From contig JAJYLZ010000006.1 of the NCBI GenBank assembly GCA_021787395.1, positions 1 to 64,000 on the forward strand: a DNA stretch of 64,000 nucleotides, written 5' to 3'. Shown piece after piece: positions 1 to 64,000 of the stretch. The notes beneath the pieces were generated by a model that was not told the origin of the DNA, made no database searches, and saw only the letters and a list, made by a program, of their open reading frames with translations. Each line of letters begins with the position of its first letter. Positions within the stretch are counted from its first letter, which is position 1. Both the position numbers and the translations under genes were made by a program. The stretch comes from Chloroflexota bacterium. GTDB taxonomy: Bacteria; Chloroflexota; Limnocylindria; Limnocylindrales; CSP1-4.

Positions 1-92
1 GGCGGCGTCGGCACGCAGGCGCCCTCGAGGCGCACGCGCGGACGGCGCGGCACGCGGGGACGGCCCGCGGGGACGGCTCCGACGACCCCGTC

Positions 93-1208
93 CTACGGCG
101 GCGGCGTCGGCTCCGGGCTGCCCGACGCGGCGGGCGGCGAGGACTCGGCAGGGGACCCGGACGCCCCGGGCGCCGCCGACGGGGGCTGCGACGCGGGCGG
201 CGAGGACCCGCCCTCCCCCGCTGCCGGCGACGCGGGCTGCGACGACCCCGGCGACGCAGGCGACCCCGAAGACCCCTGCTCGTCCGCCATGACCCCGGCG
301 ATCGATCCGCGTGCGATCTCGATGTCGATCACCGCCTGGTTCAGGCCGCCCTGGGCGATGTCGCCCATGATGACCACGATCCCCCTGGTGTTCGCAGGCA
401 GCCCGGCCTTGGCGGCCTCCTCGGCGGCGAACGCGGCGCGGACGGCCGCGGTGACCCTGCCGTGCGCCGACAGCATGGCCTGGTAGAGCTGCCGCAGGGC
501 CGCGTCGTAGGCAGCCTGCCGGTCGAGCCACTGGATCAGCGTCGAGACGTCGACGGTGCTCGAGAGGCTGGCCGCCAGCGAGCGCGCCTGGGCGATCGTC
601 GCGTCGGGGGCGTCGAGCAGCGCGAGCGCCTGCTGATAGTGCCCGGCCTCGCCCTCCTTCGCTGCGGCGGCGGTCTGCTGGTCGTGCTGCGCGAGCAGGT
701 CGGGCACGGCGGACGCCGCCATCGAGCGCGCCGAGAGGACGGCCCAGTCGGACTCCAAGTTCCGGGTGAGGGCGGGTGCAGCTGCCAGCTGCTGGTAGCG
801 GGCGATCGTGCTGCCGGACACATGGAGCGGGGCCTGCGCGTCCGTGAACGGCACCGCGGCGAGGGCCGCCTGCAGCTGCGACGTCTCCGCCGACACCGTC
901 GCGAGCTGTGCCGAGCCCCGGTCGAGCGCCGCGGTCAGCGCTGCGGTGTCGCCGGCGACCAGGCTGGCGAGGGCGTTCTTGGAGGAGTCGCCGAGCGCGT
1001 CCACGGCGTCGGACAGCGACTGGAGCCGGGAGGCCGCGACGGCGAGGGCCTGCGCGGCGAGCCTGTCCCCGGCCCACGTCAACTCGGGCCGGGCCCCGCT
1101 GTCGGGCGGGTGGTTGAGCGACGTGGCGATGCCGGCGCCGCCCAGCGCGGTCACCACGGCCATGGCGAGCCAGCCGAGGGCGAGGATCAGGCGACGGAGG
1201 CGACCCAC
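93..1208 (-). CDS. Secreted or membrane-anchored helical protein, unknown function
   Basis: The protein has 371 residues and starts at GTG. A basic N-terminus (MGRLRR) leads into one hydrophobic segment at about residues 7-28, which acts as either a signal peptide or an anchor. Residues 30-310 form an Ala/Leu/Gln-rich, probably all-helical extracytoplasmic region in which I recognise no motif. The last 55 or so residues are a Pro/Ser/Gly/Ala tail ending in three prolines, typical of a wall-spanning or disordered linker. A TACGCT hexamer lies 7 nt before the start, so the mRNA may be leaderless. The gene stands alone, head-to-tail behind the reductase gene. The reading frame is secure, but the function is unknown. 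Confidence 0.7.
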   Translation of the reverse strand: MGRLRRLILALGWLAMAVVTALGGAGIATSLNHPPDSGARPELTWAGDRLAAQALAVAASRLQSLSDAVDALGDSSKNALASLVAGDTAALTAALDRGSAQLATVSAETSQLQAALAAVPFTDAQAPLHVSGSTIARYQQLAAAPALTRNLESDWAVLSARSMAASAVPDLLAQHDQQTAAAAKEGEAGHYQQALALLDAPDATIAQARSLAASLSSTVDVSTLIQWLDRQAAYDAALRQLYQAMLSAHGRVTAAVRAAFAAEEAAKAGLPANTRGIVVIMGDIAQGGLNQAVIDIEIARGSIAGVMADEQGSSGSPASPGSSQPASPAAGEGGSSPPASQPPSAAPGASGSPAESSPPAASGSPEPTPPP

Positions 1209-1215
1209 GGCGCGC

Positions 1216-1221
1216 AGCGTA
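1216..1221 (-). promoter_or_regulatory. -10-like element, leaderless-type
   Basis: TACGCT on the minus strand, 7 nt before the GTG at 1208. It fits the TANNNT pattern seen before many starts in this window. No clear -35 is visible. Confidence 0.4.
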
Positions 1222-1307
1222 GCCCCTCGGGCACCAGCGCGCGCCTGGCCGAGGCCCCGGCGTCGGCCCCCGACCCGGGCCCGTCCGGCCCGGAGGAGTC
1301 CGTCGCG

Positions 1308-2240
1308 CTACTGGTCCCTGAGCCTGCGCCGCAGGTGCGTGAGGCCACCCTCCATCGGGCGCGGGTCGAAGCCGAACCCGGTCCGCACCGAGTCGAGCGG
1401 ACCGATGTTGTCGAGGCGCAGCTGGCGCAGCTGGTCCGTGGCCACGGGGAACGGCAGCCGGACCCGCTCGGCCGCCCCGGCCACCATGCGGATCAGCGCC
1501 ACGGGCATCGGGACGAGCAGCCGGCGCTTGCCCATGCCGTGCAGCACCTCCTCCATGATCTCCCGGTAGGTCCAGTAGCGCGGCCCGCCCATCGGGAGCT
1601 CGCGGCCCGCGTAGGCGTCGTCGCCCAGCGTGAGGGCGCACGCCCGCGCGAGGTCCTCGATCGCGAGCGGCTGGAACCGGGCCTGCCCGTTGCCGGTGAT
1701 CGGCACGACGCCGGGCGACATGCGGACCAGCCCGGCGAGGATGTTGAAGAAGCCGTCGCGCGGCCCGAACAGGAGCGACGGGGCGAGGATCGTCCAGCGC
1801 AGGCCGCTCTCCCGGACGATCGCCATGCCCCGGGCCTTGGAGCTCGCGAAGTGGAGGTCGGGCTCGTCCGCGACGCCCAGGCCGCCCAGGTGGACGATGC
1901 GGTCGACGCCGGCCGCCCGCATCGCCGCCACGACGTTGCGGGTGCCCTCGGTGTTGACGAGGCGGAGCGTCTGGCCGCCGTCCCAGTCGCGCGGCACGGC
2001 CGCCAGGTGCACGACGGCGTCGGCCCCGGCGAGGGCCCCCGGAAGTGTGGCCGGCTTGGTCACGTCGCCCACGCGGATCGTCACGTCGGCCCGGCGCGCA
2101 TCGGGCAGGCGGCGCATCACCGCCTCCGCCCCGTCGTCATCCCGGACCAGGGCGAGGACGTGGTGGCCGGCGTCGAGCAGCGCCGGGATCACGTGGCTGC
2201 CGACGAAGCCGTTAGCGCCGGTGACGAGGACGGTTGACAT
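1308..2240 (-). CDS. Atypical short-chain dehydrogenase (NDUFA9-like NAD(P)-binding epimerase/reductase)
   Basis: The protein has 310 residues from the ATG at 2240, which is chosen because the Rossmann fold begins at once (MSTVLVTGANGFVGSH). GxxGxxG at about residues 8-14 binds NAD(P). A conserved-looking VHLAAVPRDW stretch follows. The usual catalytic YxxxK appears as FASSK, with Phe replacing Tyr, as in the atypical NDUFA9/complex-I-assembly-like subfamily, so dehydrogenase activity is uncertain. A nucleotide-sugar epimerase role is less likely for the same reason. A GGAG Shine-Dalgarno-like tract precedes the start. The gene is divergent from adenosine deaminase across 157 bp. Confidence 0.85.
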   Translation of the reverse strand: MSTVLVTGANGFVGSHVIPALLDAGHHVLALVRDDDGAEAVMRRLPDARRADVTIRVGDVTKPATLPGALAGADAVVHLAAVPRDWDGGQTLRLVNTEGTRNVVAAMRAAGVDRIVHLGGLGVADEPDLHFASSKARGMAIVRESGLRWTILAPSLLFGPRDGFFNILAGLVRMSPGVVPITGNGQARFQPLAIEDLARACALTLGDDAYAGRELPMGGPRYWTYREIMEEVLHGMGKRRLLVPMPVALIRMVAGAAERVRLPFPVATDQLRQLRLDNIGPLDSVRTGFGFDPRPMEGGLTHLRRRLRDQ

Positions 2241-2385
2241 GCGACTGGGCTCCGATCCTGGGTGCGCCGCTCGGGGTTGGCGCTCGCCAACCGTTCGCGC
2301 CGCGGGGGCCGTCGGATGGCGGGCACTAAACATGCTACTCCACATGCGCAAGATATTCTGGGCAGCCGCGGCGCCTGGACGGCCC

Positions 2386-2391
2386 TACCAT
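2386..2391 (+). promoter_or_regulatory. -10-like element, leaderless-type (add)
   Basis: TACCAT lies exactly 6 nt before the ATG of add, and there is no Shine-Dalgarno tract between them. Transcription would begin at or next to the start codon. Confidence 0.45.
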
Positions 2392-2397
2392 CGCGCC

Positions 2398-3456
2398 ATG
2401 AGCGACCTGGATCCCCGGACCCTCCGCGACCTCGTCGCGGCCATGCCCAAGGCAGAGCTCCACCTGCACCTCGACGGGTCGCTGCGCGTGGACACGGCGC
2501 TCGAGATCGCGAACACGCGCCGCGTCGAGGCGCCCCGCACGTTCTCGGGCATGCGGGACGTGCTCGTCGGGCCGGAGCACTCGGCCGACCAGTCCGCGCT
2601 GCTGCTCGCCTTCGACCTGCCGATCGCGCTGATGCAGGACGGCGAGGCGATCGAGCGGATCGCCGCCGACCTGGTCGAGGACAAGGCCGCCGAACGGGTC
2701 CGCTACGCCGAGGTCCGCTGGGCGCCGCTGCTCCACACCGAGCGGGGCCTGACCGGCCGGCAGGTGGTCGAGGCGACCTGGCGGGGCTGCAGGGCGGCTG
2801 CGGCCGGCCGCCGCATCGAGGTCCGGCTGATCGCCACGCTGATGCGCTCGCACGCGCCGGAGCGGAACCTCGCCTTCGTGCGGGACATGGCCGACCACGG
2901 CATCCCGGACGGCCTGGTGGCGGTGGACCTGGCCGGGCAGGAGGCCGCCTTCCCCGACTTCGAGCGCCACCGCGCCGCGATCGAGCTGGCGCGCGAGTTC
3001 GGGCTGCACGTGACCGTCCACGCGGGCGAGTGGGGCGGCGCGGCGCAGGTCCGGCGCGCGCTGGCGGTCGGCCCGGAGCGGATCGCGCACGGCCCGCTCG
3101 CGGTCGAGGACCCCTCGCTGGTCGCGGAGCTGGTCGCGCGGGGCACCTGGCTCGACCTGTGCCCCACCTCCAACGTCCAGGCGAGCATCGTGCCCAGCGT
3201 CGAGGCGCACCCGCTGCGGCGGCTGCTCCACGCGGGCGTCCGCGTGACGCTCAACACCGACGACCGCACGGTCTCGGACGTCACGCTCACCGACGAGTAC
3301 GTCCGGGCCGTCGAGCGGATCGGGGTGACGGTGCCGGAGCTGTGGGCGATGGACCTGGCGGCGCTCGACGCAGCGTTCTGCGAGGAGGCCACGAGGGCGC
3401 GGCTGCGGAGCGAGTTCCTCGCCTGGGCGGCGGGCATCCCCGAGGTCGCGGGCTAG
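2398..3456 (+). CDS. add: Adenosine deaminase
   Basis: This enzyme hydrolyses adenosine or deoxyadenosine to inosine and ammonia in purine salvage, in the cytosol. The 352 residues match the usual family length. The zinc ligands and catalytic residues are all visible: HLHLDGS at 22-28, HAGE at 208-211 (His ligand plus catalytic Glu), His231 in RIAHG, and NTDD at 286-289 with the Asp ligand. The start at 2398 gives the family-typical short N-terminus (MSDLDPRTLRDLVAAMPKAELH); the upstream extension of the frame is non-coding. The substrate could also be N6-modified adenine, since family members vary. It converges on the HAD gene with overlapping stop codons. Confidence 0.93.
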   Translation: MSDLDPRTLRDLVAAMPKAELHLHLDGSLRVDTALEIANTRRVEAPRTFSGMRDVLVGPEHSADQSALLLAFDLPIALMQDGEAIERIAADLVEDKAAERVRYAEVRWAPLLHTERGLTGRQVVEATWRGCRAAAAGRRIEVRLIATLMRSHAPERNLAFVRDMADHGIPDGLVAVDLAGQEAAFPDFERHRAAIELAREFGLHVTVHAGEWGGAAQVRRALAVGPERIAHGPLAVEDPSLVAELVARGTWLDLCPTSNVQASIVPSVEAHPLRRLLHAGVRVTLNTDDRTVSDVTLTDEYVRAVERIGVTVPELWAMDLAALDAAFCEEATRARLRSEFLAWAAGIPEVAG

Positions 3457-4304
3457 TCCCGCCCCCCGGCGGCCAGCTCGCCCAGCGCGGCCTCCAGGCC
3501 GGCCGCGTCCTCGGCCACCCGCGTCGGCCGGTCGTCGCCGGCCAGCGCGTCGGCCGCCGCCCGCGAGGTCACGCCGGTCAGCATCAGGATCGTCCGGGCG
3601 CCCACGGCCTTGCCGGCCGCGATGTCGGACATCGCGTCGCCGATCATCACGCCCCGGCGCACGTCGGCGCCCACGGTCCGGGCGCCAAGCTCGAGCAGGT
3701 AGGGCCCGGGCTTGCCGATGACCGCCCGCGGCTCGGTGCGCGACGCGGTGGCCACCGCCGCGACCACTGCCCCGGCGCCGGGGCGGAGCCCGGCCTCGAC
3801 CGGGAACACCGGGTCGCGGTTGGTCGCGATCAGCACGGCGCCGGCGCGCACGCAGTCGGCCGCGGCGGCCACGCGCAGGTAGCTCATCTGCGGGTCCAGG
3901 CCCACCACCACCACGTCCGGATGCCCGGCGGCCGCCCAGCCGTCGATGCCCTCCTGGTTCATCCGCGTCGCGGCGTGGCCCACCGACACCACGTCGAAGC
4001 CCGCCTCGCGCAGCTCGCGCTCCAGGCCCGAGGTGCCCACGGCCAGCACCCGGCGGACCGACGGCAGCTGGTCGCGGATCCACTGCGCGCTCGCGCGGGC
4101 CGAGGTGACCACGCGGTCCGGGCCCACGGGCGCGCCGTGGCCGGCCAGCCGCGGCACGTAGTCGGCGTGGTAGGCGGTGGCGTTGTTGGTGACGTAGACG
4201 ACGTCGTCGCCCGCGGCCGCGCGGGCGGCCAGTACCGAGGCGACGCCCGGCACCGCCTCGGTCGAGCGGTACACGACGCCATCGAGATCCACGAGCAGGA
4301 GCAC
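3453..4304 (-). CDS. HAD-superfamily hydrolase, NagD/4-nitrophenylphosphatase-like
   Basis: The protein has 283 residues from a GTG start. HAD motif I is DLDGVVY at 6-12, motif II is VTNNAT at about 38-43, the lysine is in IGKPGPYL, and motif III is MIGDAMSDI. A type IIA cap lies between motifs II and III, as in NagD, AraL and phosphoglycolate-phosphatase-like enzymes. It is a magnesium-dependent phosphatase for a small phosphorylated metabolite that cannot be named from sequence. It is divergent from the NYN gene with only 22 bp between the start codons. Both starts have their own -10-like box in that gap, so both transcripts are probably leaderless. Confidence 0.88.
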   Translation of the reverse strand: MLLLVDLDGVVYRSTEAVPGVASVLAARAAAGDDVVYVTNNATAYHADYVPRLAGHGAPVGPDRVVTSARASAQWIRDQLPSVRRVLAVGTSGLERELREAGFDVVSVGHAATRMNQEGIDGWAAAGHPDVVVVGLDPQMSYLRVAAAADCVRAGAVLIATNRDPVFPVEAGLRPGAGAVVAAVATASRTEPRAVIGKPGPYLLELGARTVGADVRRGVMIGDAMSDIAAGKAVGARTILMLTGVTSRAAADALAGDDRPTRVAEDAAGLEAALGELAAGGRD

Positions 4305-4310
4305 GCGCCG

Positions 4311-4320
4311 ATGCTACCGT
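4311..4320. promoter_or_regulatory. Overlapping divergent -10 elements
   Basis: On the minus strand TAGCAT (4316-4311) sits 6 nt before the HAD GTG. On the plus strand TACCGT (4315-4320) sits 6 nt before the NYN ATG. The two hexamers overlap by two bases inside a 22-bp spacer, so RNA polymerase could occupy only one direction at a time. Confidence 0.5.
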
Positions 4321-4326
4321 CTGCGC

Positions 4327-4914
4327 ATGCCCAGGCCCTCGACATCTCCGCTCGACGACACCGACCGCCTGATCGTCGACGGCTCGAACCTGCTCCACCG
4401 GCTGGGCGGACCGGACGCGCCGCCGTCCACCGTCATCGCGCGGCTGCGCGGCGCGGTGCCCGTGGCGGTCGCGGTGGAGCTGGTGTTCGACGGGGTGGGC
4501 CACGGCGTCACGGGCCGGGTCGCCCAGAACATGCACGTGCGCTACTCGGGCCGCCGGACCGGCGACGAGGCGATCCTGGAGCTCGTGGGCGACGGCCTCG
4601 ACGCCCCGCTCACCGCCGCCCGCACCCTGGTGGTCACCGACGATCGCGACCTGCGGACCGCGCTCAGCGCAAGGGGGGCGCGGACAGCAGGCGTGGCGTG
4701 GCTGCTCGGCCGCATGGAGGTCCCGGCCGCGGCGCCGGCCCAGGGCCGGCGACCGTCCTCGATCGGCTCCGGCCGGCCGCCAGCGGGCGCCGCCCCGCGC
4801 GACGCCGGCGAGTCCGGCGACAGGCCCGGCTGGCATCCCGGGCGGGGCGCGACGGCGAAGACGGGTCCCGCCCACAAGGTCGCCCGCCACCGGCGGCACC
4901 CGCGGCACCCCTGA
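4327..4914 (+). CDS. NYN-domain (PIN-like) ribonuclease, YacP-like
   Basis: The protein has 195 residues. The N-terminal 120 or so form a PIN-like/NYN nuclease core: LIVDGSNLLHRL with the first acidic residue (residues 14-25), VFDG, RTGDEAI with two acids, and VVTDDRDLRTAL with the last acidic pair. These carboxylates would bind the catalytic metal ions. Relatives such as YacP/Rae1 act in RNA turnover. Residues 130-195 are a basic Gly/Pro/Arg/His-rich disordered tail ending RRHPRHP, which may bind RNA. The start at 4327 has no Shine-Dalgarno, consistent with leaderless expression. Confidence 0.82.
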   Translation: MPRPSTSPLDDTDRLIVDGSNLLHRLGGPDAPPSTVIARLRGAVPVAVAVELVFDGVGHGVTGRVAQNMHVRYSGRRTGDEAILELVGDGLDAPLTAARTLVVTDDRDLRTALSARGARTAGVAWLLGRMEVPAAAPAQGRRPSSIGSGRPPAGAAPRDAGESGDRPGWHPGRGATAKTGPAHKVARHRRHPRHP

Positions 4915-5086
4915 GGGGCGGTGCGCACGCCGCAGCCCGCGGCGGCCGCCCATCGGCCCAACTCCACACGTCCTGTTAGCATGCGCGCGGGCGCTCGCCG
5001 GGAAGCCCCCCGAGCCAGCGCCCAGCGTCCCCACCCCGCCGCCCGCGCTCCCGGCGCAGTCGGCCCAAGCGTCCCGGGAACTGACC

Positions 5087-6034
5087 ATGGCACAGGCCGC
5101 CTCACTGCTGTTCATCCTCGGCACCATCGTCACCGCGATCGGGTTCGCGGCGCACGTCGGCCACGCGGTGCTGCTCGCCAACGGCCGGCGGCTGGCCGCG
5201 GCGTTCGCCCCGGCCGCGTCGCGCCAGCCGGCGCTCGCGGCCGCGGGCGTGACCGGGTCGTTCGTCGCCGCGCAGGCGGCCAGGGAGTCGGACTCGCCCG
5301 CGCTGGCGTCGTCGCCCACCGGGCTGACCCGCGCCGCCACCGTCACCACCGTCCTCGCCTTCGCGCTGCTGGTCGGCTCACTCGTCGCCCGGGCGATCGT
5401 GGTGGGCCGCGGCCCGTACGGCAACATGTACGAGTTCAGCGTCGCGTTCGGGACCTCGATCCTGGGCGGCTACCTGCTGCTGTCGCATCGGTACTCGATC
5501 CGCCAGATCGGGTTCATCCCGGTGGGCGTCTCGCTGGCGATGCTGCTCTACGCGTCGTCGCTGCCGGGTGACGTCGAGCCGCTCGTCCCGGCCCTCCAGA
5601 ACGCCCCGCTGCTGACGATCCACGTGGGGATGGCCGTGCTCTCGTACGGGATCTTCGCCACCGCGTTCGCCGCCGGCGTGGGGTACCTGGCGCAGGGCAC
5701 CGGGGACCGCTTCGCCTGGCTGCCGTCACACCGCACCCTGGACGAGGTCGCCTACCGCTCGGTGATCATCGCGTTCCCGATCTTCGCCACGATGATCGTG
5801 CTCGGGTCGTGGTGGGCGTCGATCGCCTGGAGCGCCTACTGGAGCTGGGATCCCAAGGAGACCTCCGCGCTGGTCACCTGGCTCACCTATGCCGTCTACC
5901 TGCACGCGCGCAACCAGCGCCGCTGGGCGGGCCGGCCGGCAGCGCTGCTGCTGGTGGTGGGCTTCGCGATGGTGCTGGTCACCTACTCCGGCTCGCTCTG
6001 GTTCACCGGGCTGCACGCGTACAGCGGGCTCTAG
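5087..6034 (+). CDS. ccsB: Cytochrome c biogenesis protein CcsB/ResC family
   Basis: The product is a 315-residue polytopic membrane protein. The diagnostic heme-handling segment is near residues 238-260: SWWASIAWSAYWSWDPKET, the WWD-type tryptophan-rich motif of CcsA/CcsB/ResC/CcmC proteins that present heme for covalent attachment to c-type cytochromes outside the membrane. Conserved His residues flank it, and GSLWFTGLHAY closes the C-terminus. Residues 40-75 are an extra Ala-rich loop between the first two helices. No ResB/Ccs1 partner lies nearby, so system II assembly genes must be elsewhere if that system is used. The 172 bp upstream hold no feature I can defend. Confidence 0.9.
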   Translation: MAQAASLLFILGTIVTAIGFAAHVGHAVLLANGRRLAAAFAPAASRQPALAAAGVTGSFVAAQAARESDSPALASSPTGLTRAATVTTVLAFALLVGSLVARAIVVGRGPYGNMYEFSVAFGTSILGGYLLLSHRYSIRQIGFIPVGVSLAMLLYASSLPGDVEPLVPALQNAPLLTIHVGMAVLSYGIFATAFAAGVGYLAQGTGDRFAWLPSHRTLDEVAYRSVIIAFPIFATMIVLGSWWASIAWSAYWSWDPKETSALVTWLTYAVYLHARNQRRWAGRPAALLLVVGFAMVLVTYSGSLWFTGLHAYSGL

Positions 6035-6218
6035 GGGGGGCTCGCCGCGGCCGCCGAGCGCGGCCACGGCGAGTTCGTCGCTTCGGCCCTTGGCGTCGAC
6101 ACCGGCGGATGGCAGGCTCCAGCCGAAGCGGGATGCGAAGACGGGCCGTCCGAACGCCGCCGCCGGGGCGGCCCCGAGCCACTGGCGAGACGGGCCTGCC
6201 GCAAGCGGGAGGCGTGCT

Positions 6219-6542
6219 ATGGCGCTCCACACACCCGCCCACCCTCTGGGCACGACCCACCACCCCCACACCCTTCGCTACGCCCTGATCGCGGTCATCG
6301 CCGCGATCGCGGTGATCGCGGGCCTGGTCGCGGCGGACGTCGTCAAGCTGGCAGTCCCGTCTTCCGGGACCGCCGCCGCCGATCGGCTGCTGACCTCTGA
6401 GATGATCGAGTTCCGGGCGGGCGAGCGTGCCGCGCTCTCTGCGGTCGCCCCGGCCGACCAGCTGCTCACGCCGTCGCTGATCGAGTTCCGGGCGAGCGAG
6501 CGCAGCCTGGTGAACCCGAACGAGTACAACGGCCCGCACTGA
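6219..6542 (+). CDS. Small membrane protein with a duplicated IEFRAxER motif
   Basis: The protein has 107 residues. The start at 6219 is fixed by GGAGG five bases upstream and by a plausible N-terminus. A short His/Pro-rich N-terminus (MALHTPAHPLGTTHHPHTLR) is followed by one hydrophobic helix at about residues 21-42 (ALIAVIAAIAVIAGLVAADV). Two copies of a 17-residue unit follow, A-D-[RQ]-L-L-T-x-x-[ML]-I-E-F-R-A-[GS]-E-R, at about residues 54-70 and 79-95, repeating every 25 residues. The tail is NPNEYNGPH. I know of no named family. Topology suggests a single-pass protein with a repeated peptide on one face. The DNA of the two copies is similar but diverged at third positions, so selection acts on the peptide. 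Confidence 0.68.
   Translation: MALHTPAHPLGTTHHPHTLRYALIAVIAAIAVIAGLVAADVVKLAVPSSGTAAADRLLTSEMIEFRAGERAALSAVAPADQLLTPSLIEFRASERSLVNPNEYNGPH
6378..6503 (+). repeat. Two in-frame 51-nt repeats
   Basis: Copies at 6378-6428 and 6453-6503 encode the two IEFRAxER units. The period is 75 nt (25 codons). Confidence 0.7.
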
Positions 6543-6571
6543 GCCCGCCGGTTGAGGGGCAGGAAACACCC

Positions 6572-6601
6572 GAGGCCGTCGCCCGATCGGGCGGCGGCCT
6601 C
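6572..6601 (+). terminator. GC-rich hairpin after the small membrane protein gene
   Basis: GAGGCCGTCGCCCG pairs with CGGGCGGCGGCCTC, with one G-T wobble, 29 nt after the stop codon. There is no U-tract, so a terminator role is plausible but not proven. Confidence 0.4.
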
Positions 6602-6692
6602 CTCGCGCATCGACCACGGCACCGCCGGGGCCGGGGCATCTGGCGCGACCCGGTGGCGCAGCATAATGTCGCACACGCGTTCTGTTTACTAT

Positions 6693-6796
6693 CGTGGACA
6701 GACCCGTGGACAACCCGGCGAGCCCTGTGGACAGATGCGTTCGGCGCGTGGAGGGATCCGTGCCGATCGTGGATCGAGCCCTCCCGAGCGTGGACT
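6693..6796. repeat. Six CGTGGA-type repeats, five on an exact 21-bp period, DnaA-box-like
   Basis: [CT]GTGGA begins at 6693, 6705, 6726, 6747, 6768 and 6789, giving spacings of 12, 21, 21, 21 and 21 bp. On the minus strand the best copies read TTGTCCACG, CTGTCCACA and CTGTCCACG, that is 8/9, 8/9 and 7/9 matches to TTGTCCACA, the DnaA box favoured in high-GC actinobacteria. All copies have one orientation and face of the helix. The array ends 27 bp before the first NrdR-like box of nrdJ. Confidence 0.6.
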
Positions 6797-6823
6797 CGCC
6801 TGGGTAGAACCCGGAGCGCATCT

Positions 6824-6839
6824 TTACAACATGTTGCGA
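6824..6839. promoter_or_regulatory. NrdR-box-like palindrome 1
   Basis: TTACAACATGTTGCGA has the perfect core CAACATGTTG and resembles the NrdR consensus ACACAATATATTGTGT. NrdR is the ATP/dATP-sensing repressor of ribonucleotide reductase genes. Confidence 0.6.
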
Positions 6840-6856
6840 TCCGAACCGTCACCGGA

Positions 6857-6872
6857 CCACAACATCTTGTGG
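6857..6872. promoter_or_regulatory. NrdR-box-like palindrome 2
   Basis: CCACAACATCTTGTGG has perfect 6-bp arms. Its centre is 33 bp (about three helical turns) from the centre of box 1 and it ends 8 bp before the -35. Paired boxes with this geometry are typical of NrdR control. Confidence 0.68.
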
Positions 6873-6880
6873 TTCAGGGC

Positions 6881-6909
6881 TTGACCAAGCCCCGGCGGGC
6901 GCGTAGATT
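6881..6909 (+). promoter_or_regulatory. Sigma-70-type promoter of nrdJ
   Basis: TTGACC (6881-6886), a 17-bp spacer and TAGATT (6904-6909). Transcription should start near 6916, giving an untranslated leader of roughly 270 nt. Confidence 0.65.
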
Positions 6910-7189
6910 CAGGTGGTCGCCCTGACGCCGGACGACCTTCGAAGGGCCTCGTCGGGAGAGCGGCAGACGCTCCTTTGCGGACCCGTAGAATGTCCGGCCC
7001 AGCCCGACGCGGCGGACGGTCTCGCAGCTGCGCCTACCCCCATCCGTGGGCGCGGGACCGTCTCCGATCGGAGCCCGCACCGCGCGGATCGAGTCCCGGC
7101 CGGCGTCCGGGACCTGCGTCCCGGGCTCGAGCGGAACCGCCGGCGCAGGAGGAGCTCCCGCGGCGGCGGGGATGGAGGAGATGGAACCG
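6910..7189 (+). other. Long nrdJ leader, no riboswitch recognised
   Basis: The stretch of about 280 nt between the promoter and the chosen start is GC-rich and could fold extensively. I looked for the cobalamin-riboswitch B12 box (GCCACTG) and its partner sequences and found neither. If nrdJ starts further upstream in the same frame (7046, 7172 or 7181), part of this would be coding. Confidence 0.4.
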
Positions 7190-10294
<3,105 letters not shown>

Positions 10295-10316
10295 TCGCGC
10301 AACTCCGTCCTGTGGC

Positions 10317-10346
10317 GCTGGGCCCCGGCGACTGCCGGGGCCCAGC
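10317..10346 (+). terminator. Terminator hairpin of nrdJ
   Basis: A perfect 13-bp stem (GCTGGGCCCCGGC and its complement) with a GACT tetraloop begins 22 nt after the stop codon. A U-tract is lacking. Confidence 0.65.
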
Positions 10347-10436
10347 GATTCCCGGACCGCCGTCGGCGGCGGCCATCCTCCGGCTCCAGCCGCGCGGGCC
10401 GGCACGAACGGCTCTGGCGGCCGACACCCCGGCCTC

Positions 10437-10442
10437 GACAAT
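10437..10442 (+). promoter_or_regulatory. -10-like element before rtcB
   Basis: GACAAT lies 6 nt before the GTG. The six intervening bases are GGAGGC, so a short leader with a Shine-Dalgarno is the alternative reading. Confidence 0.35.
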
Positions 10443-10448
10443 GGAGGC

Positions 10449-11648
10449 GTGACCCGTCCGAGGCCCCCGAGGCTGCCGATCGTGCTGACGCCCGGCCGGG
10501 TGCCCATCGACAGCTGGGCGCCCGAGCTCGAGGCGACCGCGATGGTGCAGGCGGTGAACCTCTCGAACCTGCCGTTCGCGATCTCCCACGTTGCGCTCAT
10601 GCCCGACGCGCACGCCGGCTACGGCATGCCCATCGGCGGCGTCCTGTTCGCCGACCGGGCCGTCGTCCCCTACGCAATCGGCGTGGACATCGGCTGCGGC
10701 GTGGCGCTGCTCGACACCGACCTCACGGTGGACGACCTCCCTCGGCCCGTGCTCAGGCGGCTGCTGGAGGCCATCGCGAGCGGGGTGCCGGTGGGGACGG
10801 CGCACCAGCACGCGCCGGTGGACCGCGAGCGTGCGCTCGACGAGATCGGGCTCGACTTGCCGGCCTCGATCCCGGCCGCCTGGTTCGAGCGCTCGGTCGA
10901 CTCGCTGGGCACGCTGGGCTCGGGCAACCACTTCCTGGAGGTCCAGCGCGACGAGGCCGGGCGCGTGGCGGTGATGCTCCACTCGGGCTCGCGGAGCCTG
11001 GGCAAGACCATCTGCGACGCCTTCCAGCAGACGGCCCTCGCGCTCTGCCGCGCCCGGCGCCTCCCGCTGCCGCACGATGAGCTCGCCTACCTGCCGGAGG
11101 ACACGCCGGAGTTCGACGCCTACTGGTCGGCGATGACCTTCGCGCTCCGGTTCGCCGAGGTGAACCGCAGCCGGATGCTCGAGGCGGCCGAGCGGGCGAT
11201 CACGGCCCACACCCGGGCGCGGCGCGTCGAGCGCACTGTGGACATCCACCACAACTACGCGGCGCGGGAGCGCCACGCCGGCCGCGACGGCATCGTGCAC
11301 CGCAAGGGCGCGGTGCGGGCCGTCGCCGGGGAGATCGTGCTCATCCCGGGCTCGATGGGCACGACCTCGTACGTCGCCGAGGGCCTGGGCAACGCGGCGT
11401 CGTTCGAGACGTGCCAGCACGGCGCGGGTCGAGCGATGTCGCGCACGAAGGCGCGCCAGGCGATGACGCCGGGCGAGGTGTTCGACCGGATGGCCGCCCT
11501 CGGCATCGAGCTCCACTCCGGCGACCCCAGGTCGGCCGCCGAGGAGGCGCCGTCCGCGTACAAGGACATCGAGGCCGTGATGGCGCACTCCGCCGACCTG
11601 GTCCGCCCGATCCGCCGGCTGACGCCGCTGGGCGTGCTCAAGGGGTAG
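10449..11648 (+). CDS. rtcB: RtcB-family RNA ligase
   Basis: RtcB joins RNA 2',3'-cyclic-phosphate or 3'-phosphate ends to 5'-OH ends using GTP and Mn(II), in tRNA or stress-damaged RNA repair. The protein has 399 residues. Metal-binding and catalytic motifs occur in order: MPDAHAGYGMPIG, GVDIGCGV with the metal Cys, LGSGNHFLEV, HSGSRSLG, DIHHNYA, HRKGAV, IPGSMGTTSYV, and CQHGAGRAMSR with the His that is guanylylated. No archease, RtcA or RtcR gene is adjacent, so the ligase is not in the classical rtc operon. The start is GTG with GGAGGC directly upstream. Confidence 0.93.
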   Translation: MTRPRPPRLPIVLTPGRVPIDSWAPELEATAMVQAVNLSNLPFAISHVALMPDAHAGYGMPIGGVLFADRAVVPYAIGVDIGCGVALLDTDLTVDDLPRPVLRRLLEAIASGVPVGTAHQHAPVDRERALDEIGLDLPASIPAAWFERSVDSLGTLGSGNHFLEVQRDEAGRVAVMLHSGSRSLGKTICDAFQQTALALCRARRLPLPHDELAYLPEDTPEFDAYWSAMTFALRFAEVNRSRMLEAAERAITAHTRARRVERTVDIHHNYAARERHAGRDGIVHRKGAVRAVAGEIVLIPGSMGTTSYVAEGLGNAASFETCQHGAGRAMSRTKARQAMTPGEVFDRMAALGIELHSGDPRSAAEEAPSAYKDIEAVMAHSADLVRPIRRLTPLGVLKG

Positions 11649-11748
11649 GGTCGGAGCGCGGCTGCACGCGCGGCCTGGGCCCCGCCTGCGCGCTCGGGGC
11701 ACCTCCGCTAGAGTCGGCGAGGGCCATCGCGGCAGAACAGGGAGCGAC

Positions 11749-12213
11749 GTGGCGAGACAGGACTGGGCCGGCATCTCGGACGCGAAGGCGGCGCGACGCC
11801 TCGGCGGCATGCTGGGCGTTGCCTTCGACGCCCAGCCGATCGGCGGCCTCGGCGGCTCCGACGGCGCGCTTGCGGTCGCGGGCGAGGACGCCTGGGTCGC
11901 CCTCCAGGTGGAGCGCAAGCACAATCACCCCGTCGAGAACCTGCTGCAGTACTGGCCGTGGCTCGAGCGGAGCCGACGCCGCCTCGTCCTGGTCCACGCG
12001 ATCGCTCCTGACGCCCGCCGGCGGACCGGCCCGCGAACTGACCTCACCAGTTGGGCGGGCGCGATGATGGAGCGCGTGCTCCCCGGGCGCTTCGCCTACT
12101 GCCGGGTTGAGCTCGGCTCCCCGCAGGAGGCGGCCCAGCTGGACGCGACGCGGGCCGCGATCGAGGCCCTGCGCCAGCCGCTCGAGGGTCGAAGCCTGCT
12201 GGCCGGGAACTAG
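11749..12213 (+). CDS. Uncharacterised protein, possible PD-(D/E)XK-like fold
   Basis: The protein has 154 residues from a GTG, with GGGAG upstream. I do not recognise the family. The segment DGALAVAGEDAWVALQVERKHNHPVENLLQYWPWLERSRRRLVLVHAI resembles the core of restriction-endonuclease-like folds, where an acidic residue, then E-x-K on the next strand (QVERK), then a helix and a strand follow one another, but the motif is too degenerate to claim activity. It has no signal peptide or membrane segment, so it should be cytosolic. It lies between rtcB and cfa in the same direction. A TAGAGT hexamer at 11709-11714 could be its -10. Confidence 0.6.
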   Translation: MARQDWAGISDAKAARRLGGMLGVAFDAQPIGGLGGSDGALAVAGEDAWVALQVERKHNHPVENLLQYWPWLERSRRRLVLVHAIAPDARRRTGPRTDLTSWAGAMMERVLPGRFAYCRVELGSPQEAAQLDATRAAIEALRQPLEGRSLLAGN

Positions 12214-12323
12214 CGGGCGCCGCACCCCGGGGCGTGTCGCAGACCCGGCGGATCTCGGTCCACCGCCCGCGCTTGGACCCGTCGCCGGACGGGCGTAGGA
12301 TGCCCCTGTTCGGAGGTGACTCG

Positions 12324-13817
12324 ATGGCCATCGAGAGCATGTCCGGCGCCCCGGTCGTGCCGTCCGCGACGCCGGCCCCCGCAGCCCCGCCCGCACCGGG
12401 CACCGGCGCGCATGCAGACGCACCCTCCCCGCCAGCCGCCGACCAGCCGGGGCCCAACGCAGCCGTGCGCGAGACCGCGCTCGCGAAGGCGATCGTCGGC
12501 ACGCTGGCCCGCGCCCTGCCGCACGACACCGCGCTCACGCTCGCCGTGGACGGCGGGCCATCGGGCCGTCCGAGCCGGGAGGGCCAGGCGCCTGACGCGG
12601 TTGCGAACGGGGCCCCGCGCCGCGCCCGGGTCCGGGTCCACGGCCCGGGCGCCCTCGCGCGGATGCTGCCGCCCACGGAGAACGCGTTCGCCGACGCGTT
12701 CCTGCGCAACGACATCGACATCGACGGGGACATCGCGGCAGCGATCGAGGCGGCCCGCGACATCGACCTGCGGCGGCTCTCCGCCGACGACGCGCGGAGG
12801 ATCCTCCGCTGGTCGCTCGAGTTGCGCCGTGCGCATCGCCGCGATCCGGTGGCCCCCCTGCGCAGGCCGGCGGCCCGGCTGAGCGGCGCCCGCCACTCGC
12901 GGGCCCGCGACCTCGAGGCGATCCGCTTCCACTACGACGTCGGCGAGGCGTTCTACCGGCTGTGGCTCGACCGCCGCCTCACCTACTCGTGCGCCTACTT
13001 CGAGCGCGACGACGACCCGGTCCGCGACCTCGACGCCGCCCAGGCGGCCAAGCTCGACCTGGTCTGCCGCAAGCTCGACCTGCGGCCCGGCCAGCGCCTG
13101 CTGGACATCGGCTGCGGCTGGGGCTCGCTCATCCTCCACGCCGCGGAGCGGTACAAGGTCGACGCCGTGGGCGTGACGCTCTCGGAGCGGCAGGCCGACG
13201 AGGCCAACCGCCGGGCCGCGCTGATGGGGCTCGAGCGCCGCGTCCGGGCGGAGGTCCGCGACTACCGCGAGCTGGCCGAGCTGGGCCCGTTCGACGCCGT
13301 GGCCTCGATCGGCATGTTCGAGCACGTCGGGGCCTCGAACCTGCCGCTCTACTTCGGGTCGGCGTTCCGGGCGCTCGCCCCCGGCGGCCGCTTCCTGAAC
13401 CACGGCATCGCCACCGCGGAGCGGGGCCTCTCCACGCGGCCGCGGCCGGCGAGCTGGCGCGGCGGGCTGCGGCGGGCGACGTTCACCGAGCGCTACGTCT
13501 TCCCCGACGGTGAGCTCGTCCCCGTGGAGCAGGCCGTTCGGGTGGCGCGCGACGTGGCCGGGTTCGAGGTCCTCGACCTCCAGTCGCTGCGCCCCCACTA
13601 CGCGCTGACGCTGCAGGCATGGGTGGCGCGGCTCGAGGCGGCGTGGGACGAGGCGGTCGCCGCCGCCGGCGAGGAGGTGGCGCGCACCTGGCGCCTGTAC
13701 ATGGCGGGCGCCCGGGTGGGCTTCGAGCACGGCGACCTCGACGTGGCGCAGCTGCTGCTCTCCCGCCCGACGGCCGACGGCAGGCCGGCCGTGAGGCCGC
13801 TCCGGCCGTGGTGGTGA
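12324..13817 (+). CDS. cfa: Cyclopropane-fatty-acyl-phospholipid synthase family methyltransferase
   Basis: The enzyme transfers a methylene from S-adenosylmethionine to the double bond of unsaturated acyl chains in membrane phospholipids, at the inner membrane face. It has 497 residues from the ATG at 12324, selected for a strong GGAGGTGA tract ending 4 nt upstream. The first 60 residues are a low-complexity Ala/Pro stretch. An N-terminal lipid-binding domain (RVHGPGALARMLPPTENAFADAFL) precedes the catalytic core: IRFHYDVGEAFYRLWLD, LTYSCAYF, SAM-binding LLDIGCGWGSL, and IGMFEHVG. The C-terminus has the usual QAWVARLEAAW and RLYMAGARVGFEHG segments. A mycolic-acid-type methyltransferase is possible but less likely. 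Confidence 0.9.
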   Translation: MAIESMSGAPVVPSATPAPAAPPAPGTGAHADAPSPPAADQPGPNAAVRETALAKAIVGTLARALPHDTALTLAVDGGPSGRPSREGQAPDAVANGAPRRARVRVHGPGALARMLPPTENAFADAFLRNDIDIDGDIAAAIEAARDIDLRRLSADDARRILRWSLELRRAHRRDPVAPLRRPAARLSGARHSRARDLEAIRFHYDVGEAFYRLWLDRRLTYSCAYFERDDDPVRDLDAAQAAKLDLVCRKLDLRPGQRLLDIGCGWGSLILHAAERYKVDAVGVTLSERQADEANRRAALMGLERRVRAEVRDYRELAELGPFDAVASIGMFEHVGASNLPLYFGSAFRALAPGGRFLNHGIATAERGLSTRPRPASWRGGLRRATFTERYVFPDGELVPVEQAVRVARDVAGFEVLDLQSLRPHYALTLQAWVARLEAAWDEAVAAAGEEVARTWRLYMAGARVGFEHGDLDVAQLLLSRPTADGRPAVRPLRPWW

Positions 13818-13995
13818 TCGGCCCGGGCTGATCCCGCAACCGGTCGGGTCCGGGGGATTCGGGCGCACGCTCCCCCCGGACGACGGCGTGCGCCTCGCGG
13901 TACAGCGGATCGGACGCGTCCGAACGCTGCCAATGGACCGTTGTCGGCGCCGGCGCGCGGGTGGATGCTCCGGGTACACCGCACGGAGGTGCCCC

Positions 13996-14199
13996 ATGGA
14001 CGCGAAGCCTGGAGACCGGATCATCATCGAATCGGAGCGGGTCGGGCAGCCGGACCGCGCTGGCGAGATCCTCGAGGTGACGGACTCGCCGTTCGGCCGC
14101 AACTTCCGCGTGCGCTGGGACGACGGGCACGTGACCGAGATCCGGCCCAAGTCCGGCAGCGCGCGGGTCGAGCCGACCCCGGCGGGGCGGCGAGGCTGA
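13996..14199 (+). CDS. DUF1918-family small protein
   Basis: The protein has 67 residues with GGAGGT six bases before the start. It matches the compact SH3-like DUF1918 family: a GDRI(I/V)(I/V) strand, REGEILEV-like segment, FRVRWDDGHVTEI and a terminal P-rich stretch. The function of this family is unknown; it is common in high-GC actinobacteria and Chloroflexota. The gene is monocistronic and followed by a GC hairpin. Confidence 0.85.
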   Translation: MDAKPGDRIIIESERVGQPDRAGEILEVTDSPFGRNFRVRWDDGHVTEIRPKSGSARVEPTPAGRRG

Positions 14200-14218
14200 C
14201 GCGGTCCTGAACCCGGGG

Positions 14219-14239
14219 GCGCCGGCGAGGGGCCGGCGC
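14219..14239 (+). terminator. Hairpin after the DUF1918 gene
   Basis: GCGCCGGC and GCCGGCGC form a perfect 8-bp stem with a GAGGG loop, 19 nt after the stop codon, without a U-tract. Confidence 0.45.
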
Positions 14240-14835
14240 GGCTGAGCGGCGCCCGCCTGAGGCCACCGTCGGCGTTCGCCTGGCCGGGGCACGGCCGACG
14301 GGCGCTCGGAGCGCCAATCGCGATACGCGGCGTACGGCACGATCGGTCACGGGCGCTGCGGCTGCCCGCCTGGCAACACCACGGCCCAAAGGACGCCGCG
14401 AGGCGCCGTCTGGGCCAGTGGGTGGGCCTGGCACGAGGAGATGCCTTCGGGCGCGCACCAGCAACCGCAATGCGGCCGGCGTCGCGCTTGAGCGCGATGC
14501 AGCTGCCCGCCGCTGCGATCGCGCCCCAGCGGCTGCTCGCCGCTGGTCGAGCCGCTGGCTTACGCACCTTCCGAACAGGCGGCGGGGATTCGGCCCGGCA
14601 GGCGAAGACTGCGCCCCGCGGCCGCTCGCCGAGGCGCGCTCTGCCGCTGCTGCCGTGCTGAGGACTGCGGGCCGACCGTTGCCCCCGGCCCTCCCGACGC
14701 CGCGACGCTCGGCCGTCGGCGACGATGACCGCCGTCAGCGTCCGCTGCTGTTCGATCCTTCCGAATACTGGCCAGACAGGAGCTGCCGGGCTGGGCTGGG
14801 TGGATCGGGCTGGCCCGTATGCCTGTCCGTCCTGG

Positions 14836-14852
14836 TATCTTAGTGATATCAT
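14836..14852 (+). promoter_or_regulatory. AT-rich promoter/operator before the SPFH gene
   Basis: TATCTTAGTGATATCAT contains the perfect palindrome TGATATCA (14844-14851), which overlaps a possible -10 TATCAT (14847-14852), 45 nt before the start codon. It is an isolated AT-rich patch in GC-rich DNA, so it is probably a promoter with a repressor site. The regulator is unknown. Confidence 0.4.
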
Positions 14853-14897
14853 CCTGATGTCGCGCACCGTATGGTGCCAAGGAGCCAGGGAAGAACC

Positions 14898-15800
14898 ATG
14901 AACAACAAGGAACGTGTCGCCGACTCGCTGCCCGGCATGCCCATGCTGGTCGGCACGTTCATCCTCACGCTGGGGGTGCCGCTCGCGTTCGTCTGGTGGC
15001 TGGTGGCGGTGCTCGTGCCCATGGGCGACCGGATGGGCCTACTCGAGGTGCTCGAGGTCCTGCTCTGGGTCGCCGTCTACGGCGTGGTCCTGCTGGGCTG
15101 GGCCGGCATGACGCCCGTCAACCCCAACGAGGCGCGCGCGGTGGTCCTGTTCGGCCGCTACCGGGGGACGCTCCGGGAGCAGGGCCTCGCCTGGGTCAAC
15201 CCGTTCACGCTCCGGCCCCGCGTCAGCGTCCGCGTCCGCAACTTCGAGACCGGCAAGCTCAAGGTCAACGACCGCGACGGCAACCCGATCGAGATCGCGG
15301 CCGTGGTGGTGTGGAAGGTCACCGACACGGCGGAGGCGCTGTTCGAGGTCGACAACTACGAGAACTTCGTCGCGGTCCAGGCGGAGTCGGCGCTGCGGAA
15401 CCTCGCCACGTCGCACCCGTACGACGCGCACGAGGACCAGGTCTCGCTGCGGGCCAACCCGATCGAGGTGGCCGAGCAGCTCAAGGCCGAGATCCAGGAG
15501 CGGCTCGACAAGGCCGGCGTCCAGGTCATCGAGGCGCGCATCAGCCATCTGGCGTACGCACCCGAGATCGCCAACGCGATGCTCCGGCGCCAGCAGGCCA
15601 ACGCGGTCATCGCGGCCCGCACCCGGATCGTGGAGGGCGCGGTCGGGATGGTCGAGATGGCCCTCGAGCAGCTGTCGTCCAAGCAGGTCGTGGAGCTCGA
15701 CGAGGAGCGCAAGGCGCAGATGGTGAGCAACCTGCTGGTCGTCCTGTGCTCGGACCACGAGACCCAGCCGGTGGTCAACACCGGGACCATCTACGCGTAG
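14898..15800 (+). CDS. SPFH/band-7 domain membrane protein
   Basis: The protein has 300 residues from the ATG at 14898 (AAGGAG lies upstream at about 14878-14884). Two hydrophobic segments at about residues 15-45 and 54-75 anchor the protein. [30 protein letters not shown] begins the SPFH domain, which continues through [32 protein letters not shown] long charged helix ([35 protein letters not shown]) supports oligomerisation. Such proteins scaffold membrane microdomains. The next gene encodes an Arc-type DNA-binding protein, a pairing that recurs in many bacteria and probably forms one transcription unit. Confidence 0.9.
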
Positions 15801-15853
15801 CCCGCCGTGCACGAGGTCCGGGGCGGGGCGGCGCAGGAGGCGGAGGCGGCCCG

Positions 15854-16027
15854 ATGGCCGAGCGCAAGCCGTTCCTGATCCGCCTCGACCCCGAGACGCT
15901 CACGGCGCTCCAGCGGTGGGCCGGGGACGACCTGCGCTCGGTGAACGGCCAGATCGAGTACCTCCTGCGCCGCGCCCTCAGGGAGGCCGGCCGGCTCCCC
16001 GACCGCAAGCCGCCGGCGCCGTCCTAG
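15854..16027 (+). CDS. Arc-type ribbon-helix-helix protein
   Basis: The protein has 57 residues. FLIRLDPETLTALQRWAGDDLRSVNGQIEYLLRRALREAG fits the ribbon-helix-helix fold: a short strand (residues 6-11) followed by two helices, with dimerisation through the strand. GGAGGCGGAGGC lies just upstream of the start. It follows the SPFH gene by 53 nt in the same direction and may repress that operon, perhaps through the TGATATCA palindrome; that link is inference. No toxin gene is adjacent, so I do not call it an antitoxin. Confidence 0.82.
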   Translation: MAERKPFLIRLDPETLTALQRWAGDDLRSVNGQIEYLLRRALREAGRLPDRKPPAPS

Positions 16028-16069
16028 AAGGGCGCTGGCGGCCGCGTCACCGGGGGCAGCGGGCGACGA

Positions 16070-16933
16070 TCAGGGCCAGGTGAACGTGGCCGTGAGACCG
16101 GTGATCCCGAAGCCCGTCTCGTTGTTCTTGATGACGATCATCCACGCGTTGGGCGGCGCAACTGCGAAGCCCTGGCTCACGTTGGTGGAGCCGGTCGTCG
16201 ACTGGACCGTCTTGAGCCCGGGGCCGCCCTGCTCGATGAGGTCCACCTCGTACAGGAACGGGTGCCCTCCCCAGTCGGCGGTGACGTGGTAGTAGCCCTT
16301 GGCGCGCGGGGTCGTCACCACCTGAAGGCCGTTGTAGGCGGGGTTCGCCGTGCCGTCGAAGCGGGCGTTGGTGACGGTCACCTTGGGCTTCGCGGCGGGG
16401 AACGTGATCGACACCCCGACGACCGGCGTGGCGCCGCCGGAGCCCCGCAGGGTCACCTGGTAGTTGACGGACTTCGAGCCGCTCGCCGCGGAGAGCGTGC
16501 CGCTGACCCCGGTCTGGCAGGACAGCTGCTTGCCGTTGGCCAGCAGGCAGACGACCGAGTTGCCCCCCGACTCGGTCTTGAGGTTGACCGAGACCGGTCC
16601 GCTCTGGGCCGTGAAGGCGATCGTGCGGGTGGTGCCGCCCGGGTCGGTGGTGGCGTCGAGCGCGAGCTGGACGAACTGGATGGTCGCGGCCGGGCCGGGC
16701 GTGGCGGTGGGGGTGGGGCTGGGCGATGAGGAGGGAACCGCCGAGGCCGAGGGGGCCAGGGAGGCGGAGGCGGCCGCCGACGACGACGGCGGGGCCGAGA
16801 CCGACGGCGAGGGCGGCAGCGTGGGCGTGGACGAGCCGCCGTTGTTGCCCAGCAGGGACGTGGCGAGCAGGATCCCGAGCAGAACCGCGAAGAGGAGGGC
16901 CAGGACGAGGACCAGCCGCTGCATGTTCGTCAT
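16070..16933 (-). CDS. Membrane-anchored extracytoplasmic beta-domain protein, unknown function
   Basis: The protein has 287 residues. A single hydrophobic N-terminal helix (residues 5-28) is followed by a Ser/Pro/Ala/Thr-rich linker (32-85) and then about 200 residues of predicted beta structure with two cysteines (VVCLLANGKQLSCQT) that could form a disulphide. Residues such as GYYHVTADWGGHPFLYEVDLIEQGG suggest an immunoglobulin-like or jelly-roll fold, but I recognise no family. It is probably anchored in the membrane with the domain outside. The minus-strand TACCAT 6 nt before the start suggests a leaderless mRNA. Confidence 0.7.
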   Translation of the reverse strand: MTNMQRLVLVLALLFAVLLGILLATSLLGNNGGSSTPTLPPSPSVSAPPSSSAAASASLAPSASAVPSSSPSPTPTATPGPAATIQFVQLALDATTDPGGTTRTIAFTAQSGPVSVNLKTESGGNSVVCLLANGKQLSCQTGVSGTLSAASGSKSVNYQVTLRGSGGATPVVGVSITFPAAKPKVTVTNARFDGTANPAYNGLQVVTTPRAKGYYHVTADWGGHPFLYEVDLIEQGGPGLKTVQSTTGSTNVSQGFAVAPPNAWMIVIKNNETGFGITGLTATFTWP

Positions 16934-16939
16934 CTGCCC

Positions 16940-16945
16940 ATGGTA
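16940..16945 (-). promoter_or_regulatory. -10-like element, leaderless-type
   Basis: TACCAT on the minus strand, exactly 6 nt before the ATG at 16933. Confidence 0.45.
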
Positions 16946-16964
16946 GGGGCGCTGGCCAGCGCCG

Positions 16965-17471
16965 TCAGGCGCCCGGGTCCGGGCGAGCCGGATTGGCCAG
17001 GCCCTCGACCACCTCCACGCCGGGCAGCGAGCGCAGAATCGACGGCGGGGCGATCACCTTCCAGCTGCGGCTGCCCCCGCCCAGCACGATCCGCTCCCGG
17101 TCCATCACGGCCGCGTCCACCCAGATCGGCAGGCCGTCGGGGAGGCCGAACACGGTGACGCCGCCGATCTCGTGGCCGGTCAGCGCCCGCGTCTCGTCCG
17201 GCGAGGCGAACGAGGACTTGCGCCCGAAGTGGCCCTTGACCGCCCGGTTGACGTCCAGGCGGTGCGTGGCCAGCACCACGCAGGCGGCGTACACGGGCAC
17301 GGCGCCCTTGCCGACCACCACGATGGTGTTGGCCGAATCCGCGGGGTCGAACCCGTAGTGGGCGCAGAAGGCCGCCGTGTCGGCCAGGGAGGGGTCGCAC
17401 GCGAACAGCTCGTACGGCCCGCGGCCGGCAAGCGCGGCCTCCAGCGCGGCGCGGGCGGGATCGTCGCTCAT
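16965..17471 (-). CDS. YbaK/EbsC-family aminoacyl-tRNA deacylase-like protein
   Basis: The protein has 168 residues from the ATG at 17471. An in-frame TTG nine bases earlier is less likely. The fold-defining parts of the YbaK/ProX domain are visible: NTIVVVGKGAVPVYAACVVLATHRLDVNRAVKGHFG, then TGHEIGGVTVFGLPDGLPIWVDAAVMDRERIVLGGGSRSWKVI. Family members hydrolyse mischarged tRNAs such as Ala-tRNA(Pro) or Cys-tRNA(Pro); which one this enzyme uses cannot be read from sequence. It differs clearly from the second YbaK protein at 61.2 kb, so the two likely have different substrates. Confidence 0.82.
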   Translation of the reverse strand: MSDDPARAALEAALAGRGPYELFACDPSLADTAAFCAHYGFDPADSANTIVVVGKGAVPVYAACVVLATHRLDVNRAVKGHFGRKSSFASPDETRALTGHEIGGVTVFGLPDGLPIWVDAAVMDRERIVLGGGSRSWKVIAPPSILRSLPGVEVVEGLANPARPDPGA

Positions 17472-17617
17472 GGCGGCCAACGGTAGCGCGGAACGGGATG
17501 GTGCGGGCGCGGCCGGGCCGGCGGCACTACGCTTGCCGGCAGCCTCAAGATCCAGACTCCCGGCCCCCGCCCGCCCCGGGAGGCCGAGCCCGCCAGCCAG
17601 CCCCGCGGAGGCCCGTC

Positions 17618-19135
17618 GTGACCGAGACGCTCATCCCCGACCGCGCCGAGTCGCTCGCCGCGATCCCGTCCCTCCCCCTCCGGACGCAGCTGTTCATCGA
17701 CGGGGTGTTCGTCGACGCGCGGGCCGGCCGGCGGTTCACGACCGAGAACCCGGCCACCGGCCGGGCGATCGCCGAGCTCGCCCAGGGCGGGCCCGAGGAC
17801 GTGGACCTGGCGGTCGCCGCCGCGCGCCGCGCCGCCGACGACGGACGCTGGTCGCGGCTGAACCCCGGCGACCGCAAGCGGCTCCTCGTCGCGTGGGCCG
17901 ACCTGATCGCCGCGCACAACCGCGAGCTCGCCCTGGTGGAGACGCTCGACTCGGGCAAGCCGATCGGCGACACCGCCACCGTGGACATCATCGAGACCGC
18001 CAACTGCATCCGCTGGCACGCCGAGGCGACCGACAAGCTCTACGGCCAAGTCGCCCCGGCGCCGGAGGGCATCGTGGCCACCATCACCCGCGAGCCGGTG
18101 GGGGTCGTGGGCGCGGTGATCCCGTGGAACTACCCGGCGCTCATGGCGGCCTGGAAGATGGGCCCGGCGCTGGCCACCGGCAACACGATGGTCATCAAGC
18201 CCGCCTCCTGCACGGCGCTCTCGCTGCTGCGGATCGCCGAACTGGCCAGGGAGGCCGGCATCCCCGACGGCGTGCTCAACGTGGTCCCCGGGCCGGGCGG
18301 CGCGGTCGGCGAGGCCATCGGCCGCCACCCGGACGTGGACTGCGTGGCGTTCACCGGCTCCACCGAGGTGGGCCGCCGCTTCCTCCACTATGCCGCCGAC
18401 AGCAACCTCAAGCGGGTGCTGCTCGAGCTGGGCGGCAAGAGCCCGCAGATCGTGTTCCCGGACGTCACCGACATGGCGGCGGTGGCGGCCAACGCCGCGA
18501 TCGCGATCTTCACGAACATGGGCGAGAACTGCTCGGCCGGCTCGCGGATGATCGTCCACCGCTCGCGGCGTGCGGAGCTCCTCGAGGCGCTCAAGGCAGA
18601 GCTCGAGCGCTGGCCGGTGGGCGATCCGCTCGAGCCGTCGAGCCGACTCGGCCCGCTCATCAGCCGCGGGCAGCTGGAGACCGTCCTCGACTATGTCGAG
18701 TCCGGCATGGGCCAGGGCGCGCGCGTGGTGGCCGGCGGGGAGCAGATCCTGCGCGAGACCGGCGGCTACTTCGTGGGTCCCACGATCCTCGACAACGTCC
18801 GGAACGACATGCGCGTCGCCCGGGAGGAGATCTTCGGGCCGGTGCTCTCGGTCATGGAATTCGACACCGAGGCCGAGGCCGTCGCGCTGGCCAACGACAC
18901 GCCCTATGGCCTCGCCGCCTCGCTCTACACCGACGACCTCCACGTGGCGCACCGCGTGGCGCGCGACCTGCGGGCCGGCGTGGTCGGTGTCAACGCGTAC
19001 GCGGAGGGCGACAACACCACGCCGTTCGGCGGCTACAAGCTGTCGGGCTTCGGCGGCCACGACAAGAGCGTCCACGCGCACGACCAGTACACCGAGGTCA
19101 AGACGACCTGGATCACGCTCAGGCCGCGCGACTGA
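17618..19135 (+). CDS. NAD(P)-dependent aldehyde dehydrogenase
   Basis: The enzyme oxidises an aldehyde to the acid. It has 505 residues from the GTG at 17618, picked because GGAGG lies 7 nt upstream and the family N-terminus follows (LRTQLFIDGVFVDARAGRRFTTENPATG). The coenzyme and catalytic motifs are VIPWNYP, IKPASCT, FTGSTEVGR, LELGGKSPQIVF with the general-base Glu, and NMGENCSAGSR with the nucleophilic Cys. The NCSAGS context and overall sequence resemble gamma-glutamyl-gamma-aminobutyraldehyde or betaine-aldehyde dehydrogenases, but the substrate remains open. No pathway partner is adjacent. Confidence 0.9.
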   Translation: MTETLIPDRAESLAAIPSLPLRTQLFIDGVFVDARAGRRFTTENPATGRAIAELAQGGPEDVDLAVAAARRAADDGRWSRLNPGDRKRLLVAWADLIAAHNRELALVETLDSGKPIGDTATVDIIETANCIRWHAEATDKLYGQVAPAPEGIVATITREPVGVVGAVIPWNYPALMAAWKMGPALATGNTMVIKPASCTALSLLRIAELAREAGIPDGVLNVVPGPGGAVGEAIGRHPDVDCVAFTGSTEVGRRFLHYAADSNLKRVLLELGGKSPQIVFPDVTDMAAVAANAAIAIFTNMGENCSAGSRMIVHRSRRAELLEALKAELERWPVGDPLEPSSRLGPLISRGQLETVLDYVESGMGQGARVVAGGEQILRETGGYFVGPTILDNVRNDMRVAREEIFGPVLSVMEFDTEAEAVALANDTPYGLAASLYTDDLHVAHRVARDLRAGVVGVNAYAEGDNTTPFGGYKLSGFGGHDKSVHAHDQYTEVKTTWITLRPRD

Positions 19136-19529
19136 GGTGGGCGTCCGGGCCCTGGGCCCGGTCCCGGCAGCCGCCCCACGATCCTTGGCGAATCTCAGTT
19201 GACGACTGCAGGTACGCTGATGGTCGTAGCGCGCCCCCGTCGTACGGAGGCGCGCGGTCTTCCCCCCGGCCGCGCGTCTCCGCAGGGCGGGTGCGCCCTC
19301 TCGAGTGGCCCCGCGCCCAAGCGGGCCCAGGGTGGCCGAGCGCCGGCCGGTCAGCAGAGGCCATGAGGCGCGGCCGTTCGCCATTTGCCAGGCGACTCGG
19401 GATTCGCGGCGTCCGCGGACGAAGTCGGGCCGGCGCTGCAGAACTCGCCGGGGCGGCACCGTCGAGCGGGATCGCGAGTACGCTTCTCCGAGGCAGAACC
19501 GCCGTGTGGCAGCGGCCGGAGGTGGAGCG
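19136..19529. other. 394-bp intergenic region
   Basis: It starts with a possible hairpin, CCGGGC-CCTGG-GCCCGG (19145-19161), that could terminate the dehydrogenase transcript. TTGACG at 19199-19204 looks like a -35, but no well-spaced -10 follows. Nothing else stands out. Confidence 0.3.
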
Positions 19530-20483
19530 ATGACCGATCCCGTCGAGGATCCCGGCGGCGTCTGGACGGCCTTCGAGGCGCGTCTGGCCGCGGCGCTTGC
19601 CCACATGGAGCACGCGACCTACCTCGTCGTGTCCCTCGCGGCCGAGCCGCGCGCGGGCGCCAGCGCCTACGTGCAGTTCGCCCAGGGCGGCCTGCTCGGG
19701 TTCCGCGCCGAGGCGGCCGGCAACCACTGGCTCCCCCCGGGACACGGTCTGGGACCGGCCAAGGAGGAGCGCCTGGCGGCCCTCGGGTGGCAGCGCCCGG
19801 CCCCTGCCTCGCAGGGCAGGAACTGGACCCGAGAGTGGCAGGAGCCAGTCCCGTTCGCCGAGGTCGCGGAGGTGGCGGTGCGCACCCTGCGCGAGGTGTA
19901 CGGGGCGGCGTCCCCGGACGACCTCCGCTACCGGAGCGGCGGCTTCCCCGCCCACCACGGTCCGGTTCCCGAGCCCGATCTCGGGATCGCCCCGGACCGG
20001 CCCATCCCGGAGCACCCTGCGGCGGTCGTACCCGACCAGTCGCACCCGAGCGCCGAGCCCGACCAGGCCGCGGCGTCGCTCGATGCGGCGCTGGCCGAGT
20101 TCATCGCGGGCGCGAGCCTCGTCCCGGACCGGGACGGCGACCTGCCGATCCGGGTGGGCTCAGCGCTGATGTTCGTCCGCCCCGTGGCGGGCCGGCCGCC
20201 CCTGCTCCAGGTGTTCGCGCCCCTCGTGTCGGGCGTCGACCTGACGCCGGCGCTCCTGGAGTCGCTCAACGACATCAACCGCAACATCCTGTTCGGCCGG
20301 GTGTTCTGGACCGAGCGCGAGGTGGTCGTCTCGATGGAGCTCACGGCCGTGGGCGTCACCACCGCCCAGATCGCGTTCGCCTGCGTGCAGCTCGGCAACC
20401 TCGCCGACCACCTCGACGACGTGCTCCGGGGCCGGTTCGGCGGCCGCACGATGTTCGAGATGCCCAAGACCCTGGTGAACTAA
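19530..20483 (+). CDS. TY-Chap/YbjN-like chaperone-fold protein
   Basis: The protein has 317 residues, with GGAGGTGGAG just before the start. It looks like two modules. Residues 8-125 (WTAFEARLAAALAHMEHATYLVV to RTLREVYGAASPDDLRY) resemble the TY-Chap N-terminal domain. Residues 175-317 (LPIRVGSALMFVRPVAGRPPLLQVFAPLV, then LLESLNDINRNILFGRVFWTEREVVVSMELTAVGVTTAQIAFACVQLGNLADHLDDVL) fit the type III secretion chaperone-like/YbjN fold. A Pro/Ala linker joins them. Proteins of this type are cytosolic with no established function in Gram-positive-like bacteria. Family assignment is moderate and function is unknown. Confidence 0.68.
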   Translation: MTDPVEDPGGVWTAFEARLAAALAHMEHATYLVVSLAAEPRAGASAYVQFAQGGLLGFRAEAAGNHWLPPGHGLGPAKEERLAALGWQRPAPASQGRNWTREWQEPVPFAEVAEVAVRTLREVYGAASPDDLRYRSGGFPAHHGPVPEPDLGIAPDRPIPEHPAAVVPDQSHPSAEPDQAAASLDAALAEFIAGASLVPDRDGDLPIRVGSALMFVRPVAGRPPLLQVFAPLVSGVDLTPALLESLNDINRNILFGRVFWTEREVVVSMELTAVGVTTAQIAFACVQLGNLADHLDDVLRGRFGGRTMFEMPKTLVN

Positions 20484-20582
20484 CGGGTCGGGCCCGCCGG
20501 GCCGGCGCGGGCGGCGGCGTCGAGGCACCCCGCCGCCTCGGCCAAACCACGCCTCGGGCGGATTCGGGGTTGGATTGGGGGG

Positions 20583-20611
20583 TTGTCAAGCCCCCGGCGA
20601 TGGCCTAGACT
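20583..20611 (+). promoter_or_regulatory. Sigma-70-type promoter of rpoD
   Basis: TTGTCA (20583-20588), a 17-bp spacer and TAGACT (20606-20611). The architecture is the same as in the nrdJ promoter. The leader would be about 145 nt. Confidence 0.62.
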
Positions 20612-20622
20612 TCTGGTCCAAT

Positions 20623-20642
20623 GGCGTGTCATTTGACACGCC
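20623..20642. promoter_or_regulatory. Perfect 20-bp palindrome over the rpoD transcription start region
   Basis: GGCGTGTCA-TT-TGACACGCC has two perfect 9-bp arms. It begins 11 bp downstream of the -10, that is at about +5 to +25 of the transcript. It could be a repressor operator or a 5'-end RNA hairpin. Confidence 0.6.
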
Positions 20643-20762
20643 ACTACGCATGTTGGGAAGGCGTGGTCCCGGCATGGGGCCCGATCCGCAAGTCGGGCCA
20701 ACAGAATTCCTGCAGCCTGTCATGGGTCGCGCGAGCGGTCGCGGCCCCTCAACTGGAGCACC

Positions 20763-22289
20763 GTGATCTCGTTCGAAGCCACCTCCCCCTCCTCCGAGAC
20801 CGAGGCCGCGCTGGCGGCCGCCTCGATCGAGCTCGACCCTGCAGCGGCCGAGCTCGAGGCCGAGGAACTCATCGCCGAGCTGCCCCCCGAGCCCGAGGCT
20901 GCGCCTGCCGCCCCGGAAGAGGCCGACGCCGACGTATCGGCCGAGGTTCTCGACACCGACGATTCGGTCCGCCTCTACCTGCGCGAGATCGGCCGCGTTC
21001 CGCTGCTCACCGCCGAGGAGGAGGTCATCCTCGCCAAGGGCATGGAGCTCGGCGCCCAGGCCAAGGACGAGCCCTGGAAGGCCATCCTCTCGATCCACGA
21101 GTGGACGCTGCACGGCACCGAGGCCACCGCGCGCGCCAAGGACCGGAAGTACGCCCTGCCGTTCGCGGCCGAGGCGCACCGCGTCGTGACCCAGGCGCTC
21201 CGCTCGGACGACGCGATCGACCTGTACATGACGATGCCCGCCCTGGGCCTGGCCGACGGGCTCAAGAAGGCCGAGTCCGAGGTGCTCAAGGAGCGGCTCA
21301 CCCGCGCCTGCGACCTCCGCTCGGTCTACAACGAGCGGCTCGACGTCGAGTCCTTCACCGAGCTGCTGGACTGGGTCGAGGGCGAGCTGGGCAGGCCGAA
21401 CGCCGAGATCCGCGCCAACACCGCGCTCCGCGCGCTGCGCGACTGGGCCCGTGACGAGGTCGCCTACCCGGCGATCCAGCGCCACCTCGAGTCCGGCCGG
21501 GCTGCCGACCTGGTGGACGAGCTGCGGCCTGCGCTCAAGGCGCTGGCCAAGGAGTCGCGCGACCACCTGACGTCCGCCAACCTGCGGCTCGTGGTCTCCA
21601 TCGCCCGCAAGTACATCAACCAGGCCGGGATGGGCCTGCTGGACCTCGTCCAGGAGGGCAACGCCGGCCTGATCCGCGCTGTGGACAAGTTCGAGTACGA
21701 GCGCGGCTTCAAGTTCAGCACCTACGCCACGTGGTGGATCCGCCAGGCGATCCAGCGCGGCCTCGCCGACCAGAGCCGGACCATCCGGATCCCCGTGCAC
21801 ATGGTCGAGACCATGGGCCGGGTGGCGCGCGTCGTGCGCGAGCTGTCGACGCAGCTCGGCCGCGAGCCCACCAACGCCGAGATCGCGGCCGCCCTCCCGG
21901 ACGAGACGCCGGCCATGACCCCGCAGCGGGTCGAGGAGATCCGCAAGCTGGGCCGCGAGCCCGTGTCGCTGCAGTCGCCGGTGGGCGACGAGGGCGACGC
22001 CGAGCTCGGCGAGCTCATCCCGGACGAGGACGCCGTGTCCCCGCTCGACGTGGTCGCGGACCGCATGCGCCGGGAGCAGATCGAGCACGTGCTGGCCAGC
22101 CTCGACCGGCGCGAGCAGCGCGTCCTGCGCCTGCGCTTCGGCCTCGATGACGGCCACGCCCGGACGCTCGAGGAGGTCGGCCGGGAGTTCGGCCTCACCC
22201 GCGAGCGCATCCGCCAGATCGAGGTGCAGGCGCTGCGCAAGCTCCGCCACCCCTCCCGCAGCCGCAAGCTCCGCGAGTTCGCCGCCTAG
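20763..22289 (+). CDS. rpoD: Primary RNA polymerase sigma factor (RpoD/SigA)
   Basis: The protein has 508 residues. An acidic Ala/Glu N-terminus (1-65) precedes region 1.2 ([21 protein letters not shown], 67-87). Residues 100-260 are a long non-conserved spacer. Region 2 runs from 264 with the hallmark [37 protein letters not shown] (-10 recognition and melting). Region 3 follows ([10 protein letters not shown]), and region 4 ends with [30 protein letters not shown] (-35 recognition). The GTG start is 8 nt after GGAG. It is presumably the housekeeping factor that reads the TTGnnn-N17-TAnnnT promoters listed here. Confidence 0.93.
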
Positions 22290-22319
22290 GGGGCTCGCCC
22301 CGGATCCCGCTGCCCAAGC

Positions 22320-22351
22320 AACCGGCCGCGCCGATGACGGCGCGGCCGGTT
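22320..22351 (+). terminator. Rho-independent terminator after rpoD
   Basis: A perfect 13-bp stem (AACCGGCCGCGCC and its complement) with a GATGAC loop is followed by a short T-rich run. It may also serve the converging glycosyltransferase gene. Confidence 0.8.
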
Positions 22352-22392
22352 TCGATTCCCGGGCGGGTGCTCGGCGCTGCGCGCCGCGGGTC

Positions 22393-24435
22393 TCAGCTGC
22401 CGCCGGCGGCGGACGAGGCGGCCGAGGACGTCGAGGTCGAGGTCGAGGAGCAGTCGTAGACCGAGGTGGACGTCCCGTTGACCGTCACCGCGGTGCAGTT
22501 CGAGGCGACCCAGGAGGAGAGCTCCGACGACCGGCCGCCACCGCCCGGCCCGCCGAACTGGCCGCCGACCTGGATGAAGCGCAGCCGGCCGGAGGCGACG
22601 TACGCCTGGAGCTGGGCCAGCGAGAGGGCGTTGTCGCTGCCGGTGAAGCCGCCGGTGGCCATCACCGCACGCCCGGTCGAGAGCTCGATCTGGCCGGCCG
22701 TTGTGGAGTCGGTCACCGCGAGCAGCCACGTGGCGCTTCCCTGGTTCGCCTCCAGGTAGGACAGCACGTCGCCCGACAGCGAGCTGCCCCCGGGGCCGCC
22801 GCCGAACGAGGCGCCGGGGCCGCCGAAGCCTCCCCCGAACGAGCCGGGGGCTGATCCTAGGCCGCCGGAAAGCGCGCCGCCGGCCTGCGCCAGCTGGCCG
22901 CCTCCGGGGCCGCCGAAGCCGCCGTCGCGCCCCGCCGACGGGCCGGCGGAGGGGTCGCCGCCCGAGTGGGCCGTCTGCATCGTGTCGATCGCGTACGCCG
23001 CAGGCCCGGCCAACAGCATGGCGAGCCCCAGGCAAGCCGCAGCCACCTGCAGCCCGCGGACGCGGGGGGTCGCGCGCATGGCCAGCACCGGCACGATCAG
23101 CGCGGTCACGGCGAGCACGGCAAGCCCCAGCCCGGGCACGAACGACGGCGTCCGGTCGAGCAGCGTCAGCGCGACCCCTGCGGAGCCGACCATCGCCAGG
23201 CCGAGCAGCACGCCCGCCCAGCTGTGCCGCTCGCGGGCCCGCCACAGGGCGACGATGCCGCCGCCGACGAGCGCGCCGACCGCGGGCGCCATCGACACCT
23301 CGTAGTAGCTGTGGATGGTGCCGGACATGAAGCTGTACACGACCGCGTCGACGGCCAGCCACAGGCCCCACATGAGGAACGCGGCCCGGGCGAGGTCCGT
23401 GCGGGGGGCGCGGGCGCGGGCGACCAGGCCGGCCACCAGCCCGACGGCCGACATCGGCAGGAACCAGCCGATCTGGCCGCCGAGCTCGCTGTTGAACAGG
23501 CGCAGGATCCCGGGCGTGCCCGAGAAGCTGCCGCCGTTGCCAGCCCCGCCCCCGGCGCTGCCGCCGAGCACGCGGGCCAGGCCGTCGTAGCCGAGCACCA
23601 GGTTGAGCGCCGTCCCGTCGGAGGACCCGCCCACGAAGGCTCGGGCCGAGGCGGGCAGCAGGGTCATGGGGACCACCCACCACGCCGAGGCGAGCACCAC
23701 GGACACGGCCGCGACGACCAGCCCCGCGAGGCGGCGGCGCCACGAGCCCTTGCCGGCCACGGCGTAGGTGATCGCGAAGGCGGGCAGGACGAGGAAGCCC
23801 TGCAGGAGCTTGGTCTCGAAGGCGAGGCCGGTCAGGACGCCCGCCAGCGCGAGCCAGCGGAGGCGGTCGCTCTCCAGCGCGCGGACGAGCGCATAGGCGG
23901 CGCCGACCCACAGCAGCGTGAGCAGGGCGTCGGGGTTGTTGTAGCGGAAGATCAGGACGGCGGCCGGGGTCAGCGCGGTCACCAGTCCCGCGATGATCGA
24001 CGCCGGCGCGCCGAACGTGCGCCGCACTGTCGCCATCACGAGGGCCACCGCGGCGACGCCCATGAGCGCCTCGGGCAGCAGGATGGAAGCGGAGGAGAGG
24101 CCGAACAGCCGGACCGACAGGCCCATCACCATCGTGGCCAGCGGCGGCTTGTCGACGGTGATGAAGCTGGCCGGGTCGACCGAGCCCATGAACCACGCGG
24201 CCCACGACTGGCTCGCCGCCCACGCCGCGCCGCTGTAGAACACGTTGGCGTAGCCGCTGACGGTGAGGTTGACGAGATAGAGCACGGCCGAGAGGGCCAT
24301 GACGGCAGCGGTGGCGGGGAGCACCCACACGCCCCCTGCCTCGCGCTCGCGGACGAGCAGGCGGCGGAGGCCGGCCGGGGTGGCCGGCGTTCCGGGTTCG
24401 CGGTGGCCCGCACTGGGCGGGGCGATGGCGGTCAT
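22393..24435 (-). CDS. GT39-family (ArnT/PMT-like, YkcB-type) membrane glycosyltransferase
   Basis: The protein has 680 residues from the ATG at 24435 (AGGAG upstream). It is a GT-C fold enzyme with about 11 membrane helices. The first extracytoplasmic loop has the catalytic acidic context VDPASFITVDKPPL, typical of enzymes that move a sugar from a polyprenyl phosphate to an acceptor outside the membrane. Residues from about 505 onwards are soluble: a Gly/Phe-rich stretch with repeated FGGxGG, then the small C-terminal domain of YkcA/YkcB-like proteins (LSYLEANQGSATWLLAVTDS to FIQVGGQFGG), ending in a Ser/Thr/Ala tail. It is the second gene after gtrA, 4 nt apart. Confidence 0.9.
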   Translation of the reverse strand: MTAIAPPSAGHREPGTPATPAGLRRLLVREREAGGVWVLPATAAVMALSAVLYLVNLTVSGYANVFYSGAAWAASQSWAAWFMGSVDPASFITVDKPPLATMVMGLSVRLFGLSSASILLPEALMGVAAVALVMATVRRTFGAPASIIAGLVTALTPAAVLIFRYNNPDALLTLLWVGAAYALVRALESDRLRWLALAGVLTGLAFETKLLQGFLVLPAFAITYAVAGKGSWRRRLAGLVVAAVSVVLASAWWVVPMTLLPASARAFVGGSSDGTALNLVLGYDGLARVLGGSAGGGAGNGGSFSGTPGILRLFNSELGGQIGWFLPMSAVGLVAGLVARARAPRTDLARAAFLMWGLWLAVDAVVYSFMSGTIHSYYEVSMAPAVGALVGGGIVALWRARERHSWAGVLLGLAMVGSAGVALTLLDRTPSFVPGLGLAVLAVTALIVPVLAMRATPRVRGLQVAAACLGLAMLLAGPAAYAIDTMQTAHSGGDPSAGPSAGRDGGFGGPGGGQLAQAGGALSGGLGSAPGSFGGGFGGPGASFGGGPGGSSLSGDVLSYLEANQGSATWLLAVTDSTTAGQIELSTGRAVMATGGFTGSDNALSLAQLQAYVASGRLRFIQVGGQFGGPGGGGRSSELSSWVASNCTAVTVNGTSTSVYDCSSTSTSTSSAASSAAGGS

Positions 24436-24439
24436 GTCG

Positions 24440-24997
24440 TTACTCCTGGGCGTTGGCGGGTGCGGGTGCCGGGACAAGCGCCCGCTTGCGGTCGGCGGCG
24501 ATCCAGCTCCGGAGCAGGACGAACCGCGCCGCCGTGGCGAGCGCGTTGGCGACGATCAGGACGGCCAGCTCCGCGAAGCGGCCGGCCTGCGGAGCGAGGG
24601 CTCCGAGCAGGCTGACGGACGCGGTCGTGATGGCCAGGGCGACGGCGAGGGCGACCAGGCCCCCGACCTGATCGCGGACCATCGAGCGCCCGTCGCGCAC
24701 GCCGAAGGTGAGCCGACGGTTGGCGGCGGTGTTGCCGACGGCGGTCGCCACGAGCGCCAGCGCGTTCGCGGCGGCGGCGCCGGTCGCGGTCCGCAGGAGC
24801 AGGTAGAGGGCGGCGTAGGCCGCCGTGCTCACCACGCCGATCGCCGCGAACACGACCAGTTCGCGGCCGAGCGGGCTCGCGACGAGGCGGCGGGGGTTGG
24901 CCGGGCGGCCGTCGGGGCGCACGGTGGGGGCCCCGGCGGCCGGCCGATGCAGAGCGGACGCCAGCGCCTGGCCGGCGATGCCGCGGATGGTGGTCAT
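24440..24997 (-). CDS. GtrA-family membrane protein
   Basis: The protein has 185 residues from the ATG at 24997. It shows the four-helix GtrA pattern after a cytosolic N-terminus: ELVVFAAIGVVSTAAYAALYLLL, then ANALALVATAVGNTAANRRLTFG (the NF.xNRxxTF-like signature), VGGLVALAVALAITTASVSLL and ELAVLIVANALATAARFVLLRSW. GtrA proteins are thought to flip polyprenyl-phosphate sugars, which fits its coupling to the GT39 enzyme 4 nt downstream: one supplies the lipid-linked sugar, the other uses it. A conserved 35-nt element lies about 160-190 nt upstream of the start. Confidence 0.88.
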   Translation of the reverse strand: MTTIRGIAGQALASALHRPAAGAPTVRPDGRPANPRRLVASPLGRELVVFAAIGVVSTAAYAALYLLLRTATGAAAANALALVATAVGNTAANRRLTFGVRDGRSMVRDQVGGLVALAVALAITTASVSLLGALAPQAGRFAELAVLIVANALATAARFVLLRSWIAADRKRALVPAPAPANAQE

Positions 24998-25154
24998 CAG
25001 GAGCCGCCTCGCGCCGGGGGTCCGGGGCGTCGGCCGGGCCTGAGGGCCGCCGTGACGGCCTGCCCACACAGTCGGGGCGGCATTTCGCGTGCGTCGCTGC
25101 CCGGGACGTGTTCGGAGGGCACCGGGGCGGGGGCGGGGTTCGTGTCCATGCCCC

Positions 25155-25189
25155 GAGTCTCGGGCCCGGTCTCTTTCGAACCCGTTACG
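25155..25189 (-). promoter_or_regulatory. Conserved 35-nt element, copy 1 (upstream of gtrA-GT39)
   Basis: On the plus strand it contains CTTTCG (25173-25178), five bases and GTTACG (25184-25189). Over 35 nt it is identical at 27 positions, without gaps, to the element at 28444-28478. It lies between gtrA and the divergent Pr6Pr-like gene and could serve either. The half-site arrangement (11-bp step) resembles a tandem binding site for an OmpR-type regulator. Confidence 0.5.
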
Positions 25190-25214
25190 CGCGACCGCGG
25201 TGCGCTCGATGGCC

Positions 25215-25220
25215 TACGAT
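25215..25220 (+). promoter_or_regulatory. -10-like element, leaderless-type
   Basis: TACGAT lies exactly 6 nt before the ATG at 25227. Confidence 0.45.
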
Positions 25221-25226
25221 CGGGCC

Positions 25227-25847
25227 ATGGACCGCCGCGTCCTCATCGCCGCCGTCCGCCTCGGGCTCGCTGCGCTGGCCCTGGTCGCCATCGCTGCGCA
25301 GATCGCCAGCGACGCCATCGCGGGTGCGCTCCAGCCGGTCGACCTCCTGTCCTCGTTCGCGATCCAGAGCAACCTGATCGGGGCCGTCGCGTTCGTGACG
25401 GCGGCGGCCGGCTGGCGGCGGGGCGGCGGGGCGAGCGTGGACCTGCTGCGCGGCGGGGCGGCGGTCTACCTGGCGGCCACGGCCCTCGTCGCCTCGCCGC
25501 TGCTGGCCGGCGCCGATGCCGCCGCCACGATCCCGCGGGCGGGCACGGTGCTCCAGGTCGTGCTCCCGGCCGCGGCGATCGTGGACTGGGTCGTGCTGCC
25601 CCCGCTGACCCGGATCCCGTTCCGGGATTCGCTCCTCTGGCTGGCCTACCCGGTCCTGTGGACCGCCTACACGATGCTGCGCGGACCGGCCGCGGGCTGG
25701 TACCCGTACCCCTTGCTCGACCCCGCCAACGGCGGCAGTGGCATCGTCGCGGCGCGCATCGTCGGGATCCTGGCGCTGGAGATCGCCGTGTGCGTCGTGG
25801 TGTCGGCGCTCAGCCGAAGGGCGCCCTGGCGGCTCTCAGCCGACTGA
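25227..25847 (+). CDS. Pr6Pr-family integral membrane protein
   Basis: The protein has 206 residues with about six hydrophobic helices covering nearly its whole length. The Pr6Pr signatures are recognisable: a helix-ending FAIQSNL motif near residue 46 and LLWLAYPVLWTAYTMLRG followed by WYPYPLLDPANGG near residues 135-165. Members are bacterial six-helix membrane proteins without a defined activity. The start at 25227 follows a TACGAT box and has no Shine-Dalgarno. The 3' end overlaps the convergent histidine kinase gene by 12 nt, so antisense overlap of the two transcripts is unavoidable. Confidence 0.82.
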   Translation: MDRRVLIAAVRLGLAALALVAIAAQIASDAIAGALQPVDLLSSFAIQSNLIGAVAFVTAAAGWRRGGGASVDLLRGGAAVYLAATALVASPLLAGADAAATIPRAGTVLQVVLPAAAIVDWVVLPPLTRIPFRDSLLWLAYPVLWTAYTMLRGPAAGWYPYPLLDPANGGSGIVAARIVGILALEIAVCVVVSALSRRAPWRLSAD

Positions 25848-27107
25848 GGCGCGACCCCAGCTGACGGTGAACCTCGCGCCGCCGGCGGGGGACGTGCCGA
25901 TCCCCCATCGACCGGAAGTCGCGCGCACGATCGCGTCGCCGATCGCGAGGCCCAGCCCGGCGCCGCCGGTCCCGCCCGCCGTGGTGACGGAGCGGTGGAA
26001 GCGGTCGAAGATCCGGGCCCGCTCCTCCTCCGGGATGCCGGGCCCGGCGTCGTCCACCGCCACGAAGGCGCGCCCGGACTCCACGCCAACGGTCACGTCC
26101 ACGGCCCCGCCGTCCGGCGAGTACTTGCAGGCGTTGTCCACCAGCACCCCGACCAGTCGGTCCACCAGCTCCGCCGACGCCGCGATCACGACGGGCTGCG
26201 ACGGCGCGTGCACGGTCAGCTGGAGGTGGCGGGTCTCGGCGACCGCGCCGAACCGGTCGACGGCCTGGCTCGCGAGCACCCCGAGGTCGATCGGCCCGGA
26301 GGGCGGCGGCGCGGCGGCCGCATCGAACCGCGCCAGCCACAGCATGTCCTCGAGCAGCTTGCGCATCCGCCTGGACTCGCGGTCCACCTTGGTGAACGCG
26401 TTGCGGTACCAGGCGGCCTCGCGGTCCTGGGCGAGGGCGAGCGAGGTGTGGGCCTCGATCACCGACAGGGGCGTGCGCAGCTCGTGCGACGCGTCGGCCG
26501 TGAACTCGAGCTGGCGGCGGTGGGCGGCCTCGATCGGCTCTGCCACCCGTCGGCCCACGATGGTGGCCCCGACGAACACGAACCCCAGCAGGAACGGCGC
26601 GATCAGCAGCACGCCCAGGATGATCGTCTGCTGGGCGTCGGCGACCTGCTGCGTCTCCTGCGCGGCGATCACGTACACCGACCCCACCTGCTGGCCCGCG
26701 ATGCGGACGCTGGTCCCGTCGATCGTGGCGTCCTGGGGGGCGCCCACCGTGGTGAGGTCGGCGGGCAGCGCCGGCGTCTGGCTGCCGATCGCGGTCACGG
26801 TGCCGCTCGCGGAGACGGTCCAGATCAGAGTGGGCGGCCCGAACGGGCGGCCCGGGTCTCGGCCGAGACTGGGCGAGCCGCCCGTGCCGCCGGCGTCGCC
26901 GGGAGCCCCGCCCGGGACCTGGTCGCCGGGCGGCAGCCGCCCGAACGCCTGCATCAGCCGCTGGTCGATCTGCGAGGTGAGGTCGCGCGTCGCGAACGCG
27001 ACGACGCCTGCCGAGATCGCGAGGTACACCAGCGCCACCACCCCGGTCGCGGCGAGCGCGACCCGGATGGACTGGCGGCGGACCGCCGGCACGTGGGCCA
27101 TCGTCAT
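25836..27107 (-). CDS. Membrane sensor histidine kinase (redox module A)
   Basis: The protein has 423 residues. It starts at 27107 in an ATGA overlap with the regulator gene, so the pair is translationally coupled. A transmembrane helix (about 12-35), an extracytoplasmic sensor of roughly 120 residues with a Gly/Pro-rich loop, and a second helix (about 160-185) are followed by HisKA (TADASHELRTPLSVIEAH with the phospho-His) and HATPase (LVDNACKYS, VDDAGPGIPEEE, GGAGLGLAI). The sensor shows no domain I know. With the OmpR-like partner it probably controls the cytochrome/ApbE genes just upstream. Confidence 0.9.
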   Translation of the reverse strand: MTMAHVPAVRRQSIRVALAATGVVALVYLAISAGVVAFATRDLTSQIDQRLMQAFGRLPPGDQVPGGAPGDAGGTGGSPSLGRDPGRPFGPPTLIWTVSASGTVTAIGSQTPALPADLTTVGAPQDATIDGTSVRIAGQQVGSVYVIAAQETQQVADAQQTIILGVLLIAPFLLGFVFVGATIVGRRVAEPIEAAHRRQLEFTADASHELRTPLSVIEAHTSLALAQDREAAWYRNAFTKVDRESRRMRKLLEDMLWLARFDAAAAPPPSGPIDLGVLASQAVDRFGAVAETRHLQLTVHAPSQPVVIAASAELVDRLVGVLVDNACKYSPDGGAVDVTVGVESGRAFVAVDDAGPGIPEEERARIFDRFHRSVTTAGGTGGAGLGLAIGDAIVRATSGRWGIGTSPAGGARFTVSWGRASVG

Positions 27108-27772
27108 CCGGCTTCGAGGCGGTAGCCGGAGCCGCGGACGGTCACGATGCGGACCCCCGCGTCGGGCAGCTTGGAGCGCAGGCGCGACATCTGGACGTCG
27201 ATCGCGTTCGACCCCAGCGGCTCGGTCTCGTCGGCCCAGGCGTGCTCGGCGATGGCCTTGCGGTCGACCACCGAGGGCGAGCGGCGCAGCAGCAGCTCGA
27301 GGATCCGGTACTCGGTGGCGGTGAGCGCGACCTCGCGCCCGTCCGCCCGCACGACGTGCGTGACCGGATCGAGCGAGAGCCGCCCGGCGCGCAGCACGGG
27401 CTGGTCCACGCCGCGCGGCCGGCGCTGGAGGGCGCGCACGCGGGCGAGCAGCTCGCCGAAGTCGAACGGCTTGGTCAGGTAGTCGTCGGCGCCGGTGTCG
27501 AGCCCCCGGATGCGGTCCGCCGGCGCGTCCCGGGCGGTCAGCATGAGCAGCGCGGTCGGGCGGTCGTGGCGGCGGGCCCACGAGACGACGTCGATCCCCT
27601 CCGCTCCCGGCATCCGCCAGTCGACGATCGCGACGTCGTACTCGTACCAGCGGAGCTGGTCGATCGCGTCGTCGCCGCGGTCCACGGCGTCCACGTGGTA
27701 GCCCGCGTCGACCAGGCCGAGGACCAGGACGTCGCGGAGCCCCGCGTCGTCCTCGGCCACCAGCACCCGCAT
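27104..27772 (-). CDS. OmpR-family response regulator (redox module A)
   Basis: The protein has 222 residues. The receiver domain has the acidic pair EDD at 7-9, the phosphoacceptor Asp51 in AIVDWRMPG, Thr/Ser in MLTARD, and the Lys in YLTKPF. The C-terminal winged helix (LTATEYRILELLLRRSPSVVDRKAIAEHAW to DVQMSRLRSKL and VRGSGYRLE) is of the OmpR/PhoB type that binds direct repeats. It lies 31 nt downstream of the cytochrome gene and overlaps the kinase gene. Candidate targets are the conserved elements at 25155 and 28444. Confidence 0.92.
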   Translation of the reverse strand: MRVLVAEDDAGLRDVLVLGLVDAGYHVDAVDRGDDAIDQLRWYEYDVAIVDWRMPGAEGIDVVSWARRHDRPTALLMLTARDAPADRIRGLDTGADDYLTKPFDFGELLARVRALQRRPRGVDQPVLRAGRLSLDPVTHVVRADGREVALTATEYRILELLLRRSPSVVDRKAIAEHAWADETEPLGSNAIDVQMSRLRSKLPDAGVRIVTVRGSGYRLEAG

Positions 27773-27803
27773 CGTCCGGACCCCTCGCTCGTCGCAGGCG
27801 GGC

Positions 27804-28364
27804 TCAGCGGGCGAGCGCCCGGGCCCCGAGCACCATCGTCGCACCCCGGTCCACCCACCGCCACGTCGCGGCGCCCGCCACGACGGCGATCGCGGCGGCC
27901 TCGACGCCCAGCATCCACGGAGCCATGGCATCGCTGCCTGCCGTGAGCGTGTGCGCGAACGCGAGGGGCCACATCAGGTAGCTCGTCCAGTGGACCAGCC
28001 GCCACGCCCGCTGGCCGAGGTGCCGCCGCAGCAGGCTGGTGGCGATGAGCGCCACCAGTAGGTACATCGAGATCACGCCGAGGGCGACCGGGACAGGCTT
28101 CCAGGACGACGCGAACGGGACGAGCGCAGCGCCCAGGCCGAGCCGGAGGTAGGGGTCCATGACGGCCGCCAGGACGTGGGTCGCGAGGAAGGCCGTCGAG
28201 AGCAGCGAGACGCGGCGGTGCATCTCGTAGTTGAAGAGCCGGGGCCAGCCGGCGGCCTGGAAGCGGGCGACGGTGACCAGGCCGAACGCCACGCTCGCCG
28301 TCAGCATCAGCAGCGAGACGATCCCGGCCCCGCGGGCCGCGAACCACAGGATCTGGTCGGACAT
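27804..28364 (-). CDS. Four-His ferric-reductase-like membrane cytochrome (redox module A)
   Basis: The protein has 186 residues and about five helices. It is a compact ferric-reductase-like/YedZ-type transmembrane domain. Two histidine pairs on adjacent helices, H49/H63 and H125/H138, have the spacing expected for ligating two stacked b-hemes that carry electrons across the membrane. The paralogue at 48860-49540 has H87/H101 and H163/H176, with the same intervals of 14, 62 and 13 residues. There is no NAD or FAD domain, so it needs an external partner. The ApbE gene upstream suggests that the partner carries covalently bound FMN. Confidence 0.85.
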   Translation of the reverse strand: MSDQILWFAARGAGIVSLLMLTASVAFGLVTVARFQAAGWPRLFNYEMHRRVSLLSTAFLATHVLAAVMDPYLRLGLGAALVPFASSWKPVPVALGVISMYLLVALIATSLLRRHLGQRAWRLVHWTSYLMWPLAFAHTLTAGSDAMAPWMLGVEAAAIAVVAGAATWRWVDRGATMVLGARALAR

Positions 28365-28385
28365 CGAGTGCTCCTCGGTGGGCTG

Positions 28386-28425
28386 GCGGCGGCGGGGCGA
28401 GAGGGGGAGGGGCCCCCGCCGCCGC
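28386..28425. other. Hairpin between apbE and the cytochrome gene
   Basis: GCGGCGGCGGGG (28386-28397) can pair with CCCCGCCGCCGC (28414-28425) around a 16-nt loop. It could attenuate read-through from apbE into the cytochrome gene. Confidence 0.35.
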
Positions 28426-28443
28426 GGTGGAATGCGCTGGGCT

Positions 28444-28478
28444 GAGTGTCGGGACCGGGACCTTTCGGGCCGGTTACG
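28444..28478 (-). promoter_or_regulatory. Conserved 35-nt element, copy 2 (upstream of the module A cytochrome)
   Basis: CTTTCG (28462-28467), N5, GTTACG (28473-28478). It overlaps the last codons and the stop of apbE and lies about 80-115 nt before the cytochrome start. It implies a separate promoter or operator for the cytochrome-regulator-kinase part of the module. Confidence 0.5.
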
Positions 28479-29415
28479 GGGCGGCCCCGCCCGTCGGCTC
28501 GGGCCAGCCGCCGAGGCGGACGACCGTCCCGTCCTGAGCCACGAGGCGGGCCGGCAGCCCGGCCGAGGCGAGCCAGTCCAGGGCGGCGGGTCCCAGCACG
28601 ATGCACGCCGTGGACGCGGCGTTGGCGGCCTCGCAGGTCGCCGCGACGACCGTGGCCGTGCGCCACGGGGTGTCGGCGGGCAGGCCCGTCCGCGGATCGA
28701 CGATGTGGTGGGCGGTGACGCCGTCGGACGAGGACCAGCGGCGGACTGTGGTCGACGAGGTGGCGAGGCCGCCGCGCTCGATCGCGACCACCTCGCCCGG
28801 GCCGTCCGGGTCCGCCCGGCTGTCCTCGGCCATCAGGATCCGCCAGCCGCCCTCGGGCGCGGGACCCGCCACCGCGACGTCGCCGCCCAGGCTCACCAGC
28901 ACGCCGGCGCCCGGGCCGGCCGCGCCGAGCGCGGCGGCGGCGCACAGGTCGGACGCGAGGCCCTTGCCGGTGGACCCGAGGTCGAGCTCGACGTCGGTCG
29001 GGACCCGTACGGTGCGGGCGGCGGCGTCGAAGGCGATGACCGACCAGCCGGGCACCGGCGCGAGCTTGAACTCGATGGGGCGCGCGGTGCCGGCGATCCG
29101 GTCGAAGTCGTCGTCGTAGCCGGTGATTCGAAGGGCCCGGCCGACGGTTGGGTCCACCGCGCCGCCGGTCGCCCGGGCCGCCTCCAGCGCGCCGGCGAGC
29201 GCGCGGGCGAGCAGGGGCGAAACGCGCACCTGCGTGCCGCGCCGGGCGTTGAGCGCCACCAGCTCCGAGTCGGGCCGGAAGCGGGAGTAGGCCAGGTCCA
29301 CCTCGTCCAGGACGCGCTCCACGGCCGCCCGGGCGGCGGCCAGGTCGCCGTCGCTGACGATCAGGCGGACGCCCGTGCCCAGGGCGCGCCAGTCGGCGGT
29401 CTGCAGCACCGTCAC
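28474..29415 (-). CDS. apbE: ApbE-family FAD:protein FMN transferase (redox module A)
   Basis: ApbE cleaves FAD and attaches FMN through a phosphoester to Ser or Thr of exported proteins. This one has 313 residues starting at a GTG that overlaps the stop of the preceding small gene (GTGA). Family motifs include DLAYSRFRPDSELVALN, DPTVGRAL, ELDLGSTGKGLASDLCAA, SLGGDVAV, the TSSTTVRRW stretch, and AHHIVDPRTGLPA. No signal peptide is evident at the chosen start, so it may act before export or use an undetected signal. No FMN-binding acceptor protein is encoded next to it. Confidence 0.9.
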   Translation of the reverse strand: MTVLQTADWRALGTGVRLIVSDGDLAAARAAVERVLDEVDLAYSRFRPDSELVALNARRGTQVRVSPLLARALAGALEAARATGGAVDPTVGRALRITGYDDDFDRIAGTARPIEFKLAPVPGWSVIAFDAAARTVRVPTDVELDLGSTGKGLASDLCAAAALGAAGPGAGVLVSLGGDVAVAGPAPEGGWRILMAEDSRADPDGPGEVVAIERGGLATSSTTVRRWSSSDGVTAHHIVDPRTGLPADTPWRTATVVAATCEAANAASTACIVLGPAALDWLASAGLPARLVAQDGTVVRLGGWPEPTGGAAP

Positions 29416-29735
29416 GAGCCCCCGGACGAGACGTGCCCGAAGCCGGAGGTGGACGTGACGGCCGGGGCGGTGAACGTCGTGCCGGAGGTGCTGGCCGTGG
29501 TGCCGGACGTGTTGGCCGTGGTGCCGGAAGTGACGCCCGACGGGGCGGTCGCGGCGACCGACGTCGTGTAGGCCGTGGCGGCCGACGCGGTCGCGTGCCC
29601 GGCATAGGTCGCCGCCGCCAGGAAGCTGAAGCCGCTCGTGGCGGCCATGCCCAGGGCGGCGGTCCCGATGGTCAGCTTGCGGAGCCGGGCGAGGTTCCGG
29701 GTTCGTGCCTCGCGGGCCGTGTCGGTCGTGTTCAT
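29412..29735 (-). CDS. Small Thr/Ser-rich membrane-anchored protein (redox module A)
   Basis: The protein has 107 residues from the ATG at 29735. A basic cytosolic N-terminus (AREARTRNLARLRK) precedes one hydrophobic helix (about 21-44). The extracytoplasmic tail is dominated by Ala, Thr, Ser and Gly, with the 7-residue unit TANTSGT repeated. The tail holds many SGTT segments but not the Asp-containing [ST]GA[ST] flavinylation motif. It is the first gene of the module and overlaps apbE by 4 nt, so tight co-translation is expected. It may be an ApbE substrate or a cytochrome partner; neither is shown. Confidence 0.65.
   Translation of the reverse strand: MNTTDTAREARTRNLARLRKLTIGTAALGMAATSGFSFLAAATYAGHATASAATAYTTSVAATAPSGVTSGTTANTSGTTASTSGTTFTAPAVTSTSGFGHVSSGGS
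29479..29541 (-). repeat. Three tandem 21-bp repeats in the small module A gene
   Basis: Units at 29479-29499, 29500-29520 and 29521-29541 begin GTGCCGGA on the plus strand. The first two differ at two positions; the third diverges at its end. They encode the repeated Thr/Ser/Gly heptapeptide. Confidence 0.75.
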
Positions 29736-29906
29736 GGCCCCGATGGTCCAGGCGGCACCCTTTCGGCTCGATGACAGGGCGGATGAGACTTCCCCCATCT
29801 TGCCGCGCCGCGGGCTCGGCTGCGGGCGAAGGCGGGTCGGAGACCGGATCCGGCAGCGCGGCGTAGAGTGCCCCTGTCCAGCGTTCCCATGGACAGGAGG
29901 ACCACC

Positions 29907-30455
29907 ATGCGTCCCGGTCGAGTTCTCGCACCCCTACTCTTGGCGACGCTCGTCGCCGCCTGCAGCGGCGCCGCGGCAACCCCATCGCCGTCGACGGCGC
30001 CGTCGGCAGCGCCCTCCGCGCCAGCCTCGTCGCCCGCGCCGTCGGCAGCCGCCGGCGGCGGCTACGGGTCCTACGGCGGCGGCGCCGCCAGCACGGCCCC
30101 GGCAGCGGCTGCAGGTGGCCTGGCGCTCGCCAAGACCAGCCTCGGCACGGTCCTCGTCGGGCCGTCGGGGATGACGCTCTACATGTTCACGCCCGACTCG
30201 AGCACCAGCTCCGCCTGCTCGGGCATCTGCGCCTCGACGTGGCCGCCGCTCACGGGAGCCCTGCCGAGTCTGGGCGCCGGCCTCGCCGCCTCGGACTTCG
30301 GCAGCATCACCCGGTCCGACGGCAGCGCGCAGGTGACGTTCCACGGCCACCCGCTCTACTACTACGCCGGCGACAAGGCGGCGGGCGACACCAACGGCCA
30401 GGGCCTCAACGGCAAGTGGTACGTCCTGGGCGCCGACGGCAACCCGATCAAGTAG
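29907..30455 (+). CDS. Lipoprotein with secreted-repeat (YxFxxD) domain
   Basis: The protein has 182 residues from the ATG at 29907 (AGGAGG six bases upstream). A lipobox LVAAC places the lipidated Cys at residue 19. A Pro/Ala/Ser and Gly/Tyr linker (20-65) is followed by the COG4315 secreted repeat: TVLVGPSGMTLYMFTPDSS, a CSGICASTWPPLTG segment with two cysteines, and the second half-repeat VTFHGHPLYYYAGDKAAGDTNGQG, ending KWYVLGADG. Members are surface lipoproteins of unknown role, often found near redox genes. It is divergent from module A, so it may be linked to it. Confidence 0.88.
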   Translation: MRPGRVLAPLLLATLVAACSGAAATPSPSTAPSAAPSAPASSPAPSAAAGGGYGSYGGGAASTAPAAAAGGLALAKTSLGTVLVGPSGMTLYMFTPDSSTSSACSGICASTWPPLTGALPSLGAGLAASDFGSITRSDGSAQVTFHGHPLYYYAGDKAAGDTNGQGLNGKWYVLGADGNPIK

Positions 30456-30563
30456 ACCACCGCGGCCAGTGCCGGCGGAGGAAGGCTCCCTTCCCCCGCA
30501 CCCTCCGCGGAGCCGACCCGACGCCTGCCGGGCGTCCTCACGAAACTGAAAGGCGGCCGCGGC

Positions 30564-30569
30564 CACGAT
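30564..30569 (+). promoter_or_regulatory. -10-like element before the GT-C gene
   Basis: CACGAT lies 6 nt before the GTG at 30576. It is weaker than the TAnnnT boxes elsewhere. Confidence 0.3.
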
Positions 30570-30575
30570 GGCGTC

Positions 30576-32117
30576 GTGATCGACTTCGTCGAACGCCATC
30601 GAGCCGTGGTCGCCCTCCTGGCGCTGGGGCTGGCGGCGCGGTTCCTGCTCGCGTTCGTGCTGTTCCCGATGCAGGGCTACACCGGCGACCTGTCCCAGTT
30701 CTGGCAGTGGGCGCAGGCGCTGGGGTCCCACGGCCCGGGGACGTTCTACGCGTCCACCTCGTCGGCCAACTACCCGCCCGCCTACATGTACGTGCTGTGG
30801 GCGCTCGGCCTGCTCGGCAACCCGGCCCTGCTCAAGGTGCCCCCGATGCTCGCCGACATCGCCATCGGCGCGATGGTCTACGCGCTGGCGACGCGTTGGC
30901 GCGGCCGGCGAGCAGGGCTGGTGGCGGCGGCGCTGTTCCTGTTCCTGCCCGTGTCCTGGTACGACTCCGCTCTGTGGGGCCAGGTGGACGCGGTGGGCAC
31001 GGCCGTCTCGCTGGCGGCGCTCCTCCTGCTCCTCGGGGGCTGGTCGGAGGCGGCGCTGGCGACCGCCGCGCTGGCGGTCCTCGTTAAGCCGCAGTACGCG
31101 ATCGCCCTGGTGGTCATCGTCCCGATCCTGGTCCGCCGCCACCTGCTGCGGATCGGCTCCGGGCCGCAGCCCGCGCTGGGGCCGCGCATGGAGCGGCTCG
31201 ACCGGGCGCTGGGCGGTCTGCTGCGCGATCAGGGGCCGCGCCGGCTCGTGTCGTCCGCGGCCCTCGCCGCCGTCGTCGCCTTGCTCGTGATCCTCCCGTT
31301 CGACCTCGGGGTGTACGCGCCCGCGTCGCTGGCCGACGTACCCGTCCTCGCCCAGGTCGCCGGGCTGGCGGGGCTGTTCGGCCGGCTGGGCAACGAGTTC
31401 AGCGTCCTCACCGCCAACGCGTACAACCCCTGGGCGCTGGTCGGCGACCCGAGCCTCGCCGCGGTGGTCGGGGGCGGCGGGTCCGGCTCTTGGACGGCCG
31501 ACACGCTGGTCGTCTGGGGCGGCGTGCCCGCGGTCGTCCTGGGCGGCGCGCTGCTGGCCGCGATCGGCCTAGCCGTGGCCGCTGGGCTCCTCCTGCGAGA
31601 CAGCCTGGCGACGATCCTGCTGGGCTTCACCATCCTCGCGCTGGCGTTCTTCGTGGTGCCGACGCGGGTGCACGAGCGCTACCTGTTCCCGTTCTTCGCG
31701 ACGGCGGCGGTCCTGGCGGCCCCGTGGGTCGCCTCGGCGGCCGGCCTGGCGGGCGTGGCCCTGCTGAACACCGCCAACCTGCACGCCGTGCTGACGGGCG
31801 CGCTCCGCGCCTCGTCGGGCGGTGACGGGTTCGGCGGGCCTGGCGGTGGTGGCGGGTTCGGCGGCGGCGCTGGGTTCGGGGGCGGCCGCGGACCGGGTGG
31901 CGGCTTCGCGGGCGGGTTCGGCGGGGGCGCGTTCTCCTCGCTCTCGCTGCCGCTGGGCGACCTCGCGGCCAGCCAGGCCGTGGTGGCCGCGTCGGCGGCC
32001 GGCCTCGCCCTGACGCTCGCCCTGCTGCTGGTCGCCTGGACGGTCGTCGTCTTCGGCGCGTGGCGTCCGGCGATCCCAGCCCGGGCGTCCCTGGCACGCG
32101 GCGCCGAGGGGCGCTGA
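30576..32117 (+). CDS. GT-C-type membrane mannosyltransferase-like protein
   Basis: The protein has 513 residues with roughly ten membrane helices. The first loop carries YTGDLSQFWQWAQALG, the acidic motif of ALG6/PIG-M/GT87-like enzymes that use polyprenyl-phosphate sugars, and NYPPAYMYVLW follows. DSALWGQVDAVGTAVSLAALLLL and LVKPQYAIAL are typical of this group. Near residues 410-450 a long Gly/Phe-rich insertion (FGGPGGGGGFGG and similar) precedes the last helix, echoing the Gly/Phe stretch of the GT39 enzyme at 22.4 kb. The product is probably an envelope glycan or glycolipid, acceptor unknown. The start is GTG. Confidence 0.85.
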   Translation: MIDFVERHRAVVALLALGLAARFLLAFVLFPMQGYTGDLSQFWQWAQALGSHGPGTFYASTSSANYPPAYMYVLWALGLLGNPALLKVPPMLADIAIGAMVYALATRWRGRRAGLVAAALFLFLPVSWYDSALWGQVDAVGTAVSLAALLLLLGGWSEAALATAALAVLVKPQYAIALVVIVPILVRRHLLRIGSGPQPALGPRMERLDRALGGLLRDQGPRRLVSSAALAAVVALLVILPFDLGVYAPASLADVPVLAQVAGLAGLFGRLGNEFSVLTANAYNPWALVGDPSLAAVVGGGGSGSWTADTLVVWGGVPAVVLGGALLAAIGLAVAAGLLLRDSLATILLGFTILALAFFVVPTRVHERYLFPFFATAAVLAAPWVASAAGLAGVALLNTANLHAVLTGALRASSGGDGFGGPGGGGGFGGGAGFGGGRGPGGGFAGGFGGGAFSSLSLPLGDLAASQAVVAASAAGLALTLALLLVAWTVVVFGAWRPAIPARASLARGAEGR

Positions 32118-32182
32118 TCCCTGCGCGGGCGCCCTTCCGCCCGTTCGGGCAGGATGGTGCTCCAGCCACCGTGGAGGAGCCG

Positions 32183-32890
32183 ATGCGCGAGCAGCCCGGG
32201 ACGGGGCCACGCCATCTTCCCGCGTCGCCACCGGCGGGCGTCCCGCTGACCGAGGCGACGCTCGCGGCGGCCGTGGACCAGCTCACGGCCCGCGACGACC
32301 TCCTCGCCGCCTCGGTGGCGCGCCACGGCCGGCCGCCACTCTGGGCGCGGGAGCCCGGCTTCCCGACGCTGGTCCACCTCATCCTCGAGCAGCAGGTCTC
32401 GCTCGCCTCGGCGCAGGCCGCCTTCGACCGCCTGCGGGCCGCCCGAGAGCCGCTCACGCCGGCGGCCTTCCTCGAGCTCGACGACCGCTCGCTCCTGGAG
32501 ATCGGCTTCAGCCGCCAGAAGGCCCGCTACGGCCGCGAGCTGGCGCGGGCCGTACTCGACAGGCGGCTGGTCCTCGAGGGGCTGCCGTCACTCGACGACG
32601 ACGCGGTGGACGAGCAGCTCACCCAGGTCCCGGGCATCGGTCCGTGGACGGCGACGATCTACCGCCTGATGGTGCTCGGGCGGCCCGACGCCTGGCCGGC
32701 GCACGACATCGCGCTGGCACAGGCCGTGGCCGACCTGCAGGACCTCGCTCGTCGGCCCGGTCTCGTCGAGATGTCGGGCCTCGCCGAGCGTTGGCGGCCA
32801 TGGCGGGCGGTCGCCGCCCGGATCCTGTGGCACCACTACCTGGGCGAGCGGGCGGCCATACGGGTGCGCCGGGCCGCCGGCGGACGCTGA
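32183..32890 (+). CDS. alkA: DNA-3-methyladenine glycosylase II-like (AlkA family)
   Basis: The protein has 235 residues from the ATG at 32183 (GGAGGAG upstream). It belongs to the HhH-GPD superfamily: VHLILEQQVSLASAQAAFDRL at the domain start, IGFSRQKARYGRELA, the helix-hairpin-helix LTQVPGIGPWTATIYRLM, and the catalytic Asp in AHDIALAQA. It removes alkylated purines from DNA in base excision repair. The N-terminal beta domain of E. coli AlkA is missing, as in the shorter bacterial forms. A second HhH-GPD protein is encoded at 46.5 kb. Confidence 0.9.
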   Translation: MREQPGTGPRHLPASPPAGVPLTEATLAAAVDQLTARDDLLAASVARHGRPPLWAREPGFPTLVHLILEQQVSLASAQAAFDRLRAAREPLTPAAFLELDDRSLLEIGFSRQKARYGRELARAVLDRRLVLEGLPSLDDDAVDEQLTQVPGIGPWTATIYRLMVLGRPDAWPAHDIALAQAVADLQDLARRPGLVEMSGLAERWRPWRAVAARILWHHYLGERAAIRVRRAAGGR

Positions 32891-32920
32891 TTCGCGCGGA
32901 ATCCGTATCCTGTCGGGGCG

Positions 32921-33775
32921 ATGCCCCTGTACCGACTCGAGCACCCGCTCCCCGCCCTCGCGCGCCCGGTCGTCGTGGCCGCCTTCGACGGCTGGGTCGA
33001 CGCAGGCGCGGCGGCCACCACGGCCCTGGCGCTGCTCGGCGAGGGCGCCTCCACCGTGGCCACGTTCGACGCGGACGCGCTGTACGACTACCGTGCGCGG
33101 CGGCCGGCCCTCGAGATCCGCGACGGCCGGCCCGCGACGCTCGAGTGGCCCGAGTTGCGCCTCCGCCACGTCCGCCGCGGCGACCGCGACGTCCTGGTCC
33201 TCGGCGGCCCCGAGCCCGACTTCCGCTGGCACGCGCTGTCGGCGGACCTGTTCGAGCTCCTGGCCCGCCTCGGCGCCCGCGAGTGGATCAGCCTGGGGGC
33301 GATCCCGGCCGCCGTCCCGCACGCGCGTCCCGTCCCGATCCTGGGGACCGAGTCGGAGATGGGCCTGCTGCGCGGCCAGGTGACCGCGGGCCCGACGGGG
33401 CTGCTGCGGGTCCCGGCGGCGTGCCTGTCGGTGCTCGAGATGGCGGCGGCGGCGGCCGGCCTGCACGCCGTCGGCTACTTCGCGCAGATCCCGCACTACG
33501 TGACCGGCGGCTACGCGCCCGCGTCGGTGGCCCTGCTGCGGACCCTCGAGCAGCACCTCGACATCGAGCTGCCGCGCGGCGAGCTCGTCGAAGAGGCGGG
33601 CCGCCTGCGGACGCGCCTCGACGCCGCCGTGGCCGCCGACGAGACGACGCGCGCCTACGTTGAGCGCCTCGAGGCGATGGTGGACGAGGAGCGGCAGCCG
33701 GCCGGCGACGACCTGATCAGCGAGATCGAGCGGTTCCTCCGCGAGGGGCGCGGCGAGGACGGGCCCCGCTCGTAG
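32921..33775 (+). CDS. PAC2-family protein
   Basis: The protein has 284 residues. The PAC2 (proteasome-assembly-chaperone-like) fold is recognised from VVVAAFDGWVDAGAAATTAL at the start, the FDADALYDYRARRP block, VLVLGGPEPDFRW, and the C-terminal GYFAQIPHYVTGGYAPASVALLRTLEQHLDIEL followed by a long charged helix. In bacteria with a 20S proteasome these proteins occur with Pup-proteasome genes, but no proteasome gene lies here, so its role is undefined. TATCCT lies 9 nt before the start. Confidence 0.88.
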   Translation: MPLYRLEHPLPALARPVVVAAFDGWVDAGAAATTALALLGEGASTVATFDADALYDYRARRPALEIRDGRPATLEWPELRLRHVRRGDRDVLVLGGPEPDFRWHALSADLFELLARLGAREWISLGAIPAAVPHARPVPILGTESEMGLLRGQVTAGPTGLLRVPAACLSVLEMAAAAAGLHAVGYFAQIPHYVTGGYAPASVALLRTLEQHLDIELPRGELVEEAGRLRTRLDAAVAADETTRAYVERLEAMVDEERQPAGDDLISEIERFLREGRGEDGPRS

Positions 33776-33825
33776 CCCGGTGCTCGTTCAGCCCGGCCCC
33801 GGAGCCCGTCTCCGTGGCCCGCGGC

Positions 33826-35877
33826 TCAGTAGCGCTCGCGGCGGATCGTGAACGGCTGGTTGCGGAGGGTCTTGCCGCGCAGGCTGCGGATGACGTGCTC
33901 GGCGGCGGCCTCGGGGACCTCGACCAGCGAGAACCCGTCGGCGATCTGGATGGCGCCGATGTCGCGGCCCTGCAGGCCCGCCTCGTGCGTGATGGCCCCC
34001 ACCAGGTCGCCGGGCCGCACGCCGCCAGCTCGGCCGAGGCCGACGAACAGGCGCGTCACGCCGCTCGCGTAGGCGCCACGCTCCGGCATCCGCAGCACCG
34101 GGCGGCCGTCGGGGGTCTGCCAGCCCGACGGGCGGAATCCGTGCGGACCGCCCTTGGCGGGTGGACGGACGGACGGCGGGCGCGACGCCGGGCGCGGTCG
34201 CGGGCCAAGGCGGTCGAGGGCGGCGGTCTCGGCGTCACTGCCGGAGGACGCGGTCGGCCGCCGCTCGCCAGCCGGGCGCGGCCCGAACGAACGACTGTTG
34301 GGCATCTCGCCGCGCAGCGGCGGCCGCCGCCCGGCGCCGTGCGATGTGCCGCCCCGAGACGCGAACGAGGGCAGCTGGGCCGGGACCAGCTCGGTCGTGT
34401 CCTCGGCGCCGCGCGCCTCCTGGTCCGCCTGCGCCACCGCGGCGAGCGCGATGTCCACGAGATCGAACTCGTCGGCGAGCGGCTCCACGACCGCCCGGTA
34501 GCGGTCGTGCCCACCGGCGAGGAGGGCCTCCCGGAGCGCGCCCCGGAGCAGGTCCAGGCGCTTCTCGCGCAGGTCCGCCACCGTGGGCAGGCCGGCGATC
34601 TCCAGCGGATGGCCGACCCGATGCTCGATGTCGCGGAGCAGCCTGTGCTCGCGCGGCTCGACCAGCGTGATCGCCACGCCCTCGCGCCCCGCCCGGCCGG
34701 TCCGGCCGATCCGATGCACGTAGGTGTCGGGCGACGAGGGCACGTCGAAGTTGACGACGTGGGTGACGTGCTCGATGTCGAGGCCGCGGGCGGCGACGTC
34801 GGTGGCCACCAGCACGTCGAGGGCGCCGTCGCGGAAGCGGCCCATGATCCGGTCGCGCTGCTCCTGGGCGAGGCCGCCGTGGAGCGCGGCGGCGTCGCGG
34901 CCGCGGCCCGAGAGCGCCTCCGCGAGGTCGTCCACCTCGCCCCGGGTGCGGGCGAAGACGAGCGTGGCCGCGCCGTCCTCGAGGTCGAGGATCCGCCCCA
35001 GTGCCGCCAGTTTGTCCGCCCGGCGGACCACGTACGCCACCTGCCGGACGCGGGCGGGCTCCCCCTCGGGCGCCTCCTCGTGCTGGACGCGGATCCGCAC
35101 CGGGTCGTGCAGGTGCCGCTCGGCCAGCTCGGCAATGGCGCCGCCGATCGTGGCCGAGAACAGGGCCGTCTGCCGCTCGCGGGGCAGCGAGCCCAGGATG
35201 CGGTCGAGGTCCTCGGCGAAGCCCATGTCGAGCATCTCGTCCGCCTCGTCGAGGACCACGGTGGACACCTCGTCGAAGCGCAGCGTGCCGCGCTCAAGGT
35301 GGTCAACGGCCCGGCCCGGCGTGGCGACCACCACGTCCACACCGCGCGCCAGCCGCGCCAACTGGGCGGTGATGGGCTGGCCGCCGTAGACGGGGACGAC
35401 GCGGACCCCCAGCTCGCGGCCGTAGCGGTGGACCGCCTCGGCGACCTGCATCGCCAGCTCCCGCGTCGGCGCCAGCACCAGGGCCGCGGGCCGGCTCCCG
35501 CGCCCGTCGCGCGGCGCGCCACGGCCGTCCGCACGCTCGCCCGCGGCGCGAGCCGCGTCGAGGCGAGCGGCCAGTGCCTGGAGGATCGGCAGTGCGAACG
35601 CGGCGGTCTTGCCGGTGCCGGTGGGCGCCTCGGCGAGCAGGTCGCGGCCCGCGAGCAGCGGCGGGATGGCCGCCTCCTGGACCGGCGTGGGCTCCTCGTA
35701 GCCCAGCCCCGCGAGCGCGGCGAGCAGGCGGGCGTCGAGCCCGAGCGCGGCGAACGCGGCAGGCGCCTCGGGGAGCGCGGCGGGGCCGTCGTCGGCAGGG
35801 GCGGAGTCGGGGGTCTCGTCAGGTTCGGGGGTCACCGCCACAGGGTAGTCCCGATCCGCGCCCGCAGCCGCTGGCAC
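33826..35877 (-). CDS. DEAD-box ATP-dependent RNA helicase (CsdA/DbpA-like)
   Basis: The protein has 683 residues if it starts at the GTG at 35877, 18 nt after gltD; a GTG at 35835 is the alternative. The Q motif lies in PTPVQEAAIP, motif I is APTGTGKT, Ia [36 protein letters not shown], and [15 protein letters not shown]. After the two RecA-like domains comes a Gly/Arg/Pro-rich linker, then a C-terminal RNA-binding domain of the DbpA type (TRLFVGLGRAGGVRPGDLVGAIT to TLRNQPFTIRRERY). It remodels structured RNA, for example in ribosome assembly or cold adaptation. It is the third gene of the gltBD unit. Confidence 0.92.
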   Translation of the reverse strand: MPAAAGADRDYPVAVTPEPDETPDSAPADDGPAALPEAPAAFAALGLDARLLAALAGLGYEEPTPVQEAAIPPLLAGRDLLAEAPTGTGKTAAFALPILQALAARLDAARAAGERADGRGAPRDGRGSRPAALVLAPTRELAMQVAEAVHRYGRELGVRVVPVYGGQPITAQLARLARGVDVVVATPGRAVDHLERGTLRFDEVSTVVLDEADEMLDMGFAEDLDRILGSLPRERQTALFSATIGGAIAELAERHLHDPVRIRVQHEEAPEGEPARVRQVAYVVRRADKLAALGRILDLEDGAATLVFARTRGEVDDLAEALSGRGRDAAALHGGLAQEQRDRIMGRFRDGALDVLVATDVAARGLDIEHVTHVVNFDVPSSPDTYVHRIGRTGRAGREGVAITLVEPREHRLLRDIEHRVGHPLEIAGLPTVADLREKRLDLLRGALREALLAGGHDRYRAVVEPLADEFDLVDIALAAVAQADQEARGAEDTTELVPAQLPSFASRGGTSHGAGRRPPLRGEMPNSRSFGPRPAGERRPTASSGSDAETAALDRLGPRPRPASRPPSVRPPAKGGPHGFRPSGWQTPDGRPVLRMPERGAYASGVTRLFVGLGRAGGVRPGDLVGAITHEAGLQGRDIGAIQIADGFSLVEVPEAAAEHVIRSLRGKTLRNQPFTIRRERY

Positions 35878-35895
35878 CCGCCCCGCGCCGGCCGG

Positions 35896-37379
35896 CTACG
35901 TGCCCAGCACCGTCTCGCCGCCCATCAGGTAGCGGTCCACGCCCTCGGCCGCCATCCGCCCCTCGCGGATCGCCCACACGACCAGCGACTGGCCGCGGAC
36001 GCAGTCTCCGGCCGCGAACACGCCGGGGACGGACGTCATCCGGTCAGCCCCGGCCCGCACGTTGCCGCGCCCGTCGAGCTCGCAGCCGAACGCCTTCGGC
36101 AGCGCCGGCTCCGGGCCGAGGAACCCCATCGCGAGCAGCACCAGGTCGGCCTCGATCTGCTCGGCCGTGCCCGGGACCTCGCGCAGCTCCCGCCGCCCCT
36201 CGGCACCGACGCCCCACGCCACGTCGACGATCTCGATGCCCGTCACATGCTCGTCGCGGCCGAGGAACCGGCGGGCGGTGGTCTGGTACCGCCGTGGGTC
36301 CTCGCCCCACAGCGCGGCCGCCTCCTCCTGCCCGTAGTCGAGCTTGTAGGTCCTCGGCCACTCCGGCCACGGGTTGCCGGGCTGGCGGGTGTCGGGCGGG
36401 CGCGAGAGGATCTCCAGCTGGCGCACGGACGCGGCGCCCTGGCGGATCGCCGTCCCCACGCAGTCGGTGCCGGTGTCGCCGCCGCCGATGACGACGACGT
36501 GCTTGCCGCGCGCGTCGATCGGCGCCTCGGCCGATGCGCCTCCGTCGAGCAGGCGGCGCGTGTTGCCCCGCAGGTAGCTCATCGCGAAGTGGATGCCGCC
36601 CAGCTCGCGCCCCGGGATCGGCAGGTCGCGGGCGACCGTGGCGCCGGTCGCGATCACCACCGCGTCGTGGTCGGCCAGCAGCCGCTCGGCGCTGAGGTCC
36701 GCGCCCACGGTGACGCCGGTCACGAAGTGGACGCCCTCGGCCTCCATGAGCTCGACCCGCCGGCGCACGACGCCCTTGTCGAGCTTCATGTTCGGGATGC
36801 CGTACATGAGCAGGCCGCCGACCCGGCCGGCCCGTTCGAACACGGTCACCTTGTGGCCGGCGCGGTTGAGCTGGTCCGCGGCCGCCAGGCCGGCCGGCCC
36901 GCTGCCGATCACCGCCACGGGGTGCCCGGTCCGCGTCAGCGGCGGGCTGGGCGTGATCCAGCCGGCCTCCCAGGCGCGGTCGGCGATCTCCGCCTCGATG
37001 GTCTTGACCGCCACCGGGTCGCCGTTGATCCCGACGGTGCACGAGCCCTCGCAGGGCGCCGGGCACACCCGTCCGGTGAACTCGGGAAAGTTGTTGGTGA
37101 AGTGGAGGCGGATGCTCGCCTCCCGCCACTGGCCCCGGTAGACCATGTCGTTCCACTCGGGGATCAGGTTGTTGAGCGGGCAGCCCGAGGCCATGCCGCC
37201 GATGAGCGCCCCGGTGTGGCAGTACGGGACGCCGCAGTCCATGCACCGCGCGCCCTGGTCGGACAGTTGGGCCTCGGTCAGGCGCGGGTGGTCCTCGGCC
37301 CAGTCGCGGATCCGCTCCAGCGGCGGCCGCGACGGCATGGCGCGGCGGGCGATCTCGATGAAGCCGGTCGGCTTGCCCA

Positions 37380-37380
<1 letters not shown>
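35896..37380 (-). CDS. gltD: Glutamate synthase small subunit
   Basis: The protein has 494 residues. The N-terminal Fe-S binding part has CMDCGVPYCH, CPLNNLIPEWND and CPAPCEGSC. The FAD site is [24 protein letters not shown], and the NADPH site is [39 protein letters not shown] closes the FAD domain. It passes electrons from NADPH to the large subunit, which makes glutamate from glutamine and 2-oxoglutarate. The start codon overlaps the gltB stop by one base (TGATG), so translation is coupled. Confidence 0.95.
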
Positions 37381-41981
<4,601 letters not shown>

Positions 41982-42136
41982 CTGGGACGTCCTCGGTCGT
42001 GGCGACTGGGGCGCCGACGATACGGGCCGGAGTGTTGAAGGGCAGGGTCCGCAGCGGTGGTGCTTGGGTTGCGGTTCGGGCCCGCGCAGATGGCGTGCGT
42101 GCCCGAGACGAGGCTCGCGGGCGCCCGGCCAACCCG

Positions 42137-42168
42137 GTGGGCGGTCGGCGGCCTGTGGGCGGTCGGCG
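42137..42168. repeat. 14-bp direct repeat in the gltB/SRPBCC intergenic region
   Basis: GTGGGCGGTCGGCG occurs at 42137-42150 and 42155-42168, an 18-bp step. It lies between two divergent genes and could be a tandem regulator site. Confidence 0.45.
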
Positions 42169-42231
42169 ACGACGGCCGCGGACCCCTCGAGCTGGGCTCG
42201 CGGCCGCGCGGACCGCGCGATACTGACGCCG

Positions 42232-42678
42232 ATGCGACGCGTGGAGGCGGAGGCGCTCGTCGGCGCCCCGCGGGACGAGGTCTGGCAGCTGCTCGACGAC
42301 CTTGAGGGCCTGCCCCGCTGGCTGCCCGGCGTGCGGGCGGTCTCGACCTCGGGCCCCGCCCACGTGGGCACGCTCTACCGGGAGCATGTCGCGCTGCTGG
42401 GCATCCCCCGCGCGCGCGACTGGGAGATCCGGCAGCACCGCCCACCGCACCGGCAGGTGCGAGTGGCGAGGGAGGGCTCGCTGGAGCGGACCCTCGTCCT
42501 CACGCTCGAGGCGCGCGGATCCGGGACGCGCCTCCACGCCGCCATGGAGCTGCGCTCCTCGCACCCATTCCCCTTCGGCCCCCTGCACGAGATGCTGGGC
42601 ACGTTCACCGCGGGGGCCAGCGCGCGCCAGCTGGTCGAGGCGGCGAAGGGCGCGTTCGAGGGACGGCCGCGGCACTAG
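42232..42678 (+). CDS. SRPBCC/polyketide-cyclase-like ligand-binding protein
   Basis: The protein has 148 residues in a START/Bet-v1-like fold: [38 protein letters not shown] at the N-terminus, the strand [27 protein letters not shown], and a long C-terminal helix ([15 protein letters not shown]). These proteins bind a hydrophobic ligand in a cavity; the ligand is not predictable. It is divergent from gltB. A GATACT box lies 7 nt upstream of the ATG. Confidence 0.82.
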
Positions 42679-42724
42679 GGTCGGCTGCTCCCGGCCCGCC
42701 GCGCGACGTGCCCCCGGCCGCCCC

Positions 42725-42743
42725 GCACAACCGTGGGTTGTAG
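42725..42743. repeat. 19-bp palindrome, copy 1
   Basis: GCACAAC-CGTGG-GTTGTAG. One arm base pair is broken relative to the consensus GCACAAC-N5-GTTGTGC. Confidence 0.7.
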
Positions 42744-42775
42744 CTGACGCCGCGCCGGTGGCTCTTCGGGGCGAC

Positions 42776-42794
42776 GCACGACTGTCAATTGTGC
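42776..42794. repeat. 19-bp palindrome, copy 2
   Basis: GCACGAC-TGTCA-ATTGTGC. The flanks extend the pairing to 11-nt arms (42771-42781 with 42789-42799) with one G-T, so this copy would make the strongest hairpin. It starts 51 bp after copy 1. Confidence 0.72.
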
Positions 42795-42826
42795 GTCGCT
42801 ATATAGAGGCCCCCCTGGGTCGGGCG

Positions 42827-42845
42827 GCACAACCCACAGTTGTGG
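42827..42845. repeat. 19-bp palindrome, copy 3
   Basis: GCACAAC-CCACA-GTTGTGG. Its loop is close to the reverse complement of the copy 1 loop, so it is inverted relative to copy 1. It starts 51 bp after copy 2. Confidence 0.7.
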
Positions 42846-42887
42846 GACACGGCCTGGGCAAGGGCGATGGACGCCCGATGCTCTCTC

Positions 42888-42906
42888 GCACAACTGTCGG
42901 TTGTGC
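42888..42906. repeat. 19-bp palindrome, copy 4
   Basis: GCACAAC-TGTCG-GTTGTGC, with perfect arms that extend one further pair (42887-42907). It starts 61 bp after copy 3. Confidence 0.75.
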
Positions 42907-43562
42907 GGGGCGGCCGGAGGCGCCCGAGCACAGGAAACGGACCGCCTGGGAGGATAGGTTCGGGGCTCCGCCGCCGCCCGGCATCCCGCCGGAGGAACGA
43001 CGCGCCGCCCCATTGCATCCGAATGTTGGCGGTCCGTTCGATGGCCCCACCGTAGCCGCTCCGGACAGGCCGCGTAATCCTCCGAATGGGCCAGGACCGT
43101 CCTCGAATGGGGCCCGCCTGCGCGTGTGCCGGACGGGCGCGGGTGGGTCGTCTGCAGGGCCGTGCAGTCCCGAGGGCTGCGTGGGGCTCCTCGTCGCCGC
43201 GCCGAGCCACCGTCCCACCAAGCCGCCGCCCGGCGCGGCGGTCGGCATCGCGGCCCGGCGCGGGTCGCACCCGGCGCGGCGGCCGCACCCGGCCGCCCTA
43301 TGAGACCGTCGCGGTCCGGGCGGGCCGGATCGTGCCGCTTCGGCGGTCGCGGGTCGCGATGTGCCGCACGGCGCGGACCACTCGGCGCTCCACGCTCCAC
43401 CAGGACCGCCCCGTGCGTCGGCGTCGCGGACGCCGGCACCGCGGCTGGCGCGCCGGAGCGGCCGCGCGGAGCGGCTGGCGACGCGAGCGGCGAGCGGCGG
43501 CCCTCTGGCGTGAGCGGGGCGAGACGCCACTCCGGGCCGCCGCACTCCCGCCCGATGCCGGG

Positions 43563-43568
43563 TACGCT
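43563..43568 (+). promoter_or_regulatory. -10-like element, leaderless-type
   Basis: TACGCT lies exactly 6 nt before the ATG of the phosphatase gene. Confidence 0.45.
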
Positions 43569-43574
43569 GCGGCC

Positions 43575-44366
43575 ATGACCTGGCCGCCCCGCCCCGCTCT
43601 GCTCAACCCCTTCGGCAGCGTGCGCCCGCGCCCGGCGGCGTCGCCGCCCCTCGACGACCCGCGGCGCCACCTGCCGCTCGACGGCACCCGCAATGTGCGC
43701 GATGTCGGGGGCTATCCGTGCGCCGGGGGACGGCGCACGCGGTGGCGGACCCTGCTGCGCTCGGACGAGCTGACGCGCCTCCCCGGGCACGCCGCCGAGG
43801 AGCTGCGTGAGATGGGCATCCGCCAAGTCATCGACCTGCGCTGGCCAGACGAGCTGGAGCTGTCGCCGAACGTGTTCGCCGACGACGCGACCGTCCGCTA
43901 CCGCCACATCGCGCTGCTGGTGGACGACCCGACGCCCCACGCCGGCCTGGCCGGCATGTACCGGCACGTGCTCGACGAGCGGCTGCCGCAGCTCGTGGAG
44001 GTGGCCAGGGCGCTGCTCGAGCCCGCCGGGCTGCCCGCGGTGATCGGCTGCGCGGCGGGCAAGGACCGCACCGGCATCACGATCGCGGTGCTCCTCTCAC
44101 TGGCCGGCGTGCCGGAGGACGTAGTGATCTCGGACTACGCGCTCTCCGCCGGCTACTTCGCGCTCCCCAACCACACCATCCCGGCTGGCGACTGGCGGCA
44201 CCAGCCGCTGGTCGTGGACAGCCCGCCCGAGTTCATGGCCTCCGCGCTGGACCACCTGCGCGCGGTCCACGGAGGGGCTCGGGCCCTGCTGCGGTCGGGC
44301 GGCCTGGGCGAGGACGAGCTGGACGGGCTCGTGGAGCGGCTGACCGAGCCGGGCGACGTCCGCTGA
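43575..44366 (+). CDS. Tyrosine-protein phosphatase (Tyr/Ser, PTP-like)
   Basis: The protein has 263 residues. The P-loop CAAGKDRTG begins at Cys159, the nucleophile, with the Arg of the CX5R signature at 165. DGTRNVRDVGGYP (36-48) and the Asp-bearing VIDLRWPDELE stretch are typical of the lipid/protein-tyrosine phosphatases related to MptpB. C-terminal helices follow. Members dephosphorylate proteins or phosphoinositides; the substrate is open. It is the first gene of a pair: the stop overlaps the SRPBCC start (TGATG). Confidence 0.88.
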   Translation: MTWPPRPALLNPFGSVRPRPAASPPLDDPRRHLPLDGTRNVRDVGGYPCAGGRRTRWRTLLRSDELTRLPGHAAEELREMGIRQVIDLRWPDELELSPNVFADDATVRYRHIALLVDDPTPHAGLAGMYRHVLDERLPQLVEVARALLEPAGLPAVIGCAAGKDRTGITIAVLLSLAGVPEDVVISDYALSAGYFALPNHTIPAGDWRHQPLVVDSPPEFMASALDHLRAVHGGARALLRSGGLGEDELDGLVERLTEPGDVR

Positions 44367-44806
44367 TGGGCCGCATCAGCGCCTCGGCGGCCCTCCCCTA
44401 CCCGCCCGAGCGCGTGTGGCGCGTCGCCACGCGCGTGGAGGACCTGCCCAAGTGGATGCCCGAGGTGGTGGGCGCCGAGCGGCTGGACCCGCAGCTCGCG
44501 GTCGGGAGCCGTGCCCGCCTCCGGCTGTCCGCCGCGGCCGCGGGAGCGGAGGTCACGGCGGCCGTCACCGAGCTCGAGGCGCCCACGCGCCTGGTGATGG
44601 CCGGGTCCGGTGGCCCGCTCGGGGTGGTCATGCGCGTGGCGCTCCGGTCGTCGGGCGAGGGCGGCAGCGAGGCCACCGTGGAGGTGGACCTCGACGCGCC
44701 GCCGTTCCTCGGCTTCATCGCCCGCGAGGTGGAGCGACGGCTCGAGGCGGGCCTGCCCGACTCGCTGGGCCGCCTGCAGGCGCTGATCGAGGCCGAGCCC
44801 GCCTGA
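44366..44806 (+). CDS. SRPBCC-family protein
   Basis: The protein has 146 residues in a Bet-v1-like fold: ISASAALPYPPERVWRVATRVEDLPKWMPEVVGAERLD, then ATRLVMAG-type central strands and a terminal helix (FIAREVERRLEAGLPDSLGRLQALIE). It is similar in design to the SRPBCC protein at 42.2 kb but diverged. Translational coupling to the phosphatase gene suggests a shared role, perhaps binding a lipid handled by the enzyme; that is inference. Confidence 0.8.
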   Translation: MGRISASAALPYPPERVWRVATRVEDLPKWMPEVVGAERLDPQLAVGSRARLRLSAAAAGAEVTAAVTELEAPTRLVMAGSGGPLGVVMRVALRSSGEGGSEATVEVDLDAPPFLGFIAREVERRLEAGLPDSLGRLQALIEAEPA

Positions 44807-44880
44807 CGGACGGACGGACGGCCGTCGGTCGCGCGAGCGGACGGGCGAGGAGCGGCCGCCGCCCCGCCCCAGGCGCGCCC

Positions 44881-44886
44881 TACACT
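44881..44886 (+). promoter_or_regulatory. -10-like element, leaderless-type
   Basis: TACACT lies 7 nt before the ATG of the HipA-like gene. Confidence 0.4.
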
Positions 44887-44893
44887 CATCGAC

Positions 44894-45670
44894 ATGCTCC
44901 GGACGGTCACGGCCACCCGCTATGTCACGCCCCTGCGGGAGGGCGGGTCGGTGCCTGCGCTGGTCGAGGCGGACGACGACGGGCTGTACGTGGTGAAGCT
45001 GCTCGGCGCCGGGCACGGGCGCAAGGCGCTCGTGGCGGAGCTGCTGGCGGGCGAGATCGGCCGGCACCTCGGCCTGCCCGTCCCGGACCTCGTGCTCGTG
45101 GAGCTCGACGGGGCGCTCGCCAAGGCGGAACCCGACGGCGAGATCAGAGACCTGCTGGCCCGGTCGGAGGGCACCAACGTCGGCCTCGACTTCCTGCCCG
45201 GCGCGCTCGCCTTCGCGCCCGCGGTCGGGCCGAGGCCCGAACCCGACCTGGCCGCCGACGTCGTCTGGCTCGACGCGTTCACGACCAACGTGGACCGCAC
45301 GCCGCGCAACCCCAACCTGATCGTCTGGCACCGGCGGCTGCACCTCATCGACCACGGGTCGGCGCTGTACATCCACCACACGTGGACCAGGCCCGAGGAG
45401 CATGCGAGGCGGCCGTTCCCCCAGATCCGCGACCACGTGCTGCTGCCGTTCGCGTCCAGCATCGAGGCGGCCGACGGGCGCCTGGCGCCCCAGCTCGACC
45501 GCTCGGTGCTCGAGCGGATCGCCGCGGCGGTCCCCGACGACTGGCTGCAGGCCGAGGACGGCCGGCCGGACGCCGCTGCCCACCGCCGCGCCTACGTGGA
45601 CTACCTGGCGACCCGCCTCGCCGCGCGGCGCGCCTTCGTCGAGGAGGCCGAGCGTGCCCGGGTCGCCTGA
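44894..45670 (+). CDS. HipA-like kinase family protein
   Basis: The protein has 258 residues. It has the kinase parts of HipA-like proteins without the N-terminal HipA domain: YVVKLLGAGHGRKALVAELLAGEIGRHLGLPVPD (nucleotide-binding beta-hairpin and helix), VWLDAFTTNVDRTPRNPNLIVWHRRLHLIDHGSALYIH (catalytic NVDRxxxNxN and metal-binding DHG). No HipB antitoxin gene is nearby. Instead the next gene, overlapping by 17 nt, encodes a DUF3037 protein, a pairing I have seen repeatedly in actinobacterial-type genomes. It may be a serine kinase of unknown target. Confidence 0.82.
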   Translation: MLRTVTATRYVTPLREGGSVPALVEADDDGLYVVKLLGAGHGRKALVAELLAGEIGRHLGLPVPDLVLVELDGALAKAEPDGEIRDLLARSEGTNVGLDFLPGALAFAPAVGPRPEPDLAADVVWLDAFTTNVDRTPRNPNLIVWHRRLHLIDHGSALYIHHTWTRPEEHARRPFPQIRDHVLLPFASSIEAADGRLAPQLDRSVLERIAAAVPDDWLQAEDGRPDAAAHRRAYVDYLATRLAARRAFVEEAERARVA

Positions 45671-46079
45671 GGGGTCCGGTGCGCGCTCGGGGGGCGCCAA
45701 GCGCCACCCGTTCGAGTACACGGTCGTGCGCGTGGTCCCGCGCGTGGAGCGGGGCGAGGCGTTCAACGCGGGCATCGTGCTCCACTCGCGGGCCGGCCGG
45801 TTCCTGGGCGCGCGGACCCTGCTCGACGAGGGGCTGCTCACCGCGATGGCGCCCGACTGCGACGCCGAGGCCATCCGCGACCACCTCGCGACCATCGAGC
45901 TGATCGCCGCCGGCGACCCGGCCGCCGGGCCTATCTCCACGCTCTCGGCACCCGAGCGCTGGCACTGGCTGGCGGCGCCGTCGTCGACCGTCATCCAGGC
46001 GTCCGAGGTGCACACCGGCCTGACGGCGGACCCCGCCGCGACCCTCGACCACCTGTTCCGGACGCTCGTCGCCCGCTGA
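45654..46079 (+). CDS. DUF3037-family protein
   Basis: The protein has 141 residues from the GTG at 45654 (GAGGAGG seven nt upstream, inside the kinase gene). The DUF3037 signature is clear: FEYTVVRVVPRVERGEAFNAGIVLHSRAGRFLGARTLLDEGLL, then RWHWLAAPSSTVIQASEVHTGLTADPAATLDHLFRTLV. The function is unknown. The 17-nt overlap with the HipA-like kinase gene in a different frame implies a stable functional pair. Confidence 0.85.
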   Translation: MPGSPEGSGARSGGAKRHPFEYTVVRVVPRVERGEAFNAGIVLHSRAGRFLGARTLLDEGLLTAMAPDCDAEAIRDHLATIELIAAGDPAAGPISTLSAPERWHWLAAPSSTVIQASEVHTGLTADPAATLDHLFRTLVAR

Positions 46080-46110
46080 GCTCGGCAGCACCTGCCGCCG
46101 TCGGGGCGGC

Positions 46111-46524
46111 TCAGCCCGGACCGGAGCCCTGCCCCGTGCCCTCCGCAGGCGCGGTTCCCGCCTCAGACGGGGTCGCCGTCGCCGCTCCCGCCTTCGCGGC
46201 CCTGGCCGCCTTCGCCTCGGCCTCGGCCGCCAGGCCCACCGCCGCCCGGCGGGCGCCGCCGCGCCGATAGCTGAGGGCCACCAGGATCGTCACGACCATG
46301 AACGCCAGCGACGCCGAGTTCGTGCCCGCCAGGACCCAGTTCGAGATCGAGTAGCCGTAGGCGATCCAGACCACGAAGCCCAGCGACAGCAGGCCGAGGT
46401 AGAGCAGCGACACGTCGTTGGAGGAGCGCGTCCGGCGCATGCGGCGGATCTGCAGGGACGGGGACAGGGCCATCGCGAGGCCCGCGATCGTGGCCCCGAC
46501 CGCGAGCAGGTCGGACGTGCTCAC
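46111..46524 (-). CDS. SemiSWEET/PQ-loop membrane protein with a charged tail
   Basis: The protein has 137 residues from a GTG that overlaps the stop of the glycosylase gene (GTGA). Residues 5-87 form three helices with the SemiSWEET pattern: ATIAGLAMALSPSLQIRRMRRTRSSNDVSLLYLGLLSLGFVVWIAYGYSISNWVLAGTNSASLAFMVVTILVAL, with the PxxQ motif of helix 1. SemiSWEETs dimerise to form small sugar transporters. An Ala/Glu/Lys-rich cytosolic tail of about 45 residues (EAEAKAARAAKAG to the C-terminus) is longer than the family norm. Coupling to a DNA glycosylase gene is unexpected. Confidence 0.82.
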   Translation of the reverse strand: MSTSDLLAVGATIAGLAMALSPSLQIRRMRRTRSSNDVSLLYLGLLSLGFVVWIAYGYSISNWVLAGTNSASLAFMVVTILVALSYRRGGARRAAVGLAAEAEAKAARAAKAGAATATPSEAGTAPAEGTGQGSGPG

Positions 46525-47093
46525 CTCGTCGCGGCCGCCCGCGCCTCGGCCTTGCGCGCTCGCTTGCCCGCCTGGTAGGCGGCCAGCGCCTCGGCGGAGT
46601 CGACGTCCGCGAGGGTCGGCTCCGCGGGCAGCTGCGCCTCCCAGCCCGCCGGCTGGACGCCGAACCGGCGCGCGAGGACGCCGACCAGCGTCGCCGACTT
46701 CGCCTCGCCGATGCCGGGCAGCGCCTTGAGGCGGGCCCGGAGGTCCCTCGCGTCCTTCGCCTCGCGCCAGATCCGGGACGCATCGTTTCCGTAGTCCGCG
46801 GCCACCGCGGCGCACAGCTCCCGCACCCGCCCGGCCATCATGCCCGGGAAGCGGTGGAGCGCCGGCGGCGTCCGGAAGGCCGCCTCGAGCGCCTCGGGGT
46901 CCATGGCGGCGATGGACGCCGCGTCCAGGCCGCCGGTGCGGCGGACCAGCTCGTACGGCCCGGCGAAGGCCTTCTGGACCGGGACCTGCTGGTCGAGGGC
47001 GAAGCCGATCAGCAGGGCGAGCGGGCTCGACGCGAGCAGAGAGTCGGCTTCGGGGATGCCGGTGAACGGCAGGGCGGGCGGGGTGTCGGGCAT
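46521..47093 (-). CDS. HhH-GPD-family base-excision repair protein
   Basis: The protein has 190 residues. It has the small HhH-GPD core: LLIGFALDQQVPVQKAFAGPYELVRR at the N-terminus and the hairpin LKALPGIGEAKSATLVGVLARRFG. It lacks the 4Fe-4S cluster cysteines of endonuclease III and the obvious catalytic Lys. It belongs to the group often annotated as HhH-GPD-type base excision DNA repair protein, so glycosylase activity is presumed, not shown. TACGAT lies 6 nt before the start, suggesting a leaderless mRNA. It is divergent from the VOC gene. Confidence 0.82.
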   Translation of the reverse strand: MPDTPPALPFTGIPEADSLLASSPLALLIGFALDQQVPVQKAFAGPYELVRRTGGLDAASIAAMDPEALEAAFRTPPALHRFPGMMAGRVRELCAAVAADYGNDASRIWREAKDARDLRARLKALPGIGEAKSATLVGVLARRFGVQPAGWEAQLPAEPTLADVDSAEALAAYQAGKRARKAEARAAATR

Positions 47094-47099
47094 GCAGCC

Positions 47100-47105
47100 A
47101 TCGTA
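47100..47105 (-). promoter_or_regulatory. -10-like element, leaderless-type
   Basis: TACGAT on the minus strand, exactly 6 nt before the ATG at 47093. Confidence 0.45.
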
Positions 47106-47154
47106 CGCGACGGCGGCCAGGGGCTCACGGCCGCGCAGTCGGAGGCCAGCGCGC

Positions 47155-47200
47155 GCGCCGCGGGGGCGACGCAGCCAAGCGCCGCGGGGGCGACGCAGCC
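47155..47200. repeat. Two 22-bp tandem repeats
   Basis: Identical copies beginning GCGCCGCGGGGGCGACGC lie at 47155-47176 and 47179-47200, in the gap between divergent leaderless-type genes. Confidence 0.75.
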
Positions 47201-47228
47201 TGCGCCGACACCGGCCCGGCCCACCGGC

Positions 47229-47234
47229 TACGAT
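47229..47234 (+). promoter_or_regulatory. -10-like element, leaderless-type
   Basis: TACGAT lies exactly 6 nt before the GTG at 47241, a mirror of the element serving the divergent gene. Confidence 0.45.
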
Positions 47235-47240
47235 CCGCCC

Positions 47241-48008
47241 GTGGCGATCCTGGGCATCGATCATCTGGTCATCGCGGTCAACGACCCCGACGCGGCTGCG
47301 GCGGGCCTGGAGCGCGAGCTCGGGCTCGCCTTCACGGGCGGCGGCCGCCACGAGGCCGTCGGCACCTGGAACCGGCTGGCGTTCCTGGGCGACTCGTACC
47401 TCGAGCTGATCGGCGTGTTCGATCCTGCGCTCGTGCGCGCCAACCCCGGCTTCGCGGTCGGCCAGGCCGCCCTGGACGTGCTCGACGCCGGGCGCGAGGG
47501 CCTGGCGACGTGGGCGGTGGCGGTTGACGACTGCGGGGTCGAGGTCGCCCGCCTGCACCACCGGGGCTCCGCCATCGGCGACCCCGTGCCCGGCTCGAGG
47601 ATCCGCCCCGACGGCGAGGTCGTGCGCTGGGTGACGGCCTTCCCCTCCCTCGGCCTGGAGCAGCCGCCGTTCCTCATCGAGCACGAGATGGCCGGCGCCG
47701 AGTGGGGTCCGGCGGCCATCGCCGAGCGCCGCGCGTTCAGCCACCCGGGGCTGGGCAGGGCGCGGCTCGGCCGGCTGATCCTCCCGGTGGCCGACCCGGT
47801 GGCCTACGCGGACCGCTGCGAGGACACGGTCGGCATCCGCTTCCGGGCGGACCTGTCCGGCTGGACCGCCCACTGCGGCTTCGACACGGTCCACCTCCAC
47901 CCGACCGCGAGCGGCCTGCCCGAGGTCCAGCTGGACGTCCTGTCGCCCGATGCGGCGGCGAGGAGCGTCGTGCGCCACGGGGTCGACTGGCTGGTCGGCC
48001 CAGCCTGA
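47241..48008 (+). CDS. VOC-superfamily (glyoxalase-like) protein
   Basis: The protein has 255 residues. ILGIDHLVIAVNDPDAAAAGLERELGLAFTGGGRH begins the first beta-alpha-beta-beta-beta module, and NRLAFLGDSYLELIGVFDP holds the conserved Glu of the metal site. A second, more diverged module follows from about residue 150 (GLGRARLGRLILPVADPVAYADR). This is the Glyoxalase_3-like layout seen in many uncharacterised VOC proteins. The reaction could be isomerisation, ring cleavage or none. The start is GTG, without a Shine-Dalgarno. Confidence 0.85.
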   Translation: MAILGIDHLVIAVNDPDAAAAGLERELGLAFTGGGRHEAVGTWNRLAFLGDSYLELIGVFDPALVRANPGFAVGQAALDVLDAGREGLATWAVAVDDCGVEVARLHHRGSAIGDPVPGSRIRPDGEVVRWVTAFPSLGLEQPPFLIEHEMAGAEWGPAAIAERRAFSHPGLGRARLGRLILPVADPVAYADRCEDTVGIRFRADLSGWTAHCGFDTVHLHPTASGLPEVQLDVLSPDAAARSVVRHGVDWLVGPA

Positions 48009-48045
48009 GCGGATCGGTGCGCGGGGCGACGCCGCCGGAATCCTC

Positions 48046-48051
48046 TACCCT
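48046..48051 (+). promoter_or_regulatory. -10-like element, leaderless-type
   Basis: TACCCT lies exactly 6 nt before the ATG of the dienelactone hydrolase gene. Confidence 0.45.
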
Positions 48052-48057
48052 CACCCG

Positions 48058-48828
48058 ATGGCGATCCGACGCGACTTCACCTTCCACGGCAACGGCCGCG
48101 AGCTGACGGCCTTCTACGCCGAGCCGGAGCCCCCCGCGGGCGCCGACCCCGGGGCCCCCCTGCCGCCCCATCCGGCGGTCATCGTGGTCCACGAGATCAT
48201 GGGCCTCAACGACGACATCCGGCGGATCGCCGCCCGTTTCGCGGACAGCGGCTACGTCGCGCTCGCGCCGGACCTGGTGGGCGCCGGGTTCCGCCCGCTG
48301 TGCATCGCGCGCTTCGTGCAGGGGATGGGCAAGGGCGCCACCGGCCGCCCGTACCGGGAGATGCGCGCGTTCCACGACTGGCTGGCGGGGCGCCCGCAGG
48401 TGGACCCGGACCGCATCGGCATGGCCGGGTTCTGCGCCGGCGGCGGCTTCGCCATCGTCTACGCCGCGAGCGGCGGGCGCGAGCTCCGGGCGGTCGCGCC
48501 GTTCTACGCCGGGCTGCCCGCCGACATGTCGATCATCCCCGAGATCTGCCCCGTGGTGGCCTCGTACGGCGGACGCGACGGCACGTTCGGCGGCAACGGG
48601 CCCAAGCTGGCGGCGGCGCTCGAGGCGGCGGGCGTCCCCCACGACGTCAAGACGTACCCCGACGCCGGCCACTCGTTCATGAGCCAGCACGAGGGCCTGC
48701 TGCTCGCGGTGATGCGCCGCGGGCCGTCCCGGGTGGGGTTCGACCCCGAGGCCAGCGAGGACGCCTGGGCGCGCATGCTGGCGTTCTTCGGCGAGCACCT
48801 GGCGCCGCGCTCGCCGACCGCCGGGTGA
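48058..48828 (+). CDS. Dienelactone hydrolase family protein
   Basis: The protein has 256 residues in an alpha/beta-hydrolase fold with a cysteine nucleophile. The triad is visible: Cys126 in GFCAGG, Asp174 in GGRDG and His205 in GHSFM. VIVVHEIMGLNDDIRRIAARFADSGYVALAPDL is the family N-terminus. Classical members hydrolyse dienelactone in chloroaromatic breakdown, but many relatives act on other esters, and no catabolic genes lie here. The C-terminal ARMLAFFGEHL helix completes the fold. Confidence 0.9.
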   Translation: MAIRRDFTFHGNGRELTAFYAEPEPPAGADPGAPLPPHPAVIVVHEIMGLNDDIRRIAARFADSGYVALAPDLVGAGFRPLCIARFVQGMGKGATGRPYREMRAFHDWLAGRPQVDPDRIGMAGFCAGGGFAIVYAASGGRELRAVAPFYAGLPADMSIIPEICPVVASYGGRDGTFGGNGPKLAAALEAAGVPHDVKTYPDAGHSFMSQHEGLLLAVMRRGPSRVGFDPEASEDAWARMLAFFGEHLAPRSPTAG

Positions 48829-48859
48829 CCCGGTCCTCGGCCGCGGCCCCGCTGCGGCG

Positions 48860-49540
48860 CTAGGGGGCGGCGGCCGACCGGGCCCGGCGCTGCGCCCGCT
48901 CGGCCACCGAGATCCCGATCCGGTAGGCCAGCAGGAAGGCCACCGCCGTCATGGCGGCGAGGTAGATCCACTGGGCCCAGGGACGGCCGCTGTCCGTGCC
49001 CGCCGCGATCCCGTGGGCGGTCGCGCCCGCGAACACCAGGAACGTCAGGTAGTGGAGCGCCCGCCAGGCGCGCTGGCCGGTCCGGTGCCGAGCGTAGAAG
49101 CTGGCCGTGACGACGGCCCACAGGTACAGCGCCGCCTGGCCCACGCCCACGGCGAGCGGCGCGTACGGCGCCTGCCCGGGCACCAGGATCTGGGCGGCGG
49201 AGAAGGGCATCGACGCGTCGAGCCCGAGCAGCGCCCCGTGGACGGCGGCCATGCCGAGGCCGATCGTGGCGAGGTCCTGGTGGAGCGTGAAGTTGACCGG
49301 CCGGTGGGCGACCGCGTCCAGCACCTTGCTCGACAGCAGCAGGCCGAACAACACCGAGAGCGTCATGGCCAGGTAGGCCAGCCAGGCGAACAGCCGCTCG
49401 AACAGCCACGGCAGGCCCGACGGGTTCGCGGCGAGCACGGCCAGCAGCCCCGACACCACGCCGGGCAGCGTCGCGCCCAGGACGATGCCCGCTGCGATGG
49501 CGGGCATCCCGAATCGGACCAGCAGGGTGCGCTGGTCCAT
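48860..49540 (-). CDS. Four-His ferric-reductase-like membrane cytochrome (redox module B)
   Basis: The protein has 226 residues and about six helices. The heme-ligand candidates H87/H101 and H163/H176 are spaced exactly as in the module A protein (intervals 14, 62 and 13), although the rest of the sequence has diverged. An extra N-terminal helix region (residues 1-50) distinguishes it. It ends in a basic cytosolic tail (ERAQRRARSAAAP). It follows apbE by 11 nt and is the last gene of the four-gene operon. It presumably moves electrons between the membrane and an exported flavoprotein; the partner is unidentified. Confidence 0.84.
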   Translation of the reverse strand: MDQRTLLVRFGMPAIAAGIVLGATLPGVVSGLLAVLAANPSGLPWLFERLFAWLAYLAMTLSVLFGLLLSSKVLDAVAHRPVNFTLHQDLATIGLGMAAVHGALLGLDASMPFSAAQILVPGQAPYAPLAVGVGQAALYLWAVVTASFYARHRTGQRAWRALHYLTFLVFAGATAHGIAAGTDSGRPWAQWIYLAAMTAVAFLLAYRIGISVAERAQRRARSAAAP

Positions 49541-49551
49541 GCCGCGGTACC

Positions 49552-50460
49552 TCACGCCAGCCAGCGCACCATCCCGTGGGCGGCGTGGAGCTCGCCGCGC
49601 TCGGTGAGCAGGAGGGCGCCCAGAACGCCCGGGCGGTCCAGCAGGGCCATCGCCCGGGCGGTGCCGGCGATCACGGCCGTCTTGGCGAGCACCTCCGCCT
49701 CGCGGGCCGACGCCGCCACGACCGTCGCCTGGATCAGGTCGGTGGCGGCCGGGCGCCAGGTGCGCGGGTCGATCAGGTGGTGCGTGTCGCCGGACGGGTG
49801 GGCCCACCGGTGGACGCTGGTGCCCGATGTGGCGACGCCGAACCGGCCGGGCGCCTCGCCTCCTCGGAACTGGAGCACCGCCAGCAGCTCGTCGTCGTCC
49901 CGCGGGTCCGCGACGCCCAGGCCCCAGGCGTCGCCCGCGTCGAGGCGCAGCGCGATGTCCCCGTCGGCGTCGACCAGCGCCGAGCGACCGGGCGTGATGG
50001 CGAGCGCCCGGTCGGCCAGCCAGCCCTTCGCCACGCCGTCGAGGTCGAAGCGGACGCCCGGCTCGCGCCGTACGGTGCTGGCCCGGGGGCCGCGGTCGAG
50101 CGACCAGCGGCGGCTCGCGGACAGCGGCGGCGGCGACTCCACGCCGGCCTCGGCGGCCAGCCTCGCATCGAGCATCGCGACGTCCACCAGGCCGTCGGAC
50201 AGGCCCTCCGCGGCCCGCGCCCAGTCGAGCACGGCCGTCAGCGTGGGGCCGACGCGGACCCGGCTCGACGGCGCCGCGTTGCAGCGCATCAGCTCGGACG
50301 CCGGGTCGTGGCGGGTGAGCCGGGAGGCCCAGGCCTCCATCCGGTCGAGCACGGCCGAGAGCTGCGCCCGCCGCACGTCGCCCGTGGCGTGCACCGCCAC
50401 CTCGCCGCCCATCATCGGCCGGCGGGCCTCCGCCGTGGCGGGGACGGCGAGGTCCGTCAC
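49552..50460 (-). CDS. apbE: ApbE-family FAD:protein FMN transferase (redox module B)
   Basis: The protein has 302 residues from a GTG that overlaps the upstream stop (GTGA). It shares the ApbE framework with the module A copy: MEAWASRLTRHDPASELMRCN, RFDLDGVAKGWLADRAL, VDADGDIALR, ATSGTSVHRWAHPSGDTHHLIDPRTWRPA. Like its paralogue it shows no signal peptide. The two copies are clearly diverged, so they are old duplicates or separate acquisitions and may flavinylate different targets. Confidence 0.88.
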   Translation of the reverse strand: MTDLAVPATAEARRPMMGGEVAVHATGDVRRAQLSAVLDRMEAWASRLTRHDPASELMRCNAAPSSRVRVGPTLTAVLDWARAAEGLSDGLVDVAMLDARLAAEAGVESPPPLSASRRWSLDRGPRASTVRREPGVRFDLDGVAKGWLADRALAITPGRSALVDADGDIALRLDAGDAWGLGVADPRDDDELLAVLQFRGGEAPGRFGVATSGTSVHRWAHPSGDTHHLIDPRTWRPAATDLIQATVVAASAREAEVLAKTAVIAGTARAMALLDRPGVLGALLLTERGELHAAHGMVRWLA

Positions 50461-50927
50461 GGCCGTCCGGACTGGCGGGTGACGGTCTGGATGATGACCC
50501 GCGGCGTCGGCCTCGGGGTCGCGCGCGGCGCCGGCGTCGCGGGGGCGGGCGTCGTGTTGACCCCAGCGTCGGGCGGCAGCGTCTGGCCGGGGGCGAGCGT
50601 GATCACGTGGGTCACGTGGATCACCGAGGGCTGCGGCTGGGCGGTCGGGTCGGCCGCGGCGGCCGCCGACGTGTCGATCGTGGTGACCGCTGCGGGCTGG
50701 GGCAGGATCGACGGCAGCATCGCGCTCGCGAGCGCCGAGGCCGAGGCCAGTCCGGCGAGGCCGACCACCATGCGGACGCCCGCCGACTGGGCGCCGGCGC
50801 GACGGCGGTCCCCGAGCTCGGCGCCCGCGCGGTGGTGGAGCGTCAGGTGGGGCTGGTGCGAGTCGGGTCGCGGTCGCGCCTGCGTCTGCGGGCCCGGGCG
50901 GACGCCCGGCTTGCGGGGATCGGCCAT
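50457..50927 (-). CDS. Small membrane-anchored Pro-rich protein 2 (redox module B)
   Basis: The protein has 156 residues. A basic cytosolic N-terminus of 50 residues (many Arg, His and Pro) leads to one helix at about 53-75. The extracytoplasmic part has a likely beta segment (VIHVTHVITLAPGQTLPP) and a Pro/Ala/Thr linker, ending TPRVIIQTVTRQSGRP. The ending resembles TPSPIIIQRVVSAGGE in the neighbouring small protein, so the two may share a short functional motif. The start overlaps the upstream stop by one base (TGATG). Unknown family. Confidence 0.62.
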   Translation of the reverse strand: MADPRKPGVRPGPQTQARPRPDSHQPHLTLHHRAGAELGDRRRAGAQSAGVRMVVGLAGLASASALASAMLPSILPQPAAVTTIDTSAAAAADPTAQPQPSVIHVTHVITLAPGQTLPPDAGVNTTPAPATPAPRATPRPTPRVIIQTVTRQSGRP

Positions 50928-51223
50928 CAGTCGTCTCCGCCGCCGCCGTCGTGCTCGCCGCCCGCGCTGACCACGCGCTGGATGATGATCGGCGAGGGGG
51001 TGGGCGCGGCCGTGGGCGTCGGGGTGGGCGGCACCACGTACACTGTGTCGATCTGGGTGACGGGCGCCGGCGGCTGGTCCGGCACGGTGGCGGCGGCCGG
51101 GTCGGCGGCCAGCTGGGCCACGGGTGCCGGCGCCGCGGGCGCCAGGCCGAACAGCGCGAGGCCCACGGCCAGGACGGCCGAGGCCGTGAGCGACGCGGCG
51201 AGGAGCGCCACGCGGGTGAGCAT
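50927..51223 (-). CDS. Small membrane-anchored Pro-rich protein 1 (redox module B)
   Basis: The protein has 98 residues from the ATG at 51223 (GGGAG upstream). A hydrophobic N-terminal helix (about 4-30) is followed by an Ala/Pro-rich segment, a short beta-like TQIDTVYVVPP, a Thr/Pro linker and SPIIIQRVVSAGGEHDGGGGDD at the end. It is the first gene of the module B operon, corresponding in position to the small Thr-rich protein of module A, though without sequence similarity. No flavinylation motif of the [ST]GA[ST] type is present. Confidence 0.6.
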   Translation of the reverse strand: MLTRVALLAASLTASAVLAVGLALFGLAPAAPAPVAQLAADPAAATVPDQPPAPVTQIDTVYVVPPTPTPTAAPTPSPIIIQRVVSAGGEHDGGGGDD

Positions 51224-51297
51224 GCGGTGCGGTTCTCCCGGCGGTTGCGGACGGCTCGAGCATCCCCCAGTCGCCGTTCCGGACCGCTGAGAGCCGC

Positions 51298-51311
51298 GTG
51301 AGACTTCTCAC
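51298..51311. promoter_or_regulatory. Palindrome between the module B operon and its regulator
   Basis: GTGAGA-CT-TCTCAC, with perfect 6-bp arms, lies between the divergent small-protein gene and the response regulator. It is a candidate operator for either direction. Confidence 0.4.
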
Positions 51312-51366
51312 AGACGCGAGCCGCCGCCCTCGACCGGACGCCCGATCGGCCGCACAATCTCTGGCG

Positions 51367-52041
51367 ATGCGAGTCCTGGTGGTGGAAGACGAGCCCAAGA
51401 TGAGCGCGCTGATCAAGCGCGTGCTGGTCGCCGAGCGCCACGTGGTGGACGTCGCGCCGGACGGCGTCGCCGCCCTGGCCCTGGCCGAGACGGGCCCGCA
51501 CGACGTGATCGTGCTGGACCGGGGCCTGCCCGACATCGACGGGGTCACGGTGATGCGGCTGCTCAAGGCGAAGGGGGTGGCGACGCCCGTGCTCATGCTG
51601 ACCGCGCTCGGCTCGGTGGACGATCGAGTGGCCGGCCTCGACGCGGGCGCCGACGACTACCTCGCCAAGCCGTTCGCGTTCTCCGAGCTCCTCGCCCGGA
51701 TCCGTGCGCTCGGCCGACGCCCGGCCCCCGTGGCCGACGCCCGGCTGTCCGCCGGCGACATCGTGCTCGACGAGCTCCGCCACGTCGCGCAGGTGGGCGA
51801 GCGGACGGTCGACCTCTCGGCGCGCGAGTTCGCGCTGCTCGGCTTCTTCATCCGCCACGCCAACCAGGTGGTGACCCGCCAGCAGATCCTGGACCAGGTG
51901 TGGGGTGCGGAGCCTGACGTGTACTCCAACGTCGTGGACCTGTACGTCTCCTACCTGCGCCGCAAGCTGGGCGAGCTGGACCGGTCGGATCGCCTCAAGA
52001 CGGTCCGCGGGGTGGGCTACTCGCTCAAGACCGAGGCCTGA
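51367..52041 (+). CDS. OmpR-family response regulator (redox module B)
   Basis: The protein has 224 residues. The receiver has VVEDEPK at the start, Asp51 in VIVLDRGLPDIDG, MLTALG and YLAKPF. The winged helix (LSAREFALLGFFIRHANQVVTRQQILDQVW, VVDLYVSYLRRKLGE, VRGVGYSLK) is of the OmpR/PhoB class. It is transcribed divergently from the cytochrome/ApbE operon and followed after 5 nt by its kinase gene. It is less like the module A regulator than paralogues from a recent duplication would be. Confidence 0.92.
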   Translation: MRVLVVEDEPKMSALIKRVLVAERHVVDVAPDGVAALALAETGPHDVIVLDRGLPDIDGVTVMRLLKAKGVATPVLMLTALGSVDDRVAGLDAGADDYLAKPFAFSELLARIRALGRRPAPVADARLSAGDIVLDELRHVAQVGERTVDLSAREFALLGFFIRHANQVVTRQQILDQVWGAEPDVYSNVVDLYVSYLRRKLGELDRSDRLKTVRGVGYSLKTEA

Positions 52042-52046
52042 TCCCC

Positions 52047-53378
52047 GTGCCGATCGGGACCACCGAGCGCCTCCTCCGGCGCACCCGGCGCCGCCTGTTC
52101 GCGGTCACGATGGCCCTGCTCACGCTGCTCGTGGTGGGCGTGGGCGCGGCCACCGCCGTGGTGGCGCTGCGGGTCCTCGACAGCGACGTGGACCACGCCC
52201 TGATCGAGGCGGTGGACGCGCGCGCCGCCGTGGCCGTGAACGAGACCCGCGGCGACAACGGCCCGGTCGACACCGACGCGGGGGCCGACCCGGACCGCCC
52301 GACCGGCCAGTCCGACACGTTCGTGCTGGTGCTCGACACCAGCGGCCAGGTGGTCGAGAACCGCTCGAACTACCCGATGACCGGCCTGCCGGACCGGCCC
52401 GCCCTGACCGTCGCCGCGCAGGACGGCCAGGACCTCCGGACGATCAGCGCCAACGGCGTCGAGCTCCGCCTCTACACGGTGCCGATCACCCGCGACGGCC
52501 AGGCGGCTGGCTTCGTCCAGGGCGGCATCCGCCTCGACCTCCACGACCGGATCGCCCGCACCCTGGTGTTCGCGATCGCGGCCGTGGGCGCGGTTGGCCT
52601 CGTCGGCGCCGCGCTGATCACGCTCCTGGTCACGGGCCGGGCCCTTCGCCCCGTCCGCGAGGGCTTCGAGGCGCAGCGCCGCTTCGTCGCGGACGCGTCG
52701 CACGAGCTCCGGACCCCGGCCGCCCTGATCCGCGCCAACGCCGAGGTGATCGAGCGCGAGGGCCTGGTCGCCGAGGACGGCCGGCCGCTGGTCGAGGACA
52801 TCGTCGCCGAGGCCGACCGGCTGGGCCTGCTGGTGGGCGACCTGCTGCAGCTGGCCGCCTGGGACGAGACCCAGCTGGCCGTGGCGCCCATCACCCTGGA
52901 CGCGGCCTCGCTGGCCGCCGACACCGTCCGGGGCGCCACCGCCCTGGCGGCCGAGCGCGGCGTCGGCCTGTCGCACGAGGCGGACGGACCCGTGTACGCG
53001 CGCGCCGACCGGGACCGGTTCGTCCAGCTGCTGCTCATCCTGGTGGACAACGCGGTGGACCACTCGCCCCGGGGGACCACCGTCACCGTGCGCGTCCGGC
53101 GAGCCGGGCCGCAGGCCGTCGTCGAGGTGGAGGACCAGGGGCCGGGCATCCCGCCCGATGCGCGCGAGCGGATCTTCGAGCCGTTCACCCGCCTCCACGG
53201 GACCACGCGCCACGGGTCCGGCGGCACCGGCCTGGGGCTGGCGATCGCGCGTCGGATCACCGACGCCATGCACGGCACGATCAGCGTGGCCTCGCCGGAG
53301 GGCGCGGGCGCCCGGTTCACGGTCGCCCTGCCGGCCGCCGAGCCGACCGCCGCGGCCGACGGGGACGAGGCCGACTAG
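52047..53378 (+). CDS. Membrane sensor histidine kinase (redox module B)
   Basis: The protein has 443 residues from a GTG. There are two transmembrane helices (about 14-38 and 170-195) with an extracytoplasmic sensor of about 130 residues between them. A short HAMP-like segment precedes HisKA (FVADASHELRTPAALIRANAEVIERE, phospho-His) and HATPase (LVDNAVDHS, VEDQGPGIPPDARERIF, GGTGLGLAIA). The sensor region includes VLVLDTSGQVVENRS, as in phosphate- or envelope-type sensors, but I cannot name the stimulus. Confidence 0.9.
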   Translation: MPIGTTERLLRRTRRRLFAVTMALLTLLVVGVGAATAVVALRVLDSDVDHALIEAVDARAAVAVNETRGDNGPVDTDAGADPDRPTGQSDTFVLVLDTSGQVVENRSNYPMTGLPDRPALTVAAQDGQDLRTISANGVELRLYTVPITRDGQAAGFVQGGIRLDLHDRIARTLVFAIAAVGAVGLVGAALITLLVTGRALRPVREGFEAQRRFVADASHELRTPAALIRANAEVIEREGLVAEDGRPLVEDIVAEADRLGLLVGDLLQLAAWDETQLAVAPITLDAASLAADTVRGATALAAERGVGLSHEADGPVYARADRDRFVQLLLILVDNAVDHSPRGTTVTVRVRRAGPQAVVEVEDQGPGIPPDARERIFEPFTRLHGTTRHGSGGTGLGLAIARRITDAMHGTISVASPEGAGARFTVALPAAEPTAAADGDEAD

Positions 53379-53399
53379 CGGGGGCGTCCGGCCCGAGGG

Positions 53400-54788
53400 C
53401 TACCCGGAGGCCCGGCCGTCCGCCGGCGCCGGCCGCGGGCCGTCGAACAGCTCCACGATCCCGAGCAGCAGGGCCGCGCCCGTCGCGAGGACCACCAGCG
53501 CCCCGGCGCCCACGAACAGCATCGTGGCGTTGGCGTCGATCAGCGCGCCCGCGACGGCCATGGAGAGCGGCGAGACGCCGAAGCTGACCAGCATCACCAC
53601 GCTCATGACGCGGCCCAGCATCCGGACCTCGACCCGGGCCTGCAGCCACGAGAGGGCCACGATGTTGACGTAGCCGATGCACAGCCCGGCAACCGCGAAC
53701 AGCAGGAACGCCACGGCCAGGGAGTCCGCCAGCCCGACGCCGGCCATCGCGAGGCCGGCGACGGCGATGCCGACGAGCAGGATCCTGCCCTGCCGCTCGA
53801 GGCGGGCGTTGCCCGCGATCAGGGTGCCGGCGAGGCTGCCGACCCCGAAGCCGGCGGCCAGCAGCCCCAGCCCGGCGGCGCCGGCGTGGTAGCGCAGCTC
53901 GGCCAGCCAGGGCATGCCGACGGCGGCCGGGCCGTTGAGCGCGAAGTTGAGCACCAGCGACACCGCGAGCATGACGGCGATGCCGGGATCAGCCAGGACG
54001 TACCGCAGGCCGCCCCGCAGCGACGTGAGGAACGAGTCGGTCCCCGGGTCGACAACGGCCGCCGTTCCCGGCTGGGCGGACGCGGCGGCGGGTTCGACGC
54101 GGGCCCCGTCGCCGTGGCTGACCGCCGTCGCGCTGACGGCTGCACCGCCGATGAGGGCGACGATGCCCGCGGCGATCACGAACGAGGCCGCGTCGATGCC
54201 GAACGCGAGCCCGGTGCCGGCCGCGGCGACCACGACGCCGGCGACGGGCGGCCCCGCGACCGAGGCGAGCTGCAGGGTCGCCTGGAGCAGCGAGTTCGCC
54301 GACGCCAGCCGGTCGGGGCCGACCGACCGCGGCACGAACGCCTCCATGGCGGGGAGGAAGACGGCGTCCGCGCAGCCGAACAGGACGCCGAGCGCGGCCA
54401 GGACCGGGATCGAGGCGTTGCCGGACGCCGCCAGCACGGCGATCGCGGCCACGATGGCGGCTCGGGCCAGGTGGGACGACAGCATCAGCGATCGCGGCGA
54501 CCTGCGGTCCGCCACCACGCCCATGGGCATGAGGAGGAGCGCCCGCGGCACCGAGATCGCGATGAGGACGGTGCCCAGGGCGAGCCCGGACCCGGTGAGC
54601 GTGATGACCAGCCACGACAGCGCGACGGCATGGAACTGGTCGCCGAGGACGGAGACGCCCTCGCTCGCCCACAGCAGCCGGAAGTCCCGGACGCCGGCGG
54701 CGTCCCAGATCCGCAGGGCGCGGAGCCGTCCGATCGGCCCCCTCGAGATCGCGGGCGCCTCAGTGGAGGGCGCGGCGGGCGTGATCAT
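53400..54788 (-). CDS. MFS transporter (MFS_3/enterobactin-exporter-like)
   Basis: The protein has 462 residues with 12 predicted helices. The cytosolic loop 2-3 has the MFS signature in the form GVVADRRSPRSLML. VRDFRLLWASEGVSVLGDQFHAVALSWLVITLTGS is typical of the MFS_3 group, to which drug and siderophore exporters belong. The central cytosolic loop is Ala/Pro-rich. It is the last gene of the DUF2089-DUF4097 operon, which is consistent with an envelope-stress or efflux role; the substrate is unknown. It ends close to the convergent kinase gene, 21 nt apart. Confidence 0.85.
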   Translation of the reverse strand: MITPAAPSTEAPAISRGPIGRLRALRIWDAAGVRDFRLLWASEGVSVLGDQFHAVALSWLVITLTGSGLALGTVLIAISVPRALLLMPMGVVADRRSPRSLMLSSHLARAAIVAAIAVLAASGNASIPVLAALGVLFGCADAVFLPAMEAFVPRSVGPDRLASANSLLQATLQLASVAGPPVAGVVVAAAGTGLAFGIDAASFVIAAGIVALIGGAAVSATAVSHGDGARVEPAAASAQPGTAAVVDPGTDSFLTSLRGGLRYVLADPGIAVMLAVSLVLNFALNGPAAVGMPWLAELRYHAGAAGLGLLAAGFGVGSLAGTLIAGNARLERQGRILLVGIAVAGLAMAGVGLADSLAVAFLLFAVAGLCIGYVNIVALSWLQARVEVRMLGRVMSVVMLVSFGVSPLSMAVAGALIDANATMLFVGAGALVVLATGAALLLGIVELFDGPRPAPADGRASG

Positions 54789-54815
54789 CAGACTGTCCTC
54801 GGACTCGCAGTCGGG

Positions 54816-55007
54816 TCAGGCGGGCCAGACGGCCGACGCCGGCCGCCCGGCGACCGCGACGCCCAGCCGGACGAGCCAGGCGCCGAACCGGAGCCGGAGG
54901 GGGCTCCGGGCGTTCGCGGGGCGCGGCGGCCGAGGAAGCTCGGACCGGCGGCGCAGCCGGTCCTCCCGGTCGCGGAACTCGGTGATGACGAGGAGCGTGG
55001 CCAGCAT
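54816..55007 (-). CDS. Small basic protein of the DUF2089 operon
   Basis: The protein has 63 residues with GGGAGG ten nt before the ATG at 55007. The sequence starts MLATLLVITEFRDREDRLRRRSELPRP and continues with a basic, weakly hydrophobic helix (LRLRFGAWLVRLGVAVAGR). It may lie on the membrane as an amphipathic peptide. I know of no family. The gene sits between the SHOCT-like and MFS genes with the same polarity, so it is most likely part of that operon. Confidence 0.5.
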   Translation of the reverse strand: MLATLLVITEFRDREDRLRRRSELPRPPRPANARSPLRLRFGAWLVRLGVAVAGRPASAVWPA

Positions 55008-55039
55008 GGCGGAATCGCCTCCCTTCCTGGGCAGCGTGT

Positions 55040-55438
55040 TCAGTCGATCGCGATCCGGACGCTGCCGTCCTCGTCGTCGACGACGAGGACGGGTCCGGTC
55101 ACGCCTGAGCTGAGCGCGGCGCGGACGCGCTCGACCTGCTCGCCGGAGAGGCCCGGGACCCGGTCGAGCGCGTACCGTCCGAGCGCGAGCGGCAGGCGCA
55201 GGTTGACGACGGTGCGGCCGTGGTCGCGGACCTCGACGCGCAGGGAGCGGCCGGGGGCGGCCGGGCCGGCCGGCTCGCCGCTCCCGGAGCCGCCCGGGGA
55301 GGGCGGCCGGCTGGCCGGCCCCGCCGCGGTCGCGTGCGGCCCGCCGTCGAGCGCCGCCAGGATGGGCGCCGCCTCGTCGGCGGTCAGCCGGCCCTCGGCG
55401 ACGAGGCGCAGCAGCAGGTCCAGCGGGTCGGAGGCCAT
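55040..55438 (-). CDS. SHOCT-like domain protein
   Basis: The protein has 132 residues. A short SHOCT-like helical pair at the start (DPLDLLLRLVAEGRLTADEAAPILAALD, 4-31) is followed by a Pro/Gly linker and a C-terminal domain (SLRVEVRDHGRTVVNLRLPLALGRYALDRVPGLSGEQVERVRAAL to GSVRIAID). This arrangement occurs with YvlB/LiaX-type envelope-stress proteins. The SHOCT-like unit also forms the C-terminus of the preceding DUF4097 protein, and a related one ends the DUF2089 protein, so all three may bind through it. Confidence 0.78.
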   Translation of the reverse strand: MASDPLDLLLRLVAEGRLTADEAAPILAALDGGPHATAAGPASRPPSPGGSGSGEPAGPAAPGRSLRVEVRDHGRTVVNLRLPLALGRYALDRVPGLSGEQVERVRAALSSGVTGPVLVVDDEDGSVRIAID

Positions 55439-55441
55439 CGC

Positions 55442-56674
55442 TCAGGCCCCCGTCCGCCGGTCGACGCCCTCGAGCGCGGCCAGTCGGCTGGCGGCGGTCT
55501 CCACGTCCAGCTCGCCGCGCTCGAGCGAGCGCAGGACGTCCAGCCGGGCGGCGTCGATGTCCACTTGGCTGAGCGCCGGCACCGGCTCGGTGTCGTCGGG
55601 CTGCGGCTGGGACGCCCACGACACGCCGTCGGGAGCGGCCGCTTCGGGGTCGGGCGCCATGCCGGCCGCCGGCTCCGCGGTCGGCCGGGGCTCCGGCGCC
55701 CGGGGCGCGCCCCACGCCGTGCCCGCGGACCACGACGCACCCCACGACGCCCAGTCCTTCGCCCAGTCCCTGGCCCACTCCGCCCAGTCCCTCCCGAACT
55801 CCGCCCAGGACGACGGGCCGGCCTCGCGCGCGCCGGAGCTGGCCGACGGTCCGGACTCCGGGGCCGGAGCGGCGTCGGGCGCGCCCGGCCGGAGCTGCAC
55901 GTCGCCGGACATCGTCCTGACGTCCACCCGCACGGCCCCGGAGCCCACGCTCACCGAGCGGTGCCCCCGGGTGCCGTCCACGCGGTGCGGGAGCGACGCC
56001 CGGATGTCGCCGGTGACGGACTGCAGGTCCACGGTCACCGGGCTGCCCGTGAACAGGCGGACGTTGCCGGACACGGACGTGATCGCGTGCCGGGCCCCGG
56101 CGTCGAGGGCCGCGTCGATCGTGACGCCGCCGCTCGTCGTGGCCACCTCGGTGGCCGTCAGCCGCGGCGCGCGGACGCGCACGGAGCCCGACACGGTCCG
56201 GGCGGTGACGGCGAGCGCGCCCCGTGAATCCAGCAGGACGTCGCCCGACAGCGTCTCGACGGCGATCGGCCCGGCCTCGGCGGCGACCCGGATGTTGCCG
56301 CTGGCCGACTGCCAGCGGCTGGGGCCTGCGATGCCGATGGCGTCGACGTGACCGGAGAGCGTGCGGGCGCTGATGCGGACGCCGCGCGGCACCTCGATCT
56401 CGAGGTCCGGGCTGTGCCCCCCGCTCCTGACCGTGATCGGTCCCACCCGGAACGAGCCGACCGGGCCGTCGGTGACGCGGACCCAGCCGGGGCCCGACGT
56501 GATCTCCACGTCGCGCTCGAGGTCGTGGTCGGTCCGGCCGCGGATGACGACGCGGTCGCTGTCGGTGACGCGGAGGCGCAGCCGGTTCGCCCCGAGCCGC
56601 AGCTCGAGCTCGCCGCCGGCGGCGAGCGGCAGGACGCGCACCGTCGGGTCGGCGGTGCTGCGGGTCTCGGTCAT
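55442..56674 (-). CDS. DUF4097-family beta-helix protein with Trp-rich and SHOCT-like C-terminus
   Basis: The protein has 410 residues and starts in an ATGA overlap with the DUF2089 gene. Residues 10-262 form the DUF4097 right-handed beta-helix with repeated xSGxV turns (TLSGHV, SASGNI, TLSGDV, TVSGSV, TTSGGV, SVSGNV, SVTGDI, TMSGDV). Residues 285-322 are rich in tryptophan (W290, 297, 300, 304, 308, 311, 315, 321), mostly spaced 3-4, that is along one face of a helix. A Pro-rich linker and a SHOCT-like helical pair (DIDAARLDVLRSLERGELDVETAASRLAALE, 373-402) end it. There is no signal peptide. DUF4097 proteins are linked to envelope stress. Confidence 0.88.
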   Translation of the reverse strand: MTETRSTADPTVRVLPLAAGGELELRLGANRLRLRVTDSDRVVIRGRTDHDLERDVEITSGPGWVRVTDGPVGSFRVGPITVRSGGHSPDLEIEVPRGVRISARTLSGHVDAIGIAGPSRWQSASGNIRVAAEAGPIAVETLSGDVLLDSRGALAVTARTVSGSVRVRAPRLTATEVATTSGGVTIDAALDAGARHAITSVSGNVRLFTGSPVTVDLQSVTGDIRASLPHRVDGTRGHRSVSVGSGAVRVDVRTMSGDVQLRPGAPDAAPAPESGPSASSGAREAGPSSWAEFGRDWAEWARDWAKDWASWGASWSAGTAWGAPRAPEPRPTAEPAAGMAPDPEAAAPDGVSWASQPQPDDTEPVPALSQVDIDAARLDVLRSLERGELDVETAASRLAALEGVDRRTGA

Positions 56675-57084
56675 CGGGCGTCCCTCCCGAGCGCCCGGAT
56701 GGCCTCGGCGGCCTGCTCAGCGCTCAGCTCGTGGCGGGCGAGGCGCTCGAGGACCTCGCGTCGCCCTGTCTGGCTGTCATCGGCGGCGGCTGGCGCCGGG
56801 GCGTCCGGCTCGTCGCGCGGCCCGAAGCCGAGGGCGCGCACCAGCGCCTCGACCCTGGCCCGCACGGTCGGGTAGCTGATGCCCAGCTCCCGCTCCATGT
56901 CGCGCAGGTTGCCGCGACTGCGCAGGAAGCTCTCGAGGACCTGCGTCTGGTCGCGGGTCAGCCGGCCGAACCGCCCGACCCCGAACTCGCCCTCGATGGT
57001 GGTGCCGCACTCCCCGCAGCGGAGGCGCGTGACGACCAGTTCATGGGCGCAGACGGGACAGGTCGCGATGACGTCGTGTGCCAC
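56671..57084 (-). CDS. DUF2089-family zinc-ribbon/HTH regulator
   Basis: The protein has 137 residues. A zinc ribbon with CPVC (9-12) and CGEC (23-26) is followed by a helix-turn-helix (TRDQTQVLESFLRSRGNLRDMERELGISYPTVRARVEALVRALG) and a C-terminal helical pair (VLERLARHELSAEQAAEAIRALGRD) related to the SHOCT-like units of the next two proteins. Such proteins are probable transcription factors. As the first gene behind a strong promoter with dyad-like sequences, it may regulate its own operon. Confidence 0.88.
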   Translation of the reverse strand: MAHDVIATCPVCAHELVVTRLRCGECGTTIEGEFGVGRFGRLTRDQTQVLESFLRSRGNLRDMERELGISYPTVRARVEALVRALGFGPRDEPDAPAPAAADDSQTGRREVLERLARHELSAEQAAEAIRALGRDAR

Positions 57085-57118
57085 GCTGTCCTCTCACTTG
57101 CGGATCTTGGTGAGCACA

Positions 57119-57147
57119 TATATAAAACGGCTTTTCGTTTTTGTCAA
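57119..57147 (-). promoter_or_regulatory. Consensus promoter of the DUF2089 operon
   Basis: On the minus strand TTGACA (57147-57142), a 17-bp spacer and TATATA (57124-57119). It is the best sigma-70-type match in the window and lies in a striking AT-rich patch. Just upstream, plus-strand CTCATATGTGAG (57156-57167) is an imperfect palindrome, and TGAGCACATATAT near the -10 repeats part of it, suggesting an operator. Confidence 0.7.
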
Positions 57148-57283
57148 TGCGCGTTCTCATATGTGAGTCGACCTTCTCGCCAGATGGGAGATCGGGGGCG
57201 CGCCTCGCTGACGGGCGCGGCGGCCGCGGGCCCGCCGGGGCGCTGCCCGGGAGCCCGGCTGCCAGCGTCTCGGCGTGCGGCCG

Positions 57284-58123
57284 TCAGCCGGGCAGGTCCA
57301 GCTCGATCGACTCCCCCGGGGCGAGGATCCGAACCGGCACGCCCGGCGCCAGCCGCTCGACGGCGTCCGCGAACTGCGGGCCGGGCGCGGCCAGCGGCTC
57401 GGGGCGCACGCGGCGCAGCCCGGCCGGGTAGAAGGTCCCCCAGTGGATCGGGACGGCGAGGCGGGGTCGGAGCAGCGCGGCGGCCTGGGCCGCGCGGCCC
57501 GGGTCGAGGTGGCCGGGGCCGATGCTGGGCCCCCAGCCCCACACCGGCAGCAGGGCCACGTCGAGCGTCCCCGCCAGGGCCTCCATGCCCGCGAACAGGT
57601 CCGTGTCGCCCGGGAAGTAGATGTGGCGCGAGCCGCGGACCACGCAGCCGAGCGCCGGCCCGGTCGGCCCGAGCGGCTCCCGCCTGCCCGAGTGCTCGGC
57701 GGCCGTGACCTCGAAGTGGACGCGGTCGATGACCAGGCGGTCGCCGGGCGCCACCTCCTCGACCGGCCCCTCCACCGCCCGCCCGGCCAGCCTACCGAAG
57801 CCCCTGGGCACGATGACGGTCGGTCGACCCGGGATGGCGCGCAGCGACGGCAGGTCGAGGTGGTCGTGGTGGCCGTGGCTGACGAACACCGCGTCCAGGT
57901 CGGCGAACAGCTCGGGCAGGATCGCCCTCGTCTGGCGGCGCACCGGCCCGAGGCCGTCGCGGAGCACCGGGTCGGTGAGGATCCGCAGGTCGTCCACCTC
58001 GAGCAGGAGCGTCGAGTGGCCGAGGAACGTCATCCGGCCGTGGGCGGGCCCGCGCCGCTCGGCAGGCGACGCGGCGCGGACGGCCCGCCAGCCCGGGTCA
58101 GTGGCAGCGTGGCGCGGCGGCAT
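57284..58123 (-). CDS. MBL-fold metal-dependent hydrolase (UlaG/NAPE-PLD-like)
   Basis: The protein has 279 residues. The metallo-beta-lactamase fold begins at MTFLGHSTLLLEVDDLRILTDPVL. The two-metal site is shown by SHGHHDHLD (HxHxDH), the later His in AAEHSGRR, YFPGDTDLF with the bridging Asp, and the C-terminal PIHWGTFY. This matches the UlaG/NAPE-PLD-like branch, whose members cleave lactones or phosphodiesters. The substrate is unknown. The gene is separated from the upstream secreted-protein gene by a large hairpin. Confidence 0.9.
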   Translation of the reverse strand: MPPRHAATDPGWRAVRAASPAERRGPAHGRMTFLGHSTLLLEVDDLRILTDPVLRDGLGPVRRQTRAILPELFADLDAVFVSHGHHDHLDLPSLRAIPGRPTVIVPRGFGRLAGRAVEGPVEEVAPGDRLVIDRVHFEVTAAEHSGRREPLGPTGPALGCVVRGSRHIYFPGDTDLFAGMEALAGTLDVALLPVWGWGPSIGPGHLDPGRAAQAAALLRPRLAVPIHWGTFYPAGLRRVRPEPLAAPGPQFADAVERLAPGVPVRILAPGESIELDLPG

Positions 58124-58201
58124 CCTGCGATGATGCGCCGTCCGCGGGGGATGCGGGCGGTGTGCGCCCGCCGGGGCCTCCCGCAGACCGCGAGCGGAAG
58201 G

Positions 58202-58237
58202 GCGGGCGGGGACGGCGTCGCTGCCGCCCCCGCCCGC
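58202..58237 (-). terminator. Long hairpin after the secreted caspase-like gene
   Basis: GCGGGCGGGGACGGC pairs with GCCGCCCCCGCCCGC, with one mismatch, around GTCGCT. It lies 30 nt downstream of the minus-strand stop at 58268. There is no U-tract. Confidence 0.55.
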
Positions 58238-58267
58238 GCGTCTGGCCCCGGGGCTGAGGAGGAGGCG

Positions 58268-59113
58268 TCAGCCCGAGCGCCAGGCGCCGACAGTGGTCGA
58301 GAGCCAGCCGATGACCGAGCGGTAGTACCGGCTCGGCGCGTAGGGGTCCATCAGGGCCGACGTTCCGGGCGTCCGGACGCCGCTGAACTCGAAGCGGTAG
58401 CGGCCGGTCCGCGCGGGGTCCGACCAGAACAGCTCCGCCATCGTCATCGAGGACGGGCCCGCGAACAGCCCGCGCAGGACGTAGGCGGCGCTGGTGATCC
58501 CGCTCGCGAAGACTGCTCGGGCCCCGCCGTGCAGGAACCCGTAGCCGTAGTTGTCAACCCGCTCCACGGCCGTGGAGCGGGTGGGGTTCGCCGCGCCCCA
58601 CTCGGAGTCGCCCGACGCGTAGCACAGGCGGTTGAGGATCACGACCGCGCCCGGCGCCAGGTGGAGGCGCTCCATGTCCGACTCGCCGTAGTACCTGGTC
58701 GTGGAGTCGCCGGACCCGGGGTACGGATTGAGCCCGAGGCCGTCCTTCTGGGCGGCGGAGAACGGCGGGTAGGGGCTCGGCCAGCCGTTGCCGTGGCCGA
58801 GGTAGACCAGGACGTTGGCGCCGTTCGCGGCCGCGGCGACGCGCGACCAGGTGGCGTCGGGCGTGTAGACCTTGACGACCTCGGCGCCGTAGCGGGCAGC
58901 CTGGGCGGCGAGGAGATCGGCGTTGGTCCGGTAGTTGGCGGTGCTCAGACCGGCCGGCCCGACGACGACCACGACCTTGTAGGTCGCAGCGCGGGCCGCG
59001 GGAGCGACTGCTGTCAGCGTGCCGAATCCGACCAGTGCGGCGAGGACGGCGACAAGTGCCGACCGCAGGGTCCTGAGGAGCGCCCGCTGGGCGCCTGGCC
59101 GGTGCTGGGGCAA
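58268..59113 (-). CDS. Secreted protein with caspase-like His/Cys motifs, unknown function
   Basis: The protein has 281 residues from a TTG at 59113, chosen because GGGGAGG lies 8 nt upstream and a good signal peptide follows: basic start, hydrophobic core at 18-36, AxA site near 41-43 (ARA-ATY). The mature protein begins with a strand (YKVVVVVGPAGLS) and an alpha/beta arrangement. VLVYLGHGNGWPSPY places His107 after a hydrophobic strand, and GAVVILNRLCYASGDSE places Cys164 after the next one. This is how the His-Cys dyad lies in caspase/gingipain-like (clan CD) peptidases. GYGFLHGGARAVFASGIT follows. Peptidase activity is inference only. Confidence 0.66.
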   Translation of the reverse strand: MPQHRPGAQRALLRTLRSALVAVLAALVGFGTLTAVAPAARAATYKVVVVVGPAGLSTANYRTNADLLAAQAARYGAEVVKVYTPDATWSRVAAAANGANVLVYLGHGNGWPSPYPPFSAAQKDGLGLNPYPGSGDSTTRYYGESDMERLHLAPGAVVILNRLCYASGDSEWGAANPTRSTAVERVDNYGYGFLHGGARAVFASGITSAAYVLRGLFAGPSSMTMAELFWSDPARTGRYRFEFSGVRTPGTSALMDPYAPSRYYRSVIGWLSTTVGAWRSG

Positions 59114-59419
59114 CCGTCTTGCCTCCCCTCTGCCGGAACACCGCGCATGGGTCGCGGTGACGGTGGTCGTGATGCGGTCGCCGCCGGTCCGGGCGGGGCG
59201 CCGAGGCTGGCGGGAGCCTGCCGGGGCGACGGCGAGTGCGGTGCTGGGATCGTCATCGGAGCGTCCGGGGGGACGCGCGATCGGCGGAGTATGGCACGGC
59301 CGTCGGCACCTGTCGCCTGGGGCATCCTGCCGATCGGGAGGGCGGGATATCGTTCTCCTGCCGGAACGGCGGCGGCCGCAGGGAGGCGCCGGCCGGGCGA
59401 GATCAGCACGGGAGGGCAG
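59114..59419. other. 306-bp divergent intergenic region
   Basis: It separates the secreted-protein gene (minus) from the ABC transporter genes (plus). TATCGT around 59348 is a weak -10 candidate toward the ABC genes. No repeat, palindrome or RNA motif stands out. Confidence 0.3.
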
Positions 59420-60367
59420 GTGGCGGAGCCGAACGCGGCCATCGTGACGCGAGGACTCGCCAAGCGGTACGGCAGGCAGGTCGCCCTCGACGGGCTCGAC
59501 CTGCGGGTCCCGACCGCGACCGTCTACGGCTTCCTCGGGCCCAACGGCGCGGGCAAGACCACCACCCTGCGGATCCTCACCGGGCTGGTCCGCCCCGATT
59601 CCGGGTCGGTGGAGCTGCTCGGTCGGCCGTTCGGCCGCGGCGAGCGGCGGGTGCTGTTCCGGGTGGGGGCGCTGATCGAGGCGCCGTCGTTCTACCCGTT
59701 CCTGTCCGGGCGCGAGAACCTGCGGGCGCTGGCCGCCGCCGGAGGGCCGGTGCCGAGGGGCCGGGTGGACGAGGTGCTGGACCTGGTCAGCCTGCGGGAC
59801 CGCGCCGGAGACCGCGTCTCCGGCTACTCGATGGGCATGCGCCAGCGGCTGGGCATCGCGGCCGCGCTGCTCAACGACCCGGCGCTGCTGCTGCTCGACG
59901 AGCCCGCCAACGGCCTCGACCCGGCGGGCATCGTGGGCCTGCGCGAGACGCTGCGCGCGCTGGCGGCCCAGGGCCGGACGGTGCTGGTGTCGAGCCACAT
60001 CCTGTCCGAGGTGGAGCAGCTGGCCGACGTCGTCGGGATCATCGCCCGCGGCCGGCTGGTCCGGGAGGGCCCGGTCGCGGGCCTGCTCGCCCGGGAGGGG
60101 GAAGTGCGCCTCCGGGTGGCGCCCGACGAGGTTGCGACAGCCGGGGCGGCGCTGGAGCGCCTCCTCGGCGCGGGTTCGGTGCGGCGAGCTGACGACCGCG
60201 GCGGCGTCTGGCTGGTGGCCCGCTGCGACCCCGCTCGGGCCGCCGACCTCAACCGGCAGCTCGCCGGCGCCGGCGTGTTCGCCTCGCGGATCGAGGCGGG
60301 CGCGACGCTCGAGTCGCTGTTCCTCGAGCTGACCGGGTCCGCCCGCGACGGGCTCGGCGGCGCCTGA
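59420..60367 (+). CDS. ABC transporter ATP-binding protein
   Basis: The protein has 315 residues from the GTG at 59420 (GGAGGG upstream). Walker A is GPNGAGKTT (40-48), the signature YSMGMRQR, Walker B LLLLDEPANGLDP, and the switch His in VSSHIL. The C-terminal 85 residues are the regulatory extension typical of CcmA/DrrA-like exporters. With the overlapping permease gene it forms an ABC-2-type exporter, for which lipids, antibiotics or polysaccharides are possible cargo. No further component is adjacent. Confidence 0.93.
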   Translation: MAEPNAAIVTRGLAKRYGRQVALDGLDLRVPTATVYGFLGPNGAGKTTTLRILTGLVRPDSGSVELLGRPFGRGERRVLFRVGALIEAPSFYPFLSGRENLRALAAAGGPVPRGRVDEVLDLVSLRDRAGDRVSGYSMGMRQRLGIAAALLNDPALLLLDEPANGLDPAGIVGLRETLRALAAQGRTVLVSSHILSEVEQLADVVGIIARGRLVREGPVAGLLAREGEVRLRVAPDEVATAGAALERLLGAGSVRRADDRGGVWLVARCDPARAADLNRQLAGAGVFASRIEAGATLESLFLELTGSARDGLGGA

Positions 60368-61182
60368 TGCGGCTGTTCGGCTCGCACCTTCGCCGCCTCG
60401 TCCGCCGCCCGGCGACGCTGGTCACGTACCTGCTGCTGACCGGCCTGATCCTGCTCATCATCGTCGCCGTCGCCGCCGCGTCGCAGCAGGTGGCGGACCC
60501 CCAGTCATCCCTGGCGGCCCGGCTCATCCTGACCTTCCCGTCGGCGTGGACCCTGACGCTGGCGATGGTCGTCGCCGTCGGGGGGATGCTGGCGCTGACC
60601 TACGGGGCGGCGATCGCCGGTGCCGAGTGGAGCTGGGGCACCCTCAAGACGGCCGTCGCGCGGGGCGAGAGCCGTGCCCGGTACACCCTCGCCGCCATCG
60701 CCGGCGCCACGGTGCTGGCCTGGGCCGGCACCCTCATCGCGTACGCCGCGGGCATCGTCGGCGCGCTCGCGAGCGCAGCGGCGGTCCACATCACGAGCGC
60801 CACCCTGATCGACGCGCAGACGGCCGGCGACCTGGCCGGGCAGCTGGCCCGGACGGCGCTCGCGATCGCGATGGACGTCTCGATCGGCTACGCGATCGCC
60901 ACCGTGGCCCGCAGCCAGCTGGCGGGGATCGGCGCCGGCATCGGCCTCTACTTCGGCGAGGGCATCATCGGCATCTTCGTGCCCCAGATCGTCAAGTGGG
61001 CCCCGTTCGCGGCCACGTCCGCGATGCTCGGCGGCGGGACGACGGCGGTCGCGGGCGCAGCCTCGGCGGCGTCCTCCGCCCGCCTCGACCCCGACCTGGC
61101 GGTGGTGGTCGTCGTCGCCTGGCTCGTCCTCGCGGCCGGCTTCGCCGCCGTCTGGACGGAGCGGGCCGATATCAACGGGTAG
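60367..61182 (+). CDS. ABC-2-type transporter permease
   Basis: The protein has 271 residues with six predicted helices. Helix 1 begins after a basic start (RLFGSHLRRLVRRPATLVTYLLLTGLILLIIV). AEWSWGTLKTAVARGESRARYTLA is the conserved cytosolic segment of ABC-2 permeases that contacts the ATPase. The start codon overlaps the ATPase stop (TGATG), so the two subunits are made in balance. Confidence 0.88.
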   Translation: MRLFGSHLRRLVRRPATLVTYLLLTGLILLIIVAVAAASQQVADPQSSLAARLILTFPSAWTLTLAMVVAVGGMLALTYGAAIAGAEWSWGTLKTAVARGESRARYTLAAIAGATVLAWAGTLIAYAAGIVGALASAAAVHITSATLIDAQTAGDLAGQLARTALAIAMDVSIGYAIATVARSQLAGIGAGIGLYFGEGIIGIFVPQIVKWAPFAATSAMLGGGTTAVAGAASAASSARLDPDLAVVVVVAWLVLAAGFAAVWTERADING

Positions 61183-61203
61183 CCGCGCCCCGCTGCCGCG
61201 CCG

Positions 61204-61704
61204 CTATCCGCGCCGCGCTACAGGCGCGAGCCGTCCCTTCGTCACCGCGAGCAGGTCGCCCGCCGCCAGCTCGATCTCGAGGCCGCGCCGGCCGGCGGAC
61301 ACGTGGATGGTCGGGAAGTCGGCGGCGGAGGCGTCGAGCACCACCGGCAGGGGGCGACGCGTCCCGAGCGGCGAGATGCCGCCGAGCACGTAGCCGGTGG
61401 CGCGCTCGGCCTCCGCGGGGTCGGCGATCGCCGCCTTCCGGCCGCCGAGGGCGTCGGCGGCCGCCTTGAGGTCCACCTCGGCGTCGGCGGGCACGACCAC
61501 CAGGCCGAGCCTGCCGTCGCAGGCCACCACGATGGTCTTGAACACGCGGGCGGCGTCGATGCCCAGGGCCTCCACCGCCTCGAGCGCATAGCCGCGCCCG
61601 CCGGCGCGGAGGCTCGCCCGCTCGTCGTGCGCATATTCATGCACGGTATGCGGGACCCCCGCTCGCCTCGCGACGTCGACCGCCCGTGTCCCCTGCGCGC
61701 CCAC
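61204..61704 (-). CDS. ybaK: Cys-tRNA(Pro)/Cys-tRNA(Cys) deacylase YbaK
   Basis: The protein has 166 residues from a GTG. It follows E. coli YbaK closely in layout: TRAVDVARRAGVPHTVHEYAHD at the start, the catalytic Lys region ARVFKTIVVACDGRLGLVVVPADAEVDLKAAADALGGRKAAIADP, ERATGYVLGGISPLGTRRPLPVVLD with the GGxSPxG loop, and ISVSAGRRGLEIEL-type strands (here IHVSAGRRGLEIELAAGDLL). It clears cysteine mischarged on tRNA(Pro), protecting proteome accuracy. It is divergent from the RhlE gene. Confidence 0.92.
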   Translation of the reverse strand: MGAQGTRAVDVARRAGVPHTVHEYAHDERASLRAGGRGYALEAVEALGIDAARVFKTIVVACDGRLGLVVVPADAEVDLKAAADALGGRKAAIADPAEAERATGYVLGGISPLGTRRPLPVVLDASAADFPTIHVSAGRRGLEIELAAGDLLAVTKGRLAPVARRG

Positions 61705-61710
61705 GGCCCC

Positions 61711-61716
61711 ATTGTC
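61711..61716 (-). promoter_or_regulatory. -10-like element, leaderless-type (ybaK)
   Basis: GACAAT on the minus strand, exactly 6 nt before the GTG at 61704. It has the same hexamer and spacing as rtcB. Confidence 0.4.
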
Positions 61717-61847
61717 GGGTATGCTCCGGGCGTCCGACGGCTGTCGCCGCCCCGGGGGTCAAGGGCACAGGGCCCTGACGCGTGGGCGCCCCGTTGGGCC
61801 GGTGCACCGGCTGCCGCCCTGCGGCCGCAGAGAGGAACGCGGACAAC

Positions 61848-63080
61848 TTGCAATTCAGCGACCTGGGGCTCTCCCCCGATCTCCTCAAGACTGTCGAGGA
61901 GGAGGGGTACGACACCCCCACGCCCGTCCAGGAACGGGCGATCCCGGAGGTGCTCGCACGCCGCGACGTGCTCGCCGCGGCCCAGACCGGAACCGGCAAG
62001 ACGGCGGCGTTCGCGCTGCCGATCCTGGACATCCTCCGGCCGCACGCCAACACGTCGTTCTCGCCGGCCCGCCACCCGGTGCGCGCGCTGGTCCTGACGC
62101 CCACGCGCGAGCTGGCGATGCAGGTGGCCGAGTCGATCAAGACCTACGGGCGGAAGGTCCCGCTCCGGTCGGCTGTCGTGTACGGCGGCGTGCCGCTCGA
62201 CCCGCAGATCAAGGAGCTGCTCGCCGGCGTCGAGATCCTGGTCGCCACGCCCGGCCGCCTGCTGGACCTGGTCGGCCAGCGGGCCGCGAACCTGGCCCAG
62301 GTGGAGATCCTGGTCCTCGACGAGGCGGACCGGATGCTCGACATGGGGTTCCTGCCGGACATCCGCCGGATCCTGGACCTGCTCCTCTCGCGCAAGCAGA
62401 CCCTCATGTTCTCGGCCACGTTCTCGGACGACATCAAGCGCCTCGCGGGCTCGATCCTGTCCAGCCCGGTGACGATCGAGGTCGCCCGCCACGGCACGGC
62501 CGCGGAGAACGTGCGGCAGCTCGTCTACCCCGTGGACCGCGACCGCAAGGAGGAGCTCCTCCGACACCTCATCCTCGACGGGGACTGGCACCAGGTGCTG
62601 GTGTTCACGCGGACCAAGCTCGCCGCGTCGCGCCTGGCGTCCTGGCTGGACCGCAACGGCGTGGCCGCCACGGCGATCCACTCGGACCGCGCGCAGGCCG
62701 ACCGGACCCGGGCGCTCGAGGACTTCAAGGCGGGCGAGATCCGGGTCCTGGTCGCGACCGACGTGGCGGCGCGGGGCCTGGACATCGAGGACCTGCCGCA
62801 CGTCGTCAACTTCGAGCTGCCGTGGAACCCGGAGGACTACGTCCACCGCATCGGCCGGACCGGCCGCGCCGGGGCGACCGGCGACGCGGTCAGCCTCGTA
62901 TGCATCGATGAGGCCGACCTGCTGCGGGGCGTCCAGCGCCTGCTCCAGCGGGCCATCGACTGGGAGGTCGTGGACGGGTTCACGCCCCGGCGCGTCGAGC
63001 CGCAGCCGCTTCGGGCCCCGCGCGGGGCCGGCGGGTCGTCCGCGGGCCGGGGCCGGGGCGGGTCGTACCGCCGGCGGTAG
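61848..63080 (+). CDS. rhlE: DEAD-box ATP-dependent RNA helicase, RhlE-like
   Basis: The protein has 410 residues from a TTG at 61848 (AGAGGAA ten nt upstream), which gives the typical RhlE beginning [29 protein letters not shown]. Motifs: [75 protein letters not shown]. The Arg/Gly/Ser-rich C-terminal tail ([16 protein letters not shown]) binds RNA non-specifically. It is shorter than the helicase at 33.8 kb and lacks the DbpA domain. It probably acts in RNA turnover or ribosome assembly. Confidence 0.92.
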
Positions 63081-63111
63081 GCGCCGCCACCGGCCGGCGC
63101 GGCCATGCGGG

Positions 63112-64000
63112 TCAGGGCGCGCTCAGCGCAGGGACGGTCGAGGGCGACGCCGGGCCGGACGGGCTCGGTGACGGGCTGAGCGTGGGCACCAGCAGTTTGA
63201 GCAGGGCGCTGGCGATCCGGGTGGGGTCCCACACGCTCTGGTTCGTCAGCACCGCGATCGTGATGCCGGCGTCGGGCAGATAGCGCACCACGTTCTGGAT
63301 CCCGAGGTAGCGCCCGGAGTGGCCGAGCGCCGTGTACCCGTTGAGCGTCACCCGCTGGATGCCCAGCCCGTACGGGATCCGCGCGTGGAGCTTCACGGTC
63401 CGCGCCACGTCGCCCAGCATCTGCGCCTGCATGGACGCGTCGAGCACCGCTCCGCCGGCCCAGGCCCGCATCCAGCGCGCCGTGTCCAGGGCGGTGGCGG
63501 CCATCGACCCGGCGCCGGCGGCCGCGGTCACCACCGACCGGAACGGGATCACGTCCGAGGCAGGCGCGACCAGCCTGGGCGTCCAGCCGCCGCCCGACTT
63601 GGGGATCAGCTGGTAGGCGAGCGTGCCGGCCTCCCTGGGCTTCTCGACCGCCTGGTAGTACGCCGTGGACAGGCCGAGCGGGTCGAGCAGCCGCGTCCGG
63701 ATCTCGGTCGCCAGCGGGCGCCCGGTCACCGCCGTCACGAGTTCGCCCAGCAGCAGGTAGTTGGTGTTCGAGTAGTACCAGCTCTTGCCCGGGGTGGCGT
63801 GCGGCGTGGGCACGTAGGACCACGACCTGAGCGGCGTCCAGGTGGCGCCCTTCGCCCCCCGGAGCGCCGCGTCGATGCCCTTGCCGTAGAAGAAGTCCGG
63901 CAGGCCGCTGGTGTGGTCGAGCAGCATCCGCACGGTGATCCGCCGGTCGAGCTTGAACTTCGGCAGCAGCGGCGCGACCGACTGGTCGAGCGTGAGCCTC
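63112..64000 (-). CDS. Serine hydrolase, beta-lactamase family (5' end outside window)
   Basis: The frame runs off the window edge, so the N-terminus is missing, including any signal peptide and the SxxK nucleophile motif. What remains starts in LTLDQSVAPLLPKFKLDRRITVRMLLDHTSGLPDFF. YSNTNY supplies the YxN motif and HSGRYLG the HxG that replaces KTG in this class. A Pro/Ser tail (SPSPSPSGPASPSTVPALSAP) ends it, as in wall- or surface-associated hydrolases. This fits D-aminopeptidase, esterase or penicillin-binding-like enzymes of the class C group; the substrate cannot be told. Confidence 0.85.
   Translation of the reverse strand, partial: RLTLDQSVAPLLPKFKLDRRITVRMLLDHTSGLPDFFYGKGIDAALRGAKGATWTPLRSWSYVPTPHATPGKSWYYSNTNYLLLGELVTAVTGRPLATEIRTRLLDPLGLSTAYYQAVEKPREAGTLAYQLIPKSGGGWTPRLVAPASDVIPFRSVVTAAAGAGSMAATALDTARWMRAWAGGAVLDASMQAQMLGDVARTVKLHARIPYGLGIQRVTLNGYTALGHSGRYLGIQNVVRYLPDAGITIAVLTNQSVWDPTRIASALLKLLVPTLSPSPSPSGPASPSTVPALSAP

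Follow-up and report, generated by a model that had tools for sequence, protein, structure and literature searches.

ApbE is an FAD:protein FMN transferase, and in the operon analysed here its gene stands between that of a small protein without a recognisable family and that of a transmembrane cytochrome. Which protein, then, would receive the flavin? Known targets of ApbE carry [S/T]GA[S/T] (PMC8238504). The full motif is D-x-x-[S/T]-G-A-[S/T], replacement of its Asp has minor effects only, and a seven-residue target at a protein terminus is sufficient (PMC12052999). We addressed the question in a stretch of 64,000 nucleotides of a Chloroflexota genome, referred to below as the window, and in homologous loci.

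The operon and its small protein

The window contains a group of five genes on the minus strand, which we call module A, and gene calls confirmed their positions and the overlaps of 4 nt at the first and last junctions that the first-pass annotation had recorded. The first gene (29412..29735) encodes a protein of 107 residues, tail protein 1, composed of a helix, a Thr/Ser linker and the C-terminus HVSSGGS. Its stop codon shares 4 nt (GTGA) with the GTG start of an A-type apbE (28474..29415; PF02424, 3e-51), which is followed after a gap of 109 nt by the gene for an MsrQ-like, that is, ferric-reductase-like, transmembrane cytochrome (27804..28364; PF01794 Ferric_reduct, 5e-9). The last two genes, for an OmpR-type response regulator (27104..27772; PF00072 and PF00486) and a histidine kinase (25836..27107; PF00512 and PF02518), share 4 nt (ATGA) and encode a two-component system that would control the module.

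Tail protein 1 matches no family of Pfam or NCBIfam, and its predicted structure is a helix at residues 3-43 followed by a low-confidence coil, without strands. It had been singled out as a small anchored protein with Thr/Ser repeats that might carry FMN; it may indeed do so, whereas the repeats prove to be a variable linker and the conserved part is the last residues, HVSSGGS-stop. The codons for these residues (29412..29435, minus strand) encode the proposed flavinylation target, with the last Ser as candidate acceptor. The TSGTT repeats inside the protein were considered as acceptors and rejected, as homologues do not conserve them; the window's cytochrome was likewise rejected as an ApbE target, since its sequence has no [ST]GA[ST]. 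The annotation had also stated that no FMN-binding domain is encoded. FMN_bind (PF04205) is absent from the small protein, and no standard FMN_bind protein was detected elsewhere in the genome, which comprises 3.45 Mb, is 92% complete and has ApbE matches at four loci.

The PF02424 domain of the window's ApbE scores 174.8 bits, the cut-off being 25.6. In alignments with solved ApbEs, the catalytic residues Ser241, His257 and Asp285 of the Vibrio cholerae enzyme correspond to S220/S221, H237 and Asn265. The protein has no signal peptide, its homology beginning no more than 8 residues after the start codon, and at most loci there is insufficient room for one ahead of the ApbE homology, so that flavinylation would precede export. 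Cytosolic ApbEs are known to exist (PMC12052999).

Tail conservation and ApbE phylogeny

Homologues were gathered by ApbE similarity alone, through class-wide searches of whole genomes and 80 named contigs of Chloroflexota, Dormibacterota and Actinomycetota. The combination of ApbE, cytochrome and small protein, for which a neighbourhood search had been proposed, recurs widely in Chloroflexota and Actinomycetota. At 101 distinct loci, the A-type set, an ORF with a membrane helix ends no more than 330 nt upstream of apbE. This ORF typically encodes a single membrane helix and a disordered linker rich in Ser, Thr and Pro, and also in Ala and Gly. The pattern [ST]G[GAS][ST]-stop was found at the exact C-terminus of 67 of these 101 proteins, with 1.08 expected from shuffling the last 60 residues of each protein; related sequences among the loci are not independent, yet linkers have strongly diverged while the last residues are constant across phyla. 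The looser pattern [ST]x[GAS][ST]-stop is present at 80 loci (8.1 expected), and Ser is the final residue in 82. When 31 diverse tail proteins were aligned, two columns alone proved invariant, those of the start Met and of the Ser at the end.

The observed ends include SSGGS, STGGS, TTGGS, TSGAS, TTGAS, SGAT and similar sequences. Three Streptomyces tails end in DSTSGAS, which is the full D-x-x-[ST]-G-A-[ST] motif with the candidate acceptor as the last residue; other homologues end in SGAS, TGAS or SGAT, and the tail in the window, SGGS, has Gly in place of Ala and no Asp. Tail codons differ at all four positions, with every synonymous codon in use, and the distance from tail to apbE varies widely, so conservation acts at the protein level. 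A recognisable tail is absent from 18 of the 101 upstream membrane ORFs, about one locus in six, and at some of these loci (L084, L101 and L120) the tail gene is situated elsewhere in the cluster.

Among 172 ApbE loci, 85 are of the SGGS type, 25 of a QSG type that we call module B, and 14 are adjacent to FMN_bind genes. In a tree of 68 ApbEs, a fully supported branch separates those adjacent to FMN_bind genes from all others, a second does the same for the QSG type, and three changes have to be assumed for the SGGS type; the complete labelling takes 4 changes, compared with 29.6 after shuffling. ApbE phylogeny thus follows substrate type. In the class to which the window belongs, FMN_bind proteins have an SGAT motif and pair with ApbE. 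Module B tails end in TRQSG at all 24 of 24 loci, and this is no known ApbE target. Module B was considered as part of the same system and kept apart, its ends not being canonical; its tails may belong to a parallel variant whose target differs, which we offer as a lead only.

A second tail protein is encoded in the same genome, on contig 95. HV[ST][ST]GGS-stop occurs only twice genome-wide, in tail 1 and in this tail 2, and the reversed pattern, used as a control, does not occur in the whole genome. Both tails end in HVSSGGS, and of the 24 bases that encode this end with its stop codon, 10 differ between the two genes, always synonymously. By BLASTP the N-terminal regions are 51% identical over 47 residues, and the linkers do not align. 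Tail 2 is also a one-helix protein; its gene is followed by those of a cytochrome (PF01794), a NuoF-like protein (PF01512, PF10589) and a ferredoxin, and apbE is absent from among them. The tail is thus kept beside a cytochrome and away from apbE. The ApbE of the window is the obvious candidate to modify tail 2, and one ApbE probably serves both tail proteins. Module A had been regarded as a self-contained, self-regulated unit; a regulated electron-transfer unit remains an apt description, and self-contained does not, given this probable partner on another contig.

A genome of the same genus (G003) offers a comparison. There, the gene for tail 1 and that for its cytochrome are broken into fragments, possibly through an assembly fault, and tail 2 is intact, ending in HVTSGGS. 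The apbE of this genome is open, with a dN/dS of about 0.18 against that of the window, like other pairs; judged by these substitutions, it is kept under selection despite the loss of tail 1 and its cytochrome.

A proposed flavin carrier and alternative roles of the tail

We propose that FMN is carried on the tail, whose C-terminal ends resemble the ApbE target and in three Streptomyces match it in full. We regard it as quite probable that the small protein carries flavin without having a fold, as a substrate of the neighbouring ApbE, and that its flavin exchanges electrons with the MsrQ-like cytochrome. The helix would anchor the protein in the membrane, and the disordered linker would present [S/T]-G-[G/A]-S at its very end. 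ApbE would most likely transfer FMN from FAD to the last Ser, and electrons from the tethered flavin, or towards it, would pass between the cytochrome and a partner outside the membrane. Several observations count against this explanation: the tail in the window has Gly for Ala and no Asp, its ApbE has Asn for the catalytic Asp and no signal peptide, and 18 of 101 upstream ORFs have no recognisable tail.

Some of these features would also suit a tail that serves as a docking signal for ApbE, the cytochrome or another partner and is itself unflavinylated, ApbE modifying some other protein. Most tails lack two residues of the classical motif, Asp and Ala, and the TRQSG ends of module B would fit docking as well. 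This alternative has to contend, however, with a genome in which an FMN_bind domain was undetected, with the canonical motif placed exactly at the C-terminus in Streptomyces, with ApbE clades that track substrate type, and with the lack of any other conserved candidate for an ApbE target in these clusters. We therefore consider docking unlikely, though it is the alternative that fares best.

A different possibility is that the anchor is a cleaved signal peptide and that a soluble flavopeptide, once released, shuttles electrons by diffusion and not on a tether. Charge bias places the tail outside in 82 of 83 tail proteins, from which we infer that the N-terminal helix is a membrane anchor with the C-terminus outside. 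The helices are weakly hydrophobic, and in several homologues Ala-x-Ala follows the helix, which would suit cleavage; in the homologues inspected such sites are not conserved, the lipobox-like LAAC of one homologue (L142) would anchor that protein, and linkers, which are disordered and span about 45-160 residues, are held above about 45. Release by cleavage is accordingly improbable, more so than docking. Arg pairs are present in 67 of the 83 proteins and absent from the window's own; export by the Tat pathway was considered and may apply, Arg pairs being frequent, yet the full twin-arginine consensus is not clearly present.

SGAT-bearing FMN_bind proteins that pair with ApbE in the same class could make one think of the small protein as a strongly diverged FMN_bind domain. 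This is contradicted by the absence of FMN_bind matches among 31 members, by a low-complexity, variable linker, by a structural model that lacks strands, and by the separate clade of FMN_bind-type ApbEs, and we give it very little credence. Even less can be said for a constraint on DNA alone, such as the apbE start overlap or a ribosome-binding site: tail codons do overlap the apbE start in the window, but the explanation is contradicted by the variety of codons and spacings and by tail 2, which uses other codons far from any apbE.

The cytochrome and related flavinylation systems

His 49, 63, 125 and 138 of the cytochrome are invariant in 38 homologues, and these four residues would hold two haems. 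The structural model, a confident one (pLDDT 91), has five long helices and one short, where six transmembrane helices are usual in MsrQ-like systems, and its nearest solved folds, at modest E-values, are the bacterial NADPH oxidase SpNOX, STEAP and human NOX. A cytochrome gene on the same strand is found at 78 of 85 SGGS loci, 24 of 25 QSG loci and 1 of 14 FMN_bind loci, the last figure being possibly low because the stretches examined there were mostly of 4 kb. Where both a NuoF-like protein and a ferredoxin are present, as at the second locus and in actinobacterial operons, NADH is the likely source of electrons, which these two proteins would probably feed to the cytochrome. In module A the donor could be quinol.

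The composition of module A had been called unfamiliar. ApbE with an MsrQ-like cytochrome is in fact a described type of system (PMC8238504), and the novelty lies in the substrate. As in the MsrQ-like flavinylation systems, which are common in Actinobacteria, apbE adjoins a PF01794 cytochrome, sometimes together with a NuoF-like protein or a VIT transporter. Those systems typically, though not by definition, include an FMN_bind protein; the window's cluster has none, and has in its place a protein with a disordered tail, next to an ApbE without a signal peptide. Substrates other than FMN_bind, namely DUF2271, DUF3570, FMN_red and Flavodoxin_4, have also been recognised by neighbourhood and a [S/T]GA[S/T]-like motif, and in FMN_red the flavinylation site is on an unstructured C-terminal extension (PMC8238504, PMC10979944). 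Each of these substrates contains a folded domain, which in FMN_red and Flavodoxin_4 already has a flavin site, whereas here no fold is predicted and the candidate acceptor is the last residue. The flavin-tag (PMC12052999), in which a terminal seven-residue target likewise suffices, is an engineered tool; the tail protein would be its equivalent in nature.

A disordered tether whose acceptor is the terminal residue would be a new class of substrate: in the open-licence PMC literature no description was found of ApbE substrates with C-terminal or disordered tails, for a Streptomyces or a cytoplasmic ApbE, and one may exist elsewhere. The survey of Meheust et al. 2021 kept FMN-binding and ApbE genes only where a signal peptide or lipid site was predicted, so that clusters of the tail type could have been missed; it also noted apbE genomes whose substrates are still unidentified (PMC8238504), some of which a terminal-tail substrate, if real, would account for. 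If so, a folded binding site would be dispensable for covalent flavin carriers, and a flexible arm tipped with a target would suffice. A one-helix protein that ends in [ST]G[GA]S and is encoded next to an MsrQ-like cytochrome may serve as a signature of unannotated electron-transfer systems in Actinomycetota and Chloroflexota.

On balance we lean towards a broader view, that these proteins are a natural class of flavoproteins without a flavin-binding fold, in which ApbE places FMN on the last residue of a disordered, membrane-anchored arm that swings and so carries electrons for a transmembrane cytochrome with two haems, and that the class is widespread in both Chloroflexota and Actinomycetota, its members often being omitted from gene tables. 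In an independent collection of six actinobacterial plasmid records, five have the order tail, ApbE, ferric-reductase-like protein, NuoF-like protein, ferredoxin. The six tail ORFs end in TRAS, SAGS, TKGS, TAAS, SGGS and TRAS, and in five records the ORF is missing from the gene table of the plasmid database, a table with known gaps. A VIT-family gene lies near one of these plasmid clusters and, since VIT transporters are also associated with the published systems (PMC8238504), iron reduction is one option for the electrons.

Putative target motifs of other ApbE types

A second ApbE gene group, module B, is found on the reverse strand at window positions 48860-51223, and is made of a B-type ApbE, a cytochrome resembling PF01794 and a pair of small single-helix proteins, encoded at 50457-50927 and 50927-51223 (both reverse strand). 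The small protein adjoining apbE ends in TRQSGxP or TTQSGxxP in all 24 of 24 related loci; the first small protein carries an acidic Gly/Asp tail at its end. The putative target motif of module B is different from the canonical ApbE motif, [S/T]GA[S/T]. A third ApbE type is present on contig 43 of the genome to which the window belongs (locus L002) and at loci L028, L240 and L241, where the membrane protein encoded upstream ends in ASGKP or TASGKPC; these proteins possibly represent another substrate class.

Further loci with tail proteins

Contig 95 of the same genome encodes a second tail protein, an MsrQ-like cytochrome, a NuoF-like protein and a ferredoxin (L256, 2201-4877, reverse strand). 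No apbE lies among these genes, and the set is kept in G002, G003, G004 and G009. At L049 (genome G036), one apbE is preceded by tandem tail proteins ending in SGGSG and SGGSH, so that 1 or 2 residues may follow the proposed serine acceptor. Tail ORFs were also observed upstream of apbE at L244, L245, L246, L247 and L248, on plasmids of Rhodococcus, Cnuibacter, Gordonia, Streptomyces and Arthrobacter; they have no entry in the plasmid database's gene table, which is itself incomplete.

Neighbour of module A

Divergent from module A, the group of tail protein, ApbE, cytochrome and two-component genes, a Lipoprotein_15 (PF03640) secreted-repeat protein is encoded at window positions 29868-30455 (forward strand). 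This gene also adjoins module A in G003 and G004, genomes of the same genus.
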